Notes under the pieces: model-generated
The model's input: only the letters and a program-made list of their open reading frames with translations
What the model was told of the DNA's origin: nothing
Databases searched by the model: none
In this document: in pieces, positions 1 to 64,000 of the stretch
Layout of the letters: every line of letters begins with the position of its first letter
How positions within the stretch are numbered: position 1 is the first letter of the stretch
Translations under genes and position numbers: made by a program
Source: Aphelenchoides besseyi
Taxonomy: Eukaryota; Nematoda; Chromadorea; Rhabditida; Aphelenchoididae
Assembly: GCA_024699855.1 (NCBI GenBank)
Contig: JAMPIQ010000002.1
Location: 13,764,001 to 13,828,000, forward strand
Length of the DNA stretch: 64,000 nucleotides
Reading direction: 5' to 3'

Positions 1-50
1 GCTTGCTAAACTCTCTTTTAAGGGTTGCGAGTTCGATTGTGCGAAGCAAG
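1..50 (+). repeat. tRNA-derived (SINE-like) relic, plus-strand copy, cut by window edge
   Basis: The first 50 bases resemble the 3' half of a tRNA: an anticodon-arm-like GCTTGCTAAACTC, then AGGGTTGCGAGTTCGATTG, which looks like a T-arm/B-box. The same order of motifs occurs inverted at about 400-490. No intact cloverleaf can be drawn. I read it as a diverged tRNA-derived repeat rather than a working tRNA gene. Confidence 0.3.
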
Positions 51-399
51 AAATCCACGGAGCAACGAAGTGACCCGGTGCTCCGGCCACTCCCAACGGT
101 AATTTATGGCTTCGGCCTTTTGCTATATCCGACTTGGCCCAAGTCCAAGGGGAGGCGGGTTGTTGTCTTTTGTTACCCTCTGACCGGTCGTGTTTTACTT
201 TTGTGTCTAATAAACTCGTCGCCTCCACCTTCGACTACTTTCTAAGTACAAGAACGTACACGATTTCTTCGATCGTCACTTTCAAGTGCTGCGTTCTACC
301 AAAACGGCTCCAAAAAGTGAGAAAAAAGTCGATTGAATCCCTTGTAGTCACTACTATTCACTTTTTCCTTTTTGCTTTGTGGATACAAGACAGCAACTT

Positions 400-490
400 G
401 CATTCGACAGCACAGAGAATTGAACCTGCAACCTTCAAAAGTGAGTTGCAAGCCCATCACTTGCTCACTCGACTATTGCGGTTCACACTT
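400..490 (-). repeat. tRNA-derived (SINE-like) relic, minus-strand copy
   Basis: Read on the minus strand, this stretch has an A-box-like TAGTCGAGTGAG (464-475), an anticodon-loop-like GGGCTTGCAACTC, and a B-box-like GGTTCAATTC (417-426), in tRNA order and spacing. The anticodon position would read TGC. The T-stem does not pair well, so a functional tRNA is unlikely. It resembles the copy at 1-50 in the opposite orientation, which suggests two insertions of one tRNA-derived repeat, or the two ends of one inverted structure. Confidence 0.35.
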
Positions 491-1246
491 CCAGGGGAAG
501 ATTAGCGGACCATGACTCGGAACGAATTGGGTCAAACAGAACACCCCATATCTCCATAACGAAGTGGGGTATAAATAAACGGACTTTATCACGATAATCA
601 GCATAGTCGATACTACGATTTTAGCAATTTTAGTGTTTTTGGCCAATTCCGCGATTGGGCAAAAATAAGCATGATATTCACAATCAGCGTAAAATTGCGC
701 GTAGACTGATATATAATTCAACCGAAGGTGGCGGGCACCACTCACGACCTCTCCTTGTCAGGAACACGAATCAATCGATGACGCAGAAAGGTTAAGAAGA
801 GGCATATGCAGTAGGTAGAAACGACCTGATGACGTAAAAGAGTAAAAAAGAGGCGAACGAATTGTTGGCGTCGTTTGCAAAGAATCTCTCCATCAATTCG
901 CTTGTTCAATGATTTTTTGTGCGTGTTAGCAGATGGTTGTTTATTAATGATTTTGCGTAAAGGAATTTCTGTGAAATCCGCTGATTTGATAGTCAATTGA
1001 ATTCGATGATGAAATCAATTCAACGATAATAGCATTCTTGTCCCATTGCACAAAAAATGCGGATATGCAATGGTTGGAAGACAGGAATCTTTTACGCTGG
1101 TTGTTAGACGCAAAGTGTACAAACAACATCGTCGTTCAGCTTCAGTCATTCCATTCAAAAACAAGTATTAAAGTCCAATCACATTCACTCGTGTTCGTTC
1201 GTTCTTTTTTGCGTTCTTCTTTCAAATTGAAATCCTCGGATTTTAG
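491..1246. other. Intergenic, upstream of the PHYHIP-like gene
   Basis: No reading frame with recognisable protein content was seen. The last bases (about 1240-1246, ATTTTAG) form a good 3' splice acceptor immediately before the ATG at 1247. It would serve a trans-spliced leader or an intron in the 5' UTR. Confidence 0.4.
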
Positions 1247-2392
1247 ATGCCGTTCAACAACATTGAGGTTCATGAGTACTCACGAGGTGCTTTAGTCGAT
1301 TGGAACTTTCCTCGTGCTCGAAGTGAGTTGAGATTAATAGACTCAACTTTAACACTTTATTTTTATATGGCACTGAATACCAAATTACTTGGCAGGATTG
1401 CAACAATCCAGAAGACGTTTACACTCGTCGCACCAACAAAACTCGTTTCTGTATCTCCAATTTACAGTCCGGTTGTCGTTACGTGGTCGGGGTACGCATG
1501 TTGAGTTTGTATTGGGAGAACAAGACTATTGCCAAAGTTCAACAAAACTTCAAAACTGGTCAGTTCGACGGCACTCAGCTCTTTATTCTTCAATTTGCAG
1601 TTTTTTCGCAAAATCAATTGGAAAAGTTGTATGCCAAAGTGATTTATTTTGCCGGACTTCACATTTCTGCCAAGAGTTTAATCGCGTACGTGCATCGATG
1701 CAAACCAGAAAGTTATTTCGACCGATTGTACGACTATATGCCGAAGGAGATTCGGGCGTGGAGTGGCCACAATGCTTGTGCAATCAATGGCGAACCCGAA
1801 GTTAAAGGTAACCAATGACTGATCATCATAATGTTTCCAAATTCACTTGTTTGTTTCAGGACTTTGGTTTTCAACGGCAACATTTCGTGGAGATTTGCCG
1901 AATCGTAGTCCATTTGGAAATACGCTCTTTTATATTCGTCCAGAACTGATTATCGACGATGTTAACAGTTTTAATCTCTACTTCACCGATTTCTATTGCA
2001 TCACTCAACGCGCTACTCCTCACTACGTTACTCTCGTATTGTGCAAGAAATACTCGGGAGAAGATGAGTGAGTTCAAAATGACCTTTACGTTCTTGTACT
2101 TTAAACTTAGGTTTTGCAAGCAACATTTGAAGCGCTTAGATCTTTCGGCTAATCCATTTTTTGAAGCCAATTACGATGATTATGGAGATCCGAACTTTTG
2201 GGCCTGCACTTCTGTCTACGTGGAACTTTTTATCACCGAAACTGTTTCGCTTTACGATGGAAACCGCAAATATGTCACTCCTGCAGGAGAAGGTTCTCGA
2301 GTGGGCGGTAAGCTAATCAATTTACAAGTGATTCTACTGGTGTCTTTACAGGTTGTCGGCACAACGCCAACTGTGGAATTTGCAATTTGTAA
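1247..2392 (+). CDS. Phytanoyl-CoA hydroxylase-interacting protein-like (PHYHIP/PHYHIPL family)
   Basis: Five exons: 1247-1322, 1396-1807, 1860-2067, 2111-2307, 2352-2392. The C-terminal half matches the conserved PHYHIP C-terminal domain: NLYFTDFYC, a block with HYVTLVLC, then FCKQHLKRLDLSANPFF, and a Cys-rich end (CRHNANCGICNL). The N-terminal part would be the fibronectin-III-like region; a Trp in exon 1 and GCRYVVGVRM in exon 2 fit it. In vertebrates the family binds phytanoyl-CoA hydroxylase and is mainly neuronal; the role in worms is not known to me. The phase of exon 1 does not match exon 2: the clear exon 2 frame needs phase 0, but the donor at 1323 leaves one base. The first boundary is therefore uncertain or carries a one-base error. 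The ATG follows TTTTAG directly, consistent with trans-splicing. Confidence 0.75.
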
Positions 2393-2467
2393 CGAACCTT
2401 AGCACTAGTTGATCATACAAATCCTCTGAAATTTTAATCACATTTTGACTTAATTTTTATTCTTATT

Positions 2468-2473
2468 AATAAA
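2468..2473 (+). terminator. Poly(A) signal of the PHYHIP-like gene
   Basis: AATAAA lies 76 bases past the stop codon of the PHYHIP-like gene, in an A+T-rich 3' UTR. Confidence 0.55.
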
Positions 2474-5400
2474 CTCGTTTGGTAATCATCCAAGAGTAGA
2501 TGTGAATCGAGGCAAGAAAGAAAGAACGTAGATTCAAGAAAAGATTGTACCCTCAAATGTCTGTAGCTGTAAAGAATAATGAATGCAAGCTCGATGTTAA
2601 CTGTCTTATGCTAATCAACTACCAGCGTTTATCACCAATGCTAAAGTTTCAATCGTCTTTCACGACACTCAAAATAATCGATTGCGGAAAAGAACCTACC
2701 GACTTGAAGACCACAAATCAACAACGTGATTATGCCTGTGAAAGCGAGCTTATTGATCCGATTCACAAGATAAACTCACTTCTACAGGGCTAATCTCGAA
2801 GTCAGACGATTGAAAGATAGTCAGCAATAAGGAGGCCAACAATCACGAGTAAGCAAAACAATCAGCGCAAATTTTCGGAGCTCAACTCGTGTTTTATTAG
2901 CGTTTTAAATCGCATATTTCATGTCTGGAAACGATGTTAGAAATTTTCTGATCATCACATGGCGTCAAAAACAAATCGCGTCTTCAATTTGTTTGCCACT
3001 AAACGCAAAAGAGAAAAAGGTCGTGTGTTAGTTGGAAGAAGCGATTCGTGTGCCAAATGATCCGCAACAATCTCATGGTGGAAATGAAGTAAAGGCAATT
3101 AAACCCCGTTAATTTTTATCATGACCATTAATCACAGTGAGACGAAATCTTCGACTCAATGGGCTTCGATTGTGCATCGAGTTCGCAAACTTCGAGATCA
3201 GATGATCGTGAAAGCACAGGCTTCTCATCAACTGGAAACAATGACAATCGATTAACACCAACGAAACCGAATGCACGTCGAAGAGCACAAGATCGCGTCG
3301 AACCGAAATGTTGCCAATCGCTCGCTTGTCGTTTGGCCTCATCTGCATAGCCGCCAACAAATCACCAAGTTCTCTCCCGTTTTTATAATACCAATTCAGT
3401 TGTTTTGCCGCGTCCCCCGCTTCTTCCTGTCTTGTCATCATTTATCACGTTGCAAAGGGCCATAAACGGGAGAGAAAGCCGAACAAAACGCGCGGCGCGT
3501 CAACGACGCCGAAAAGCATCGTTTTCGTTCAACGTCTCGGCACAAATGTCAATGAAATGTGGCGCCAACAGCTGCATTGCTGTCTATTGTGAATTTTAAC
3601 AAAACACGCCGTTCAACATCGCAGCTCGAAAACCAAAACAAAAGGTGAGAGAGACAGCGCGACCTTTTCGAAAAACTCCATTTTTCTTCGTAGATCAAAA
3701 TCTTAAAAAAACGAGAATAGTCGATCGTTTGGCGGACAATTCAAACTGGTTTGACGAGTCTTCGTTCACTCAAGGAGTTTGTTACCGATCGACTGTAATG
3801 ATCTCAATCAAAAACAGTTCACACGAGTGTTGCAGTCATAGACAAGTGCGCTCGTTCAGACCAATCAGTTGATGGAAAAACTTGCGGTTGAATTGCTAAA
3901 AGTTTTACAACCCGAAACTTGGCCGAACAAAACGAATGTAGTCTCAAAGGAGCAACGTACTTGACCTTGACATTGTCTTTACCGTGTCCTGACTTGAACT
4001 CTGGGGAGATGCCAAGAGGACCGTGAAAATGTGGAAAGTAAACTCTTTGTGTCTTAATTTGAGCTTTGAATCGGTTTCTGTAACGCACATTACACCCCCC
4101 ACTTAACATTGAACTGTTTTTTGTTCAGGTCCCTCTGATGTCTTCAACAATTTGAAAGACGAATGAGCTGCCAAATTGTTAAAATGTGATTCGTCATTGA
4201 ATTATCGTAGGAGCGGACACAAAGATCTCAAGAGTCGAATGAAGAGAGAAAGACTCTTACCTTTCAAGTAGACATATGATAAAGTGGATTTTGGTTGAAA
4301 AGAAATGACAATCAAATGTTACAAAAAGAGAGAACACAGAGAAAGTTTGGACATAAAATGAGCGATCTGATTGGTTTGCTTGAATCTGACTGCCGTCCGA
4401 CAGAAACGCCAATTGCTATTCGGATCAGCATCAACGGTGCCGAACAACGAAAAGCCTCCAGTAATCGGAGAGTTGTGCCAACAAGCTCGAGGTTTGCGTT
4501 AAACAGCTGACAACGAGTTTTTGGCCGTTGGAATGACTGCCAATGGTGAAGACAACCGATCACAACAAACGATCCCCAAATTGTAACAGCGGCGAATACA
4601 ATCGATCAGTTTGGACGATCTGAGCGCGTATTGGCATATTGTGTGAAGCGAAGTTGAATGCAAATAGCGTCAAAAAGGCCGCTCATTTATGGCACCGGTT
4701 ATCCAATCTGACCATATGCTCCATTCCAATTGACTAATTCAGTGCCAACAAAAACAGATTGACTTTCAATTTGTACTGGTAACTCGACACAAAACTTTGC
4801 GATTCGACAATCACAAAGTTGCTTGTAAACTTTCAACAAAAGTGAACTGAAATGTGTTTGTCGGTTTAGATAAGAAGATGTTGTAGGGGCCGATAGCCAC
4901 CGATTGGAAAGTATCCTCATATATCATAATTGGATTAGTGCGATCAAAATCTTCGAAAAAGCGCGAAAGGCCACCGATTATCGTAGCGATTTGCGAAGGT
5001 CGATGGCAAACTCATCGGGCGATCGCTAATCAGCCGACCGAATTGTTTTGCTTTTGGTTCTGTTTTCATGCGTCCATCTGTGCAGTAATTGTTTCGGTTA
5101 ATCGCCGCGTATTATCGGTCGTTTTGATGCCCGGACTTTGAATTGAATGCCATCGTAACGCTTAGAAAGGCTGAGACAGAAGAAAGCAATGAGGTTAGTG
5201 AATTAAAATAAACGCCGCCATCTCATCCATCATGGCCGATCGATGGCAACATGAAATCCGCGGCTGCAGCCGCAAAGACTGTGCGGTGTAACAACGTCGT
5301 GAATTGAACTCGGACGACTATAAGCCTTTTGAAGCGGCGCCTTCAATTTGACGTACATGTAAGACACATGGTGCTCGAATCAAGAATGGACAGATCGTAC

Positions 5401-8353
5401 CCCAGAGAATTGGCGTGATCGCTGTTGAACTTTCAGAATACCGCCGCGCTCATTAACGTGCAATTTCAGTTCCCGAAATTAATGAATCCAATTGAGTGGT
5501 TGTTTTTTCTTCGACCGCGATTTCACTCCAACAGTAAATGTCTCGGGACAACGATATCAAAAGAGTTTTGGTCCAAAAAATTTACATTGTTTGCCGATTA
5601 TCCGGTATGGGACATTCGTTAGATGCCGCCAAAGGACGAACGATTTCATCCGAATGCCCGCCAAACACCGAAAACTTCCAGTAACTGATGCTAAACGTGT
5701 AGGCGCTTCGATTGTCCAGTGAATTGGCTTGAGGATAGAGTCACATGTCGGCGCAACGCTTTGAATTCAATAAGCAAAATATCCGAGACCCCAAATGTCG
5801 ACACGCCAATCAACAAGAATCTCAACGACCAAATTCACGACTCAAAAGAACAAAAAAGCGAGTTACGACCGAAGTCGAAGACCGAGAGAAGGATTCCCTT
5901 ATCCATGAAGCAGACAACCAAACTTTTCTGTAAACAAATCAGTCGCTTCCCGACATAAACACGTTGAATTCGATGCGTTTATTCAACAAAAACAACGAAG
6001 GAAATTGCGCGAACAACAAAAAGGCGACCGTTGCATTTGTTAGCAGTGGAATGGCAGCTGCAGTTGGTTGCTGTTGATAGTCGTTGGTGGCAAAACGGCA
6101 AAATTAATCATCAGCCCGCCGGCGTTGTCGCCTCTCCGAAGCTGCCGGCTCATCGGTTATCGCAGCGGTCACCGAAATCGGACGACTCAACGGGCGTGGT
6201 CGATTGTACGATTTTTCAATGTCGTCGAATTTCTTCGATGCGGACTGACAATAACAAACGAGCAGCGAAGTTCACTTGAGATGCGCAGTTGATGTCATTG
6301 CTCATTTTTCTGTTCGAATTTGTCGACTTGAAATTCACTGGTGGCGTTCGACGAGCGTATGGAAACGATCATCATCGTGAAACAGACGGCAAATGAAGCC
6401 GCTGATGTCGTTTTTACGATCGACGAGATCCGAAGCCGCCATTGTTGACCAGTCGGGTGGTTGTTTTGTTGCCACTGCAGTCGACGCCTCAAGACGAATG
6501 ACTACTTGCGACCAGTTGGATGTTCAGCTATTGATTGAAGAGCGGCGCGAAAGCTTCGCAATCCAGTAGCCGATGTTTTAATTGAGATCCGAAACGGCGG
6601 ATCGTAAATTTTACCAACTTGACAAGTGACTTTGCATTTTGCCGCCCAAATCGTTTGGACACCTTCGTACGAGAATCCCGAAAATTTGTTTCTTGGACGT
6701 TAATTATTTCAGATCTTCCATTAGTGAAGTGTTCTCTTACATCGACAGATTGTTGTTGCTGATACACCAAGAGCTTTGGGGCGACAAGTTCATGAATGAA
6801 AACGAATGATTGTGTTCTCAGCCAACATGTTTCCATTGAATACGGTAGTCGAAAGAAGAGCGCAAAAACGAAGAGCAAACGGGCGGCCGACGCTCATTGG
6901 GCGACGAAAAGAAAGTCCCGCCTTAAGAAACACAAAGAAGTCGAACTTTGCGTGTGTTATGAAAATGAATTTAGTTTTCAAATTGACTGCTGTAAACATC
7001 TTTCAATCGAGACTTTTGTTTTTGTAATAAACTGATTCTGATGTAGATTTTCGTCTGTAGATTCAACATCGAAACTTCGGTATCCGTACAACCAAACAGA
7101 TACAAAGACAATAGGCCGAAAGTGATCGTGCGATCGACCGTCGGTTCGTAGCCTCTGATTGTCACAGTAATCGGTCGAAATTCAGGGGTTCTTAAGAACA
7201 ATGAAGATAAACTTGAAATCCATTTCCCTCATTAATCTGGACACAAACACAGTGGGCAATAGACAACTCGTTTTTTTGACCGAAACTGTCGGTGGGCGGT
7301 CTTGTAACGTCGATCATCTTCTCGGTTCTTCTTTTGCGTCGCATGATGTCTCGTTAGTGGCACCGCCCTTTGCTTTCTGACGCTTCTGACCGCAGTTCAA
7401 TGCGACAGCGTGTGTTTGCTGAAAAGTTGCTCGATCGGTATCGCGGTTGGCTGCCCGGAAGGCTTAGAGGGTAGAGAAAAGTTTTAGGTTCATTAAAACG
7501 AATAGACTCCGCCCTCTTCCACTTTCTCATTCTGGCGCCTGTTCGTTGTGCTCGTCGTTTCGCCGCCTTGTCCCGGTGATTAACGACGTTCTAACCGACT
7601 TTTAATTTATTGCGCTCCCGATTTCTGCAACGCTCTTCATCGGGAATTTGCGTGTTTTTTTGCCGGAAGTTATCGTTGTGACGAAACGCGGTTGACAAAT
7701 TGATCGGAATAAATCTCTCCGTCGCGCAGATTTGTCATCCAACGGATTCGTGTAGCCGTTTGGAGGGTTCATGTTCGATTATCAGCATAATCACGACTGT
7801 GTCGCGTGACACGCTCTCGTGTTTCGCAAGAGCAACGGTCGTCTACCTGTGGCGTCGGTTTACAGCTTCAAAAAACCCAATTGCGCTATCGAGAAGCGCC
7901 AACAGATCGCTAATTTTTGCAGTTTTACGAGGTCGATTGTAAAAACACCAGTTTTATGATCTCCATCATGTTTACGAAGTGTCTTCAGCCACGTAAACGA
8001 GTCCGGTTGATTTCGCGCTTGTCGACGCTTAAATTCACTTGCTGTCCTTGTAGTCGAAAATTTGCGCATTTGTCCAACTACCACCGCAACTATCCCCTCG
8101 ATGCCGATAAATCAATTTTATGAGGTCGCAAACACAAACATCTCGTTTCGCGCCTACATGCGAATAGCTCGCTGGAGACAGAATACCGTCGCGATTCGTT
8201 GTCTCAGAGATCTTGTAAATTGTGTTCGAGGGCACAGAATCAATTTGTCCACTTCCTTTGACGAAATGCTCCCGAGAGAAACGTTTAATTGTGATTTTGT
8301 ACAACTTTTGCGTGTTCCATCGACCATTCAATCATAAACGACATATTCAGCAA
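2474..8353. other. Long non-coding stretch upstream of the Hox1 gene
   Basis: About 5.9 kb without a protein I can recognise. Open frames here are short, start at non-ATG codons and lack splice-linked partners. The stretch ends in ATATTCAG (8343-8350), an acceptor three bases before the Hox1 ATG. A large upstream region is usual for Hox genes, so cis-regulatory content is a reasonable inference, but I see no specific site I can defend. Confidence 0.4.
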
Positions 8354-9861
8354 ATGCATTGCACCGACGCATATATGGCGGCCGCATCGAGCCCATCCAT
8401 GTACTATCATCCCCATCATTTGAATCCGACCGGATCGACTAGCAACGGCAGTGGAAACGCATACATGAGCAATCAGTACGCGAACATAATGGCGGCCGCA
8501 TCAATGGGTGGACATCATTCGAATGGTTCGGTTGGAACGAATGCCTTCAACGTGCCAACATTGCCGCCAAACGCTTTTGGTATGTCTACCAATCACAACC
8601 AACCACATGTACTCAACGAGAACATCATGGCGGCCGCCGTCTCGTACGCTTCAACGGCAGTCAATTGGCCCGTTGCAAACACGGTCACCATGAATCAACA
8701 ACAAATGCAACAACCGAACGCCATAAACGCATATTCGCCGCAACGTTCGAGTCCAGCCGTTTCCGCTGGAATGTCCGTTCAACAACCGACAACTGAAAAC
8801 CAATCGGCCGAACAACAGTCTTATCCGTGGATGAAATTGAAACGTGTAACAACCAAAGTACCAGGTAGAATTTTCAATTTGTCACGCGCGAATATTCGAT
8901 AATAGAGGGCTTTCCAATTGGCAGTTTGTTGGTTCTTGTTGTTTTTCTCTCCTAAAAGTCATTGAGACCACTGAGTTCGTTTTCGATTTGTCTAACTGTC
9001 AATTAATTCAGCAACGATGGGGCTGAAAGTTATGATTTTTACGCAGTCGACTTGTTTAAAAGGCGCTCGTAAATCACCCGCCGGGACTGACAATTCCGAC
9101 GTCCGCGTTTCTCAGCAAATGGTGCGCGAGAGAAAAAAAACGTTGACACCTTGCACTTATTGTTTTAAAGCAGCCACCGATTCATTCGATTGTGCGCGAC
9201 TCATTTGTAATTAGCATTACTATAAAAAAGAGGTCATAGGCAACGGCCAATAAGATCAAAACCATGGGAGAAAATTCGCAGCGAAGCGAACGCTCGAGAT
9301 TCACACATAAACTTTTCAGTGACAAAGCAACGTCGACAGCCTCCTACGCTGGACACATCCAACAATCCGAATCGAACCAACTTCTCCAACCATCAACTAA
9401 CCGAATTGGAAAAAGAGTTTCACACGAACAAATACCTGAACAAAAATCGACGCACCGAAATAGCTCAACAACTAAAACTCAACGAGACACAAGTGAAAAT
9501 ATGGTTCCAAAATCGACGAATGAAAGACAAAAAACGACAGAAGGAGCAGGATTTTCTTGCCAAAGCGTCGACGACTACTCCAAACGCTGTTCAACGCAAT
9601 CCTTTGTCCACTTCATCCAACAATCAACTCACAAACGACTTCAAACAATCGCCGAACATGACCTGGTCATCTTCCAACACGCAACTAAAACGAAATAGTG
9701 GTGCAAGTAACGTAACCGCTTCATCGTCAACACCGACCTCTGGTTCGGCACTTTCAAACTCGTCACTTTCCGACACTTCGACCGTTTCCTCAACCAACGT
9801 TTCCAATGTTTCGCCCGTCGCATCACCCACACAGTATCCCGTCAAAAACTCGCCCTGTTAA
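8354..9861 (+). CDS. ceh-13: Labial/Hox1-class homeodomain transcription factor
   Basis: Two exons, 8354-8864 and 9320-9861, join in phase to 350 aa. The Hox hexapeptide YPWM (residues 157-160) lies near the end of exon 1. The homeodomain (about 185-244) starts near [18 protein letters not shown] and ends [14 protein letters not shown]. The pair TNF...[10 protein letters not shown] and [16 protein letters not shown] is diagnostic of the labial/Hox1 class, whose C. elegans member is ceh-13. Such proteins bind DNA with a PBC cofactor through the hexapeptide and pattern the anterior body. The N-terminal part is rich in Asn, Ser, Gln and Ala and repeats the motif MAAA three times. The C-terminal tail is Ser/Thr-rich. 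The intron (455 nt) is far longer than most here and separates hexapeptide from homeodomain, as in many Hox genes. Orthology is inferred from class-specific residues; the symbol is by class, not by tree. Confidence 0.93.
8375..8638 (+). repeat. Threefold ATGGCGGCCGC repeat inside Hox1 exon 1
   Basis: The 11-mer ATGGCGGCCGC occurs three times (near 8375, 8489 and 8628), each in the same frame and each encoding Met-Ala-Ala-Ala, in contexts AYMAAAS, NIMAAAS and NIMAAAV. The last two share a longer protein context. The G+C-rich octamer is rare elsewhere in this A+T-leaning sequence. Confidence 0.7.
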
Positions 9862-12061
9862 GTTTATTTAAGGCTCTGAAGTTAGTTGCAAGCCGTTTGG
9901 ACCCTTCCAATTCATTACCATCTTTAGTGCCTTGTAAACCTTTTCGTGCAACATCAACTTTCTATTATGAACAAACATCCCTGTCTTTTTACTTGTTTTC
10001 CATTCTCAATTCGTTTTCAATTCCTATGGTTTGTATTTAAACTTCGCCCACCGTAATCCGTCCGTCAAGCGGCACTTGATTGGATTAGTTCTCGAGTCGA
10101 AATGACCGCATGTCTTCGTGTCTTTGCAATGCAAATTTCTATCGTGACCTTTGCATTTCAAAAAGCTTTGTCTTCATGATTCTCGTATTGTATTCACGAC
10201 TAAAAGCGAAGGTCCAAAGCTACAGTTACCTCCGAGTTCTAGACTCTCAAGACTTTTTTCGATACAACCGACCAAAAGAAACTTTGAAGTTGATAAAAAT
10301 AATTCGTTAAAAACTCAAAACTGTGCTGTCATTCAATGGCCATCGAATAGCCGAATCTTTAGCCCCAATAACCATATAGACAGTTCTTTGTTCGAATCTT
10401 CTCTTTTTTTCAACCACAATCACCGAATGATGGATGAGCGAATTTTAAAGCCACAAAAAGCATCCTTCCGGCGAATTGGCCGACCGTCACGCATCCTGCG
10501 CATGTCATTTGACTGGCAACTTGGCAGTCAAACACAATCCGCATGCTGTTTTGACTTCGAAAAAAACTGACTTCAAAATCATTCGGTAGTAAATTGACAA
10601 GAAGAATCTGAACTTCAACAACACACACGACAAACATGCGGTCTTTCGAAGAGTCTCGTAACAAACCTTTTTCACGTGCAAGTATAACTAATTTATATGT
10701 TCGATAGTAATCTCTTATGGTAACTTGTTTTGTTCATCATGTGGGTACAATTCCGATTTTTTAGTTCGAATTAGTTGCAATCATAATCTTATTCGTAATA
10801 AACCATTGAAAGGAGAACAGCAAAGTTTTTGTCGTATTTGAGTTTTGTTGTTCATTTACAAACGTCAAGACAACACGTCAATTTGATCGTCCGACACCAC
10901 GTAATCAACCAATTCCCGAGTGTTGGTGCCAATGGCGGAGTATCAGGCGGCAAACTACGATGAAGAAATCAGGTTCATCGTGAAGTGGCGGAGGACGGGA
11001 ATATCCTTCGCGGATGATTGATTATCTTTGCTCTTGTGGCGGGCGGCATTCGACCTCTAGCATGATTGGGGGATCTCCAACTTAGAGTTTTTGTTCAACT
11101 ATAATCGAATTTTCTTCTGAATACAAAAGAAAACATTTAAAACAATGAACAGATTTGCGGTCGAATGTCTTGGAGAAGCCGAACGATGTTAAAAAAAAGT
11201 TGATACTCAATAAACGATAAGCAATGTAGTACAAAAATTGTTATCAAAAGCAAGAAATTGTCAAGTAAAACATCTTCATTGTCGCATTCGTTCTTGATGA
11301 CTTCGAAAAATGACCAACACTTGACGTTTGCAGACAATCGCTCCTTTGGCGCTGCATTCCAATTCATCATCCCGACCGGTAATCCATTACGTTTGCGGAA
11401 CAGGACGTTCACCGCAAGACTCGTTTGCCTCACTTCTAATCAGCTCACTACTTCATCATCTTAGCGAGCTTTTGTCAACATTCTTGTTAATACACCAAAG
11501 CAGCAATAACACCCGATGGGTCGATCAATTATTCTTCAGCCAAAACACAATTTGTCAATTTCCACGTTAAATAGGATGATTCAAGTTTCGACATTGAATT
11601 TGTGATGATTTCATAAGCCAAAAGATAACGGAACAAACAATGTTTAAGTGATCTTCGTTTAGTTTGTTCTTTCACTTAATCTTCAGCTCAATCAGCTTAT
11701 GGCCGTTTGGTAACCAGCTTAACCGCCAACTTCAATAAAAACACACACGACCTTAGCATAACGGTAACCACCGGATGTCATAAAACCGCCCGTGGAATGT
11801 CAAGAATAGTGATCGGTGCCTTTTAACTGACGACTTAGCTGATTTGCCGCTCAATCGGATCAAAGAAACACCACCGCCCGCAGTTGGAGGTGTGTAATGC
11901 AGATAGAAAGGCGCGAGTTTGTGGCGATTAATACAATAAGCGGTTCCGATTGATGGCCAGTCAGTCAATTAAGCTTCTTCAGGGTCATTTTTCGTGCTGT
12001 TGTCATCAAATAAGCGCAATACAAAACAATCGAGCACAAGCATTTCAACTGTTCTATCAAA
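9862..12061. other. Hox1 3' region and intergenic sequence
   Basis: Downstream of the Hox1 stop, an AATAAA at 10797-10802 could end a long 3' UTR. Nothing else in this stretch has convincing coding character. Short frames on both strands lack start context and splice partners. Confidence 0.4.
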
Positions 12062-12298
12062 ATGCCATTTGTGTTGGTAGTTTTTGATTCGTTCCAAAAG
12101 TTGAATGTCGAATGCAACAACCAGTCTATTGAATATTCTGTTGAGGCAAATGGCAAGGTCCAGATTTCGCAGCCATCGAACAGAAGTGTTGGCAGTGCGC
12201 AAATATTACTGTTGGACTTGAAATTCGAAGGCATTTGGAGTCGTGTTACTTTTTGGCATAATAAATGGAAGGTAAATAACGAGATTGCACACCGTTGA
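12062..12298 (+). CDS. Possible small open reading frame, unrecognised
   Basis: A frame opening with ATG encodes about 78 aa (MPFVLVVFDSFQKLNVECNN...), or 70 aa ending in KWK if the GTAAAT after it is a splice donor. I do not recognise it. The opposite strand is also open (11969-12202) with equally plausible composition, so the coding strand cannot be decided by eye. No convincing downstream exon was found. Confidence 0.25.
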   Translation: MPFVLVVFDSFQKLNVECNNQSIEYSVEANGKVQISQPSNRSVGSAQILLLDLKFEGIWSRVTFWHNKWKVNNEIAHR

Positions 12299-12418
12299 CA
12301 AACTTGGCACATTGTGAAGGGTATAAGTTTGAGAGACATATTATTCAAAATACTCGTTTTTGGTTGACCAATTCAGAAGTCATTAAGTTTCCAAATTGAA
12401 ACTTTTGCGAACTTGCGG

Positions 12419-12598
12419 TCAAAGAACGACCGTTACCGTGACATTTTGAGGCCAACCCGAAAAAGATTGGTAGACGTTACGCGACTTTTTCTCACCATCG
12501 GTTCCCACAGTTTCATGTCTTAATATAACCAAATAGTTGACTCCAACGATTACCTGAAATTGCACAACAGAGTCATTTGTTGACGAACTCAAAAGCCC
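12419..12598 (-). CDS. Cystatin-like terminal exon (partial)
   Basis: The minus strand is open for about 60 codons up to a TGA at 12421-12419. It contains QVIVGVNYLVIL, a good match to the cystatin QxVxG hairpin followed by NY, and further on VYQSFSGWPQN, which resembles the C-terminal cystatin loop. Cystatins inhibit papain-type cysteine proteases. No upstream exon with the conserved N-terminal Gly or helix was found, and the sequence 5' of it (above 12600) belongs to the nuclear receptor on the other strand. It may be a remnant, or part of a gene whose other exons are too diverged to see. Confidence 0.4.
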   Translation of the reverse strand, partial: GLLSSSTNDSVVQFQVIVGVNYLVILRHETVGTDGEKKSRNVYQSFSGWPQNVTVTVVL

Positions 12599-12614
12599 TT
12601 AAACTACTCGGATA

Positions 12615-13759
12615 ATGGGTAAGTTGGCATGAACAAACTTCTGGTTACGGTAATGCGTTAAACTTTGCATTTATTTTCGGCCGTACAACAACGGTAAACG
12701 CCGTCTGTCAAATTTGTGGAGACAAAAGTTACGGGTAAGTTGATTGTTGGATATTGCTCTTGATTTAGAGATGGAGACGTCACTATGGTTTGTGGACATG
12801 CGATGGCTGCTCGTGTTTTTTCAAACGATCAATTCGACGTAATATCACTTACCAGTGTATTTGTATGTTCAATTTCCTGATACTAAGACATTTACTGAGC
12901 TATTCGTTTAGCCGGTGAAAACAACTGTCCAGTCGACAAAACTCGTCGAAATTGGTGTCCATCTTGTCGTCTACGAAAATGTGAACAATTGCAAATGAAT
13001 AAAAATGGTTGTTATAGTTCTTTTGTAAGTAACGCTGTAATTGTAGCGGTACAAAAAGAACGTGGTCCACGATGTGAACGTTCGTCACAAGAGTCGACAA
13101 AATCAATGCGCTTAAAAAAGCGACCGACTCAAGCGTCGTCATCGATCTTTCCAGCAACTGACATATTCGAAGACAGTAAGCAATTAAATATTCGACTCTT
13201 GAGTTCACCTATGATTCCAGAGATAAAGCTTTTGGCGTACACGATGCGAAAAACTCTCGAAAACACGATCATTGTATTTCTAACAGTCGAACAGAAACGT
13301 TCATTACTCGAAAAGTTTTGGCCACTTCTTACTGTGCTTCACGCTCCAAGTCAGTCGAAAAGAATTGACGTCCAAAACGAGGATGTAAAAAGACGAAGCT
13401 TTGACACACATTTCACAAAGCAATTTCAGCTCAACAGAATGGTTGCTCGATGTCGATGTGAAGATGAGTTCCGTCAAACCGATGCACAGCCGCCAATGGA
13501 TTCAGAAGAAAATCGACTGTTGTGTTGCATTTTCTTCTGTAAAGTTGCCAATCATATTGAATGCATCAGCTTTGCCACTTCGTTAATTCAAAGCTATGAG
13601 TTTTGGTTGTCTCGACATTGTTCGACATACTACGCGTCAGATTGCGGACGATATCGAAGATTCTGCGAGTTTCTACATGAGGCTATGAATTTCAAAGGTT
13701 ACGCTGAGTACGCGCTCCAATTTTTCCAACGTAATCGGTTGTTCAATGAAGTCGATTAA
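12615..13759 (+). CDS. nhr-67: NR2E-type nuclear receptor (tailless/TLX class)
   Basis: Exons 12615-12618, 12680-12734, 12777-12862, 12912-13007, 13047-13759 give 317 aa with consistent phase. Two C4 zinc fingers: [14 protein letters not shown]..., P-box region [15 protein letters not shown], then [19 protein letters not shown]. The stretch after the fingers, [13 protein letters not shown], is the signature extension of the tailless/TLX/dissatisfaction group. Members bind AAGTCA half-sites and mostly repress transcription in neural development. The rest of the last exon (about 190 aa) is a strongly diverged ligand-binding region. Odd points: the P-box has Cys where TLX has Gly (CSCFF for CSGFF), and the first intron ends TTTTCG instead of AG, although phase requires that junction. 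The symbol follows the C. elegans member of the class and is tentative. AATAAA at 13787-13792 follows the stop. Confidence 0.8.
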
Positions 13760-14013
13760 AAGCATTAATAGAAACTGTCAATCACGAATAAACGAAGAAT
13801 ATCCATAATACTCTCGCTATCAACAGGAATTCAGAACTGCGGAATTGGCGCCTTCGATTCTGAATATGCAATTTGTTCTCGAACTTTTATTGGCATGATT
13901 GTCAGGAAAGTACCCAAAACTTGCAAATCCTAATAGTCAGCTTACAAATATTCCACTCCAGGGCAATTTAAAATAAAAGTGTTTGGTTCATCTAACGGAA
14001 TGTGCTTCTTCAG

Positions 14014-14202
14014 ATAACTTTGACACAAGTCGGAAAGAACTTTACCGATGCAGCCAAAGAGTCACGTAAACTCCAACAGTCGTATCGTGAGTCGTTGAAC
14101 GGCTCGTTCATGTCCACACGTTCGCATAGTCCCGGTGGTCAGTCAAGAAAACAAAGTCGAGCAGCTCGTTCGACTCGACGTTCGCAACGCTCTCAACGAT
14201 AA
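14014..14202 (+). CDS. Possible C-terminal exon of an unrecognised Arg/Ser-rich protein
   Basis: After the acceptor CTTCTTCAG, a frame of about 62 codons runs to a TAA. It starts ITLTQVGKNFTDAAKESRKL and ends in a basic Ser/Arg-rich tail. There is no ATG near its start, so it would be a last exon. A possible preceding exon (about 13829-13910, containing CGIGAFDSEYAICSRTF) was seen but not confirmed. Function unknown. Confidence 0.3.
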   Translation: MTLTQVGKNFTDAAKESRKLQQSYRESLNGSFMSTRSHSPGGQSRKQSRAARSTRRSQRSQR

Positions 14203-14355
14203 TCTCCTTCACAATAATCCTTAAATCTGCAACTTTTCGTAGTGTATCTCAAGCACAAATTTTTAGCTAGTTGGGCAGATGAATGTTTCATTTGTCAATT
14301 CAAGGAAAGAGATTTGTCAATGATCTTTGACTTGGTATCAAAACCAAGTCACTGT

Positions 14356-16318
14356 TTAGTTTTCGCGGATGGCCTTCAGTTTGTTAGCTTCGGCTGAACG
14401 ACGGGAAGGGTTTTGAGCGCGTGGTTGAGCAGGCGAACGTTTCGGCATCTTGAATGGTTTACCGTGGAGAGTTAACTGTTCGACCTCAGAACCAATATCA
14501 TAAACCAAGTTCATTTCGTCGGCCCAGACGATTGGTTGATCCGCTGAAGGCTCTTTGTCGCTTGCCTTATCCAACTCGTGCTCCTGAAGACATTTAGATA
14601 TCAGTCATTTTCTCATGTCTTACCATCACGACCGGTGGAGCTAGCTCCATCTTCAACGGACCCATGTACGTGAACTTTTCAGGCGGAATCCAATCCGGCT
14701 CCGAGCCCTCTGGTCCCGGCGGTGGTAAACCAGGAACGACTTTGCCACGCAAATTATGAGCTGTCTTCTTTTGATCGAGGGTCTTTTGCTGTAGTCCCCC
14801 CCCCCTCGCGCCCCTTTTCTTCGCAAAAGGCGAACACTTTGACGAACGTCAAGATATTTTAACCGGTTGTGTTTTTTATTTGTTTTAATTTTAGTTTTCA
14901 AAATGGAGCAACTTCGTAATTGGACGTTGAAAAACGTGTACGAAGCGATTAGTAAACCAGATGAGCAGTTCTTGGAATTCTTGGGCGAACTCAACGTAAT
15001 GAAATGGAACGCGAAATGTCCGAGAGACGAAAGACATAAGATGCAAATGCGAATGGCGCGTCGAGCACGAGATCGGCGATGACGAAGATGACGAAAATGA
15101 TGGCGATGCTGTGGAACGCGGCATACGATTGCGCGAGGACGTTATAGATTCAAATTAAATACAATTGTTATTGTTGAAAAATAAACTTGTTGTTAACTTA
15201 AAAAGAAGAACTGGCTACAGCAAAAGGTGCAACTGAGGGGGGGAGACTACAGCAAAAGACCCTTGATCGACTTTAGTTTCTGCTTTCTTTGCTTGTTCAG
15301 CTTGATAGTCGGCAATGCGTTTTGCATTACATTGAGCAGCTTCCGCTTCTAAATACCTATAAAATGGTTGATCCTGAATCACAAACCTTCGCGCTTCTGT
15401 TGCTTTTTGTTTCGTCGATACAAAAAGTAGCACAAACCAAAGAAAGCAGAGATGACGATTAAAACACCGATCACCCCTAATCCAATGTACAATGCCAATA
15501 ACCAGTTTGTCCTGAAGATCTGGTTATTGGGATTTAATTGATTGGATCCTCACTTCTCCTCCTTTTCTGCGGTTGAACCGATTGGAACTGCAGTGGACGT
15601 ACTCGACGAAACTACAGTGGTTGTGGTGCTCAAAAGTTGGGTGATCGCTCGTGCGGCAATATCCTGGGCCTAGAATAAAGTCTTAACAACAACTGGTTTA
15701 AAACTTACTTTAATAGCAACCGAAAAATTTTCGATTTCACCTTGAGCAATGGAGAAATAGGCGACAGTTGATAAATGGTTGATGCTAGAAGATTCAATTG
15801 GAACATTGTCACAAACGACCGTATTGTCGCCCGTTTGAAGCTTTCCGTCGGCGGTCAACTGCAACTTGAAGCTTCCAGACTCCGCTTTGTACGAACCTAG
15901 AAGCTAAGGACTAAAGGAATAGACAAATTACTCACGATAACTCAAGACGTATTTGCCATTATCCTTAACCGATGTGACATTCAGAAAGCAATTGCGATCT
16001 CCCAATTGCGTGTCGTACCTGAAAGTCAATCAATTTCTAATGGAAACTCAGCGGTAACTACTTCGTGTGTTCGGTAACGTCGGCCGAGAAAAAGAAGTCC
16101 AACGTTCTATTTTCAGCCCACGAAACTCCATAAGCATGCGATTGACAGCCATCGATTTTCCTGCATTGAAACAAAGGTATTCGTATCAAATTTGTAAAAG
16201 CCTACATTTCATCATTGCCTATTTTGGTCTCAACACAAGCCGCCGCCGTTCCATCAACCACAACAACGTTGCCAATCCAAACGCCGAACATCAACGCGAA
16301 CAGAAATCCGGAGCTCAT
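14356..16318 (-). CDS. Single-pass type I membrane protein, unrecognised family; one intron formed by a transposon
   Basis: Nine exons on the minus strand: 16318-16206, 16160-16062, 16018-15936, 15896-15709, 15669-15554, 15511-15387, 15348-15251, 14788-14624, 14583-14356. They total 1215 nt (404 aa) in frame. It opens with a signal peptide (MSSGFLFALMFGVWIGNVVVV). The extracellular part (to about residue 200) has several Cys and N-glycosylation sites (ENRT, LNVT). A Thr/Ser stalk leads to a membrane segment near residues 203-227 (LLALYIGLGVIGVLIVISAF) and a basic RRNKKQQKRE stop-transfer. The cytosolic tail is Ala/Lys-rich, then Pro-rich (GLPPPGPEGSEPDWIPPEKF). I do not recognise the family. 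The seventh intron (14789-15250, 462 nt) lies wholly inside the transposon at 14779-15262; the other introns are 38-45 nt. Confidence 0.75.
14771..14778. repeat. 8-bp target-site duplication, left copy
   Basis: TTGATCGA directly abuts the left inverted repeat of the element at 14779-15262 and is identical to 15263-15270. Confidence 0.8.
14779..15262. mobile_element. Intron-forming DNA transposon with TIRs, non-autonomous, Merlin-like
   Basis: A 484-bp element. Left end GGGTCTTTTGCTGTAGTC; the right end is its exact reverse complement (18 bp), and similarity continues through a C-run next to each end. It is flanked by a perfect 8-bp duplication, TTGATCGA. An 8-bp duplication with a terminal repeat starting GG fits the Merlin superfamily; hAT and P elements also give 8 bp but have other end sequences. 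The element interrupts a coding exon of the minus-strand membrane-protein gene. Within each terminal repeat, GCTGTAGTC supplies a GT donor in one orientation and CTACAG an acceptor in the other. An extra CTACAGCAAAAG sits at about 15216. The interior holds a short frame resembling a transposase N-terminus. Confidence 0.75.
14903..15082 (+). pseudogene. Transposase N-terminal remnant inside the element (Merlin/ISXO2-like zinc-binding region)
   Basis: ATG at 14903 opens a 59-codon frame (MEQLRNWTLKNVYEAISKPD..., then FLEFLGELNVMKWNAKCPRD, then HKMQMRMARRARDRR). A 'FLxxxGxLxxxxxCPx...HxMxMxxxxRxRD' pattern is typical of the N-terminal Zn-binding region of Merlin/IS1016-like transposases. The adjoining frame continues with CEWRVEHE and an acidic tail to a TAA near 15159, as if one frameshift or deletion separates the two parts. 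No DDE catalytic core is present. The frame runs antisense to the host gene's intron. A family match by search is needed to firm this up. Confidence 0.4.
15263..15270. repeat. 8-bp target-site duplication, right copy
   Basis: TTGATCGA follows the right inverted repeat and matches 14771-14778 exactly. Confidence 0.8.
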
Positions 16319-16799
16319 TTCACCGATCGCAGAAACAGAGTCAGTCCCTCGAGCACCAGAAAACGAAACGATTGAGGAGCTCGAGAATAGTTAGTTTGGT
16401 TGTTTATCGAAATATGCAAATTCATCTTCTCACAGCCTATGATTTCGGATGGAACACAATCGTACTTTTGGATTATGATTTCAAGGATATGGTAGTGCTG
16501 GTTTATATAAATGTTGGTCATGAGTTGGAGTTTCAAGATTGAATGAACACTATTTCGACCACTAGATGCGAAAGTGGTGGAGCAAGTTGACGTCCATAAT
16601 CAACAATAACGATTGATCGATCTTCCTCGTGGCTCATGCTATGATCGTGTAATTTAGGCAGTAAGTTCGTATGCACGTTAGCCGTCACCTGTATTAATTA
16701 AATGCCAATTGGAACATTTGATGGCTATTTGAACGACAATTTTTGGATCAATCATGACAATCAAATTGCTTTAAATTTATTAGACAAAGAAGTTTATAG
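16319..16799. other. Intergenic between membrane-protein gene and A+T-rich frame
   Basis: A short frame from ATG 16702 (MPIGTFDGYLNDNFW...) runs into a stop just where the frame at 16800 begins one register away. The two may be parts of one frame broken by an indel. Nothing else was seen. Confidence 0.3.
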
Positions 16800-17285
16800 T
16801 TGTACAATGATTTAAAATTGGCTTCTGAAAGATACGCTTTAAAATCAATTAGTAGAGAAAAAAGAGAAGTCGAAAGTTTTCAAGAAGCAGGAGAACTACA
16901 ATATTTAGAGAACAATTTCGAAGAACATTTAAATCTTACAATTAAGACCTTTTGTCGAATGCATAATGATAATAATGAAACTTTAGAGGTCTTCTTGAAA
17001 GAAAATTCAAAAAGATCCATTCAAGAAGCTTCGAATCATAGTGCAATTGATGTTAAATTGGTAAACGATAGTAATCACAAAGCGACTAGTTCCGAAGAAG
17101 ATATAATTGAAGTCAAATTTAGAGTAATTCCGCATTCAACGTACATTGAAGTTGCTAAAGTACCTTCTTTGAAATGCACACCAAATCCAAACAAGAACGG
17201 CGAAGCAAATGCAAAAATTCCGAACCACCATTTGAAGTTTATTTTAAATCGAAGAAATTGGTCTTGCTTTGTAACCTCAAATTAG
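16800..17285 (+). CDS. A+T-rich open reading frame, unrecognised, possibly broken
   Basis: About 161 codons open after TATAG, ending at TAG 17285. The sequence is A/T-rich with many AGA, AAA and AAT codons, unlike the surrounding genes. The protein is charged (KSISREKREVESFQEAGELQ; TSSEEDIIEVKFRVIPHSTY). It has no ATG at its start. The in-phase continuation of MPIGTFDGYLNDNFW... (from 16702) would join it if one or two bases were lost. I do not recognise it. The different composition could mean a recent insertion or foreign origin. Confidence 0.35.
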   Translation: MYNDLKLASERYALKSISREKREVESFQEAGELQYLENNFEEHLNLTIKTFCRMHNDNNETLEVFLKENSKRSIQEASNHSAIDVKLVNDSNHKATSSEEDIIEVKFRVIPHSTYIEVAKVPSLKCTPNPNKNGEANAKIPNHHLKFILNRRNWSCFVTSN

Positions 17286-17340
17286 TCAACTTCAACCGAC
17301 AAAGCTATTTCAAGCATTTATTTGATTTAAAACAAGAGTT

Positions 17341-18340
17341 CTAATGACGATACCATTTGTTGATGTCATTGGTTCCAAATTTGCACTTGGCAGGTTCGAT
17401 GGTGCAACAGAATTCGAACCGAGGGAAGGTCTTAGCCATCTGCTTATCAGTAAACCGTTTGACTTTTTGAATGGTATTGCTTTTGATGTCGTTGAAGCTA
17501 ATTAAAAAAATCCGTGTCGTATCCACACTCGATGCACAAAAATTCTCGCGTCTCTGTGACGTCACGATGATACAACATGTGTCTGTTAATTTGGTCTTGA
17601 TTGACGAATCCGGCGGTGTTCATGCATCCTTCGACTTCACAGAAGAACTTCCGTTTACCATGGCGTTAACTGTTGTGCCTGTTGAGTAGATCTGGAATAT
17701 TGAATCCGGCAATGTTCATGCATCCTTCGACTTCACAGAAGAACTTCCGTTTACCATGGCATTAACTGTTGTGTCTGTTGAGTAGATCTGGAATCTTAAA
17801 TCCGGCAATGTTCTTGCATCCTTCGACTTCACAGAAGCACGTCAAAAAGGAGTAAGAACGAGGGACAAAACCAGAGAGCGGTCGTCCGATCGCAAGGAGA
17901 TGTAAAACTTCTTCGCACGGAGAGAAAACCCCAAAGCAAAAAGGAACGGTCGACGGCGAAACCGTGGACTTTGCTTTCACTTTCCATTATCGCCGCCCTT
18001 TCGCTCCGATCTCTTTCCGAGATCGGACATTCATTTCCCAAACTCGTCGTTGGGCATCTTGTTCAAGTAACGGATCGTCGCATCTCGAACGCTTCATGAT
18101 GCGTTCGACCGAACTTTCACGGGCCGTTCTTTTGCCCGATTTATTGAAGTCGCACATTCGTGCAGACTTTCGATCTTCGAAGTTTTCGATCACACCATTG
18201 ATCTTATTTTGAAAATACAATATTGTATTCAAATAACTAAAGTCTAAACGTAAAGAAAATGCACGTTGGCGTTGCAAATTCAACGTTTGTGATTCACATA
18301 CCAGTACAACATTTTTAACTAATGCTTTCATGTTCTTCAT
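17341..18340 (-). pseudogene. C2H2 zinc-finger gene relic with in-frame stops
   Basis: Minus strand. A likely first exon (18340 to about 18303, MKNMKALVKNVVL) is followed by a GTATGT donor and an exon to about 17987 (INGVIENFEDRKSARMCDFN...). Further on come C2H2 fingers: CEVEGCKNIAGF...LLNRH, CEVEGCMNIAGF...LLNRH, CEVEGCMNTAGF...INRHMLYH and CIECGYDTDFFN...LQRHQKQYH. Fingers 1 and 2 each carry TAA between their two His (17764-17762 and 17668-17666). Finger 4 carries TAG between its Cys pair and His pair. A fifth Cys/His block (CCTIEPAKCKFGTNDINKWYRH split over its length) lies in another frame, ending at 17341. Finger spacing is kept, so the source was a real zinc-finger gene. The stops and frame change argue that it no longer makes the full protein. 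Confidence 0.55.
17606..17840. repeat. 96-bp tandem repeat (zinc-finger unit), about 2.4 copies
   Basis: CATCCTTCGACTTCACAGAAG and its surroundings recur with a period of exactly 96 bases (CCGGC at about 17610, 17706, 17802). 96 bp is 32 codons, the size of one finger plus linker on the minus strand. The first two full copies are nearly identical; the third diverges after the shared finger half. Confidence 0.75.
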
Positions 18341-19276
18341 CGTCGGTTTCGCATTCCCGTACTTGTCCTTGGTTAATATGAAACTTGTGGAGCTATCGAT
18401 TGATCGTTGAAGAATTTAAATCTCAAGGTTGACTTTTAATTGATATTTGAAGATGAACGATGGACACAGTTAAACGGCGGATTTAACAAAAAGAGCAAAG
18501 CAGTCGTTGAATGAAAGTTTTAAACGGTCATCGTAAAGTTCGATGTGCAGATAGAAAGCAAAAAACTTTGTGTGATGAGTGCTGCAAAGTAAACAGTCGA
18601 ATCAACTTAATGTTCATAATCCCGTAGAATTTTAAATTCTTCGAAGATATCAATTGTCCCAAGCTTTGATTGTACCTCAAACTTGGCTTAATAAACCTTT
18701 ATTATTTGATCACGACTCGAAGCTAAGTAGGAGAGGGAACCAAAGAGTTAAAAGCAAAGAGAAGACAAAAACATAAAATAATAGCGAAGAGAAGAAATTT
18801 AAAATTGCTGGGCGAACTGAAGGAGAAAACTATGAGGGTCGACCAAACAATCCGGCTGGCGACTCAATTGTAAAACGGAAAGGCCGATGGTTTAACGGAT
18901 GGCGTTGGCGTCTAGCGGTGTTTTCTCTAAGTCTTGATCACAGACGATTGCGTTATAAAGAGACAACGTCTACGTAATTGAATTGCTTAGAATTACCAAT
19001 TCTACTTATCTTTAACTCTGCTTGATTGCATTTAAAGTCATATATTAATTGACAATTGATCGTCTTAAAACTCATATTTCAACAAAGTGTAAGTTTATTC
19101 GCTGATTTGCTGAATGAGATGTTTCATGGAACTCGGTTTGGTTGTGTTGCTAGTTTCGACTTTACAACACAAATTTTGATGTATGGTTGAAACAAATCGA
19201 TTGAGTTTAAGTTCCTTATGAATTCGATCATTTTCAACGAGCGTTTTGCTTCGCAGTTGTTTCTTCGAACATTACA
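18341..19276. other. Intergenic / degraded stretch before the CDC50-like gene
   Basis: No coding frame recognised. I looked specifically for an N-terminal exon of the CDC50 family (cytosolic tail plus first membrane helix with a FIPxG-type motif) and found none. Confidence 0.35.
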
Positions 19277-20078
19277 ATGGAAAAATGCGAAGCTTTCGGT
19301 GGCTACAAGGGTATCATGCACAACTGTCCATGGCCGTGGGATTGGTTGGGGAGTTTGCAGAAAGTTTTGCCGTTTAAGTTCACTTTCCTCGGGAAAGTTT
19401 GTGAACACAAACCCGTTTGCAAGAAATACTATGCTCCTCGTGGTGCAATGGACAATTCGTTGTACAACGGTAAATGATGTATTGTAATTTAATAGCCATT
19501 TGCTCAGACACTTTCGAGCTTTCCAACTCAACAGGCAAGATCAATTGGACTTTTGACGAATTACTCTTACCCGAAGAACGCTTACTCTACGCTCATCCCA
19601 AACGTTTGCCCAACGAAACGCTTTGCGATGCTTATAAGAAGGTGAGTGCCGTCTAAACTACTTCAACTGCTTTTGTAGAGAACTGTAAGACCAAAATCGT
19701 GGACTAAAGACGTCTGTGAATTAGATCCAAACAACGAAAACAACACAGGATTCAAGAATTTTGATTTCGTTGTTTGGATGATATCCACAATCAACTCGCG
19801 AGTCCGCAAGATCTACAAACGTTTCGATGGTGATTTAAAGTCTGGGAATTACACGCTGAAGGTCCGAAACAGTGAGTGTTCTTGAGTCGATTTCACTTCC
19901 TTCTGCAGACTTCCGAAGTTTCAACAGAACAAGATAGTTTTTGATTTCAACAACCACGTGGTTTGGCGGCGATTCAAGAGCTTTGGGTTTCATGTACTTG
20001 TCCACGGGTTTCGGTTGCATTCTGTTGGCCATAAGATCGTTGATTGCTCATCGTTACAAGAAGAATGTTTTCAGCTGA
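19277..20078 (+). pseudogene. CDC50/TMEM30 family, N-terminally shortened, with in-frame TAG
   Basis: Exons 19277-19469, 19496-19641, 19679-19871, 19909-20078. CDC50 proteins are the beta subunits of P4-ATPase lipid flippases and have two membrane helices around a glycosylated ectodomain. Family matches: CKKYYAPRGAMDNSLYN (family: IAPCGAIANSMFND), DPNNENNTGFKNFDFVVWM (family: DPDNNGFINEDFIVWM), SGNYTLKVRNNF, and after a TAG at 19935-19937 the family C-terminus STTTWFGGDSRALGFMY plus the second helix and HRYKKN. The frame is continuous across the TAG, and alignment puts the TAG where the family has a Lys or Val. The first helix is missing. So it is a decayed copy, or a truncated paralogue that needs readthrough to gain its membrane anchor. 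The first intron is only 26 nt. Confidence 0.7.
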
Positions 20079-20742
20079 AATAAACTCACGAATGACCTGC
20101 AATCAATAATTATGTAATTATAAAGAAAAAGATTTGAGAGAGAAATTTAAATTACAACTTAAAAATGCTTCTCGGAGAATTGGCACACCGTTTTAATACA
20201 CTTGGTAGTTGAAAGATTCGACGAGTCGTGGAACGTAACAATGACATGCCCTGTAATTGTACAATTATGACAATATTCAACTCAAAAGTGACCAACTGTT
20301 TTCGGAAATCCACGAGACCAAAACAAAGCCGTCGTTCTTTCCAATGACAACGGGAATGTTCTTAACAACGCAAAACTCGTTGAAGATCAATCCATTGACT
20401 AAACATTTGCTCGCTTCATCTTGCTCCAAGAATTTTTAATTCATTAAAACAACACTTACATATCACCTCCACATTTCTCTTTCTTTTCTTCGATAATACA
20501 AAAACTCAATCTCAACGATAAACATAAATCGCACTTTCTTTTTTCATTTGAAAATAAACGCGTAGAAAATTGGTTGCACACAGACAAACTGTCTTGCTTC
20601 TTTGTTTTGTGTGTGCAGCATGCATAACTTCTTTCTATGATAGTAATGTTCGGACATTGAATATTGAAAATTTGCTTAATTTCGGATTTGCAGCTTCAAC
20701 TGACTTCTGAACTTCATTCTGTGCTCAAACGCGACTGCAAAG
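20079..20742. other. Intergenic
   Basis: Short open frames on both strands (for example minus-strand codons around 20288-20430) have no start or splice partners that I can support. No gene is called. Confidence 0.3.
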
Positions 20743-21993
20743 ATGACTTACACTGCAATTTCGGACAAACATCTAGATGACTTGATTGTGAAGTTACTTA
20801 CCGTTGGAATGCCAAATCATGGAATGACAAAGACGATCACCCAAACGGATCTCATTCAACTTGCTATACGTGCACGAGATGTGAGTTTGTTTTTCAACAA
20901 GTAACTTGGTTTTTAGGTTTTGATGGCACAACCTTCTCTTCTCGAGCTGGATCCGCCGGTCAAAGTCTGTGGTGACATACACGGCCAAGTAAGTTGAGGT
21001 ATCTTAAAAACGAATAAAAAGTCTGTTTCAATACGGAGATCTTCTTCGTTTATTCTATCAGTGTAAATTTCCGCCGCATTCCAACTACCTTTTTCTGGGA
21101 GACTACGTTGATCGTGGACGACAAAATCTGGAAACGATCAGTCTCTTGTTGTGCTTCAAAGTGAGTGGTCAGTCATTCTGCTCAATAATCAATTGAATTT
21201 CAGATCAAATACCCGAACAATTTCTTTTTGTTACGCGGTAATCATGAATGGAATGTCGTGAATCACACCTATGGATTTTACTTGGAATGCTATCGTCGCT
21301 ACTCTCCAGTTGTTTGGCAATGTTTTAACGACATGTTCAACAGCTTACCAATGACGGCACTAATTGGAGATCGTATTCTCTGCATGCACGGCGGACTACC
21401 CAAAGACCTAGTTAACTTGAATCAGGTAAAAAAAGGGTCAAGAAAACAACTTTCTTTTCAGCTTCGTGAGATCAAACGTCCATTTGCTCCAACGCAACCA
21501 GGTTTTCATTTGGAGTTACTTTGGAATGATCCAATGCCTGGAATTAGTGGTTTCCAAGCGAGCAAACGCGGTGCCGGTAATGTGTTCGGCGAAGATGCGT
21601 TGCACGAGAAATGTCGTTTATTGGATATCGATCTCGTGGCTCGTGGACATCAAGTGGTCCAAGATGGGTGAGTAGTCAATAAACCACTTTCGTTGATGTT
21701 TATAGATACGAGTTCTTTGGCAATCGTAAACTAGTGACTATTTTCTCTGCTCCGCATTAGTGAGTTCGAACAGAAATCTAATTGCTAAGGACTTTTCAGC
21801 TGTGGTCAATTTAACAACGCTGCGGCGGTTATGAACGTGGACGAGAATCTCCAATGCTCGTTTGTTGTAAGTTTACATTCCAAATTCTTAACAAACGAAT
21901 GTGCAGATTCTTCGTCCAGCGATGCCCGCATCTTTGCCAAACACTCCGCCAGCACTTTCAAACATTGGCAATTTGATTGTCAAGAAAGTGTGA
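20743..21993 (+). CDS. PP1-type serine/threonine protein phosphatase catalytic subunit, divergent
   Basis: Eight exons: 20743-20880, 20917-20988, 21032-21160, 21204-21425, 21462-21667, 21706-21759, 21800-21866, 21907-21993; 324 aa. PPP-family motifs are intact: GDIHGQ (65-70), GDYVDRG (93-99), RGNHE (124-128), [12 protein letters not shown] and FSAPHYCG. These carry the two-metal site and catalytic His. Length and the C-terminal VDENLQCSF...LRP are PP1-like rather than PP2A or PP2B. It is diverged: RGNHEW replaces the usual RGNHEC, RGHQVV replaces RAHQVV, SAPH replaces SAPN, and the loop after LWNDP is unusual ([13 protein letters not shown]). Many nematodes have expanded, germline-expressed PP1 paralogues; this could be one. 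The third exon must start after TTTCAA, which has no AG. Confidence 0.9.
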
Positions 21994-22990
21994 TTGTTAG
22001 GCTACGAGGATAAACGAAGTTGTCGAAAAAGTTTACGAATTTTGGTCTTTTCAACGTACTTCATAAAGGACCCAAACAACTAAATTAACAGGGTTCCATT
22101 GATAAAATAATAGTGCCGATGTCTTTCCATCTTATTTCAAGGTAGTTGAGAATATTTACAGGGTTTAGTTACTTTACAGTCAACTAGCATGCATACCGTG
22201 GAGTTTAAATTTGTTCAATCGTACCAGTGATCAGTCTACTAGTCACCCTCATAACTAAACCGCACCACAATAAAAACTAGGTTTCTTACGTTTTCTTCCT
22301 TCAAAAAGAAAGCACCACTTCGATGGATTGATCACGTTGGCGTTCGTGAAGTGGCTTTCTACTAAGAATCAATCCGCTTACAATTACAAACAATTTTTGA
22401 TCCGATTAGAACTCTGCTCGTATCGTTTACTTTCACTTCCTTTCATAACTTCAGAAAAATGATTTTAGGTTTCTCTTCCCAACTCATCTTCAATATTCTT
22501 ATCATATCCCAACGACTTTCAATTTACTCAAACGAATGTTTCTAACACAATTCAAAAGTTCGTTGACCGTCTTGCACTTTTCGGGCTGAAGGTCCCAAAC
22601 GCCAGGTAGCCAACTTTATTAATTCCAATTCCCCTCCAACCCACGCTACAAACCCAACGCCACTAATGACACAAGACGGGAGCGAAGCGACTGTCTTGCT
22701 ATAAGCTTTGATTCTAATAGTTAAAATATAGCATATACTGTAGTGCATTGACTGTTTATTTATACACGTCCAAATTTGCGCGCGCTTTTGCTTCTTTGAC
22801 ATTATGTGTCTACATTTCTTCCATGCATTTCTTGCTTTGTAGCAGAAAGTTTCCACTTCTGCACTTCCTTTTTTCAGAGATTTTTACGTTTTAATGCTTT
22901 TTAAATATAATGTTTCGAATTTGAGCACGCGCATTTTGAGATCTATTTTGATATTTCGCCTGAATTTCTAATGTTTTTATTTAGGTCATT
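21994..22990. other. Intergenic
   Basis: About 1 kb between the phosphatase and the TDP-43-like gene. It is A+T-rich and I see no coding frame or repeat in it that I can support. Confidence 0.4.
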
Positions 22991-23615
22991 ATGTTTCGAA
23001 TAAAGGTTACGAATGGTCACTCAACGTTTACTTTATTGACTGAAATAGGCGCTGGATTAACGCTTGAAACTTTAAAATCGGTTTACCCAGACGCAACTAA
23101 CTTGATTGATTCAACGGATGAAAAAGATAAACTTGTTTTAAGGTGTTTTTTTGCTTGTACTTATTCTTTTGAAACAATATTTTTAGCGTTCGAAATGGTA
23201 GAATATACAATCCTGCCGGTTGGAGCGTAGATGTTATCTACTTCGTCCATTTGAATTCTCGGCCCCACACCCCCGCAGATGCTGCTCGGCCGACGACGCC
23301 ATTGATTGCCACATCAACTATTGTAAGTTTCTCATTTATTTATTTGGGCCTTTATTTATGGCTTTAGTGGATGGCTGTTGTTGCACCACTGATCTCACTG
23401 AATGCTCTTGCCTTAAGCTTATACGTGACGACGGAGGCACGTTGAATTTATATGTACAATATACAATATAATTTACCATTTAGATTGCGGATCAAAGTTG
23501 GGCGAAAAATTCTGTGTTGGTTTGTGCAATGGTGTCCGGTACGTGTGCAGTGGTATCTGGTGCCGCCGCGGTTATCACAGTTGGATACTATTTGTACGAT
23601 AAATTTTATAAATAA
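22991..23615 (+). CDS. Small protein: TDP-43-type N-terminal domain plus two predicted membrane segments
   Basis: Exons 22991-23142, 23187-23322, 23368-23436, 23484-23615; 162 aa. The first 80 residues resemble the oligomerising N-terminal domain of TDP-43: LLTEIGAGLTLETLKSVYP, a central LVLSVRNGRI, then NPAGWSVDVIYFVHLN, compared with the TDP-43 pattern of GVRLVEGIL and DAGWGNLVYVVNY. A Pro/Thr linker follows, then two hydrophobic segments (WMAVVAPLISLNALALSLYV; and VLVCAMVSGTCAVVSGAAAV) and a short basic end, YDKFYK. There are no RNA-recognition motifs, so it is not an ordinary TARDBP. The third intron works in frame only with a GC donor (GCACGT at 23437); a GT donor four bases later would shift the frame and lose the second hydrophobic segment. 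The domain call is by eye. AATAAA at 23611 overlaps the stop. Confidence 0.6.
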
Positions 23616-23944
23616 AGCTACTAGTTTGAGTCAAATAAATTATGAATAAATATATGACTTGTACAAGGATTGTTTTTCATTGTATGCAATTTTGAGTTCT
23701 GCAACTCTTAACCTCCAAGTTAAAACGAAGGTCAGAATGCAACTCGCTTTGTTGTCCCTTCAAATAATCATGAGATTTTTAATTCATAAATGCGGTTGAA
23801 GAGTAACAAAACGTTGAGATTTGTGATTGAATGCCAATGAACCTTTCAGCTACTGGTCTTCCACTCTTGTCAATAGAAATTGTCTGTTAAGTATAATTTT
23901 ATTTCACTGATAAATAATTACGTATACGATACTTATGTACATGT

Positions 23945-24700
23945 TCACGTGAAAAGTAGCCAAAGCAAAAACACGGCCGCCATTCCACAAAAGACGTTGG
24001 ACAAAAGTCGTTCTTCCAGATGCTCTTGGCTTCCGACGTTGGCTAAATTGGGAATTCAGTTGAGATCGACAATTTAACTCACGTTGTTCAGGTCTCCGTT
24101 CACCAGTTAGCGCTGTGTTGAAGTACGAAGCGACAAAGGAAAATGGAAACACTCCAATGCCGAGTGAAAACTGCACAGCACCGGGACCGCCATCGCCAAA
24201 TTGGAAATTTGAGAAACCATTGGACACGTCTTCGGTTCTATGCCCACGTGGACGAGGTGGAACTTTGTCGCGAGGATCAGCGTTGTTTCCCGAACGTCCG
24301 TAAAGAGGAATCACCTAAAGACATCGAAAAATAGACGAGAAAAAGTTCTATTCTACCTTCTCTCGACTAACAGTGGATTTGCAGACCGGGCACAATGGAT
24401 GGTTTGGACGGGTTTGTAGCCACTAAAACAAAATGCATGTGATCAAGCCTCTAAGAATTCATTTACCTGATGAAGACACGGCCAACAGAATAAATGACCG
24501 CACATTGAAATAACCGCATCTTTGGCGACATCCAGACAGATGTTGCATTCGAATCTAAACGATTTATGAGCATTTACTAATTTAGAGACTCACCTCGAGT
24601 TATCTGTTGGAGTTTTCTCGTCGTTACTCTCGTTCTTTTCGTCAATCGAATTCTCTGACGTTGTTCCTTGTTCGTGAGTACATGCATCATCATCGGCCAT
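23945..24700 (-). CDS. rnf-5: RNF5/RNF185-type RING E3 ubiquitin ligase, membrane-anchored
   Basis: Minus strand, five exons: 24700-24594, 24554-24467, 24422-24357, 24314-24083, 24042-23945; 196 aa in phase. The RING (C3HC4) runs from C39 to C79: [20 protein letters not shown]...CPVC. After it come VIPLYGR and a Pro/Arg-rich stretch ([14 protein letters not shown]), as in RNF5/RNF185. The C-terminal pair of hydrophobic segments, [14 protein letters not shown] and [20 protein letters not shown], anchors it in ER or mitochondrial outer membrane. Family members ubiquitinate misfolded membrane proteins in ER-associated degradation. The gene is divergent from the SARNP gene, with 297 bp between the two ATGs, so the two may share a promoter. 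Confidence 0.92.
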
Positions 24701-24997
24701 TTCGACTAAAACGAAAACTCTTCAGAACGATTCCCGTATAAAACTGAAACTTTAAAAAAAAACTTCTGAATTAGTTTAGTCGACACATTTCTCGATAACT
24801 TCCGACATCGATCAACAATAAAAGATGTAACGACGTTAATTTCCGGGTAGGTGTTCGCGAGCGGTTGTTTGAGTTTCGTCTGGCGTTGTGTTACGGCTTT
24901 CTTCACCAGGGAATTGGCTGCATTTGGCGGTTTGTGTAAATTGGGAACAACTGCAAGTGTTGAATTTGTCGCTCCGTTTTTTCTCCAAACGTCCGCA
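24701..24997. promoter_or_regulatory. Shared intergenic region of divergent rnf-5 and SARNP-like genes
   Basis: The two start codons lie 297 bp apart on opposite strands. No TATA box or clear factor site is visible. A bidirectional promoter is inferred from layout only. Confidence 0.4.
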
Positions 24998-25996
24998 ATG
25001 CCGATCGAAAGCAAAGAAGAGCTTCAAAAGTTGACGGTAAGTGACTTTCCAGTGTCTCTGATGGTTCCTGCGTTTAGATTCCGCAATTAAAAGAGAAATT
25101 GAAACAACGTCGTCTCACCACCAGTGGTACAAAGTCCGATCTTGTGACTCGTCTTCACGATAGTTTACAGGATGAAGAAAACTTGTTGTCGGGTACGACC
25201 GGAGGTAGGTCGTTTTTCAACATCGTCTCAACATTTCTTGTTGTTCAGGCGGAAACGAAGAGTTGGATGCAGACGCGTTGTTGGGATCGGTAAGTTTAGT
25301 CTTCATAATCATGATTTTTTCCGTTTCAGACGGAAAGAGGAGATCTCGCATTTTCGGCAACCGACGAGAACATTTTGCTCGGTATTCCAACAACAAACGC
25401 TACAACAAATGGTGATGCTCAACAGAACTTAGTCGATGCAAAACCTTCAGCTCCAAAAAACAACACGTCTCAGCCGATTATTTCACAGGAAAAAACCACC
25501 GAACCGAACAATTCCGAGAAGTCAAGCCCGATTACGGTCAGTTTTAGACGTGTATTGTTATTGAAAGCAATTTAGAACACAACAGATAAGGTAGCCAAGG
25601 CTGAACACCCGCCGAAACCTGAACGACCGAGAATTTCTGTTGACGACATTACCGGCGTTGATGCGAAGAAACGTCGGGCAGAACGGTAAGTTCGATCAGA
25701 GTAATTTGTTCAACGTCCATTTAAGTTTCGGCTTAAACGTTACCACCGAATCCAAACCGTCGACAGCAACCAAAACGGAAAATCAAAGCGAAAAGCGTCC
25801 AGCACACATGAACGAAAAGATGAAAGAACGAGCGAAACGTTTTGGGTTACCGGTGGTATGTAAAATATTTTCAAATTTTTGGACTTTGATTTAGAACGAG
25901 CTTAAAGACGGGAATGGAGTGAGCAGTGCGAAGATTGCAAAAGTGGACGTGGACGAAAAGATCGAGGCGCGTAAGAAACGTTTTGGTGTCTCCTGA
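24998..25996 (+). CDS. SAP-domain protein, SARNP/CIP29/Tho1 family (mRNA export)
   Basis: Seven exons: 24998-25036, 25078-25204, 25249-25289, 25330-25536, 25576-25685, 25726-25855, 25895-25996; 251 aa. The N-terminal SAP motif (about 8-42) reads LTIPQLKEKLKQRRLTTSGT then KSDLVTRLHDSL, a helix-turn-helix that binds DNA/RNA. The C-terminal half carries three basic repeats ending in RFG: AKKRRAERFGLNV, MKERAKRFGLPV and EARKKRFGVS. These are characteristic of SARNP, which works with UAP56/DDX39B and ALYREF in the TREX export complex. The middle is Asn/Thr/Pro-rich and poorly conserved. AATAAA at 26176-26181 follows. Confidence 0.85.
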
Positions 25997-26291
25997 TTTC
26001 ATTTTTAAGTTTTGTTGATACTCAGTATCTGCACATTCAGGAAAACCCTTGTTTGCTATTTAATAATTGTTATCGTAACCGAAGAGACTCTGTTTATTCG
26101 TATGTTTTAAACTATCGTTTTCATTATAAGATATTCCTCGATCCAAGAACCCATTCAATTGATGAGGCAAACAATAATAAAAGTGTTACAATTTTTTAAT
26201 TGTTGTTTCATCAAAAAGCGTATGTTCGCGAGTTCAGTTGAATTATAAATTTGGCCTTGAAAGTTTAGGTTCGTAGTCTAATCGAGTTTAG

Positions 26292-26552
26292 ATGAGCGAC
26301 ATGAACGCAACTTGTACGATATGTTTGGAAAGCATTTCGACAAACGAGTCGGTTATGAAATGCGGTCACCGACTCCATGAGTCATGCCTCAACTCGTATA
26401 TCAAGACGGAGAGTCGGAGGTTGGAAGAGTTGTACCACGAGACGGACGACGAATTACGTCCGGATTTGGACATGGTAACTAGAAGCCTTGAGTTCGTGTA
26501 ATCGCCGTTCTTTCAGAATCTTCGATGTCCAATTTGCCGCGAAAAGATTTAA
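26292..26552 (+). CDS. Small RING-finger protein
   Basis: Two exons, 26292-26474 and 26517-26552, giving 72 aa: essentially a RING alone. CTICLESISTNESVMKCGH, then HESC, a long insert with a charged helix (ESRRLEELYHETDDE), and the last pair CPIC in exon 2 before REKI-stop. The start ATG follows GAGTTTAG directly, as for a trans-spliced message. A RING implies E3 ubiquitin ligase activity, but the long spacing before the last Cys pair is unusual. No closer family is recognised. Confidence 0.7.
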
Positions 26553-27258
26553 GGATCGAAATTTGTGGTTATCGCGGTTTAGCTAATAAAACCCGAGATA
26601 GTTTTGTTGTTTTTTGTTCATCACATCGTTTGTTGCGGTTGGTATTTGAAGTTCACAGACCTCTAGAACCTTTTTGTTATCACGATTCCCGTGTTTTGGT
26701 CGAACAACCTCGAAAGTTGCGTGTCGTTGTTTGTTCTCTTGACCGATTAGTCGAGATTTCCACGAGTTCATTTGGTTCGATCGAAAACAAAAACGTGGAA
26801 TCGGATTCCGCTCGTGCGCTCCACCCGGCGGTCTCGACGTCGCCCGTTTGTGTTACGTGGTTTGAAAGTCTTTTCGATTGCTTTTTTTTATCAATTAGTC
26901 ATCCCCTTCCGTTGGTTTATTCAGCCATCACGTAGAAAAGATTTTCGGTTTTCAATTTTTTCGAGATTTCGCGCTATTTCGAGAAGTCAATCGTGAATTC
27001 GTGCTCCATCGTGACGTGTTGTCGTTGAAGCAGAAGGAATCAGCAGTGACCAAAACGGTGTATCGGAAGTCGATCACAACTCGCGTCTTGAGCTCTTAAT
27101 CTTTTTCTTAGCTTTTACTGCACGTTGTAAATTTTATGTTTCGAATCGTAAATGCGCACTTCGATGACGAGCTTGGAGTTTAGCAACATGTGAGCACACG
27201 AACGGCGGTTGTTTATGATTCAACGGGACAATCTTGACCGAATCCATGAAACGCAGCA
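26553..27258. other. Intergenic
   Basis: No supported gene. Frames here are T-rich and lack start or splice signals in register. Confidence 0.35.
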
Positions 27259-27560
27259 ATGACGATTCCAATCGTCCCGAAGGATCAGAATGCGCGTCCG
27301 AATGCACAAACTTTGCGAAAACAGATGGACAATGAGCTTCGGTTTAGCGCGTTTTCACCTCCTCAAAAACTGGGGCCTATGAGTTCAAAGAAGGTAAGCA
27401 AACATGTTCGTGCTCTTACTGGGCCCCGACTGTGTGTATGCAGCGCTGTAAAAACGACGAGTCGTCGTGGCTGGAATTGAAAGACTCGAGGTTTTCAGCA
27501 GGTGCGGACGTCCGCAAAATTTCCGCTTTGCTAATACGCCGATGGTCATGTTGGCTGTGA
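27259..27560 (+). CDS. Possible two-exon small protein, unrecognised
   Basis: ATG at 27259 opens 45 codons (MTIPIVPKDQNARPNAQTLR...QKLGPMSSKK) to a good GTAAGC donor at 27394. After TGTATGCAG (27443) the frame continues RCKNDESSWLELKDSR... to TGA at 27558-27560, about 83 aa. Both splice signals are strong, but the protein is not recognised and an overlapping frame also opens with ATG at 27247. It could be the 5' part of a longer transcript. Confidence 0.3.
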
Positions 27561-29689
<2,129 letters not shown>

Positions 29690-32600
29690 TTTCTGCTCAA
29701 TTCAAATTGACAATCAGGTCTTTTCTACACGTTTTCATCTGGTTATTTATTTTTGCTAATACATGCTTCTAACCTCGCTGCCTTCTCCTATGGTATTTCG
29801 CTTCGTTGCCTTAGACTTTTGATGAATTTTGTTGTGCTTTATGTCAATTTCTGCCTTATTTCGGATGTTTGGTTATTTAAAACACCATCCACTTTGTTTC
29901 ACATTTCCGTTCCCGTTCAGCAGTTTCGTGCGGGTAATTTCCTTTGACACAGCGACCTTGTTAATTTTATCAATCTTCTTCATTTACTTGTATTATCTTT
30001 GACCTAAATCCAATCACACAGCTCAAAATTCTTTTTCTCACAGTCAGCTATTTGTGCAAATCGTCTGATGAATAACTTCCATAGCTCTAAGATCATAATA
30101 AAACATAATTTTAATCGGACCTTTGATTGACAACTGCAATGAACATCGTAAGTTGCTTGAAACTGACGAGTATGTAGCACACGAAAATCCTCTAAATAGA
30201 ATTCTTGGGTTTCTCAATCAGTGATCAACTGTATCCGGGTGTTCTCAATGGCTTAAGTGTTCGAGAGAGCCGTATAATTGATACCCACTTATAAACTGTT
30301 GTGTAATTTATGCAGAAATTCGATCAAGATGAATGAGTATAAGTAACAAAAGAGAGAAGTAAGGTCGATTAATATTCATGATTACCGAGTTGATTTCACA
30401 ACTAAAAGTCAAATGTTTCAACGAGAAGCGTATTCAAGACAACAATGTCAAAAGGGTCAAGTTAACAGGTCGAGAGGTACAGGGTTTTGGATTTCCGATT
30501 AAAATGCGCGTATTTTGTTACGATAGGTGTTTCGACTTTATCGCGTGTATGAACCTACTCAAAAGTTCGCGCATCGCATTTCATATTCGTGCTTGAAAAC
30601 GAAGACCACGAATCGAGCGACCTGTTTTCACGAGTGTATTCATTGAACGTTAATTTGAAAATTTGATGAAGTTACGAGTCAACCCTTGAAGACCGACCAT
30701 CTGTTGTTGTCTGCTCGATCGTACTTTCTTTCCTTTCGACCTTAATTACGGTAGAACACAACTCGGAAAGATTACTTTCAATCTTGTTGTGATACCTGTT
30801 GCTCGGTTAGACAGAATCATTTGGACCACTTTGCCATTTACATTCTTTGTTTCGATCCGACGATTCTCGACTCGACGTTTTCCTTGGTTACCGGGCGTCC
30901 ATGGCCCAGGTACGTACTTAACTGGTCGGCAAAGTCGACGGCGCTCATCTCCATAATTCAAATTTCACCTTCTCGCTTGCAACTTTGCATCCTTTCACGG
31001 TCGACTTTTACCTTCAAAGTGGCGAATTTGTGAATCGCTTCCGTCGCTTAAATCCACTTCATCCTTCCGGCGCATTTTAACTCTAAGCCCTTTGAACATT
31101 GAGTTCCTATTTTATTAAAAGACCGGCGAGAAAACCTTTTTGAGAGGTGTAGAGAACGCGGTCAACTTAAAATTCAAAGTTCTTCACAGTCAAACAATAA
31201 AAGGCAAACGGGAGAGTTGACGGTTAGCTTTTGGCCTATTTACCTGCTTGTCAGGTTCGGCCATCACCCGCAGCGAAGCCTTAAAGTTTGCGACACGTAA
31301 CACATTTGACTTCACTTCAATATCCTTCTTTCGAATTTCAATCATGATAATAGGGAGATTAGCTTTTAATTTCTAAGTAACCATTTCGAGAACATCTCAA
31401 ACGTTGTTTTCTTATTCCCCTTTTTTTTATTAACTTGAAAGCATACGGTTGTGTTTACGGTATACGTGTGCGCGTAAATGGACCTGTGGTGTTAAATTGA
31501 CGGAGGATTAAAGGCGGTCCGTGAATAATATGAAAGTACGCGGCTCATTGGGATTGGGTAAGTATGTGGCATACACGCGACCGACGTGAAATGGCCATAG
31601 ACCGGCGATTACTCTGGTTGGCTCCTTTCGTGGCAGTCGTTTTAGTTTCGTTTTCCACCAAGTAAAATTTATGCCTCATTACGATTAAAATTATACTCTA
31701 ACGCCTATAAACACCAAGTGATTAACGAGAATTTTGTTGTGACTTCTTCGCAAGATCCTAATGAATTCAGTAGTTTGAAGGAGGTCATTTGTATCAAATC
31801 CCGCTGTTCCTTAGGTGCTGTAAACGTTAATTTAGCATATTGACTATTCGATAAAGCCATCTAAAGATGTCGCGCAAATTGATTTCCTGTTTCGTCTATT
31901 TATTGCCAAAAGACTTATTATTGGTTAAGTGGTTATCTACGTAGATTGAGTTTTAGATGATTGAATGAAGTGAAGAAAGTAATTTATGAACAACTCATCC
32001 CTATTGACATCACATCTCGCAATTATTCGACTTTCCAATAAGGCACACGCACTCACCTATCGACACACCGAGTGCGAAAGCTTACATGTAAAGTGTGTTT
32101 TAAGTGTTGACTGACCGCCCAAGGCTTATAAAAACCTTTATCTTCGGAGTGGAAGAACGTATTACGCAATTGTTAGTTGGCACTTTAGCCGATAGTGTGC
32201 AGGTTGACAAAACGCGTAGGTTAAGCGCATGATTATTTGAGATGCTATAGACGAGTAATTCGTGTCGCTGTAGCATGTGTTGAATCGGATTATCACGGTC
32301 AGAGTTGTGAAATAGCAAACCTTAATAATTCTTTCTAAATGGGGAGCAAAATTCTTAATGAGAAATCCGGATCGAATTATTAACACGCCACTTTTGGTTA
32401 CTCGTGAAATTAGTTTGCACCATAAAATACCTTTTCGGTTTGGAATTTGAAGAAGAATCGGTTTCGGGAATCGGGTTTAGTGGCACATTCGATCTCATTG
32501 GTCTCATAAGTTTAACTCATCCCCAAACCAATTCCAATCGGCCCACCACCTAGGACCTAAGTTTTGAAGGTAAAAGACGAGGGTCGTGTGATTGATCGAA

Positions 32601-35600
32601 TTCGCCGTTCAACGTCTTTACTTTAGCGTACCTGCAAGGCGGCGCGTTCAATCGGACGGGTGATCAAACTAGTGAGTTGGATTCGCCGACTTATGTAACT
32701 TAAATTGCATCTTTAAACTTCGACAAAAAATGGAACAAAGACGAAACCTTCGGATTAAGTCACCTGTGTTCGAGTTGGTCTTCGATTATATTTCCATTCA
32801 CTTTCAATAATTGGTTGTTTCGAAGCGATCGTGTTGAATTCGATCTTTGGGTTTTCGATGTTAATTTGGTGTTGTCGATTATGCGCCAATTGCTGAAGTT
32901 TTTTGCCGAAAGGAAATCTCCGGGAATCGGCTTTGAAGCCAAAGTTTGCGGTGGAGCAGGTTTTTCTCAATGAAAACGTTTAAGTAATTTCTTTGCTCGT
33001 TGTTTAATTAATCTGCCGTCCTTCGTCAAGCGCTTGATTCCATCCGAATTTGATGGCAGCACATGTTTGAGCAACAATCCGCCTCAATCAGTAAAGTGGC
33101 TAATTACGTCACAATAGTAAAGCAATTTACAGCAACGTCTTTAAGTTTCATTATCGTTTCCGTACAATGTGTCTTACCGCTGCCACAACTCCGATTCCGC
33201 TGACTGTTTGCTCGTCTTCCAGCAACGTCAGTATTCGACTCCAAACGTGAGTTTCCTTGTTCACATGTCGGGGGCTATACATCGGCTACTTTCAAGCGAC
33301 GAGTCATTTTTTGCATAAAATTCAAAGTCGCGCAACAAACTCCGTGCTTGTCTTCGAGAGCTGAAAGATCATGTCGAGCAGAAGAAAAAATAAGTGGACG
33401 TAGTGAAAACCGTCTCTCGACTGCTGTTGAATAATTGCGCACTTGTTTTCAAACACCGTTGTATCCACTTAACCGACCCGTTTACCACTTCCGTTGAGAC
33501 CGTTAACTGTCGGATCGCTAACTTGTTCTCGCAAGAAACATCGAGAATTCGCTTTTTTGGATACCACACGATCATTTGCTTATTGCAACTATTGTATCGA
33601 AGCCAACGCGAACTAAACACATGGTTTATGGCCAAAACTGTACACATGAAATAAAAAGACTTTTAAATAAGAAACGGACCTGTGATGAGTGAACATTATA
33701 AGTCAGTTCGGGACTAAGGGATAGGTACGAAATGGACATAAAATCGAGTCGTGAATAAATATTTATGATTCCGCGTGATTGTGCGCAGGATTCCAGGTAA
33801 AAGCTGAAGATTAATTGAATGGAGATTAGCCCTAAATTCTATCCATCTGATTCATTAAGGTCCAAGGAACTAACCACAATTTTTACTCGTTTATTCCGCA
33901 GCTGTGTCTACTTCTCTCGTGTCGTGGTTATCAAACGTTTTGGGTTCGAAGGCTCAGGGACGATTCGCGCGCTCGATTTTTACCTGTTTATTAGCTGAAA
34001 ATTGGTCGACTTTGTATTTTTATTGTCGCCAACAGTTCACACTTGTTTAAGTTCGGTCTTGTCATTCTTCCGGCTACATGCACTTTTCTCGCCTCGTCCA
34101 CTTTATGTTTGTAAGAGTCCGGTTAGGAATACTTGAGTTGTTTAAGTCTTTCAATTTGTCTCTGCTTAAGGCCAATACATCGGTTGTTATGTTGCTAAAA
34201 ACTTTTATTTTTCGTTAATTGGCAAACTTTCGACCAAGTGCCGTTTGTTGAACTCGTGTGCAAATACCTTCCGTGTTTTCGTTTCATAACAAAGTCATCG
34301 GATTGATTGTAGAAGGTGATGTACGCGGAAAACGGATTAGACCTGTCTATCTCATAAAATAGTTATCGCATCGATACTTCGGTGGAATTGAGATTCCCAA
34401 TGAGAGGACAACCATTTCGCGCACTTTCCAAATGTAACTGACATCCGCTTTCTGAACCTAATGAAAACATTTTGCGCGTCGTCCAGGTGTCACAGGCATC
34501 TGTGGCAAAAGTCCGCTTTCACACTCCACTGAATTCGTTTTAGGTTCCGTGCAAAGTTGGTGTCGAACTAATGGAAACGGATTTCAAAAAACTTTGTGTT
34601 TAAACCGTCAGCTGAAGGGGCTCAATTGTTCGTACGGGGATTACAATCGCGCGCTGTTTACTTGATCGTGTTAGCATCTCGAAGTGTACGCGCGAGTTTA
34701 ATTTGCCAATTTCAATTCCTGAGTGATCTTGTGTCGATGGGAGTCTTGTTTCAACCTTATTCACAAGTTTTATTTCTCCCGTGAGATTAGCAGAAACCGA
34801 GCTGAGTGAATAAATAATCCACAACAATCGCAAATGGCATCTCAAGGCTCCAGCTCGATTTTTATTAGCGAACAAAGACTACCAATTCGCCGGCTTTTAC
34901 TTAATTGATTTCAAAATTTTTATGGTGGAGATTTGGGTAAACGAAATGAAAAGTCAATTGTAATACCGAGTGAAATTCAGTACCGTAATTTCGAAAGTCC
35001 CCCTCACTGATACTCGGGGAGGCGTGTATTTTAATTGTCCGCTTTAAGACATTCGCTTTCGTCATTGGTATCTTACTGTCTGCGTGTGGAGTCGAGAGGA
35101 CGAGAATCCGGCGGCGGGTTTTCGCGTATGTCCGAACAACTGCAATCCGATGCGTGTGCGACCAACTTCCCTTCTCGTGCTTACTCTCCAGGTAATTGGT
35201 TCGCTGAAACTCCGCCCCGTTCTCGAGAAGACGGTTGCAATCGTTTCAGATGGTTAGCGGATTGATAGTCCAATTGAACTTCTCTTTTCGCGTTCTCATC
35301 ATTCCGATCGCTTGTTGTTTTGCACGTGATCATTACTGACTCTGTGGTCGTCCTACCCTTTTCGCCATTCTCATCGGTGTTTTAAAGTACGCGATGAGAT
35401 CCGTTCGAAAACATTCGATCGACGGCACCCAACGTTCGACTTTGGCTTCTTTGTTCGAAAGCGGCGGTTCATTTGACCACGAAATTCCACTCGGCCATTT
35501 TTTCGATTGTTCCGCTGCGCAAATCGTTCGTTATGAATTCCGATACTTTCGTTTTTTTGTTGTTGTGAACACCGCGCAACATTCCGCAACTACCGTGCCC

Positions 35601-38600
35601 GCGATTTCGACGCCGCGGTTTCACAGATGTTTTTGCGACGTTTGAAAAATTTGCGTCCGCGCGTTGTAACATTTTCGCGAATAAAAATTTGGACCAAAAA
35701 TCGGCTACCGAATCAGATTTGGTCCGAGAAGCGTCGTCATTATGATGATGATGATGTAAAGCCGTGGTCATTTTTAAGGACGTCTCGGGCGTGAAAGGTC
35801 AATTGGGTTTCGCGCAGAAGCCACTTTTTACGCGCACTCAACGTACCCGATGGTCGTACGGCAACCAGCGTTTTATGAGTTTTTTTTCTCCTCAATGGTT
35901 CAGAAATCCGCCCCAAAAGTTGTCGGGAATAAACTCTCCGACGGTTCGACTTTCGCACAACTCATCGATGGTTTTCATTGAGAAATCACTCGACCCACCG
36001 CACTCACCTACATTTTCATCAGTTTTGACATTATTTTCGTGATGACCAGGATTTCTGCTCAAAAAAATTGTCTTCGCATTTTCCACTTTGCCGCCACCTT
36101 TCAAACCGTTCCGCAACATCAGGGTCCCCCCCTCTTCTCTGACTCGGGTGTGCTTTGTTCCACGCGGTTCGATGGCCGTTTGAGAAGTAATACACGGAGC
36201 ATATTCCGGATCTTCAACGATGGGTTTTTGTTGTAATCCGCGCCTTTCGTTCACTCTCTCCGTTGGCTGATGAGCAATCCAATCAGACGGCCGACGATCG
36301 GAAACGTCTATTGCGATCGATTTCATCCGCGCGCTTTCGTACGTTCACGGTTTTTTTGGGTTGGTTACCATTTAGGGGAGGAAGTGGACGGTATTTGCGC
36401 GCATTTCACCGTACTTTTCAGGCGACACATTTCGTTTTGACCAATGCGCGAAACTGAAAAAGTGTCGGCGCTTTCGCTCAACTTTCGATTCAAACCGTTT
36501 TTGCGGTCTGAGATCTTGAAAAAAATCTTGATTGCCGTTTTTGCACGTCGAAGTCCGGCTTCTCGACCGTTCCACTTGATTTGCTTTCACTCGTGTGAGC
36601 ACTTCGTTCGTTCTTCAAAAATCATTCTCATTGTGAACAAGTTTCTTTCAAGTTGCACCGGGCATTCAAAAGGTTCTTCGACAGTGAGCTCAAATCCGGA
36701 CATCATGCGCTCTTCGACGTTTTGATTTTCTTCAGACGTGTGAAACTAACGCCCCAAAAAATGCGCACGCAAGTCATTTGGTCCGAAACCCGTTTCCACT
36801 TCGAAGTTCATTTCGAACATGGTAGCTGGTCATTTGCTGCTCCAATGAATACAAAAAAGGGAGTGAAAGCCCTTCGAACTTTCTGGATGATTAGAGCAGA
36901 TTTGGAGAGTACGTGTGTGATCTGTTTGATAGCTTTTGAGTACGGTAATGTAAAGGAAATTCGTTTGAATGTTCTTCAAGTTCCCATTTTGCACTCGTTT
37001 CAGTTGCATTCCACTCATCAGATATAAAGTTTATGGCAATCAAACCGCCGCTTTTTGCCGTCTCAATTTGAGATCGAGAGGTTTTTCTTGTGCTTATCGG
37101 GTTTTGCGGCAAACTTATCGTTAGCAATTCCTTAGAGATTTTGTTCTGTTGGAGGGTTTAGTTCGCTTATAAATCCGATTCATTTGTATGGCCACAATAA
37201 TCGGTTCAGAATACGGTTTTACTAGTACCAACCGAGTTCTACGTTTGTGTAATTAAAGATCCTCGGACATAAACGAACTCAATCAAAAGCGAAGATTATT
37301 TGACAGAAATTTTGATTCTGTTGACTATAAAAGGGCGTAAATATTGGGTGTAAAAAGTAGTCGAAGAGCGCCAAATGGCGAATGCTGATGGAGTCGTACA
37401 CTCGAAAACCGCCGATCCCAAAATCCCAACGGTTCGAGTTTGGTTGAGCGAGATTATAAGTTGGATTATAGTTCGTTTAGGGCGGGCGGGATTTTGGTTA
37501 CTTCGTTATCAGTAAACAAAATTGTCAAGAATCCCGTCAATTCGTCAGCATTTGAAGAAAAAAGCGGCAGTCAAATGTGTTGCAGGCGCGGCATAAGTGA
37601 GTAGTTCAAGTCGTTGGGAATTCAATTTTTCTGTTCGGTCGGTTTGTGACCGTAAGATTCGTAAAAAACGATTCACATTTTTTAACTTGTTGTTCTATCA
37701 AGTAATGGAAGAATGTCTCAGGCATCGCTGATTGACGTTGATGGACTCCACTGATGAATAGTTCCCCGGAGGCCGAACGCGACCTCTCGATTACCCAACT
37801 TCTGTATAAACACGAAGTGTCATAAAGCGGTTGTCTGAATGGCTATAAACACGTACTTTCGACGACCATCAGTTTGCTTTTATTTATGTTTCTCATCTTT
37901 CATTTGATCGCGTGTACGGTAAGAAACCTTGATCTTGGGTTAACACACGTTTTAATAAGCAAAACGATCTGTCTGAGAAAAAACAAGCGTTAGGTAGGCG
38001 GACGGTAGGCGACCAAAGCGGAATTCGATCGTCGTCGCTCGACGTTGAGCCACAAGTTGATCGTGTGATTGAAGGCAAAAAGGTGTGTGAATAGTAAAAC
38101 GGGATAAATTGCTTTGAGTGGACGCGAAGTCGAGCCGATGCACACATTCATTGTTACAACGTGTTGGGGGAATGGGATGTAAGTTATACGCGCGCTAACT
38201 GGTGGGTTAGAAGTGGATTAAATCGTTTTGCGAAATTTCTTTGAATCATCAGTTTCTTTGATTGGAAGTTTAAAAACAACCTTTTTGCAACCCAAGTTTC
38301 ACTAAAGACTTCGGGTGCCCGATTGATGATGAGTATTCGTACGGTCGTCTTTCAGTTCACAAGTCGTGCGGCAATTAATTGTCTTTGGCGAAATTGTACG
38401 CTCGCTAGTCGACGAAGCTGCCGCTTTGACTCGGCCGTCGCTGATTCCAACGTAAACGAGAAGGCCCTAAACTGGAGCGGGAAAAGAGGTCGGCTGATCA
38501 TGATTGCGGTCGCGTTACTCATTCGCGGTGGCCAAGTGCTGCTTCGGTTCGTTGGCCTTTTTAGTTTTGCGGTTCGGAGAGAAACACAAGGTCTTCTCGA

Positions 38601-40314
38601 TTGTTTAGAATTTTCTTCTTTGCGTGTCCTTCTCTCGACTTTCGCACTTCCGTTCGCGAATTTCTTTGATTCTCGATCTGTACAGTTAAACGATCAGATG
38701 CATTGGCTCTTGAGAATCTGACCGTCGTACACACTGCTGAGACTACCGTATAAAAAGTACAAGTGAGTTATAGCTTTAAACAGAACTTGATCGTTAATGT
38801 TTCTTCTTATCAGCTGTCAAATTTAGAAGTTGATTTTCGATTGACAGCAAACTCCAAAGACTCAAATTTGACTTGAAAATGTTTTGCAAAAAAAGTTCTT
38901 TTCAATCATTTGTAGATTGTGCCAAACAGGTATCTCCAATTGTTTCCAACATGACAAGAAGTATTTTGCAAGCAATCAAATTTGACTCAATGTACTTAAC
39001 TCAATGGTATTATCGTTTAGGTTAGGTCGGTTTGCTTATCAGTATCGGTCTCAATTTTTGCCCTTTACATAATTCCGTGACTCTCGACCAAAAAACCTTA
39101 AGAACCTGTCTTTTCCGTTCTCGAGTAATCACTCCACATTTACCAACTGTTTTAATCAATGGGCGGTTGTTTTCTACTTTTTCCGTCCCACTGCAACGAT
39201 CTCGACGATCAGGTCGCCGCTTGAGTACCTGCTCTGTTACAGTACTTACTCCAATTTCGCACGTTGTCAACCCGCTTTCCATTGGAAAGACCTAAACCGG
39301 ATGTAAAGTGCGTACGCACCGATGCGACGAAGATTTGGAGTTTCGTTCCGATTCGCGCGGTTAAATTCGGATCAAGTGGTTGAACGCGCGAATGGCGAGA
39401 AGGCAAAAACGGTGGCAAGTAGAAGAGGTGATCCGAGTTGAGCAAGTGCACACCGATCAAGTGTATGCAGAACATTTGAAGTTGACCGAAATCCCGTTGA
39501 ACCCTCAAATTGCATTAGGTTTTAAACACCACTGAACTTACGAACATCACACCACACAGTCCGTGAGTTCAGTTCGAGCAAAAATTGTCTAAAAGGTAAC
39601 TGATTGCTTTTTGTAGATTACATCTGTTAGTTCGTATTCATCGTGCAGTTTTTGGATTCCAACAATCGAAAGAGACTTTTCGTTCACTTAATAAATAGAC
39701 GTAAAGGTTCACGAAACTCTTTTAGCACTCGAGTACAAATTGTGGATTTGTTTACAACACTCGCGTTCAGGCCGAAGGGTGAAAAGTTTTGGGAGGGAGA
39801 AACGCGTCAACCAAAAACCATGGGCCTCAAATGAACGGAAAAGTCAGTTAGTCCCGAGGACCGCAATCGACCTCTGACGAGCCAACTACTGTTTATTTCA
39901 CTCAAAAGTTTACTCGGACACAATAATCGGAAGGCCCGAGTTTGTCCAAAAGTCTACTTCATCGCATCAAATCGTCTCTTCGTTTCCCAAATTTTTTCGT
40001 ATAGTCGAACGTTTACCGCGATTCATTTCCAAGTTATCAGTCGTTTCTCAGACTTCGTCATGAATTATTCCATCGGCGTGAGCGCGCGAAATTTTCACCT
40101 TCTCAATCAGAACACGATGATTTTTAATGACTTTCAGCTACCGCTGTACAGTCCATCTGATCAATAAGCGAGAAATTGTTGGCTGGGAAGTGCGACGATC
40201 ACTCCTCCACTTTCCCAGCAGCCAATTTACCGTTTGATACGGTAGGAGAAAAACGGAAATCGATTTCCAACTCATCGCCGATTTCAGTCACGTTAAAGCA
40301 TCAACTCATGCGCA
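29690..40314. other. Gene desert (10.6 kb) between Ral and the BED/hAT gene
   Basis: After the Ral 3' UTR I find no protein with recognisable domains, no matched splice sites in frame, and no tRNA. There is a short (ATG)n run at about 35742-35756. Frames of up to about 140 codons occur on both strands between 35 and 37 kb, but they overlap each other and look like chance openings. Regulatory content for the downstream BED gene is plausible but not shown. Confidence 0.4.
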
Positions 40315-43300
40315 ATGAGTCTTGCAGCGGCGTCAAATGGAGGTCCAGAAGCCAAGAAGTTTCGTTTCTCGTTACCCACTCAAGTTGGTTTCAATAACAA
40401 AATCGAATTAATCATCTGTTTTAGGTCGTTGTTAAACATCCGCTCTACGACATGAATCAGAATCAAGGTGAAAATGGTGGAGAGCAAAGCAGTAACACGA
40501 GCAAAACAACTGCAAATGGCAATTCGAATAGTCGTCTGCGAGGAGATGAAACACAAAATTCCGGTCCCAGTTCGCCATCCGTTTCACACAGTGACACAGA
40601 CGACATGCCAACCGGTGAAGTCAATAGCGAGAGCGTGACATTTAACCCAGAAATCAAAAACGAAACGTCTAGTCCCGTTCTTGCTGACAATTCAATCGAT
40701 GGATCCGGTGATGGAGCATTGTTTCGTGATTCGATTTCTGCCTTCATTGCGTCTGCTCTTTTTAAGGTAAGTTCACATGGATTACTATTATATTAAACAT
40801 TCTGATTAGAACATTCAACCGGAAGATCCTCAAGCCGCTTCCATCAGTTCTTCTCCAAAATTGCCAGCAACACAAACGTCGCATCATACGATTCACGCGC
40901 CAATTCCCGGTGCATTAGCTGTAGCCGCCTCTCCAGCTGCTCAGTTGTTTGGTGAAGACGATTGGTCTTGGCATCGAAATCCGGCGGCGGCCATTCGTTC
41001 CGGAGGTACCAACAAACAGACGCCCGTTTGGAAGTACTTTGTTTATAACAAAGCCGAAAATCTAAGCCGGTAATTGTTGTCTTAACATCACTGCTGATTT
41101 AAATGTTTAGCTGCATCATCGGAGACTGTACGTACATTCTGAAAGGACCGCATACGAGCACACTCGCTTGTCATCTGAAGAAACATCCGGCCGAATATGC
41201 GGAATTCCAACGATTGAAAGTAAGTGCCGAAGAAAATTTTCAGCGAATCTCTTTGAATTACATCACACAAATTAGATTTTACAGGTCGAATATACACGAG
41301 ATCGTAATGTTGGAACAGTGGGAACCTCAACGGGTGGACATCGAAATGGACGGGCGTCGAGTGCGGCATCGACCGGCTCGAGCAGCTCGTTGAATAGTCA
41401 AATTCCGACCACAACCAATGTTCATCATAGCGTTGCAACGATTTCTTCAGCTTCAACCGTCACTTCAAGCATCAATACTGAACGCGAAAGCGGTTCAAAT
41501 ACGCCAATGAGTATCAACTCATTTCTAAAGAAGCCGGTCGAACCGAACAGCGCACTGAATGGAATTTTTGCCAACAATTCGCTTTACTCTGTGGCTGCTC
41601 TTAGCGGATCAAGTCCGTTGAAATCGACAGCCCAACAGTCGCCTTCCAATACGCTCAAAAGTCCAACTGCGTCAATGAGGTTCGTTAACTTCGTTACGAA
41701 ACAATCCAATCACAATTTCAGCGAACTTTTGAGCAAACTCAATGCTCATTCAACAAATCCTCTGTTTTCCGGCTCATTCGCTAACTTCCCTCTCAATACC
41801 ACTGCATCGCCGTTCAATGCGTCTTCGTTACCTGCTTTGATTCACAGTAATTCAAACAATGGAAATGTGTCGAGCAATTCGAGCGGACTGCCTTCCAATG
41901 AGACGAAGCTGGGAAACACATTCATGAGCCAAAATGACATGTTGCAATGGAAGAATCTCATGTTAAAAAGCAAGTTCAATTTGCTGATTGCTTAGTAATC
42001 TTTAAAGTTTAGATGCCAATATTTTTGGTAATGAAGCAGCAAAGTCGAATCCTGTCAATACCCTTCAACCCGGTCGTAAATGGACACCACAAGATCGACG
42101 ACAACGAGAAATGGAAACGAAACTCGCACTCATGATGTGCAACTCACAAATCCCATTGAGCTCCATTTGCGATCCGTTCTTCCGCGACTTCATCGAAACT
42201 GCACAACCAAAATTCCAACTTCCGGCCGACGAGACTCCGATCGATCAAATGTTGAACGCAATGCACGGTTGTGTCATCAACAACATCAAACAAGCACTTG
42301 TTGGCGTGAACAAATTCACGCTTCTTTTGGACGTTGTACCAATCGGTGAAGATTTGAAGTTAAAATCGGCAGCAAAATCCGATGAAATCGAACATTGTGG
42401 TCCCAAAGTTCTCTGCGTTTCAATCGCTTATTATGCTCAAGCACAAAACAAAATCAAGGTGGTGTTTTTGGGTGTTCAAACAATTGACGAGTCGCAAACG
42501 GAAGTCGTTGAACATGTGTTTTCTTTGGTATCAACTGTGAGTTAGTGACAACTAACGTACGCTAAATTTCGAGTTTCTAGCTTTTCGACAATTACAACTT
42601 GCGAATGGAACAAGTCAATCGTACAATAGTAAATGGTTTCGAGAAGTTGAATGTGATTGAAGATTTGCGTCTATTTCCACGTCCACTCAGATCGTATCGC
42701 TATCGATTGCAAGAAGCGATGAACGAAATCGTCTATTCATCGGAACTTTACACTCACATTCGTTCGACGATTCTAACGATGATCAGCGAATTTTGTGCGG
42801 AACCCGAATCGATGTCACAACTCAGTCGTTTATCTGGTGGAGTTGTTGACTCAACGACCGAGCTCTCGCAAATGCCATTTGATCAGTTGGCTTGGACGCT
42901 GATTGAGTTGCGTGAATCATTTGTTGTTGTTTCTACTCAATTGGCAACACAAAATCGTATCACGCTTCTCGACGAAACTCAATGGTAACTGACAGAGATT
43001 AATAGCGTAGTGGTTAAGAGTCAAACTTACAGGACGATTTTGGAGGATCTGGTTCGCTTAGAACGTTTGTTTGCAACACACTTGGAAGTAGTTCAAGAAG
43101 GTGTTTATGCAACCATTGATCGAGTTGTACCGTCGATTATGCAATTGTTCATGTCTTTGAAAAAGGTAAAGTGTGATAGCCTATTGATATGAAGTTTTCT
43201 TTAGGATTTCGTTCAATTGGGCGATTTGCCGTCGAAACTCATCGCAGACATTCAACACAAATTGGCTTACATTCTCGACCCACAGAACGCCGACTTTGAT

Positions 43301-44178
43301 GCTGCTTTCATTCAGGCTACAGCTCTTAATCCACAGCTGGTTGTTTTATTGGATGAAACACACTTCAACGAAGCGAAGAGTCGTATTGAAAAAGCGGTAA
43401 GCAACAAGATAGTGTGAAGTCGAATGTTGTTGTTTTTAGTTGTCGGACAGAATTCGCAATACCGACGAGATTCAAAGTCGTCGGAACGAACTGAAAACCG
43501 GCGGTGTTGATGCTCTGTTAGCGCTCGTAGAACGCAAATCAAGCAATGCACTCTCATCCAAAAGTTCTCCCAACAACTCATCTTCGTTGAGTGAAAACGC
43601 GTGCAGTTCACCGAAATCCGAAACTGCCGTTACTTCCGCTTCTACGCTCTATCCCGATCTTGTTCACGCAGCAAATCAGCGTCGAAAACTGATCAAGGTA
43701 TCTCCGAGATTATCAGCACACATCTTCATTTCCTATGCTTTTAGGAACGTCAGCAAAATGGGAAAAGTCATTACGCCGAAGCCATGATTCAAGCGTATTT
43801 CGATGATGCACTTAACAATGTAAGTGAATTTTCAATGAACTTTATCAACAGAATTTTGCTTTTCAGAGTTCATCTTCAACACTTTTTGGAAACGGCACAA
43901 CTGTGGCATCTCAACCATTGACTTTTTGGCAGCTGAGTGCAATCAAATGTGCACAACTCAGCGAGCTGGCCATCGAGCTTCTATCCGTCCCATCTTCGAC
44001 GATACCTCCGGAGCAAATTCTCGGCTCTCAATTCGATGGTCAAGCGAGCGCCGTTACACGACATTACAAAGCGTCTCGTCGATCCTTCGGCTTCATTAGG
44101 TCGGCACGTCAACTGCGAACATTGGCACGTGACGCGATTATTCGCTTTAGTCGAGAGTTTTGGGGCAAAACGATTTGA
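40315..44178 (+). CDS. BED zinc-finger protein with hAT-transposase-derived C-terminus (ZBED-like)
   Basis: Thirteen exons: 40315-40383, 40425-40766, 40810-41069, 41111-41219, 41285-41679, 41722-41969, 42013-42536, 42581-42984, 43033-43165, 43205-43396, 43440-43697, 43745-43819, 43867-44178. They total 3321 nt, 1106 aa, in frame throughout. The BED finger (about 205-255) has W211, C225-x4-C230 and H245-x3-H249. A Ser/Asn/Thr-rich linker follows. The middle contains NSQIPLSSICDPFFRDFIET then FQLPADE, the conserved hAT/ZBED segment. The end (about 1019-1055) has PLTFWQLSA...LAIELLSVPSS, the hAT dimerisation region. Multi-exon structure and host-like splicing indicate a domesticated transposase acting as a transcription factor; C. 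elegans bed genes are candidates for orthology. The intron after 41969 uses a GC donor. An upstream ATTTCAG (40281-40287) may be the 5' acceptor. Confidence 0.85.
41970..42012 (+). other. GC-AG intron in the BED/hAT gene
   Basis: This 43-nt intron begins GCAAGT and ends GTTTAG. GCAAGT is the consensus form of the rare GC donor. The flanking frame (TTA AAA A|AT GCC AAT) is preserved only with this donor; the nearest GT (GTTCAA, four bases on) leads to an immediate stop. Confidence 0.75.
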
Positions 44179-45635
44179 TTCCTTCTCACTTTTTTGTTTT
44201 ATCTAATTAATATCGGTTTAATCTACTTCGGTTTGTACTCAAACCCGAGGTTCGTATGTTTATAATGTTAATTATAGTGTTTCCAGTCGACTAGTTCTTT
44301 TATAAGTCATTTAGTTGCAATATAGTTACTTTAACTTGCCAACTTCTTTCGTCCACCTCTTTGTTGTTTTGCCAATTCCCAAACACTTGAACGTTTTCCA
44401 CCGAGTCATCTGTTAGCCTGCTCGAATGGTCCTTTCAATCAACTTATTTATTTGCATCTATTGGCTCAACACTTAAATGAAGCAAATAACTCGTTTCTAT
44501 GCGATTTTCACGCATATCTTTGTGCATGTTATTCCTGATACCGACAACTAGTTCGCTTTTACTTTAAATCTATGATCTGAGTTCTTTTTTTTGTTAAAAA
44601 AATAACCCTCGTTCGTTGCTTTCAATTAAACTACTTGCAATAAGAAGTCTCGATAGTCCGGTTCTCGATTCCAACTGCAATCAAACTTCCCATTCAATGC
44701 AAATATGATGTTCGCATTTGAACTTACCGTTAGCTTCTGCATTTACGGTTTCAGATGTTTGTGTATAAGATTGATTGCTTTAGAGTTTGCTTTAAATTTC
44801 TTAGCCAAATCGAATTGTAATTTTCGAATAAACAAAAAATTCCAACACATTTCGTTACAATTCGAATTCACAGCTTTCGTTCTCAACTGAGATAGTCGGT
44901 AAAGCTTTTATTCGTGAACAAGTTCTAGAGAATAACCGTAATCCGAAGAAATTACGTAAACTAGTAGTCCTTAAACATTATTACGTAATTATTAGGTGAA
45001 TACGAACAATTGGAAAGCAAAATGAAAATATAGGCAGGCAGAAGAGATTTGATATTAAAGTAATTAACAGTTGGATTGAGACAAACACGAGCAGTGTGAT
45101 CGACGTATTGCAATAACCGGCTTTGAAAAGAAGTTTGGGATACAGGAGGCGAGAATGTCAACGACGAACAGATGAGCAGTAAAAGCGAAGATGGCGAAAC
45201 AAAAAGTATCGTCTACGCAATAGAAATCTGAAGCAATTGAAACTAAATCCCTCAATCGAATTGAGCAATCTAATTGTAGAGTCCATTTACAACATGCAAA
45301 CTGACTCTACGCGTTTTTGTCAAAGAATTCACTTGTGTGGAAGGAGAAGTCAACAAAAAACACTAATCGCAACATCTCGATAAAGTGGAAGGGAGTTCTA
45401 AATGAGAGGAAGGAAATTTGGCACCGTAGATTTGTACATGTCTTGCTAAAACCACCAAAATAGAGAAATACCGCGCTAAACTACTTGAAGTCGCTAGAAA
45501 AAATACACGTGTTACGAATTAAGTTTTGACAGTTGAAACCAAATCAACGATACCCGTTTGAAAGAATTGGTGATGGGAGAAAAGAAAAGCGAAATTTGGA
45601 AACAACTACAAAAATCGATTTGCTATTGCAGAGAA
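44179..45635. other. Convergent 3' regions of the BED/hAT and DUOXA genes
   Basis: A+T-rich sequence between two convergent stop codons. No coding frame is supported; presumably two 3' UTRs. Confidence 0.45.
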
Positions 45636-47714
45636 TTAAAAATGCGGATGAGCGAAGCGCTCCGCTGCAGCACCGGGTGATCGGCTATCATCGTCGTCTG
45701 TTAGATGACTATGGCCGATTGTGTCTGTTGACAATGTTCGTTGAATTCCTCCGGAAGTCGAAGACGAAAGTGTTGAGTTTGTAGACGATCGTAACGACGA
45801 ACTTGATTGAAATCCGGACGATCCACCTGTTCCCATACCACTCGTATTCGTTTTAGTACCGCTGTGTTTTGTCCGTGCAAGCAGTTTGTTTGGACGACTT
45901 CGAGCCAAATCTTTGCCCAAATGCTTTCCGTCAGCTGATTCCTCATTGGTCATGTAGGTCGATACTTCACTACATGAAGACGATGGTTGTGTCTCGTCCA
46001 ACGGCAAAACGAATTGGCGACCATAACGACAACGCGGTCCGACATTCACATCCAAATTCGAGCTCAAACATGTCGATAGACTGTACCAGCGAATGTATTG
46101 AAGGACAGTCAATACGGTGCCAAAGATAATGGAAATAAGACCTAAATAAACTATTGATTTCGATCAATATCGTTGAGGGCTACCGACCTGCCGCCAAACT
46201 CATGTAAAACGAAGAGCCATAGTAGAAGTTGAGATACGTAGTTTCCTGCGTTGAGCTCACGAATGGAATACTCGGTCCATTCGGTGCCAGGAAAATGTAA
46301 ACCAAATCACCGGCTATTGCAAACACCCCACAAATAACACCGATTTTGCCGTAGTGATGAGGCAAGAACGCCAAAAATACGCACTGCCACAACCAGGCTG
46401 CGAATGACGTCCTGAAATCAAGTCATAAATTACATAGCTCTTCTGTAATTTGCCTACCAAACCAATGTTGATGCGAAATGACCAGCATTACGATATTGTT
46501 TTCCCCATGCAAAAGCTCCTTGGCTTAAACTGAAGTATTCAAGTACTTTGAGCATTGGATACGGAAGACCATCGTAATAGGCCGATTCCAGCTCGGTTGC
46601 CATTGAACTAACACCATCCAAACTGAACTTTTCGTTGAAATACATTCCATTGTAGATCATCGCCTCATCGTCCACAGATCGAACGTCTGAAATAACAATC
46701 GTGTTGAAAATCTGTTGAAATAGCAAATCACTTCAGAAAACACTCAATTTAATGTTAATGAACGTACATTTCAGTGTGACGTTGATTGTCGTCAACCCAA
46801 CGCGAACACCGATTTTCGATTCGTGTCTGCTCGTCGAATGGGACTTGAACTGCGAGACAATCACCGCATCACCCACGCTCCAATAAGGCAGAACGATTGA
46901 TGCTGAAAACGTTCGAACATTAACGGTCTGTTCAGTAAGACAAATTAACGAGCAAGCAAATGGAATGTGATTTTCAAAAAGAATTCCCCGACAATGACCT
47001 TGACTTTTGACGCGACGTCCGCAAAAACCAAACTACCAAAAGATCGTCTGTTGACAGAAACCACTAATTCTGTTGACGTCGTTGCATCCTCAAAACACGC
47101 GACTTAACCCGTCCATTAAACAACTTCTCGGTGTAGACGGCAGTAACAATGTGAAAGTTCACGTGAGCGTAAACTGAGTCTCGACTTTTCGCGAACCAAA
47201 AGATCAAACGGCAAGTGCGCGTGTTAAATTCGAAGATGCCTTTCGATTATGGAGCTGCGGTTTCCTCGACGTTTTAAACTTCCCCCCGACCGGTTTGCGG
47301 CAAAAACATGTTGAACGTGAAAACTCGACAACAAAAAGAAACGGATAGAAATAATTGAAAACATTGAATTTGCAAACGGCAAAAACTAATGGTTAAACTT
47401 ACCTATGAGAAGAACTCCAACGCCTAATTGAACGGTGATTGTCGTAAAACTGATCAGACGTTTTTCTCTGAGTCCGGGAAAAACGACGAGAAATGAAAGG
47501 TAGGGCACAATGAAGGCCAAAAATACCATAATAGTCTGTAAAACAGCAATTAAACACGTTTCAAAGCCTCTCCAACATACCCGGACATTGATGCATGGAT
47601 TTGTAAGTGTGCCTGAAACGAACAAACAAATCACCTGAGATACGAAGAACACTCATTACCATAACTGGTAGGTGCAAAATCCTCGCGGAATGCACTGAAC
47701 CAGCCACCGTGCAT
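45636..47714 (-). CDS. doxa-1: Dual oxidase maturation factor (DUOXA)
   Basis: Minus strand, seven exons: 47714-47660, 47612-47581, 47535-47403, 46902-46768, 46686-46458, 46411-46188, 46141-45636; 437 aa in frame. DUOXA escorts dual oxidase out of the ER and stays in the complex that makes hydrogen peroxide, used in nematode cuticle cross-linking. Family matches: VGLTTINVTL (family: VGLEGINITL, with the N-glycosylation site), IYNGMYFNEKF (family: TIDYNEQF), GLPYPMLKVLEYFS, and YRNAGHFASTLVW (family: YHLAGHYASATLW). Five hydrophobic segments: one in exon 3 (TIMVFLAFIVPYLSFLVVFP), another at its end, and three in exons 6-7. The cytosolic tail (about 150 aa) is Ser/Thr-rich and longer than in vertebrates. 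The 500-nt third intron is much longer than the rest. Confidence 0.9.
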
Positions 47715-50700
47715 GTTGTTTAAACGTGCAACCTGAGGGCTGCGCCGCCGCTGAGTCAGCTCGGCCGTGCCGTTGAAGCACTGTCTGCAAGCGAATGTTC
47801 AATGATCAAATTCCTAACATGAGTTGCGAAATCCCACTAATCGCGTTGATTTGTGTGATTCGCGTGTTGACTTCACGATACACAACGCGAAAGCGAACGT
47901 TCAACGACAAACAACAATAAGTAGGGAATTTGGGCGTAAAATCGTCAACAAGAGCTCAGCGATAGGTAGATGAGTCGGATTTAATTGATTGCTAATAAAA
48001 CTGATTGATTGCAACGTCACTTTCGTGCTCTCATCAAACGCTCATGCCCATTGTTCCAATCCCAGCTCCATGTCTCGCATCAAAATGAGGTTAAATAAAA
48101 AGCACAAAGTTGCGGAATCACATGCAAACCCCCGTTCGAACCTTTGATGCTCGTTTTAGCCTTCAAACGCAAATCCAAAATTGTCACATTCGTGTCGAAT
48201 TGTTGCGCGACAAACGGAATGATAATAGAAATAGTTGGAGCGTGAAAATCACTCGTAAATCGAAACAAATGTCACAAAAACACGGAAATAGACCACAAAT
48301 ATAACACAAATCGTTTCAATTTCAAACGGTGAAGATCGTTCACGACAGTGAAGCTACGTGAATCGAATGCTCAATAGCACCGACTTCACAGTTTTATTCG
48401 AACACGGTGGCTTTCAGAATGTCTTCTGACTATCGGTAGTCCAAAAGACTAATCAGAGGCCAAATTTCTGGAATTCCGCTTCTTTTGAGGAGCGCTGTCA
48501 GCGTTCGAGGCAAATGATTCACGGGGCGCCGATTGCGAACTGAAAAACTTGATCGGTGGTTTGGACCGCAACAACATTGAGGCAAACCGCACCGCCCTTT
48601 GCTGCTGACATTCGGGAACAGTCGCGCTGAACTTTTCGCTTGATAATGAGTAAACATCATTAAGCTGAAGGTCGCAAATTTGCTATTGCTCACGAAATCA
48701 GTCTGAATCAAACGGTCCCGACAAAGCAGCTCAACGCGATTACTAACCAGAAAGGAACACGCTTATCGACATTTTCAACAATTCGAATCTTGCAATAACA
48801 CGAACCTTACAAGACAAAATAACTGTTGCATCAAAAGGAAGCACTCACTTGAAACAAACAGAAATTCTTCTGAGATGTCTCGTTTCCCTCCATAATTCCA
48901 ATTGACGTTTGATGATCGAAAAAATGCGCTATCCCCAACGGCGTCAGTTCGACAAGTGAGCGAAGAGTTCATCAATATGCGGAACCGGTTAGGTTACTCG
49001 TCATCGAGGTAATGTTGAATAGCAATCGTTAACACAGAAACCGCCAAGTGACGAGTCAAATTTCAGAACTCAACTGATTTCAACGATTGAGAAGCGAACA
49101 AAAGAAGTCGATTACGTAAATTTCAATTGAACGTCAAAAACAAATCGAAATGATTTCTGATCATATACAGACGCGTCAAATGGATTAACCATATGGAGAC
49201 GTTTGAACTCCGCGCACCTTGAAAGTGAAGAGCCAAAAAAACATACTCACGTAATAGATGGCGCGAACAACAATCGGATAGTGGATGCACGAAATGCGAT
49301 TATCTGACACGTCTAATCACTTTGCGTTCGATTAAAACGAGTGGGCGAACAGAGAGCTATCGATCAGTGACAACAAGGAACATGTAGACGGCGAAAAGAT
49401 CGCGAGTTATTGGTACAAGAGATCAATTGCTCCGACTGTTTTTGTAGACGGAAAACCCTTCAAGATACCATAACTTTCTACCTTCGCCAGTTTTTGAATC
49501 ACTCAAAAACCAACGACTGGACTTCGAATGCCCGAGCTTCACGCCCATTCGACTACCTATTCACGAGAGAATTTCGAAGCTTCGCCGCTAAAATTACATT
49601 CGGTTTGAATTGACGTCCGCTCGAAATCGTTCACATTCGAAAGAACGACTTCGATCGTAGTTAGCTGTTAAGAAAGTCGAGACAAGTTCAATATGAGACC
49701 GTTCGGGCGGTTTGTTTTTCTTGCATTCAAACCGTTTGAACGGTATTCTTCGATCTCTTTGAACTTTCGCAATTTTTATAAAATGTCCGATTGGATTTAC
49801 ACGCCGACGATTTCAGTTGTGGTGGATTTTGCGGCGACGCTGTCGATTGCGCGATGTAACTCAATATCCACTTCAACGCCTATGGCGCAATAAGTCGAGG
49901 GTTGACTACACGATTAGCGTGCGGCAACTTTTGCGTGTGAATACAAAAAAAAAGTGTGAAAAGAGGCGGAGTCTCGGGATGAAGATCGGAGCGAGCGGCT
50001 CGGTTTTGCGTTTCCGTTCGCGCAGACCTTCGATGCGCAGCAATCACCCAGTTTCGTGAACTGCATTCGCGTTCGGATTACACGCAGTTGAAATTCGAAA
50101 TACGAGCAAACAAACAGTCGGGAAGGTAAACAAGCGCGTAACCGTTGAACTTGCGACGCACAAAATCGGATTGAAATTATGACAAAAACTAATTAGTTTG
50201 CTCAATGGACCGCCGAAAATAAACTCCGTCTGCGAAATGGTTTTTTAATCGAAAAGCGTACAAAACGATCAATTCGATGGTAACCGTATGCGTGTTGGGA
50301 AATCAGTTGGAAAGCGAATTGAACGTCGAAAGACACGAGTATTCGTAGATGGTGGAAAGCTTGAACCGTAATTCAGAGCAAAATGGTTCCTTGACACACC
50401 GCGGGGTTTTGGCGTCGATGACGAAATCCGAAAAAACAAAGCCGCTGGTTTTCATGACACCAAACTCGGCTGGTCGAATCAAGGCTAATGGTGTTTGGGA
50501 GGCGGGTGACATCTCGCAACAACTACCGATTAAACTCCTTTCCCATCAAATGAAACGAGAACGGTCGAAAAAAGAACAATAGCGATCGAATCGTCGTAGA
50601 GATTGGAAGTTTCGTACAAGAGAACGTTTCCAACAAACGTCTTTCTCGCGAACAGTTCGCACAGAAACTTAAAGTTCGCAGTAGACGCTCCGAATAAACA

Positions 50701-53700
50701 ACATTAAAAGGGCATAAATGCACGCAACAGACGTCATCAAATGTTTTCACGGCGCGTCCTTGATCGCTAATAAGCCAAAAGAAGAGTAAGAAAGCACAAA
50801 CCCACAAAACAAGCGAGTTCACATTTTTGTACGTGTTCTTCCGCTCTTGGAAACTCGGGAATCAGGGCGCGCTATTGAAAAGGCCGATTTTTGTCTACGA
50901 TTTGACCTTGGAAATAAACGGCAAAACAAACGCAGAATTCCGAAAAACGAACTCAATTAATCATATTGTTTTCACACAATGATTTCCGGTGAAACAGTGG
51001 ATTCCTACTGTTGACCCAACAGCTCGCCCAAACGCAAATGTTCGACCGCTACACGGGACTTAAGGCGGGAAGTAAAAGTTGAACAGAGCGGAATGGTAAC
51101 ACGAACAACGTAAAAGATTGATTGCAAGCATGTGAGTTCCTTTCAATCCATAAAAGAACCCATCGTCTTCGCGGTTGTTTTCATTCCCGACATACGTTTA
51201 ATTGTTTCCGCATGCGTCCACGTTTTTCGATGGCGGCGCGTCGTATTGGCGTCCACGGTTTGTTGTTGTTGTTATTGTGTGCGCTAAAAAGCCTCTGCAC
51301 ACGTTCCGCGCTAACGAAGAACAAACCTTCTGGCAAAATGGCTCCCATCGATTGTAAACCGACGACAAGTGTCTTCGTACGAACACTTGTGAATTTTCAT
51401 AAAAACCTGGAATTCAACACACAAGACCCTCACTTGTTCCTTTTCCTATTCCGAAAAAGGAAATTAGTTGATCAGCGTTTTCATCGCGTTTCTTTTGGGA
51501 CGACCGTTACATCGAGCGTATTTTCGTAAACGGTCGACAAAAAAGCGAATGACAATTAAAAATAGCGAACAAAAATATGGGGAGAAAGGCGACGCACGGG
51601 TGCGGCAAATGTCCATTTTTGGGTGATGGACGGCGACAAGTTTTTGCTGCACGCTAATCGCTCGAACGCACGCGCGTTCGTTACTTCATCCAGAAAATGG
51701 GCGCGATCTCTTTGCGCATACAAACCCATTGGACGAGGGCGACTAATAAAAACTCGAGCAATAACTCGAAGATCAACACGACTCGACACACAACAAACTG
51801 AACACCACAAACTCAAGCACTAGCCCCCTCTTCTAACGGCCATCCTTTTTAGAAGGAATTGGCTGTAATTTGCGGCGTTGCACTACAAGAATAACGTTCT
51901 TCTGGAACATCAACAAGTTAGTGCAATTGCTTACGCTCCTCGCTATTCATTCGAACGGCGCTACAAATTGAGGTTCATTAACTGCACAATTCGGTGAATC
52001 GAAGTCTGCAACAAACTTCGGATTCACGTGACCCAATTACCATCGCCGTTAGCCTCAAAAGTACGTGATCTTCTCGATAGAAGAGCGAAAAGAAGCTTCA
52101 AGATGCAAAATGTTTGTGGGGAAGGGCGTAAACACGATTCATATTTTTACACTCCAACTGTTTTTGCTGACGAAGTCGAGTTTTATTGGCTGCAAGTTTT
52201 TAAAATTGGTGAGGAAATACGAAAAAATACAACTTGAGGTCGACGAACGCAGGAGCCTGTTCGCGGTTCGATAAAAACTGAAAGTGACAAGTTCATTGAT
52301 GAAGAAGCGATTCCCGTTGATTGCAAGACAGCGGGGTTCACGTTTTTACAGCGCCTACTCGACGATTAGGTTCACGTATATGCATGAGATGATCAAAACA
52401 GAAAATGTGTTCGAAATCGGCTCGAAGAGTTTACGGCGCAGTCGACGGCATACAATAAACTACAAAATGGTATTTGCGTATTCTGATCGCAGTTACATAG
52501 TTGGCGACGAAAATACTTGAGATTTGGTTCAATAGTAACGAAAGTAATTGTTGTCTAACCACCTTCTTCATAACCTGAACACCGCAAGTGGACAGACGGG
52601 CGAGGTTTCCGTTATAATTGGAAAACAACGAAACCTGGAGATTGTTCGTGAAATTGACGATGAGCATGGGGTTTTCATTGCCGCAAACAATTGAAGAGAT
52701 CGTTTTTTGGAAGCTCGTTGTAGTAATAAGCGGGTTGGCGGCAGCGATAAGCCTGCGGGCACGATGACACCTGTTCTTGAATTTACTTTCGCCGCGCGGT
52801 CATCTGACAAGTGGGGGGAGAGGGGGAAAACGTGTGATTTGGGGGTCCAGACGTTGCAGGTGAAATCGAGGATGACCGGCGAAAACTTGTTGTGTCAAAA
52901 GAGACACGCAGAGGTCAGTAAATCAACGGCCTTTGCCTTCGAAACATCCGATTTTGCGGCTTTTGTTTCTCGCGCAAATTGCGGACACGCGCAACTCGGA
53001 ATTCCGCTCATCAAACGTCGACGAACGAGCAGACGAACGGTTTCAAACGTGAAAAAAACAATGCACGCTCTAATGGGATTAACGAATTGGTTGCGTCCAC
53101 TCTATTGTGAGAGAAAGACGCGATTTTGGCGCTCGAATCGCCGGTGGCTTTTGCGGACTAATGGACGCGGAGGCGTAAAAACGCGGAATGACCAACACCC
53201 TTCATCGGACTCGACGCAAAATCACACCTCGTTGCGTCGAACGATGTCGGGACACGCCGTTCGTAAGATAAGCGCGAAATGCGTGAGATAATTAACTGGT
53301 TAGTCGTTTGATCCGACAAAACTTTGCGTGTTTACCGACGCTAATCGGACTAACTGGTTGCCGTGATGAGCGATTTGGCACGTGCGTCGGTGATAGACGA
53401 CGTGCAAAGATCGCCGCTTGTTTCGGGTTCAACGACTCTCGTAAGCTTTGCAACCTTGAGATGCCTGCGGTCGAAAGGGCGGAGGTAAAGAATTTTTGCT
53501 GTGTAATTGCGCATCGAAATTGGGCGCGAAAAAGAACTATTGTGAAGTAGCCTTCTGACGAGAGGTGCAAAGAGCCCGCCTTGAAACCCGTTTAGAGTTT
53601 CTCGAAAGTTGTCCGTTGGCACACCGCAAGCAACACTATTCACTCATCTGATTGGCCATCACGTACCATCGACCCGTAATACAGATGTTAAGACGAAGTG

Positions 53701-55288
53701 AAAGAAAGAAGCAGACGTTTTTGTTCGTCGAGAAGTTCCTTATTGAGGGACATTAAACGAAGACAAATGTGTTCGAGGAAGAAGACAACTTCAATAAAAA
53801 AAGCTTACTTGGTAAGAAGGCCGGAAGAACGTCAATTAAAACAAAGTTCGCTGGAGACGAATTCAACCGATGGACTGACAGTTACAACATTGTCGCTTGT
53901 CACGAAATAAATAGTCGTGATCGACAGGAACTAAAGACTTTCACTTGACAAGCGAGCGACAAGAACACAAAACCGTCAATGGTTTGACTTTCTTTCCGGA
54001 GGGCTTTTAAATCACGACCCTGTCGAACCATAAGAAAGAACGCTGTGATAGGTTTGTTTGTTAGATGATACTCAATTGGACTGCCGTAATGATTGGCGAA
54101 AATGTTTGGTGCATGTGAAATACACAAAAGCCAGACGGTTATAAGAGGTGGGCAGAGTCGAGGAATCGCTACTGAGTGGTAGCTCCTTCCGACCGGAATA
54201 ACAAACAAATACAAACGAAGTGTCGTCAGTTCTATCTAAATACGTGACAGTAACGTCGAAACCAGCGATTCGTTACGACGCTTCAACGGTTATTTGTTTG
54301 CGAACGCACTCCGGTTGCAAACAAGCGCCGATAAAGATAAACATGTTGAGGTCGTTTTGGTTCTGAACCATATGCTTCGGTGTCAAATGCGGTATTGCTT
54401 GCGGGAGCAGAGGTGTTTACATTGAGGCGAAGAGCTCATTGACTCTTCAATCGAGTTAAGTAGGAGGCCGGAAAGTGCGCGTGCGCGCAACTCTTATTAA
54501 CGCTGCTCGATTACAAAGATGATGCGAGATGATCGCGTAAACAAGTAAACTTCAATGATGATGCTTATTAAAGGCCAAAGATTTCGCTCGTAAACAAATC
54601 AATTCGAAGACGCTAATTAGCTGATCAACGACAAACAACTACAGACATGTTTTCTAACAACTTTAAGGCCGAAGAACAACGATTTCGAACTTGTCGTTCA
54701 TTCCGCTTGAACGTGCGACCTTTCAGTTCGCGCAGTTAACATCCGTTCGACGTTAAGTTGCCATTCCACAAGTTACTTCCATGGAACGTCGGCACCGATT
54801 ATCACGAGCACAACCACAGGACCTTTTCTGTGGGTCTTGTCGGCCTCATGAACTGGTTCTAAACCTGCACACTCGATGCTCCGACCGTTTTTGTCGGCTG
54901 CCATGTCAGTAAATTTTATGATTCCCAATCAATCAGTCGATCAATTCGCTTCGTCTGTTTGTTTTCGACCTCAATGAATGCAGGCAACTTTTCGACCTCC
55001 TTTTCTTCTAATTACCCCCGCAGGCAAACGAACGAAAGTCAAAAGCACCAATTCGGAATTCAAATAAACGCGTTCATCGAGCGGTAAAAATAGCCCACGC
55101 AAATTTCATTATCGCCCACCACGTACTTTGACACAGAGGCTAATTGACGACCGTTGACTAACTCTCCATTTCGACAAAAGAGCGTTTACGTGATTTTTTA
55201 TTCTAGAAAAGCAATTTGGATCACAATTTACAGTTCAAGTGAACAAAGATCATAAGAGCTTATTTAGTTAGTGATACGGTTGGTTTAC
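47715..55288. other. Gene desert (7.6 kb) upstream of DUOXA, downstream of SLC22-like gene
   Basis: No recognisable gene on either strand. The longest frame (52707-53291 plus, 194 codons) begins at a non-ATG codon, is basic and low in hydrophobic structure, and lies where both strands have few stops, so I do not call it. Regulatory sequence for DUOXA is possible. Confidence 0.4.
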
Positions 55289-57029
55289 TCAAGCATTGTT
55301 GTTGTTGTTGGAGGGTACGATTTCCGCTTCGGCAGATTGATTTGTGTTGTTAGGTGAGTTTACAGGTAGCATTTTCATTTCCTCTTCGGTAGTTTCTTTG
55401 AGTTTTACTTTGTCCAAATTGACTCCTTTGGTCTCCACAAGCCAAGCGTACGATATGAGTAGATTCACGAGGCCAAGCAGCACAACGGCCAAATATGCAC
55501 TTGGAGCCCACAGATGGTTTAAATATGTCAACTAAATTGCTTCGATATTTTATATCAACTTTTTGTTTTACCAATGGAGAGAATATCGCTCCAAGTCGAG
55601 CCATCAACGAGCACGTACCCTAAACGTTGTTGTTTCTGCTTTCTCATTGAACAAACTTTACCATTGATGTGGCGCGAACGTTTGTTGGCATCGCTTCAAC
55701 AGCCACCAAATAGCAAGCATCCCACGTATACTCGATGAACATTGTACCCGCAAGATTAACAATAAGAATCCAGATACTCTGAAACGTTATTATTATTTGA
55801 AAAAGCAACATCAATCAATTACATGCTCGTCGACAGTCACCAAAACCGTTAAAATGAGGAAGGAAATGATCACAATTAACTGAGAGAACTGGTGAAGATT
55901 CCGGCGACTAAACGCCGGATAGAGTGTGTCAAAGGTTACAAGAAGCTGAAATCACTACAATAATGAGCATTATTATCGAACTTACAATCTTGGAGAAAGC
56001 AATAAGAACTGAGAAGAGCACTTGATTTATATACAAATGTCCTGAGATATTGGAGCTATTGAAATCTGTTGCGTATCCACAAATCGCTGCTGTAAACCAC
56101 ATACACCAGAGCACGGAAATTCGCTTCACAAGCGTTCCATCCCGCAACAAATCGCTGCAATTCGGTAATGAAAACTTTGTTGTTTGAAAACCTACAGAAT
56201 CGACTTATTTCGTACGATCGGATCGGGTTCTTTTTCCACGTACTTCTCTCCGGCAAATCGGGCTGCCTTCTTTTCACTTTCCCTCATTTCCTGCAATCGA
56301 CCTTTGTTGTGAAGCCACGTTGGACTCTCGGGAAAAACGAATATTATAATCAAAATCATCGGACTAGCCATCACGGCACAAGCGACGCTTGCACTTCGCC
56401 AATCCGGGAAGAAGTAGCAGATTAGTGTGAGCATCAAACGAGCTGTTCCCCAATTGAAAAACGCGCGTAGTGCCATTCGCTGTTCGGGTAAAATCATTTC
56501 CATGACAAACGTACAAACAACTACAATGGTACCACCGATTGAAAGGCCAATAAAGAAACGAGACAACAGAAGCAACTGCCATGATGGAGCCAAACCTAAA
56601 ATGCCGACAATTCGATTTCAATTAAAATTGATAACCTGAACAAACGCTTGCAAGTAGTCCGCCACAGACTGCGATCAATGCAATCGGTTTTCGACCGAAG
56701 CAATCGGACAACGAGCCAAAAACAATCGTCCCCAAGAGAACGCCGACAAATTGAATCTGACTGTAGAGCGATGCGAAATACGCATCCGGTCCGCAGATCC
56801 ACTTGTATTCGATGGCTGATGAATGAAAATAGTTGTTCTCGAACTCGATGTTCGTTTTACACGACTCGTAGACTTTGCAATCTTTGCTGAATGTCGAGTT
56901 ACTTCCGACACATCGCCATTTGGGCACGTAATTAGAGAATATTGGAAAGATCATCTGAGAGGCGAAGAAGATTGCGAACTGCCATGTTACGAGAGCACAG
57001 GCGTGAAAACGATTGATTTTGAAGAGCAT
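55289..57029 (-). CDS. Major-facilitator organic cation transporter-like protein (SLC22 type)
   Basis: Minus strand, seven exons: 57029-56636, 56595-56196, 56154-55986, 55945-55823, 55778-55662, 55619-55572, 55531-55289; 497 aa in frame. About twelve hydrophobic segments. After helix 1 there is a large extracellular loop with several Cys (WRCVG...KDCKVYESC...WICG), typical of SLC22. The MFS loop motif GSLSDCFGRKPIALI follows helix 2, and PESPTWL follows helix 6, again as in SLC22. The C-terminal tail is Asn-rich. SLC22 proteins move organic cations, carnitine or anions across the plasma membrane; the substrate cannot be told here. The short cytosolic N-terminus usual in the family is absent: ATG 57029 follows TTTTCAG directly, so either the message is trans-spliced there or a small upstream exon is missing. 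Confidence 0.85.
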
Positions 57030-58744
57030 CTGAAAAGTTCACTTTCGATTCATTCGACCATCGAACAAGACACCGACTTAAGGAATGCGTTTTGATTCGA
57101 ATATTTTGGGCATGGGAATTAAACTGCCGCTGAAATGATTAATCCTGTCGACTGATGCTCAAAACAAATACGAGGAAATTTGATAAATTTGTCACGCTGA
57201 ATTTACAAACTCAAAAAGTCGGCCAAAACAAGACGTTTGCGGAAAACTTTCAATTGGTGGGCGAGTGGCGATAAGGGGCGAGAAGTATAAGCGACCAGCC
57301 AACGGCTACGCAATCACTCACCTTTTGTTCTACTATATGCGATCTGTGGCTAGCCTAGGCAATGAGACAGCAATTTGCATGAGATATCGTTTATTGAGCT
57401 CCACAAAACGATGATATGCGATTGGTACTCAGAGGTCTTTGGTCATTCTATCGAAGAAGCTTTGATTCGGGTCTTATCACTGAGATGCGAACACACCGTG
57501 TACCGGGAAGTCTGAAATCGTTGAAAGACACAAAGTTTGTTTGGAGCAACATTCACGCACGAAAATTTGAAATCAGTTGGAATGATCGAAATCGAATTTC
57601 GTTGATTTTTGACTTTGAAACCCCGCTGTTCGTTTATCAAACTGAATCGATGGAACAGCAGCGGTTGGAAATAAACAAAAAGGTGATGGACAAATCGGAT
57701 TACCGATCAGAGTGACAAATTCGGGAGTTCAGTTGAGCAAAACGATTGAGCGGATTACCAACTTGTCTGCCAACGAACATGCTATCGGATTCTTTTTATA
57801 ATTAGCATCGAAAAGTTCAGAGTGATGTTTGTACGGACGTTGAAGTTGCCAGAAGTTCGGTTCTTGACTTTGCCAACCGCTACGTCGCAAAACGTGGCAG
57901 GTCAATGTTGAGCAGAAGCGGTCGAAAAGTCCATAAAAAGTGGCGGTGGTAGAACACGTCGAAGAATACAAAATAGAGCAGGTTGAATCACAACATCCAG
58001 GAATTCGAAAGAAACGAGAATGACGGCCGGCCGTAAAACTCGCAATTACCGCGGTGTTCGCAGAAGTCATATCACCGAAAGAGTTAGTAGGGAGAGGGTT
58101 TTTGAGATGCAAAAATAAACTCAGCAAACGGTCTGATCGTCTATGGAACTTGTGAATCAGGAAACATCACAATCGTTCACGTTAAACGTCAACTACATGA
58201 TCGTAACTGCGAATGACAACCTCTCAAATCGTAGACACGTTTCCAGCAGCTAGTAAACTGATTGTTTTGCGACGTTTGTGAATGCGAAGATGGCGCCAAC
58301 TAAAAGATCGAATCGCTCATTTGCATTGTTCCAATCAACAGTTCTATTCACCACTTGTTAGTCTTTCCTCGGTTTTTAAGCTTGTAACTCTTATGTTCAA
58401 CGGACGATGAGAGTTCACCGTGCGCACGCCGCTTGTCGTTCGCGAGCAACAGTGAGCAATACTCCCGATGTTATCAGTTGGTGGCGGGAAAGAAGCGCGC
58501 CAAAAACATAATTTTCGATGGAAATGTCGTTTAAATACTCGTGTTATCTCAAGCCAAAACGAAGAGGACTCTATGGAATACAAATGTGAATCGAAAACAT
58601 TTGAGTCGAAACGTAATACCAATCAATTGTTGGTCTAATGGTAACTAATTTGGCCTTTGAACGTTTCGAAGCAATAAATTTGAAAGCGAACTGAGCAATA
58701 AATTGACCCTGAAACATCATCAAGACAACCAGCAAAAGATAACA
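57030..58744. other. Intergenic between divergent genes
   Basis: The SLC22-like gene and the coiled-coil gene are transcribed away from this 1.7-kb stretch, so it should hold both promoters. A 99-codon frame at 57416-57715 (plus) lacks splice context and similarity. Nothing else was seen. Confidence 0.4.
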
Positions 58745-60802
58745 ATGTTCGTTGTCATCAATAACCTTCCAAATGATCTTATTGACCACCCGGTTTATTC
58801 TTATACAGAATCATCCGTAGACCAACAGGTTTTGAGAACTCTAAGGTTTGATCAGTTAAATTACAGGTGGTTGATAACATTAGCATGTTAATATGTGCGT
58901 TCTCACTTCCGAAGTCTACAAATCATGAAGTTATTTTATAATCATTTGGAGTTATTCGATTAGAAGTTTCATAAATAATACGCGTTTGACCTGGGAACAA
59001 TGTTGCTATGGTAATGTGGACTGCGCAACCGAAATTCTTCCCGATTTCCAATGGTTTTGAGTTCGTTGGCGAGTAAAATGGCCGCATGTCCACTTTTATG
59101 TCTGACACCAAAAACGTAGCCAACGATCCGCATTTCTTTTATCTTCGATTCGTTTTGAAAACAATTACCGTCTTGAAATCGACAGTCCCCGAAGACATTC
59201 GACTTATTTCCATTGGTGTGAGGGCAACAAAGTCGGTTGTCTATGATCGCTCTGTCCACTCCATCCAGTGGTTTGATAAAAGTAGGCGTTTCTAGTTATG
59301 GAAGCTTAAATATAAGTTTAGAGGCAACTTTAAACCTCGGCAAAAACATGGTTATCGATGTTAGAAGCTCGGATTTGACATTTAAACTGGAAACAGCAAA
59401 CAACAAGTACACGAGAGTAATTGATCTCAACGCGTTTCAAACAAGAAAAGTAAGATGCATCTTATACTTATTAGACGTTTATGTTGTTTAGCCTTACTCG
59501 CAAAATATAATCCTTCGTTCCAACAGCAATAGCGATTCACCAGAATACGATTTGGAATATGTTTTGTTGAAAGATGCTCTTTACATTCAACCAAACGTGT
59601 CTCCAAATCCATCGACTGTCGAAGTAAACACCCAAACAGACTTTCAATCGCCTTCTGTTTCTGTATCGACTCAGGTATGTTTGTACTCGAGCAAATAAAC
59701 TGATCGATTTGTAGTCCGAAACAACGGCACAACGTCGAGATTGTGGAACGCAAATAAGTCCACTTACACATGTTGACGCATCTACGCTTACTCTCGATCC
59801 CCTTCCTTCCATTGATCATCAGAAACAAGTGCTAATTCGTTTGATCCCATTATTGGTTAATCGCATCTACTTGAGACTTTGTCAGCAAGAACAACTGAAA
59901 CACATCGACTCTAAAGACGGTAGCAAGAGAATTAAGCTTACTTATAATTTTAATTTTCAGTCAAATCGAAATCCGTGAACACCGACTTCACGTTGCCATT
60001 GGATGTGAATCAACGAGATCTCGACAATTACATTCAAGTGGAACACATTCAAAAACTGAAGATGCAAATGAAATCTTTGAGCAAAAAACGAGAAGAAATG
60101 AACAAATGTAGGTGTTCTTTTACGTTCGTTTGCTAACTTGTTTTAGTGCAATCAAAACAACCAACAAAACGTCTTTGTAAGGAGCTGAAGAAGGAGCAAC
60201 CGAACACCGCGAAGATTGTTCGCAGTCGTCAAATGAACATCAGTAGAGAATTGAAAAAAATGATGGTAGACGAAGCTATACAATTTGAAGACATCAAAAC
60301 ACACGAGCCGTCAACCTCGAATGCAGAAAGGAATGAAACGAAACTCAAGCAACCAGTCAGTCAACAGGTTCAACAACCAACTAAAGAACCAAAAACGACA
60401 ATAACACGAGTGTCACCAACTGTTCAACCGTCCAGTCAAATTCCACCTAAATTGTTGAACAATCTACCAAAACAGCCTGATTTGATTGTTGAAGAAGTTA
60501 GCGAGGAATCAGACGATGAGTTGAGTGATGAATCAGAAAATGAGTCCGTTGATGAAAGCGATGAAGCAACTGAAAAATCAGGATTAGCAGTTGAATTAAC
60601 AAGTGGAAACGATGAGCAGAGTTCAGGAAGTGCGATAGAAAGTTCGGTTCATGAAGAGATTCGTAAGTCAAAATAACAAAGTAATCACGATTCTCAAGTT
60701 TCAGACGAATCGATAAGTTCCAGTGTACCATCAGAACTAGCGTCCGCTGTTGAATCATCACGAGCCAGCTATTTAGAGAGTGTTGCATCGAGTACTTCTT
60801 AG
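58745..60802 (+). CDS. Unrecognised 536-aa protein with coiled coil and acidic Ser-rich tail
   Basis: Nine exons: 58745-58866, 58964-59010, 59120-59231, 59269-59449, 59492-59674, 59715-59919, 59961-60107, 60147-60662, 60705-60802; 1611 nt in frame. The first 235 or so residues alternate short hydrophobic strands (FFYLRFVLKTITVLKS; EDIRLISIGVRA; GSLNISLEATLNLG) and look like a beta-sandwich, perhaps C2-like. Residues about 300-335 form a helical stretch with LIPLLVNRIYLRL. A coiled coil follows (VEHIQKLKMQMKSLSKKREE). The tail is very acidic and Ser-rich (EEVSEESDDELSDESENESV). The architecture would fit a cytoskeletal or centriolar/ciliary protein, but that is a guess; I do not recognise the family. 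The junctions at 59231/59269 and 59010/59120 were chosen by frame. Confidence 0.6.
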
Positions 60803-61092
60803 CCTTGTCATTGCTATCAAATCATTTTTAATTCGATTCTCAACGAACTTCACGTTCCACATTTACATCAATTCTGAAGCTTATTGGAGTAAAGGTTCAT
60901 TATCAGTTGAAACACAATTGTTTGCGTAACATAGAATGTTTGTTATTGACATGTGATTTTCCTATTTATACACAAATTTACGTTATCTAGACAAGAAACT
61001 CGAAAATATCAATTCCGATTGAATTGTTCTCGTTGTGCATTCGAATCACAGCACTTTGATCATCTGAAATCGTGTTGTTCTTTCAAGTAAAA
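60803..61092. other. Short convergent intergenic region
   Basis: Less than 300 bp between the stops of the 536-aa protein gene and the MTHFD-like gene. A+T-rich; presumably both 3' UTRs. Confidence 0.45.
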
Positions 61093-62119
61093 TCAAAACC
61101 AACAAACCCCGTTGAGTCGTCGATTGACTGCTTGTTGAAAAGTATTTCGAATCAACATGGCGACGGTCATTGGACCAACACCACCGGGAACCGGAGTGAT
61201 GTAGCCAGCAACCTTCTGAGCTTCTTCGAAATCAACATCACCGTAGAGTTTGCGTTTTCCTTCCGGCAACTCCCGTACATTGATTCCACAGTCAATGACC
61301 ACCGCTCCCGGTTTGATCCAATCGCCTTTGATCAGTTGCTCCTGACCAATTGCAACAATCAAAATGTCCGCCTGTTGACAGTGGTGTTTAAGATCCTTAG
61401 TCCGCGAATGGCAGATGGTAGTCGTCCCGTGATGCCACATGAACAGAGCAGCAGCTGGAGAGCCAACGATTTTCGACCGTCCCACGACGACAACGTTTTT
61501 CCCTTTCACGAAATCGGGATCACCTGTAAATCTTGTCATTTCGAATTGAACGATACAGCAAACTGACCTGTGGCTTTTTGAACGAGATACAAACATCCGA
61601 ACGGTGTGCACGGAAAGATCGTTTTATCCAATTCGCCACGCATTAATCGACCGGCATTGTCACGAGTGAGTCCATCGACATCTTTTGCCTGATCAATCAT
61701 GTTGATCACAACATCGCTGTCAATTGGGTTGTCACATTCTAAGGGCAACTAAAATAGGATTCTTTTTAACCACATTAATTTCACTAACTTGTACGATAAT
61801 CCCGTCGACGTTGTCATCTTCGTTCAATTGACGAATTTGCGTCTCCAACTCATACTGAGTGATATTGCGACCCAGTTTAATTAACTTGGCCTCCATTCCA
61901 ACTTCATCAGCTCGTGCCAACTTGTTTCGAATGTAAACGTTGGAATCGCTTCGATCGCCGACCTAGAAGTCCAAATAACAACAAAGCGAAAGAACTTACT
62001 TGTACGATGGCCAAACAGGGACGAAAGTGGGGATGTTGTTCGTGGATTGTTTTAAGCTCGTCGACTACACTTTGTAAAACCCCCTTTGAGATCGCTTTTC
62101 CATCGATCAACTTTGCCAT
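61093..62119 (-). CDS. dao-3: Methylenetetrahydrofolate dehydrogenase/cyclohydrolase (MTHFD type), no synthetase domain
   Basis: Minus strand, four exons: 62119-62000, 61962-61789, 61748-61568, 61523-61093; 301 aa in frame. It oxidises 5,10-methylene-THF and hydrolyses the methenyl form to 10-formyl-THF in one-carbon metabolism. Active-site features: [14 protein letters not shown] with Tyr50 and Lys54, DVDGLT (Asp121-Asp123), PCTPFGC, the nucleotide site [30 protein letters not shown], and the family end [17 protein letters not shown]. At about 300 aa it has only the dehydrogenase/cyclohydrolase module, without the formyl-THF synthetase of MTHFD1. No mitochondrial targeting segment is evident from ATG 62119, although the upstream frame stays open to a non-ATG codon. 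CTTTTAG 25 bases upstream of the ATG may be a trans-splice acceptor. The symbol follows the C. elegans family member and is tentative. Confidence 0.9.
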
Positions 62120-62760
62120 TTTGAGCGGGTAAGCAACAACTAAAAGTGGGAACAAACAAACACCCTTACTTTAACGAGCGGTAAAGAACGCGATTGCGCA
62201 AATGTCGAAGAAAAGCAAATGTACAAAGGTTTGAGCGATCATGATAAACGATTGCAGCACACTGCCACGATTAAAATCAGTGGCGACGTGGTTGTGCGCG
62301 ATGGCATTGAATCGATGGCAATTTCGACGCTTTCGGTACCGTTCACTTTTTCCGACCATCAACTCGGTGACAGAGAAACCTAAATCGATTTCATTCTCGA
62401 GCTGTTAGCCCGAAACTCATCACCCGTTTCTTCGAATGTAAATCGATTTCCGTAAGATTCAACAGTTCAACGAGTTATGTTCATTTATTTGCGAATCTTT
62501 TTAACACAACTTCTAATCAGAGATAACCGGTGAGAAACTGTGAACTAAATGAAATGCCGGGAAACAAATGCCATCTAAATTATACGAAAAAGGCAATGGA
62601 AAGTAGAGGACGTGTCGACTAAAACAACCCGCGTTTCTGTTGTACGCTGAGATTAAACACCGAGTTTTGGAAATTGAAAGTGAAAGTTCGGTTGATTATC
62701 GGACCGCAGTTCGATAACAGAAAAGTGAATGAACGGAATACTAATGTTGGGTTCGTGAAC
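62120..62760. other. Intergenic, upstream of MTHFD-like gene
   Basis: About 640 bp without a supported gene. It holds the promoter of the MTHFD-like gene and the 3' end of the ARAP-like gene. Confidence 0.4.
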
Positions 62761-63952
62761 TTAAGTTTCACATTCCCGCTTACAAATCATAATACAATTG
62801 TGCCATTGAGTGAGTTGGTCCAAGTTTTGGAATGCGATACAAGAACCTGAGAGTTTGTTTTTAATTTTACTTTTGTCTGGGCCTTGAACAACAAAAAACG
62901 TTAAGGTATGATTGTTCGGTGCTTTGCGTTCTTCCGTAGCGCCTTCAAACCACAACGTTTGAGCGAGATTCCATTTTGCTAGCGGCTTCATCGCCTAAAT
63001 TCCAATGATTCAAAGATAAAGAGCTTCCAATTACCTTCGAATAACAGACAATGCGTGTACCGGATTCGAGTTTGAAGTGAACGGCTTTGAAGGATTTCGA
63101 TCCGGGCTCTGCGTATCGAACATCGTCAGCAAATGCATTGGTTTTCTGTAAAAATGATCTGTGATTGATTGTCTTGTTAATTGATTACCATTGCATCTAC
63201 AGTTTTTTGGTCCAATCGTAAACACAAATACGAGTCGGAAAACGCATTCTTCCAACTCAACCACCGATCAATGACTATGTGACTGAGTACTTCATCAGGC
63301 GCTATACGTCGTTGCAAGCAACCGTTGGCGTGTACTTCAAAAAGCGCATATTCCGCTGGGGGATCGTTTGGATTTACGCTTCGAAGTTGTTTCTGTTTGG
63401 TTTCGACAACGTCAGACGCTTGCAAATGAGATTGAACGTTGAAAGGCGTGTTGTCTTTTTTGAAAAGATGAATTGCCACCAAAAGACCATTTGCTCGAGC
63501 CTAAAAACACAAAAAAGATAAAAATGTCGAAACCAACAAACCTTAGGCAACGACTTTTTGCTTTGAAGTTCGTTGATCTTTTCTTTGGCCGCAGTTTCAC
63601 GTGCAGTCAACGGAAAGATTTCTTTGCAGTAGGTGAGTAAATCTTGAATTACACGAATCTGAATTGCGATGTTCTTCATTGTGTCCATCGAAATCGTCTC
63701 GTTCGTTTGTTGGCTCTAAACGTTAAGAATTCAAGTGTTCTTTTATTAGCAGTCAAACCTTATCTAATCCGAAGGTTGTTGGCCCGAAGATCTTTGAGAG
63801 ATTTTCAATGGACGCGAAGTTCTTCTCCGAATGCTCAGACACTTCCGCGAGATGAGTGATCAAACGGCGAATTGTGTTCAAATTGACCGTTGGAAATTTT
63901 GCAAGAGTTGCTCGATAGGCTTCGACACGTGAATCCGGAATAGGAAGAGCAG
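62761..63952 (-). CDS. ARAP-like RhoGAP protein, C-terminal part (RhoGAP end, RA, PH), continues past window
   Basis: Minus strand, exons seen: 63952-63759, 63715-63542, 63500-63189, 63145-63035, 62994-62761. The first exon in the window is the end of a RhoGAP domain: LAKFPTVNLNTIRRLITHLA, then SEHSEKNFASIENLSKIFGP, the family helix pair with Asn and FGPT. After a helical linker comes a Ras-association-like domain (LVAIHLFKKDNTPFNV...AEYALFEVHANGCLQRRI...LSHIVIDRW), then a PH domain (FKAVHFKLESGTRIVCYSK...TLTFFVVQG...LDQLTQWHNCIMIC). The order RhoGAP-RA-PH at the C-terminus is that of ARAP proteins, which regulate Arf and Rho GTPases at membranes in response to phosphoinositides. The ArfGAP and upstream PH domains would lie beyond 64000. 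The arginine finger of the RhoGAP is also outside the window. Confidence 0.75.
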
Positions 63953-64000
63953 CTGCAATGAAATTTGGTTAAAATTCGAAATCAATTCGAACTAACCAAT

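Follow-up and report, generated by a model that had tools for sequence, protein, structure and literature searches.

Insertions of the DNA transposon Tc1 are reportedly spliced from the pre-mRNA of Caenorhabditis (C.) elegans, as is said in the title of work by Rushforth and Anderson from 1996. Introners are recognized as families in which four or more similar introns occupy unrelated positions and, among animals and land plants, are named for two groups only, both of them animals (excerpt of Gozashti et al. 2022, PMC9860276). In one Aureococcus introner, both splice sites belong to the element itself, and the mRNA gains 12 bp (same excerpt). Elements of the Merlin superfamily are characterized by 5'-GG ends, duplications of 8-9 bp and terminal inverted repeats (TIRs) of 24-462 bp (excerpt of PMC8101967), and the DNA transposons listed as widespread in nematodes include Merlin (excerpt of PMC11118728). 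Among titles and the openings of abstracts, with subscription journals mostly outside the coverage, neither a Merlin introner nor a nematode introner was found.

The window analyzed here, i.e., the whole stretch of 64,000 nucleotides from the nematode Aphelenchoides (A.) besseyi, harbors a Merlin-type element that lies in a coding exon of a gene on the minus strand. A preliminary description proposed that this element is a DNA transposon that created an intron. The recent insertion of a transposon into an exon and the arithmetic of the reading frame stood up to the analysis; the creation of an intron was not supported, as the proposed splice sites are weak and the gene models do not use them. 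The locus is most probably explained by an ordinary disruptive insertion of a very young non-autonomous Merlin element, which would not be cleanly removed as an intron.

The element and its family in the genome

The element is a 484-bp, non-autonomous deletion derivative of full-length copies (14779-15262, plus strand). A search of the window for its terminal repeat, GGGTCTTTTGCTGTAGTC, with up to three mismatches allowed, returned two matches, at 14779-14796 on the plus strand and at 15245-15262 on the minus strand, where shuffled sequences give an expectation of 0.01. The repeats are exact over 18 bp and extend, with one mismatch, through a tract of C that follows the left repeat and a tract of G that stands before the right repeat on the plus strand. 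A perfect 8-bp target-site duplication, TTGATCGA, flanks the element at 14771-14778 and 15263-15270. Inverted ends of 18 bp and a perfect 8-bp duplication in a minus-strand gene had been claimed, and both were re-found exactly, to the coordinate. Between the repeats, a 59-codon ORF (14903-15082, plus strand) constitutes a remnant of the transposase N-terminus; comparison with the ORFs of the full-length copies showed that its residues 1-55 are those of their N-terminal ORF except at residue 37. The 59-residue remnant had no match in Pfam.

With the window element as query, 77 matching stretches were found in the A. besseyi genome, and the 18-bp repeat has 39 exact occurrences in 47.4 Mb (reversed control, 0). 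Twenty elements were delimited, 11 long (1415-1496 bp) and nine short (483-553 bp). A perfect 8-bp duplication flanks 15 of these (10 of the 11 long and five of the nine short elements), and in the remaining five the duplications, as delimited, have one to six mismatches. GGGTC is found at both ends of 19 of the 20 elements, the copy at C2:15499584 having GGGTT at one end. All 11 full-length copies carry similar ORFs of an IS1595-type transposase, the gene for which appears to be split, perhaps by an intron; the short copies retain both ends without most of this gene. In the one full-length copy tested, the C-terminal ORF matched PF12762 (DDE_Tnp_IS1595, E 1.2e-17); for the N-terminal ORF, Pfam returned nothing. 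The motifs IDET, SDQW and IESFW were spotted by eye in ORF fragments of the full-length copies. Because GG ends and 8-bp duplications are combined with the DDE_Tnp_IS1595 match, the family is assigned to the Merlin superfamily (IS1016/IS1595-related).

The Pfam run comprised 10 proteins, of which the transposase and a PIF1 helicase were named, the other eight giving no match or one below threshold. A search of the PDB with the transposase returned four chains, all named SAKe, which we take to be designed proteins. Related repeat ends are seen at C1:7320200-7322400, C3:5318796-5318880, C1:7386963 and C1:7628641, and some such ends flank, facing outward, a common segment (GTTGGTTGGACAAACG or a similar one), which would fit a second type of element with the same ends.

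The window copy and the copy at C2:14082495, located 304 kb away, differ by no substitutions and no indels over 484 bp, and because of this identity the window copy is judged to be very young. It differs from the copy at C2:393056 by one indel and from that at C2:15499584 by three substitutions and one indel.

The interrupted gene

The host gene spans 14356-16318 on the minus strand and is annotated, over its first five exons only, as M3Y96_00882600. The element lies inside coding exon 7 (14624-15348), which is 233 nt long without the insertion. An empty site, for which the preliminary description had pointed to related strains or species, is present in two paralogues of the same genome, L069 and L070 on C1, where the exon is uninterrupted and the identity is 93.3% and 94.2%, respectively. 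For the first of these paralogues, the aligned annotated protein, P0002, reads AKVDQKKTAHNL at the empty site. The identical copy and the empty site bear out the claim that a DNA transposon recently inserted into a coding exon. The gene belongs to a multi-copy A. besseyi family and, as judged by eye, its product would be a type I membrane protein with a cytoplasmic tail. All seven protein matches of the gene are from A. besseyi, in agreement with the nematode host that had been proposed.

With the proposed sites in use, the exons are found at 16318-16206, 16160-16062 and 16018-15936 (exons 1-3), at 15896-15709, 15669-15554 and 15511-15387 (exons 4-6), and at 15348-15251, 14788-14624 and 14583-14356 (exons 7-9). 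With the proposed intron removed, these nine exons total 1215 nt including the stop, i.e., 404 aa, of which the decapeptide GSFAQKTLDQ is added by the insertion. The reading frame stays open before and after the element and across all nine exons. The earlier arithmetic of nine exons, 1215 nt and ten added codons is correct, and a GT at 15250 and an AG ending at 14789 exist.

The annotated M3Y96_00882600 is a 200-aa protein, in which 200 of 200 residues match the first five exons. The model breaks off with EKEEK at the end of exon 5, upstream of the interrupted exon 7, at an in-frame TGA in the donor GTGAGG, which is spliced in the paralogue's protein. Both the hydrophobic anchor and the tail are missing from the annotated gene, a gap that may reflect no more than a predictor without an acceptable path across the element. 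Left unspliced, the host frame stops after GSFAVVSPPQLHLLL, and skipping of the interrupted exon breaks the frame, its 233 nt without the insert being no multiple of three. A codon-usage score for the insertion sites, derived from 46 long window ORFs (including one that extends into the element), separated exons poorly and was left unused.

The preferred explanation, that of an ordinary disruptive insertion, involves full-length copies in the same genome, which presumably mobilized the short element in trans. In one member of a multi-copy membrane-protein family, the element would have inserted, with duplication of 8 bp, into the exon that encodes the tail. Because the unspliced frame stops, because an AATAAA hexamer inside the element in the host sense (14875-14880, minus strand) is a possible premature polyadenylation signal, and because nonsense-mediated decay is possible, the insertion would mostly truncate or destabilize the host product. 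This loss may be tolerated because paralogues exist, and the element would not be removed cleanly as an intron. Compatible with this explanation, yet unlikely to account for the locus by itself, is a host gene that is dispensable or decaying, or an insertion that is heterozygous or private to the strain, with no lasting effect on gene structure. Membership of a multi-copy family and an annotated model without a tail are consistent with a dispensable host; that all nine exons are open argues against it.

Insertions elsewhere in the genome

Six of the 20 elements were placed, three in exons of host-gene families (the window copy, C1:14876135 and C2:14082495) and three elsewhere. All three exon-hit genes belong to multi-copy families. 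At C1:14876135, a full-length element resides in a DEAD-box gene, at RQT-LFFSATF. This gene is a partial copy, a more complete one being found in the cluster at C1:14990129-14993140. The annotated protein P0012 ends ...NRQTLF-GSFAVVSPPQLHLLL, and 355 of its 355 residues are those of the unspliced reading of the DEAD-box copy up to the stop. Nine partial DEAD-box helicase copies surround the more complete one within C1:14808765-15713415, and a further copy is found on C6. At C2:14082495, the element resides in a large A. besseyi family, of which 136 stretches match P0011 and one piece, when tested, had no Pfam match; the site is empty in the relatives P0011 and P0013. Here, the upstream duplication exceeds the downstream one by two bases. 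The P0011-like family is scattered, for example over C2:14082175-14092367 and C3:3677305-4256748.

A short Merlin copy at C1:11634133-11634658 lies within a PIF1-helicase ORF, which is possibly another mobile element, i.e., the insertion would be nested. The element at C2:2403621 lies within a 290-aa ORF, and that at C1:11024590 in an apparently ordinary 41-nt intron with a score of 16.0, on a scale where reference introns scored 9.4-23.6 and the 95th percentile of 400 random positions was 13.2. The element at C1:12062395 may likewise be located inside an ordinary intron (score 10.6 vs a 90th percentile of 10.5) and is counted with the 14 unassigned sites. A composite query made of pieces from six of the 20 sites, two of them in two frames, was scored against 7,998 candidates with proteins of about 272-864 aa; among the best 120 of 195 matches, it returned A. 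besseyi proteins for two of the six sites (C1:14876135 and C2:14082495).

A genome-wide look for pairs of element ends inside introns, suggested earlier as a check, showed no set of introns built on this element among the six of 20 copies placed. Four shorter paired-end copies, of 279, 79, 77 and 75 bp, were found as well. The 77-bp copy (C2:4221327-4221403), which would give an in-frame intron of 55 nt, was rejected, as the neighbouring frame looks by eye like a Tc1-type transposase and no host gene is seen. The 79-bp copy (C1:7322247-7322325), considered as an established intron, was also rejected and sits among related repeats. At the 75-bp copy (C3:5935444-5935518), which has a perfect duplication, no gene was found. 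Paired-end patterns with gaps of 20-50 nt occur at two loci, and those with gaps of 51-81 nt at none in the genome.

Proposed splice sites and known systems

Splice sites were scored using a weight matrix built from 21 distinct introns (22 aligned) of 38-49 nt, taken from three genes, two of which are paralogous. Several cryptic sites inside the element score higher than the proposed ones, i.e., a donor at 15126 (4.2) and acceptors at 15247 (5.2) and 14990 (4.0). Partial and imprecise splicing through such sites, yielding a minority of near-normal messages, would have a precedent in the Tc1 insertions of C. elegans, to go by the title of that work, but is an unlikely outcome here. Read in the host sense (minus strand), the left repeat and an inner repeat of it resemble acceptors of fair quality at 15247 and 15215 (CTTTTGCTGTAG, 5.2 and 4.4 bits), so that exons upstream could be trapped by the element. 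A search of the window for spliced-leader motifs of nematodes and tunicates gave no match.

The preliminary description had the spliceosome remove 15250-14789 (minus strand, 462 nt) through a donor, GCT/GTAGTC, and an acceptor, GACTACAG/CAA, in the terminal repeats, leaving a working intron and an in-frame insert of 30 nt. This proposal draws on a frame and length arithmetic that is exact and on the 22 retained nucleotides of the window copy, which contain no stop in any of the three frames. Splicing at the same positions would also be in frame at C1:14876135, where the DEAD-box copy carries a full-length element, and the Aureococcus introner, with both splice sites in the element and 12 bp added to the mRNA, provides a precedent (excerpt of PMC9860276). 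In addition, CTACAG ends intron 1 of the DEAD-box gene and GTAGTT is the donor of the host's own intron 2, so that close relatives of both proposed hexamers are functional in this genome.

These points are outweighed by the properties of the sites. The proposed donor, with -0.35 bits, falls at the 48th percentile among the window's 7,870 GT dinucleotides; the 21 reference donors range from -0.4 to 10.3 in leave-one-out scoring, one being as low as the proposed donor. The proposed acceptor, GGGACTACAG/CAA, also at -0.35 bits, falls short of every one of the 21 reference acceptors (0.8-11.5), although it ranks at the 72nd percentile among 6,164 AG, and has a run of G where a T-rich stretch would stand. 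When the 20 elements are read in either orientation (40 readings), 37 readings give the TIR donor -0.4 and the other three -2.2, 1.8 and 3.0; the TIR acceptor ranges from -2.4 to 1.5. In the predicted RNA fold (-150.5 kcal/mol, z -7.9), both sites are paired within a long terminal stem, which is expected to hide them. The proposed intron is 462 nt long, compared to 38-49 nt for the 21 reference introns and 38-45 nt for the seven ordinary introns of the host gene. The copy at C2:14082495, although identical in sequence, would be spliced out of frame, and the 22-nt scar, GGGTCTTTTGCTCAAAAGACCC, has no copy in the genome at up to two mismatches. Of 20,000 randomly generated 18-nt repeats with a similar composition, 41% contain both GT and CT and 20% permit a frame-neutral pair together with an 8-bp duplication; because one in five random repeats allows this, frame neutrality is no strong sign of an evolved introner. 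The database models found for two host genes (window and DEAD-box) do not use the proposed sites. These models may be ab initio predictions and constitute weak evidence against splicing, and that of the window gene, as a model, lends an introner no support. With a background-like donor, an acceptor below every reference and one of three exon insertions out of frame, removal of the element as a working intron is improbable. The same holds for the wider claim that the TIRs carry both splice sites in both orientations and that this is, to our knowledge, the first nematode and the first Merlin introner, caught at its start.

As it stands, the locus shows that a Merlin family was active very recently in a plant-parasitic nematode, and it provides, for the question of splicing, three young insertions in exons whose relatives have the empty site. 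As for Tc1 in C. elegans, a DNA transposon is located in a nematode exon; in contrast to that work, which concerned RNA, the Merlin case is described here at the level of DNA. With the Merlin superfamily, the window family shares GG ends, 8-bp duplications and the DDE_Tnp_IS1595 domain, while the window copy differs in being without most of the transposase and in having a TIR that is exact over 18 bp with an imperfect extension through the C/G tract, compared to 24-462 bp (excerpt of PMC8101967). From introners as described in the excerpt of Gozashti et al. 2022 (PMC9860276), the window element differs in its weak candidate sites, read from the genomic sequence. It resembles them as a recent element with TIRs and a target-site duplication in an exon and with possible internal splice sites and, if spliced, would represent the birth of an intron from a cut-and-paste transposon in an animal that belongs to neither of the two introner groups reported there.
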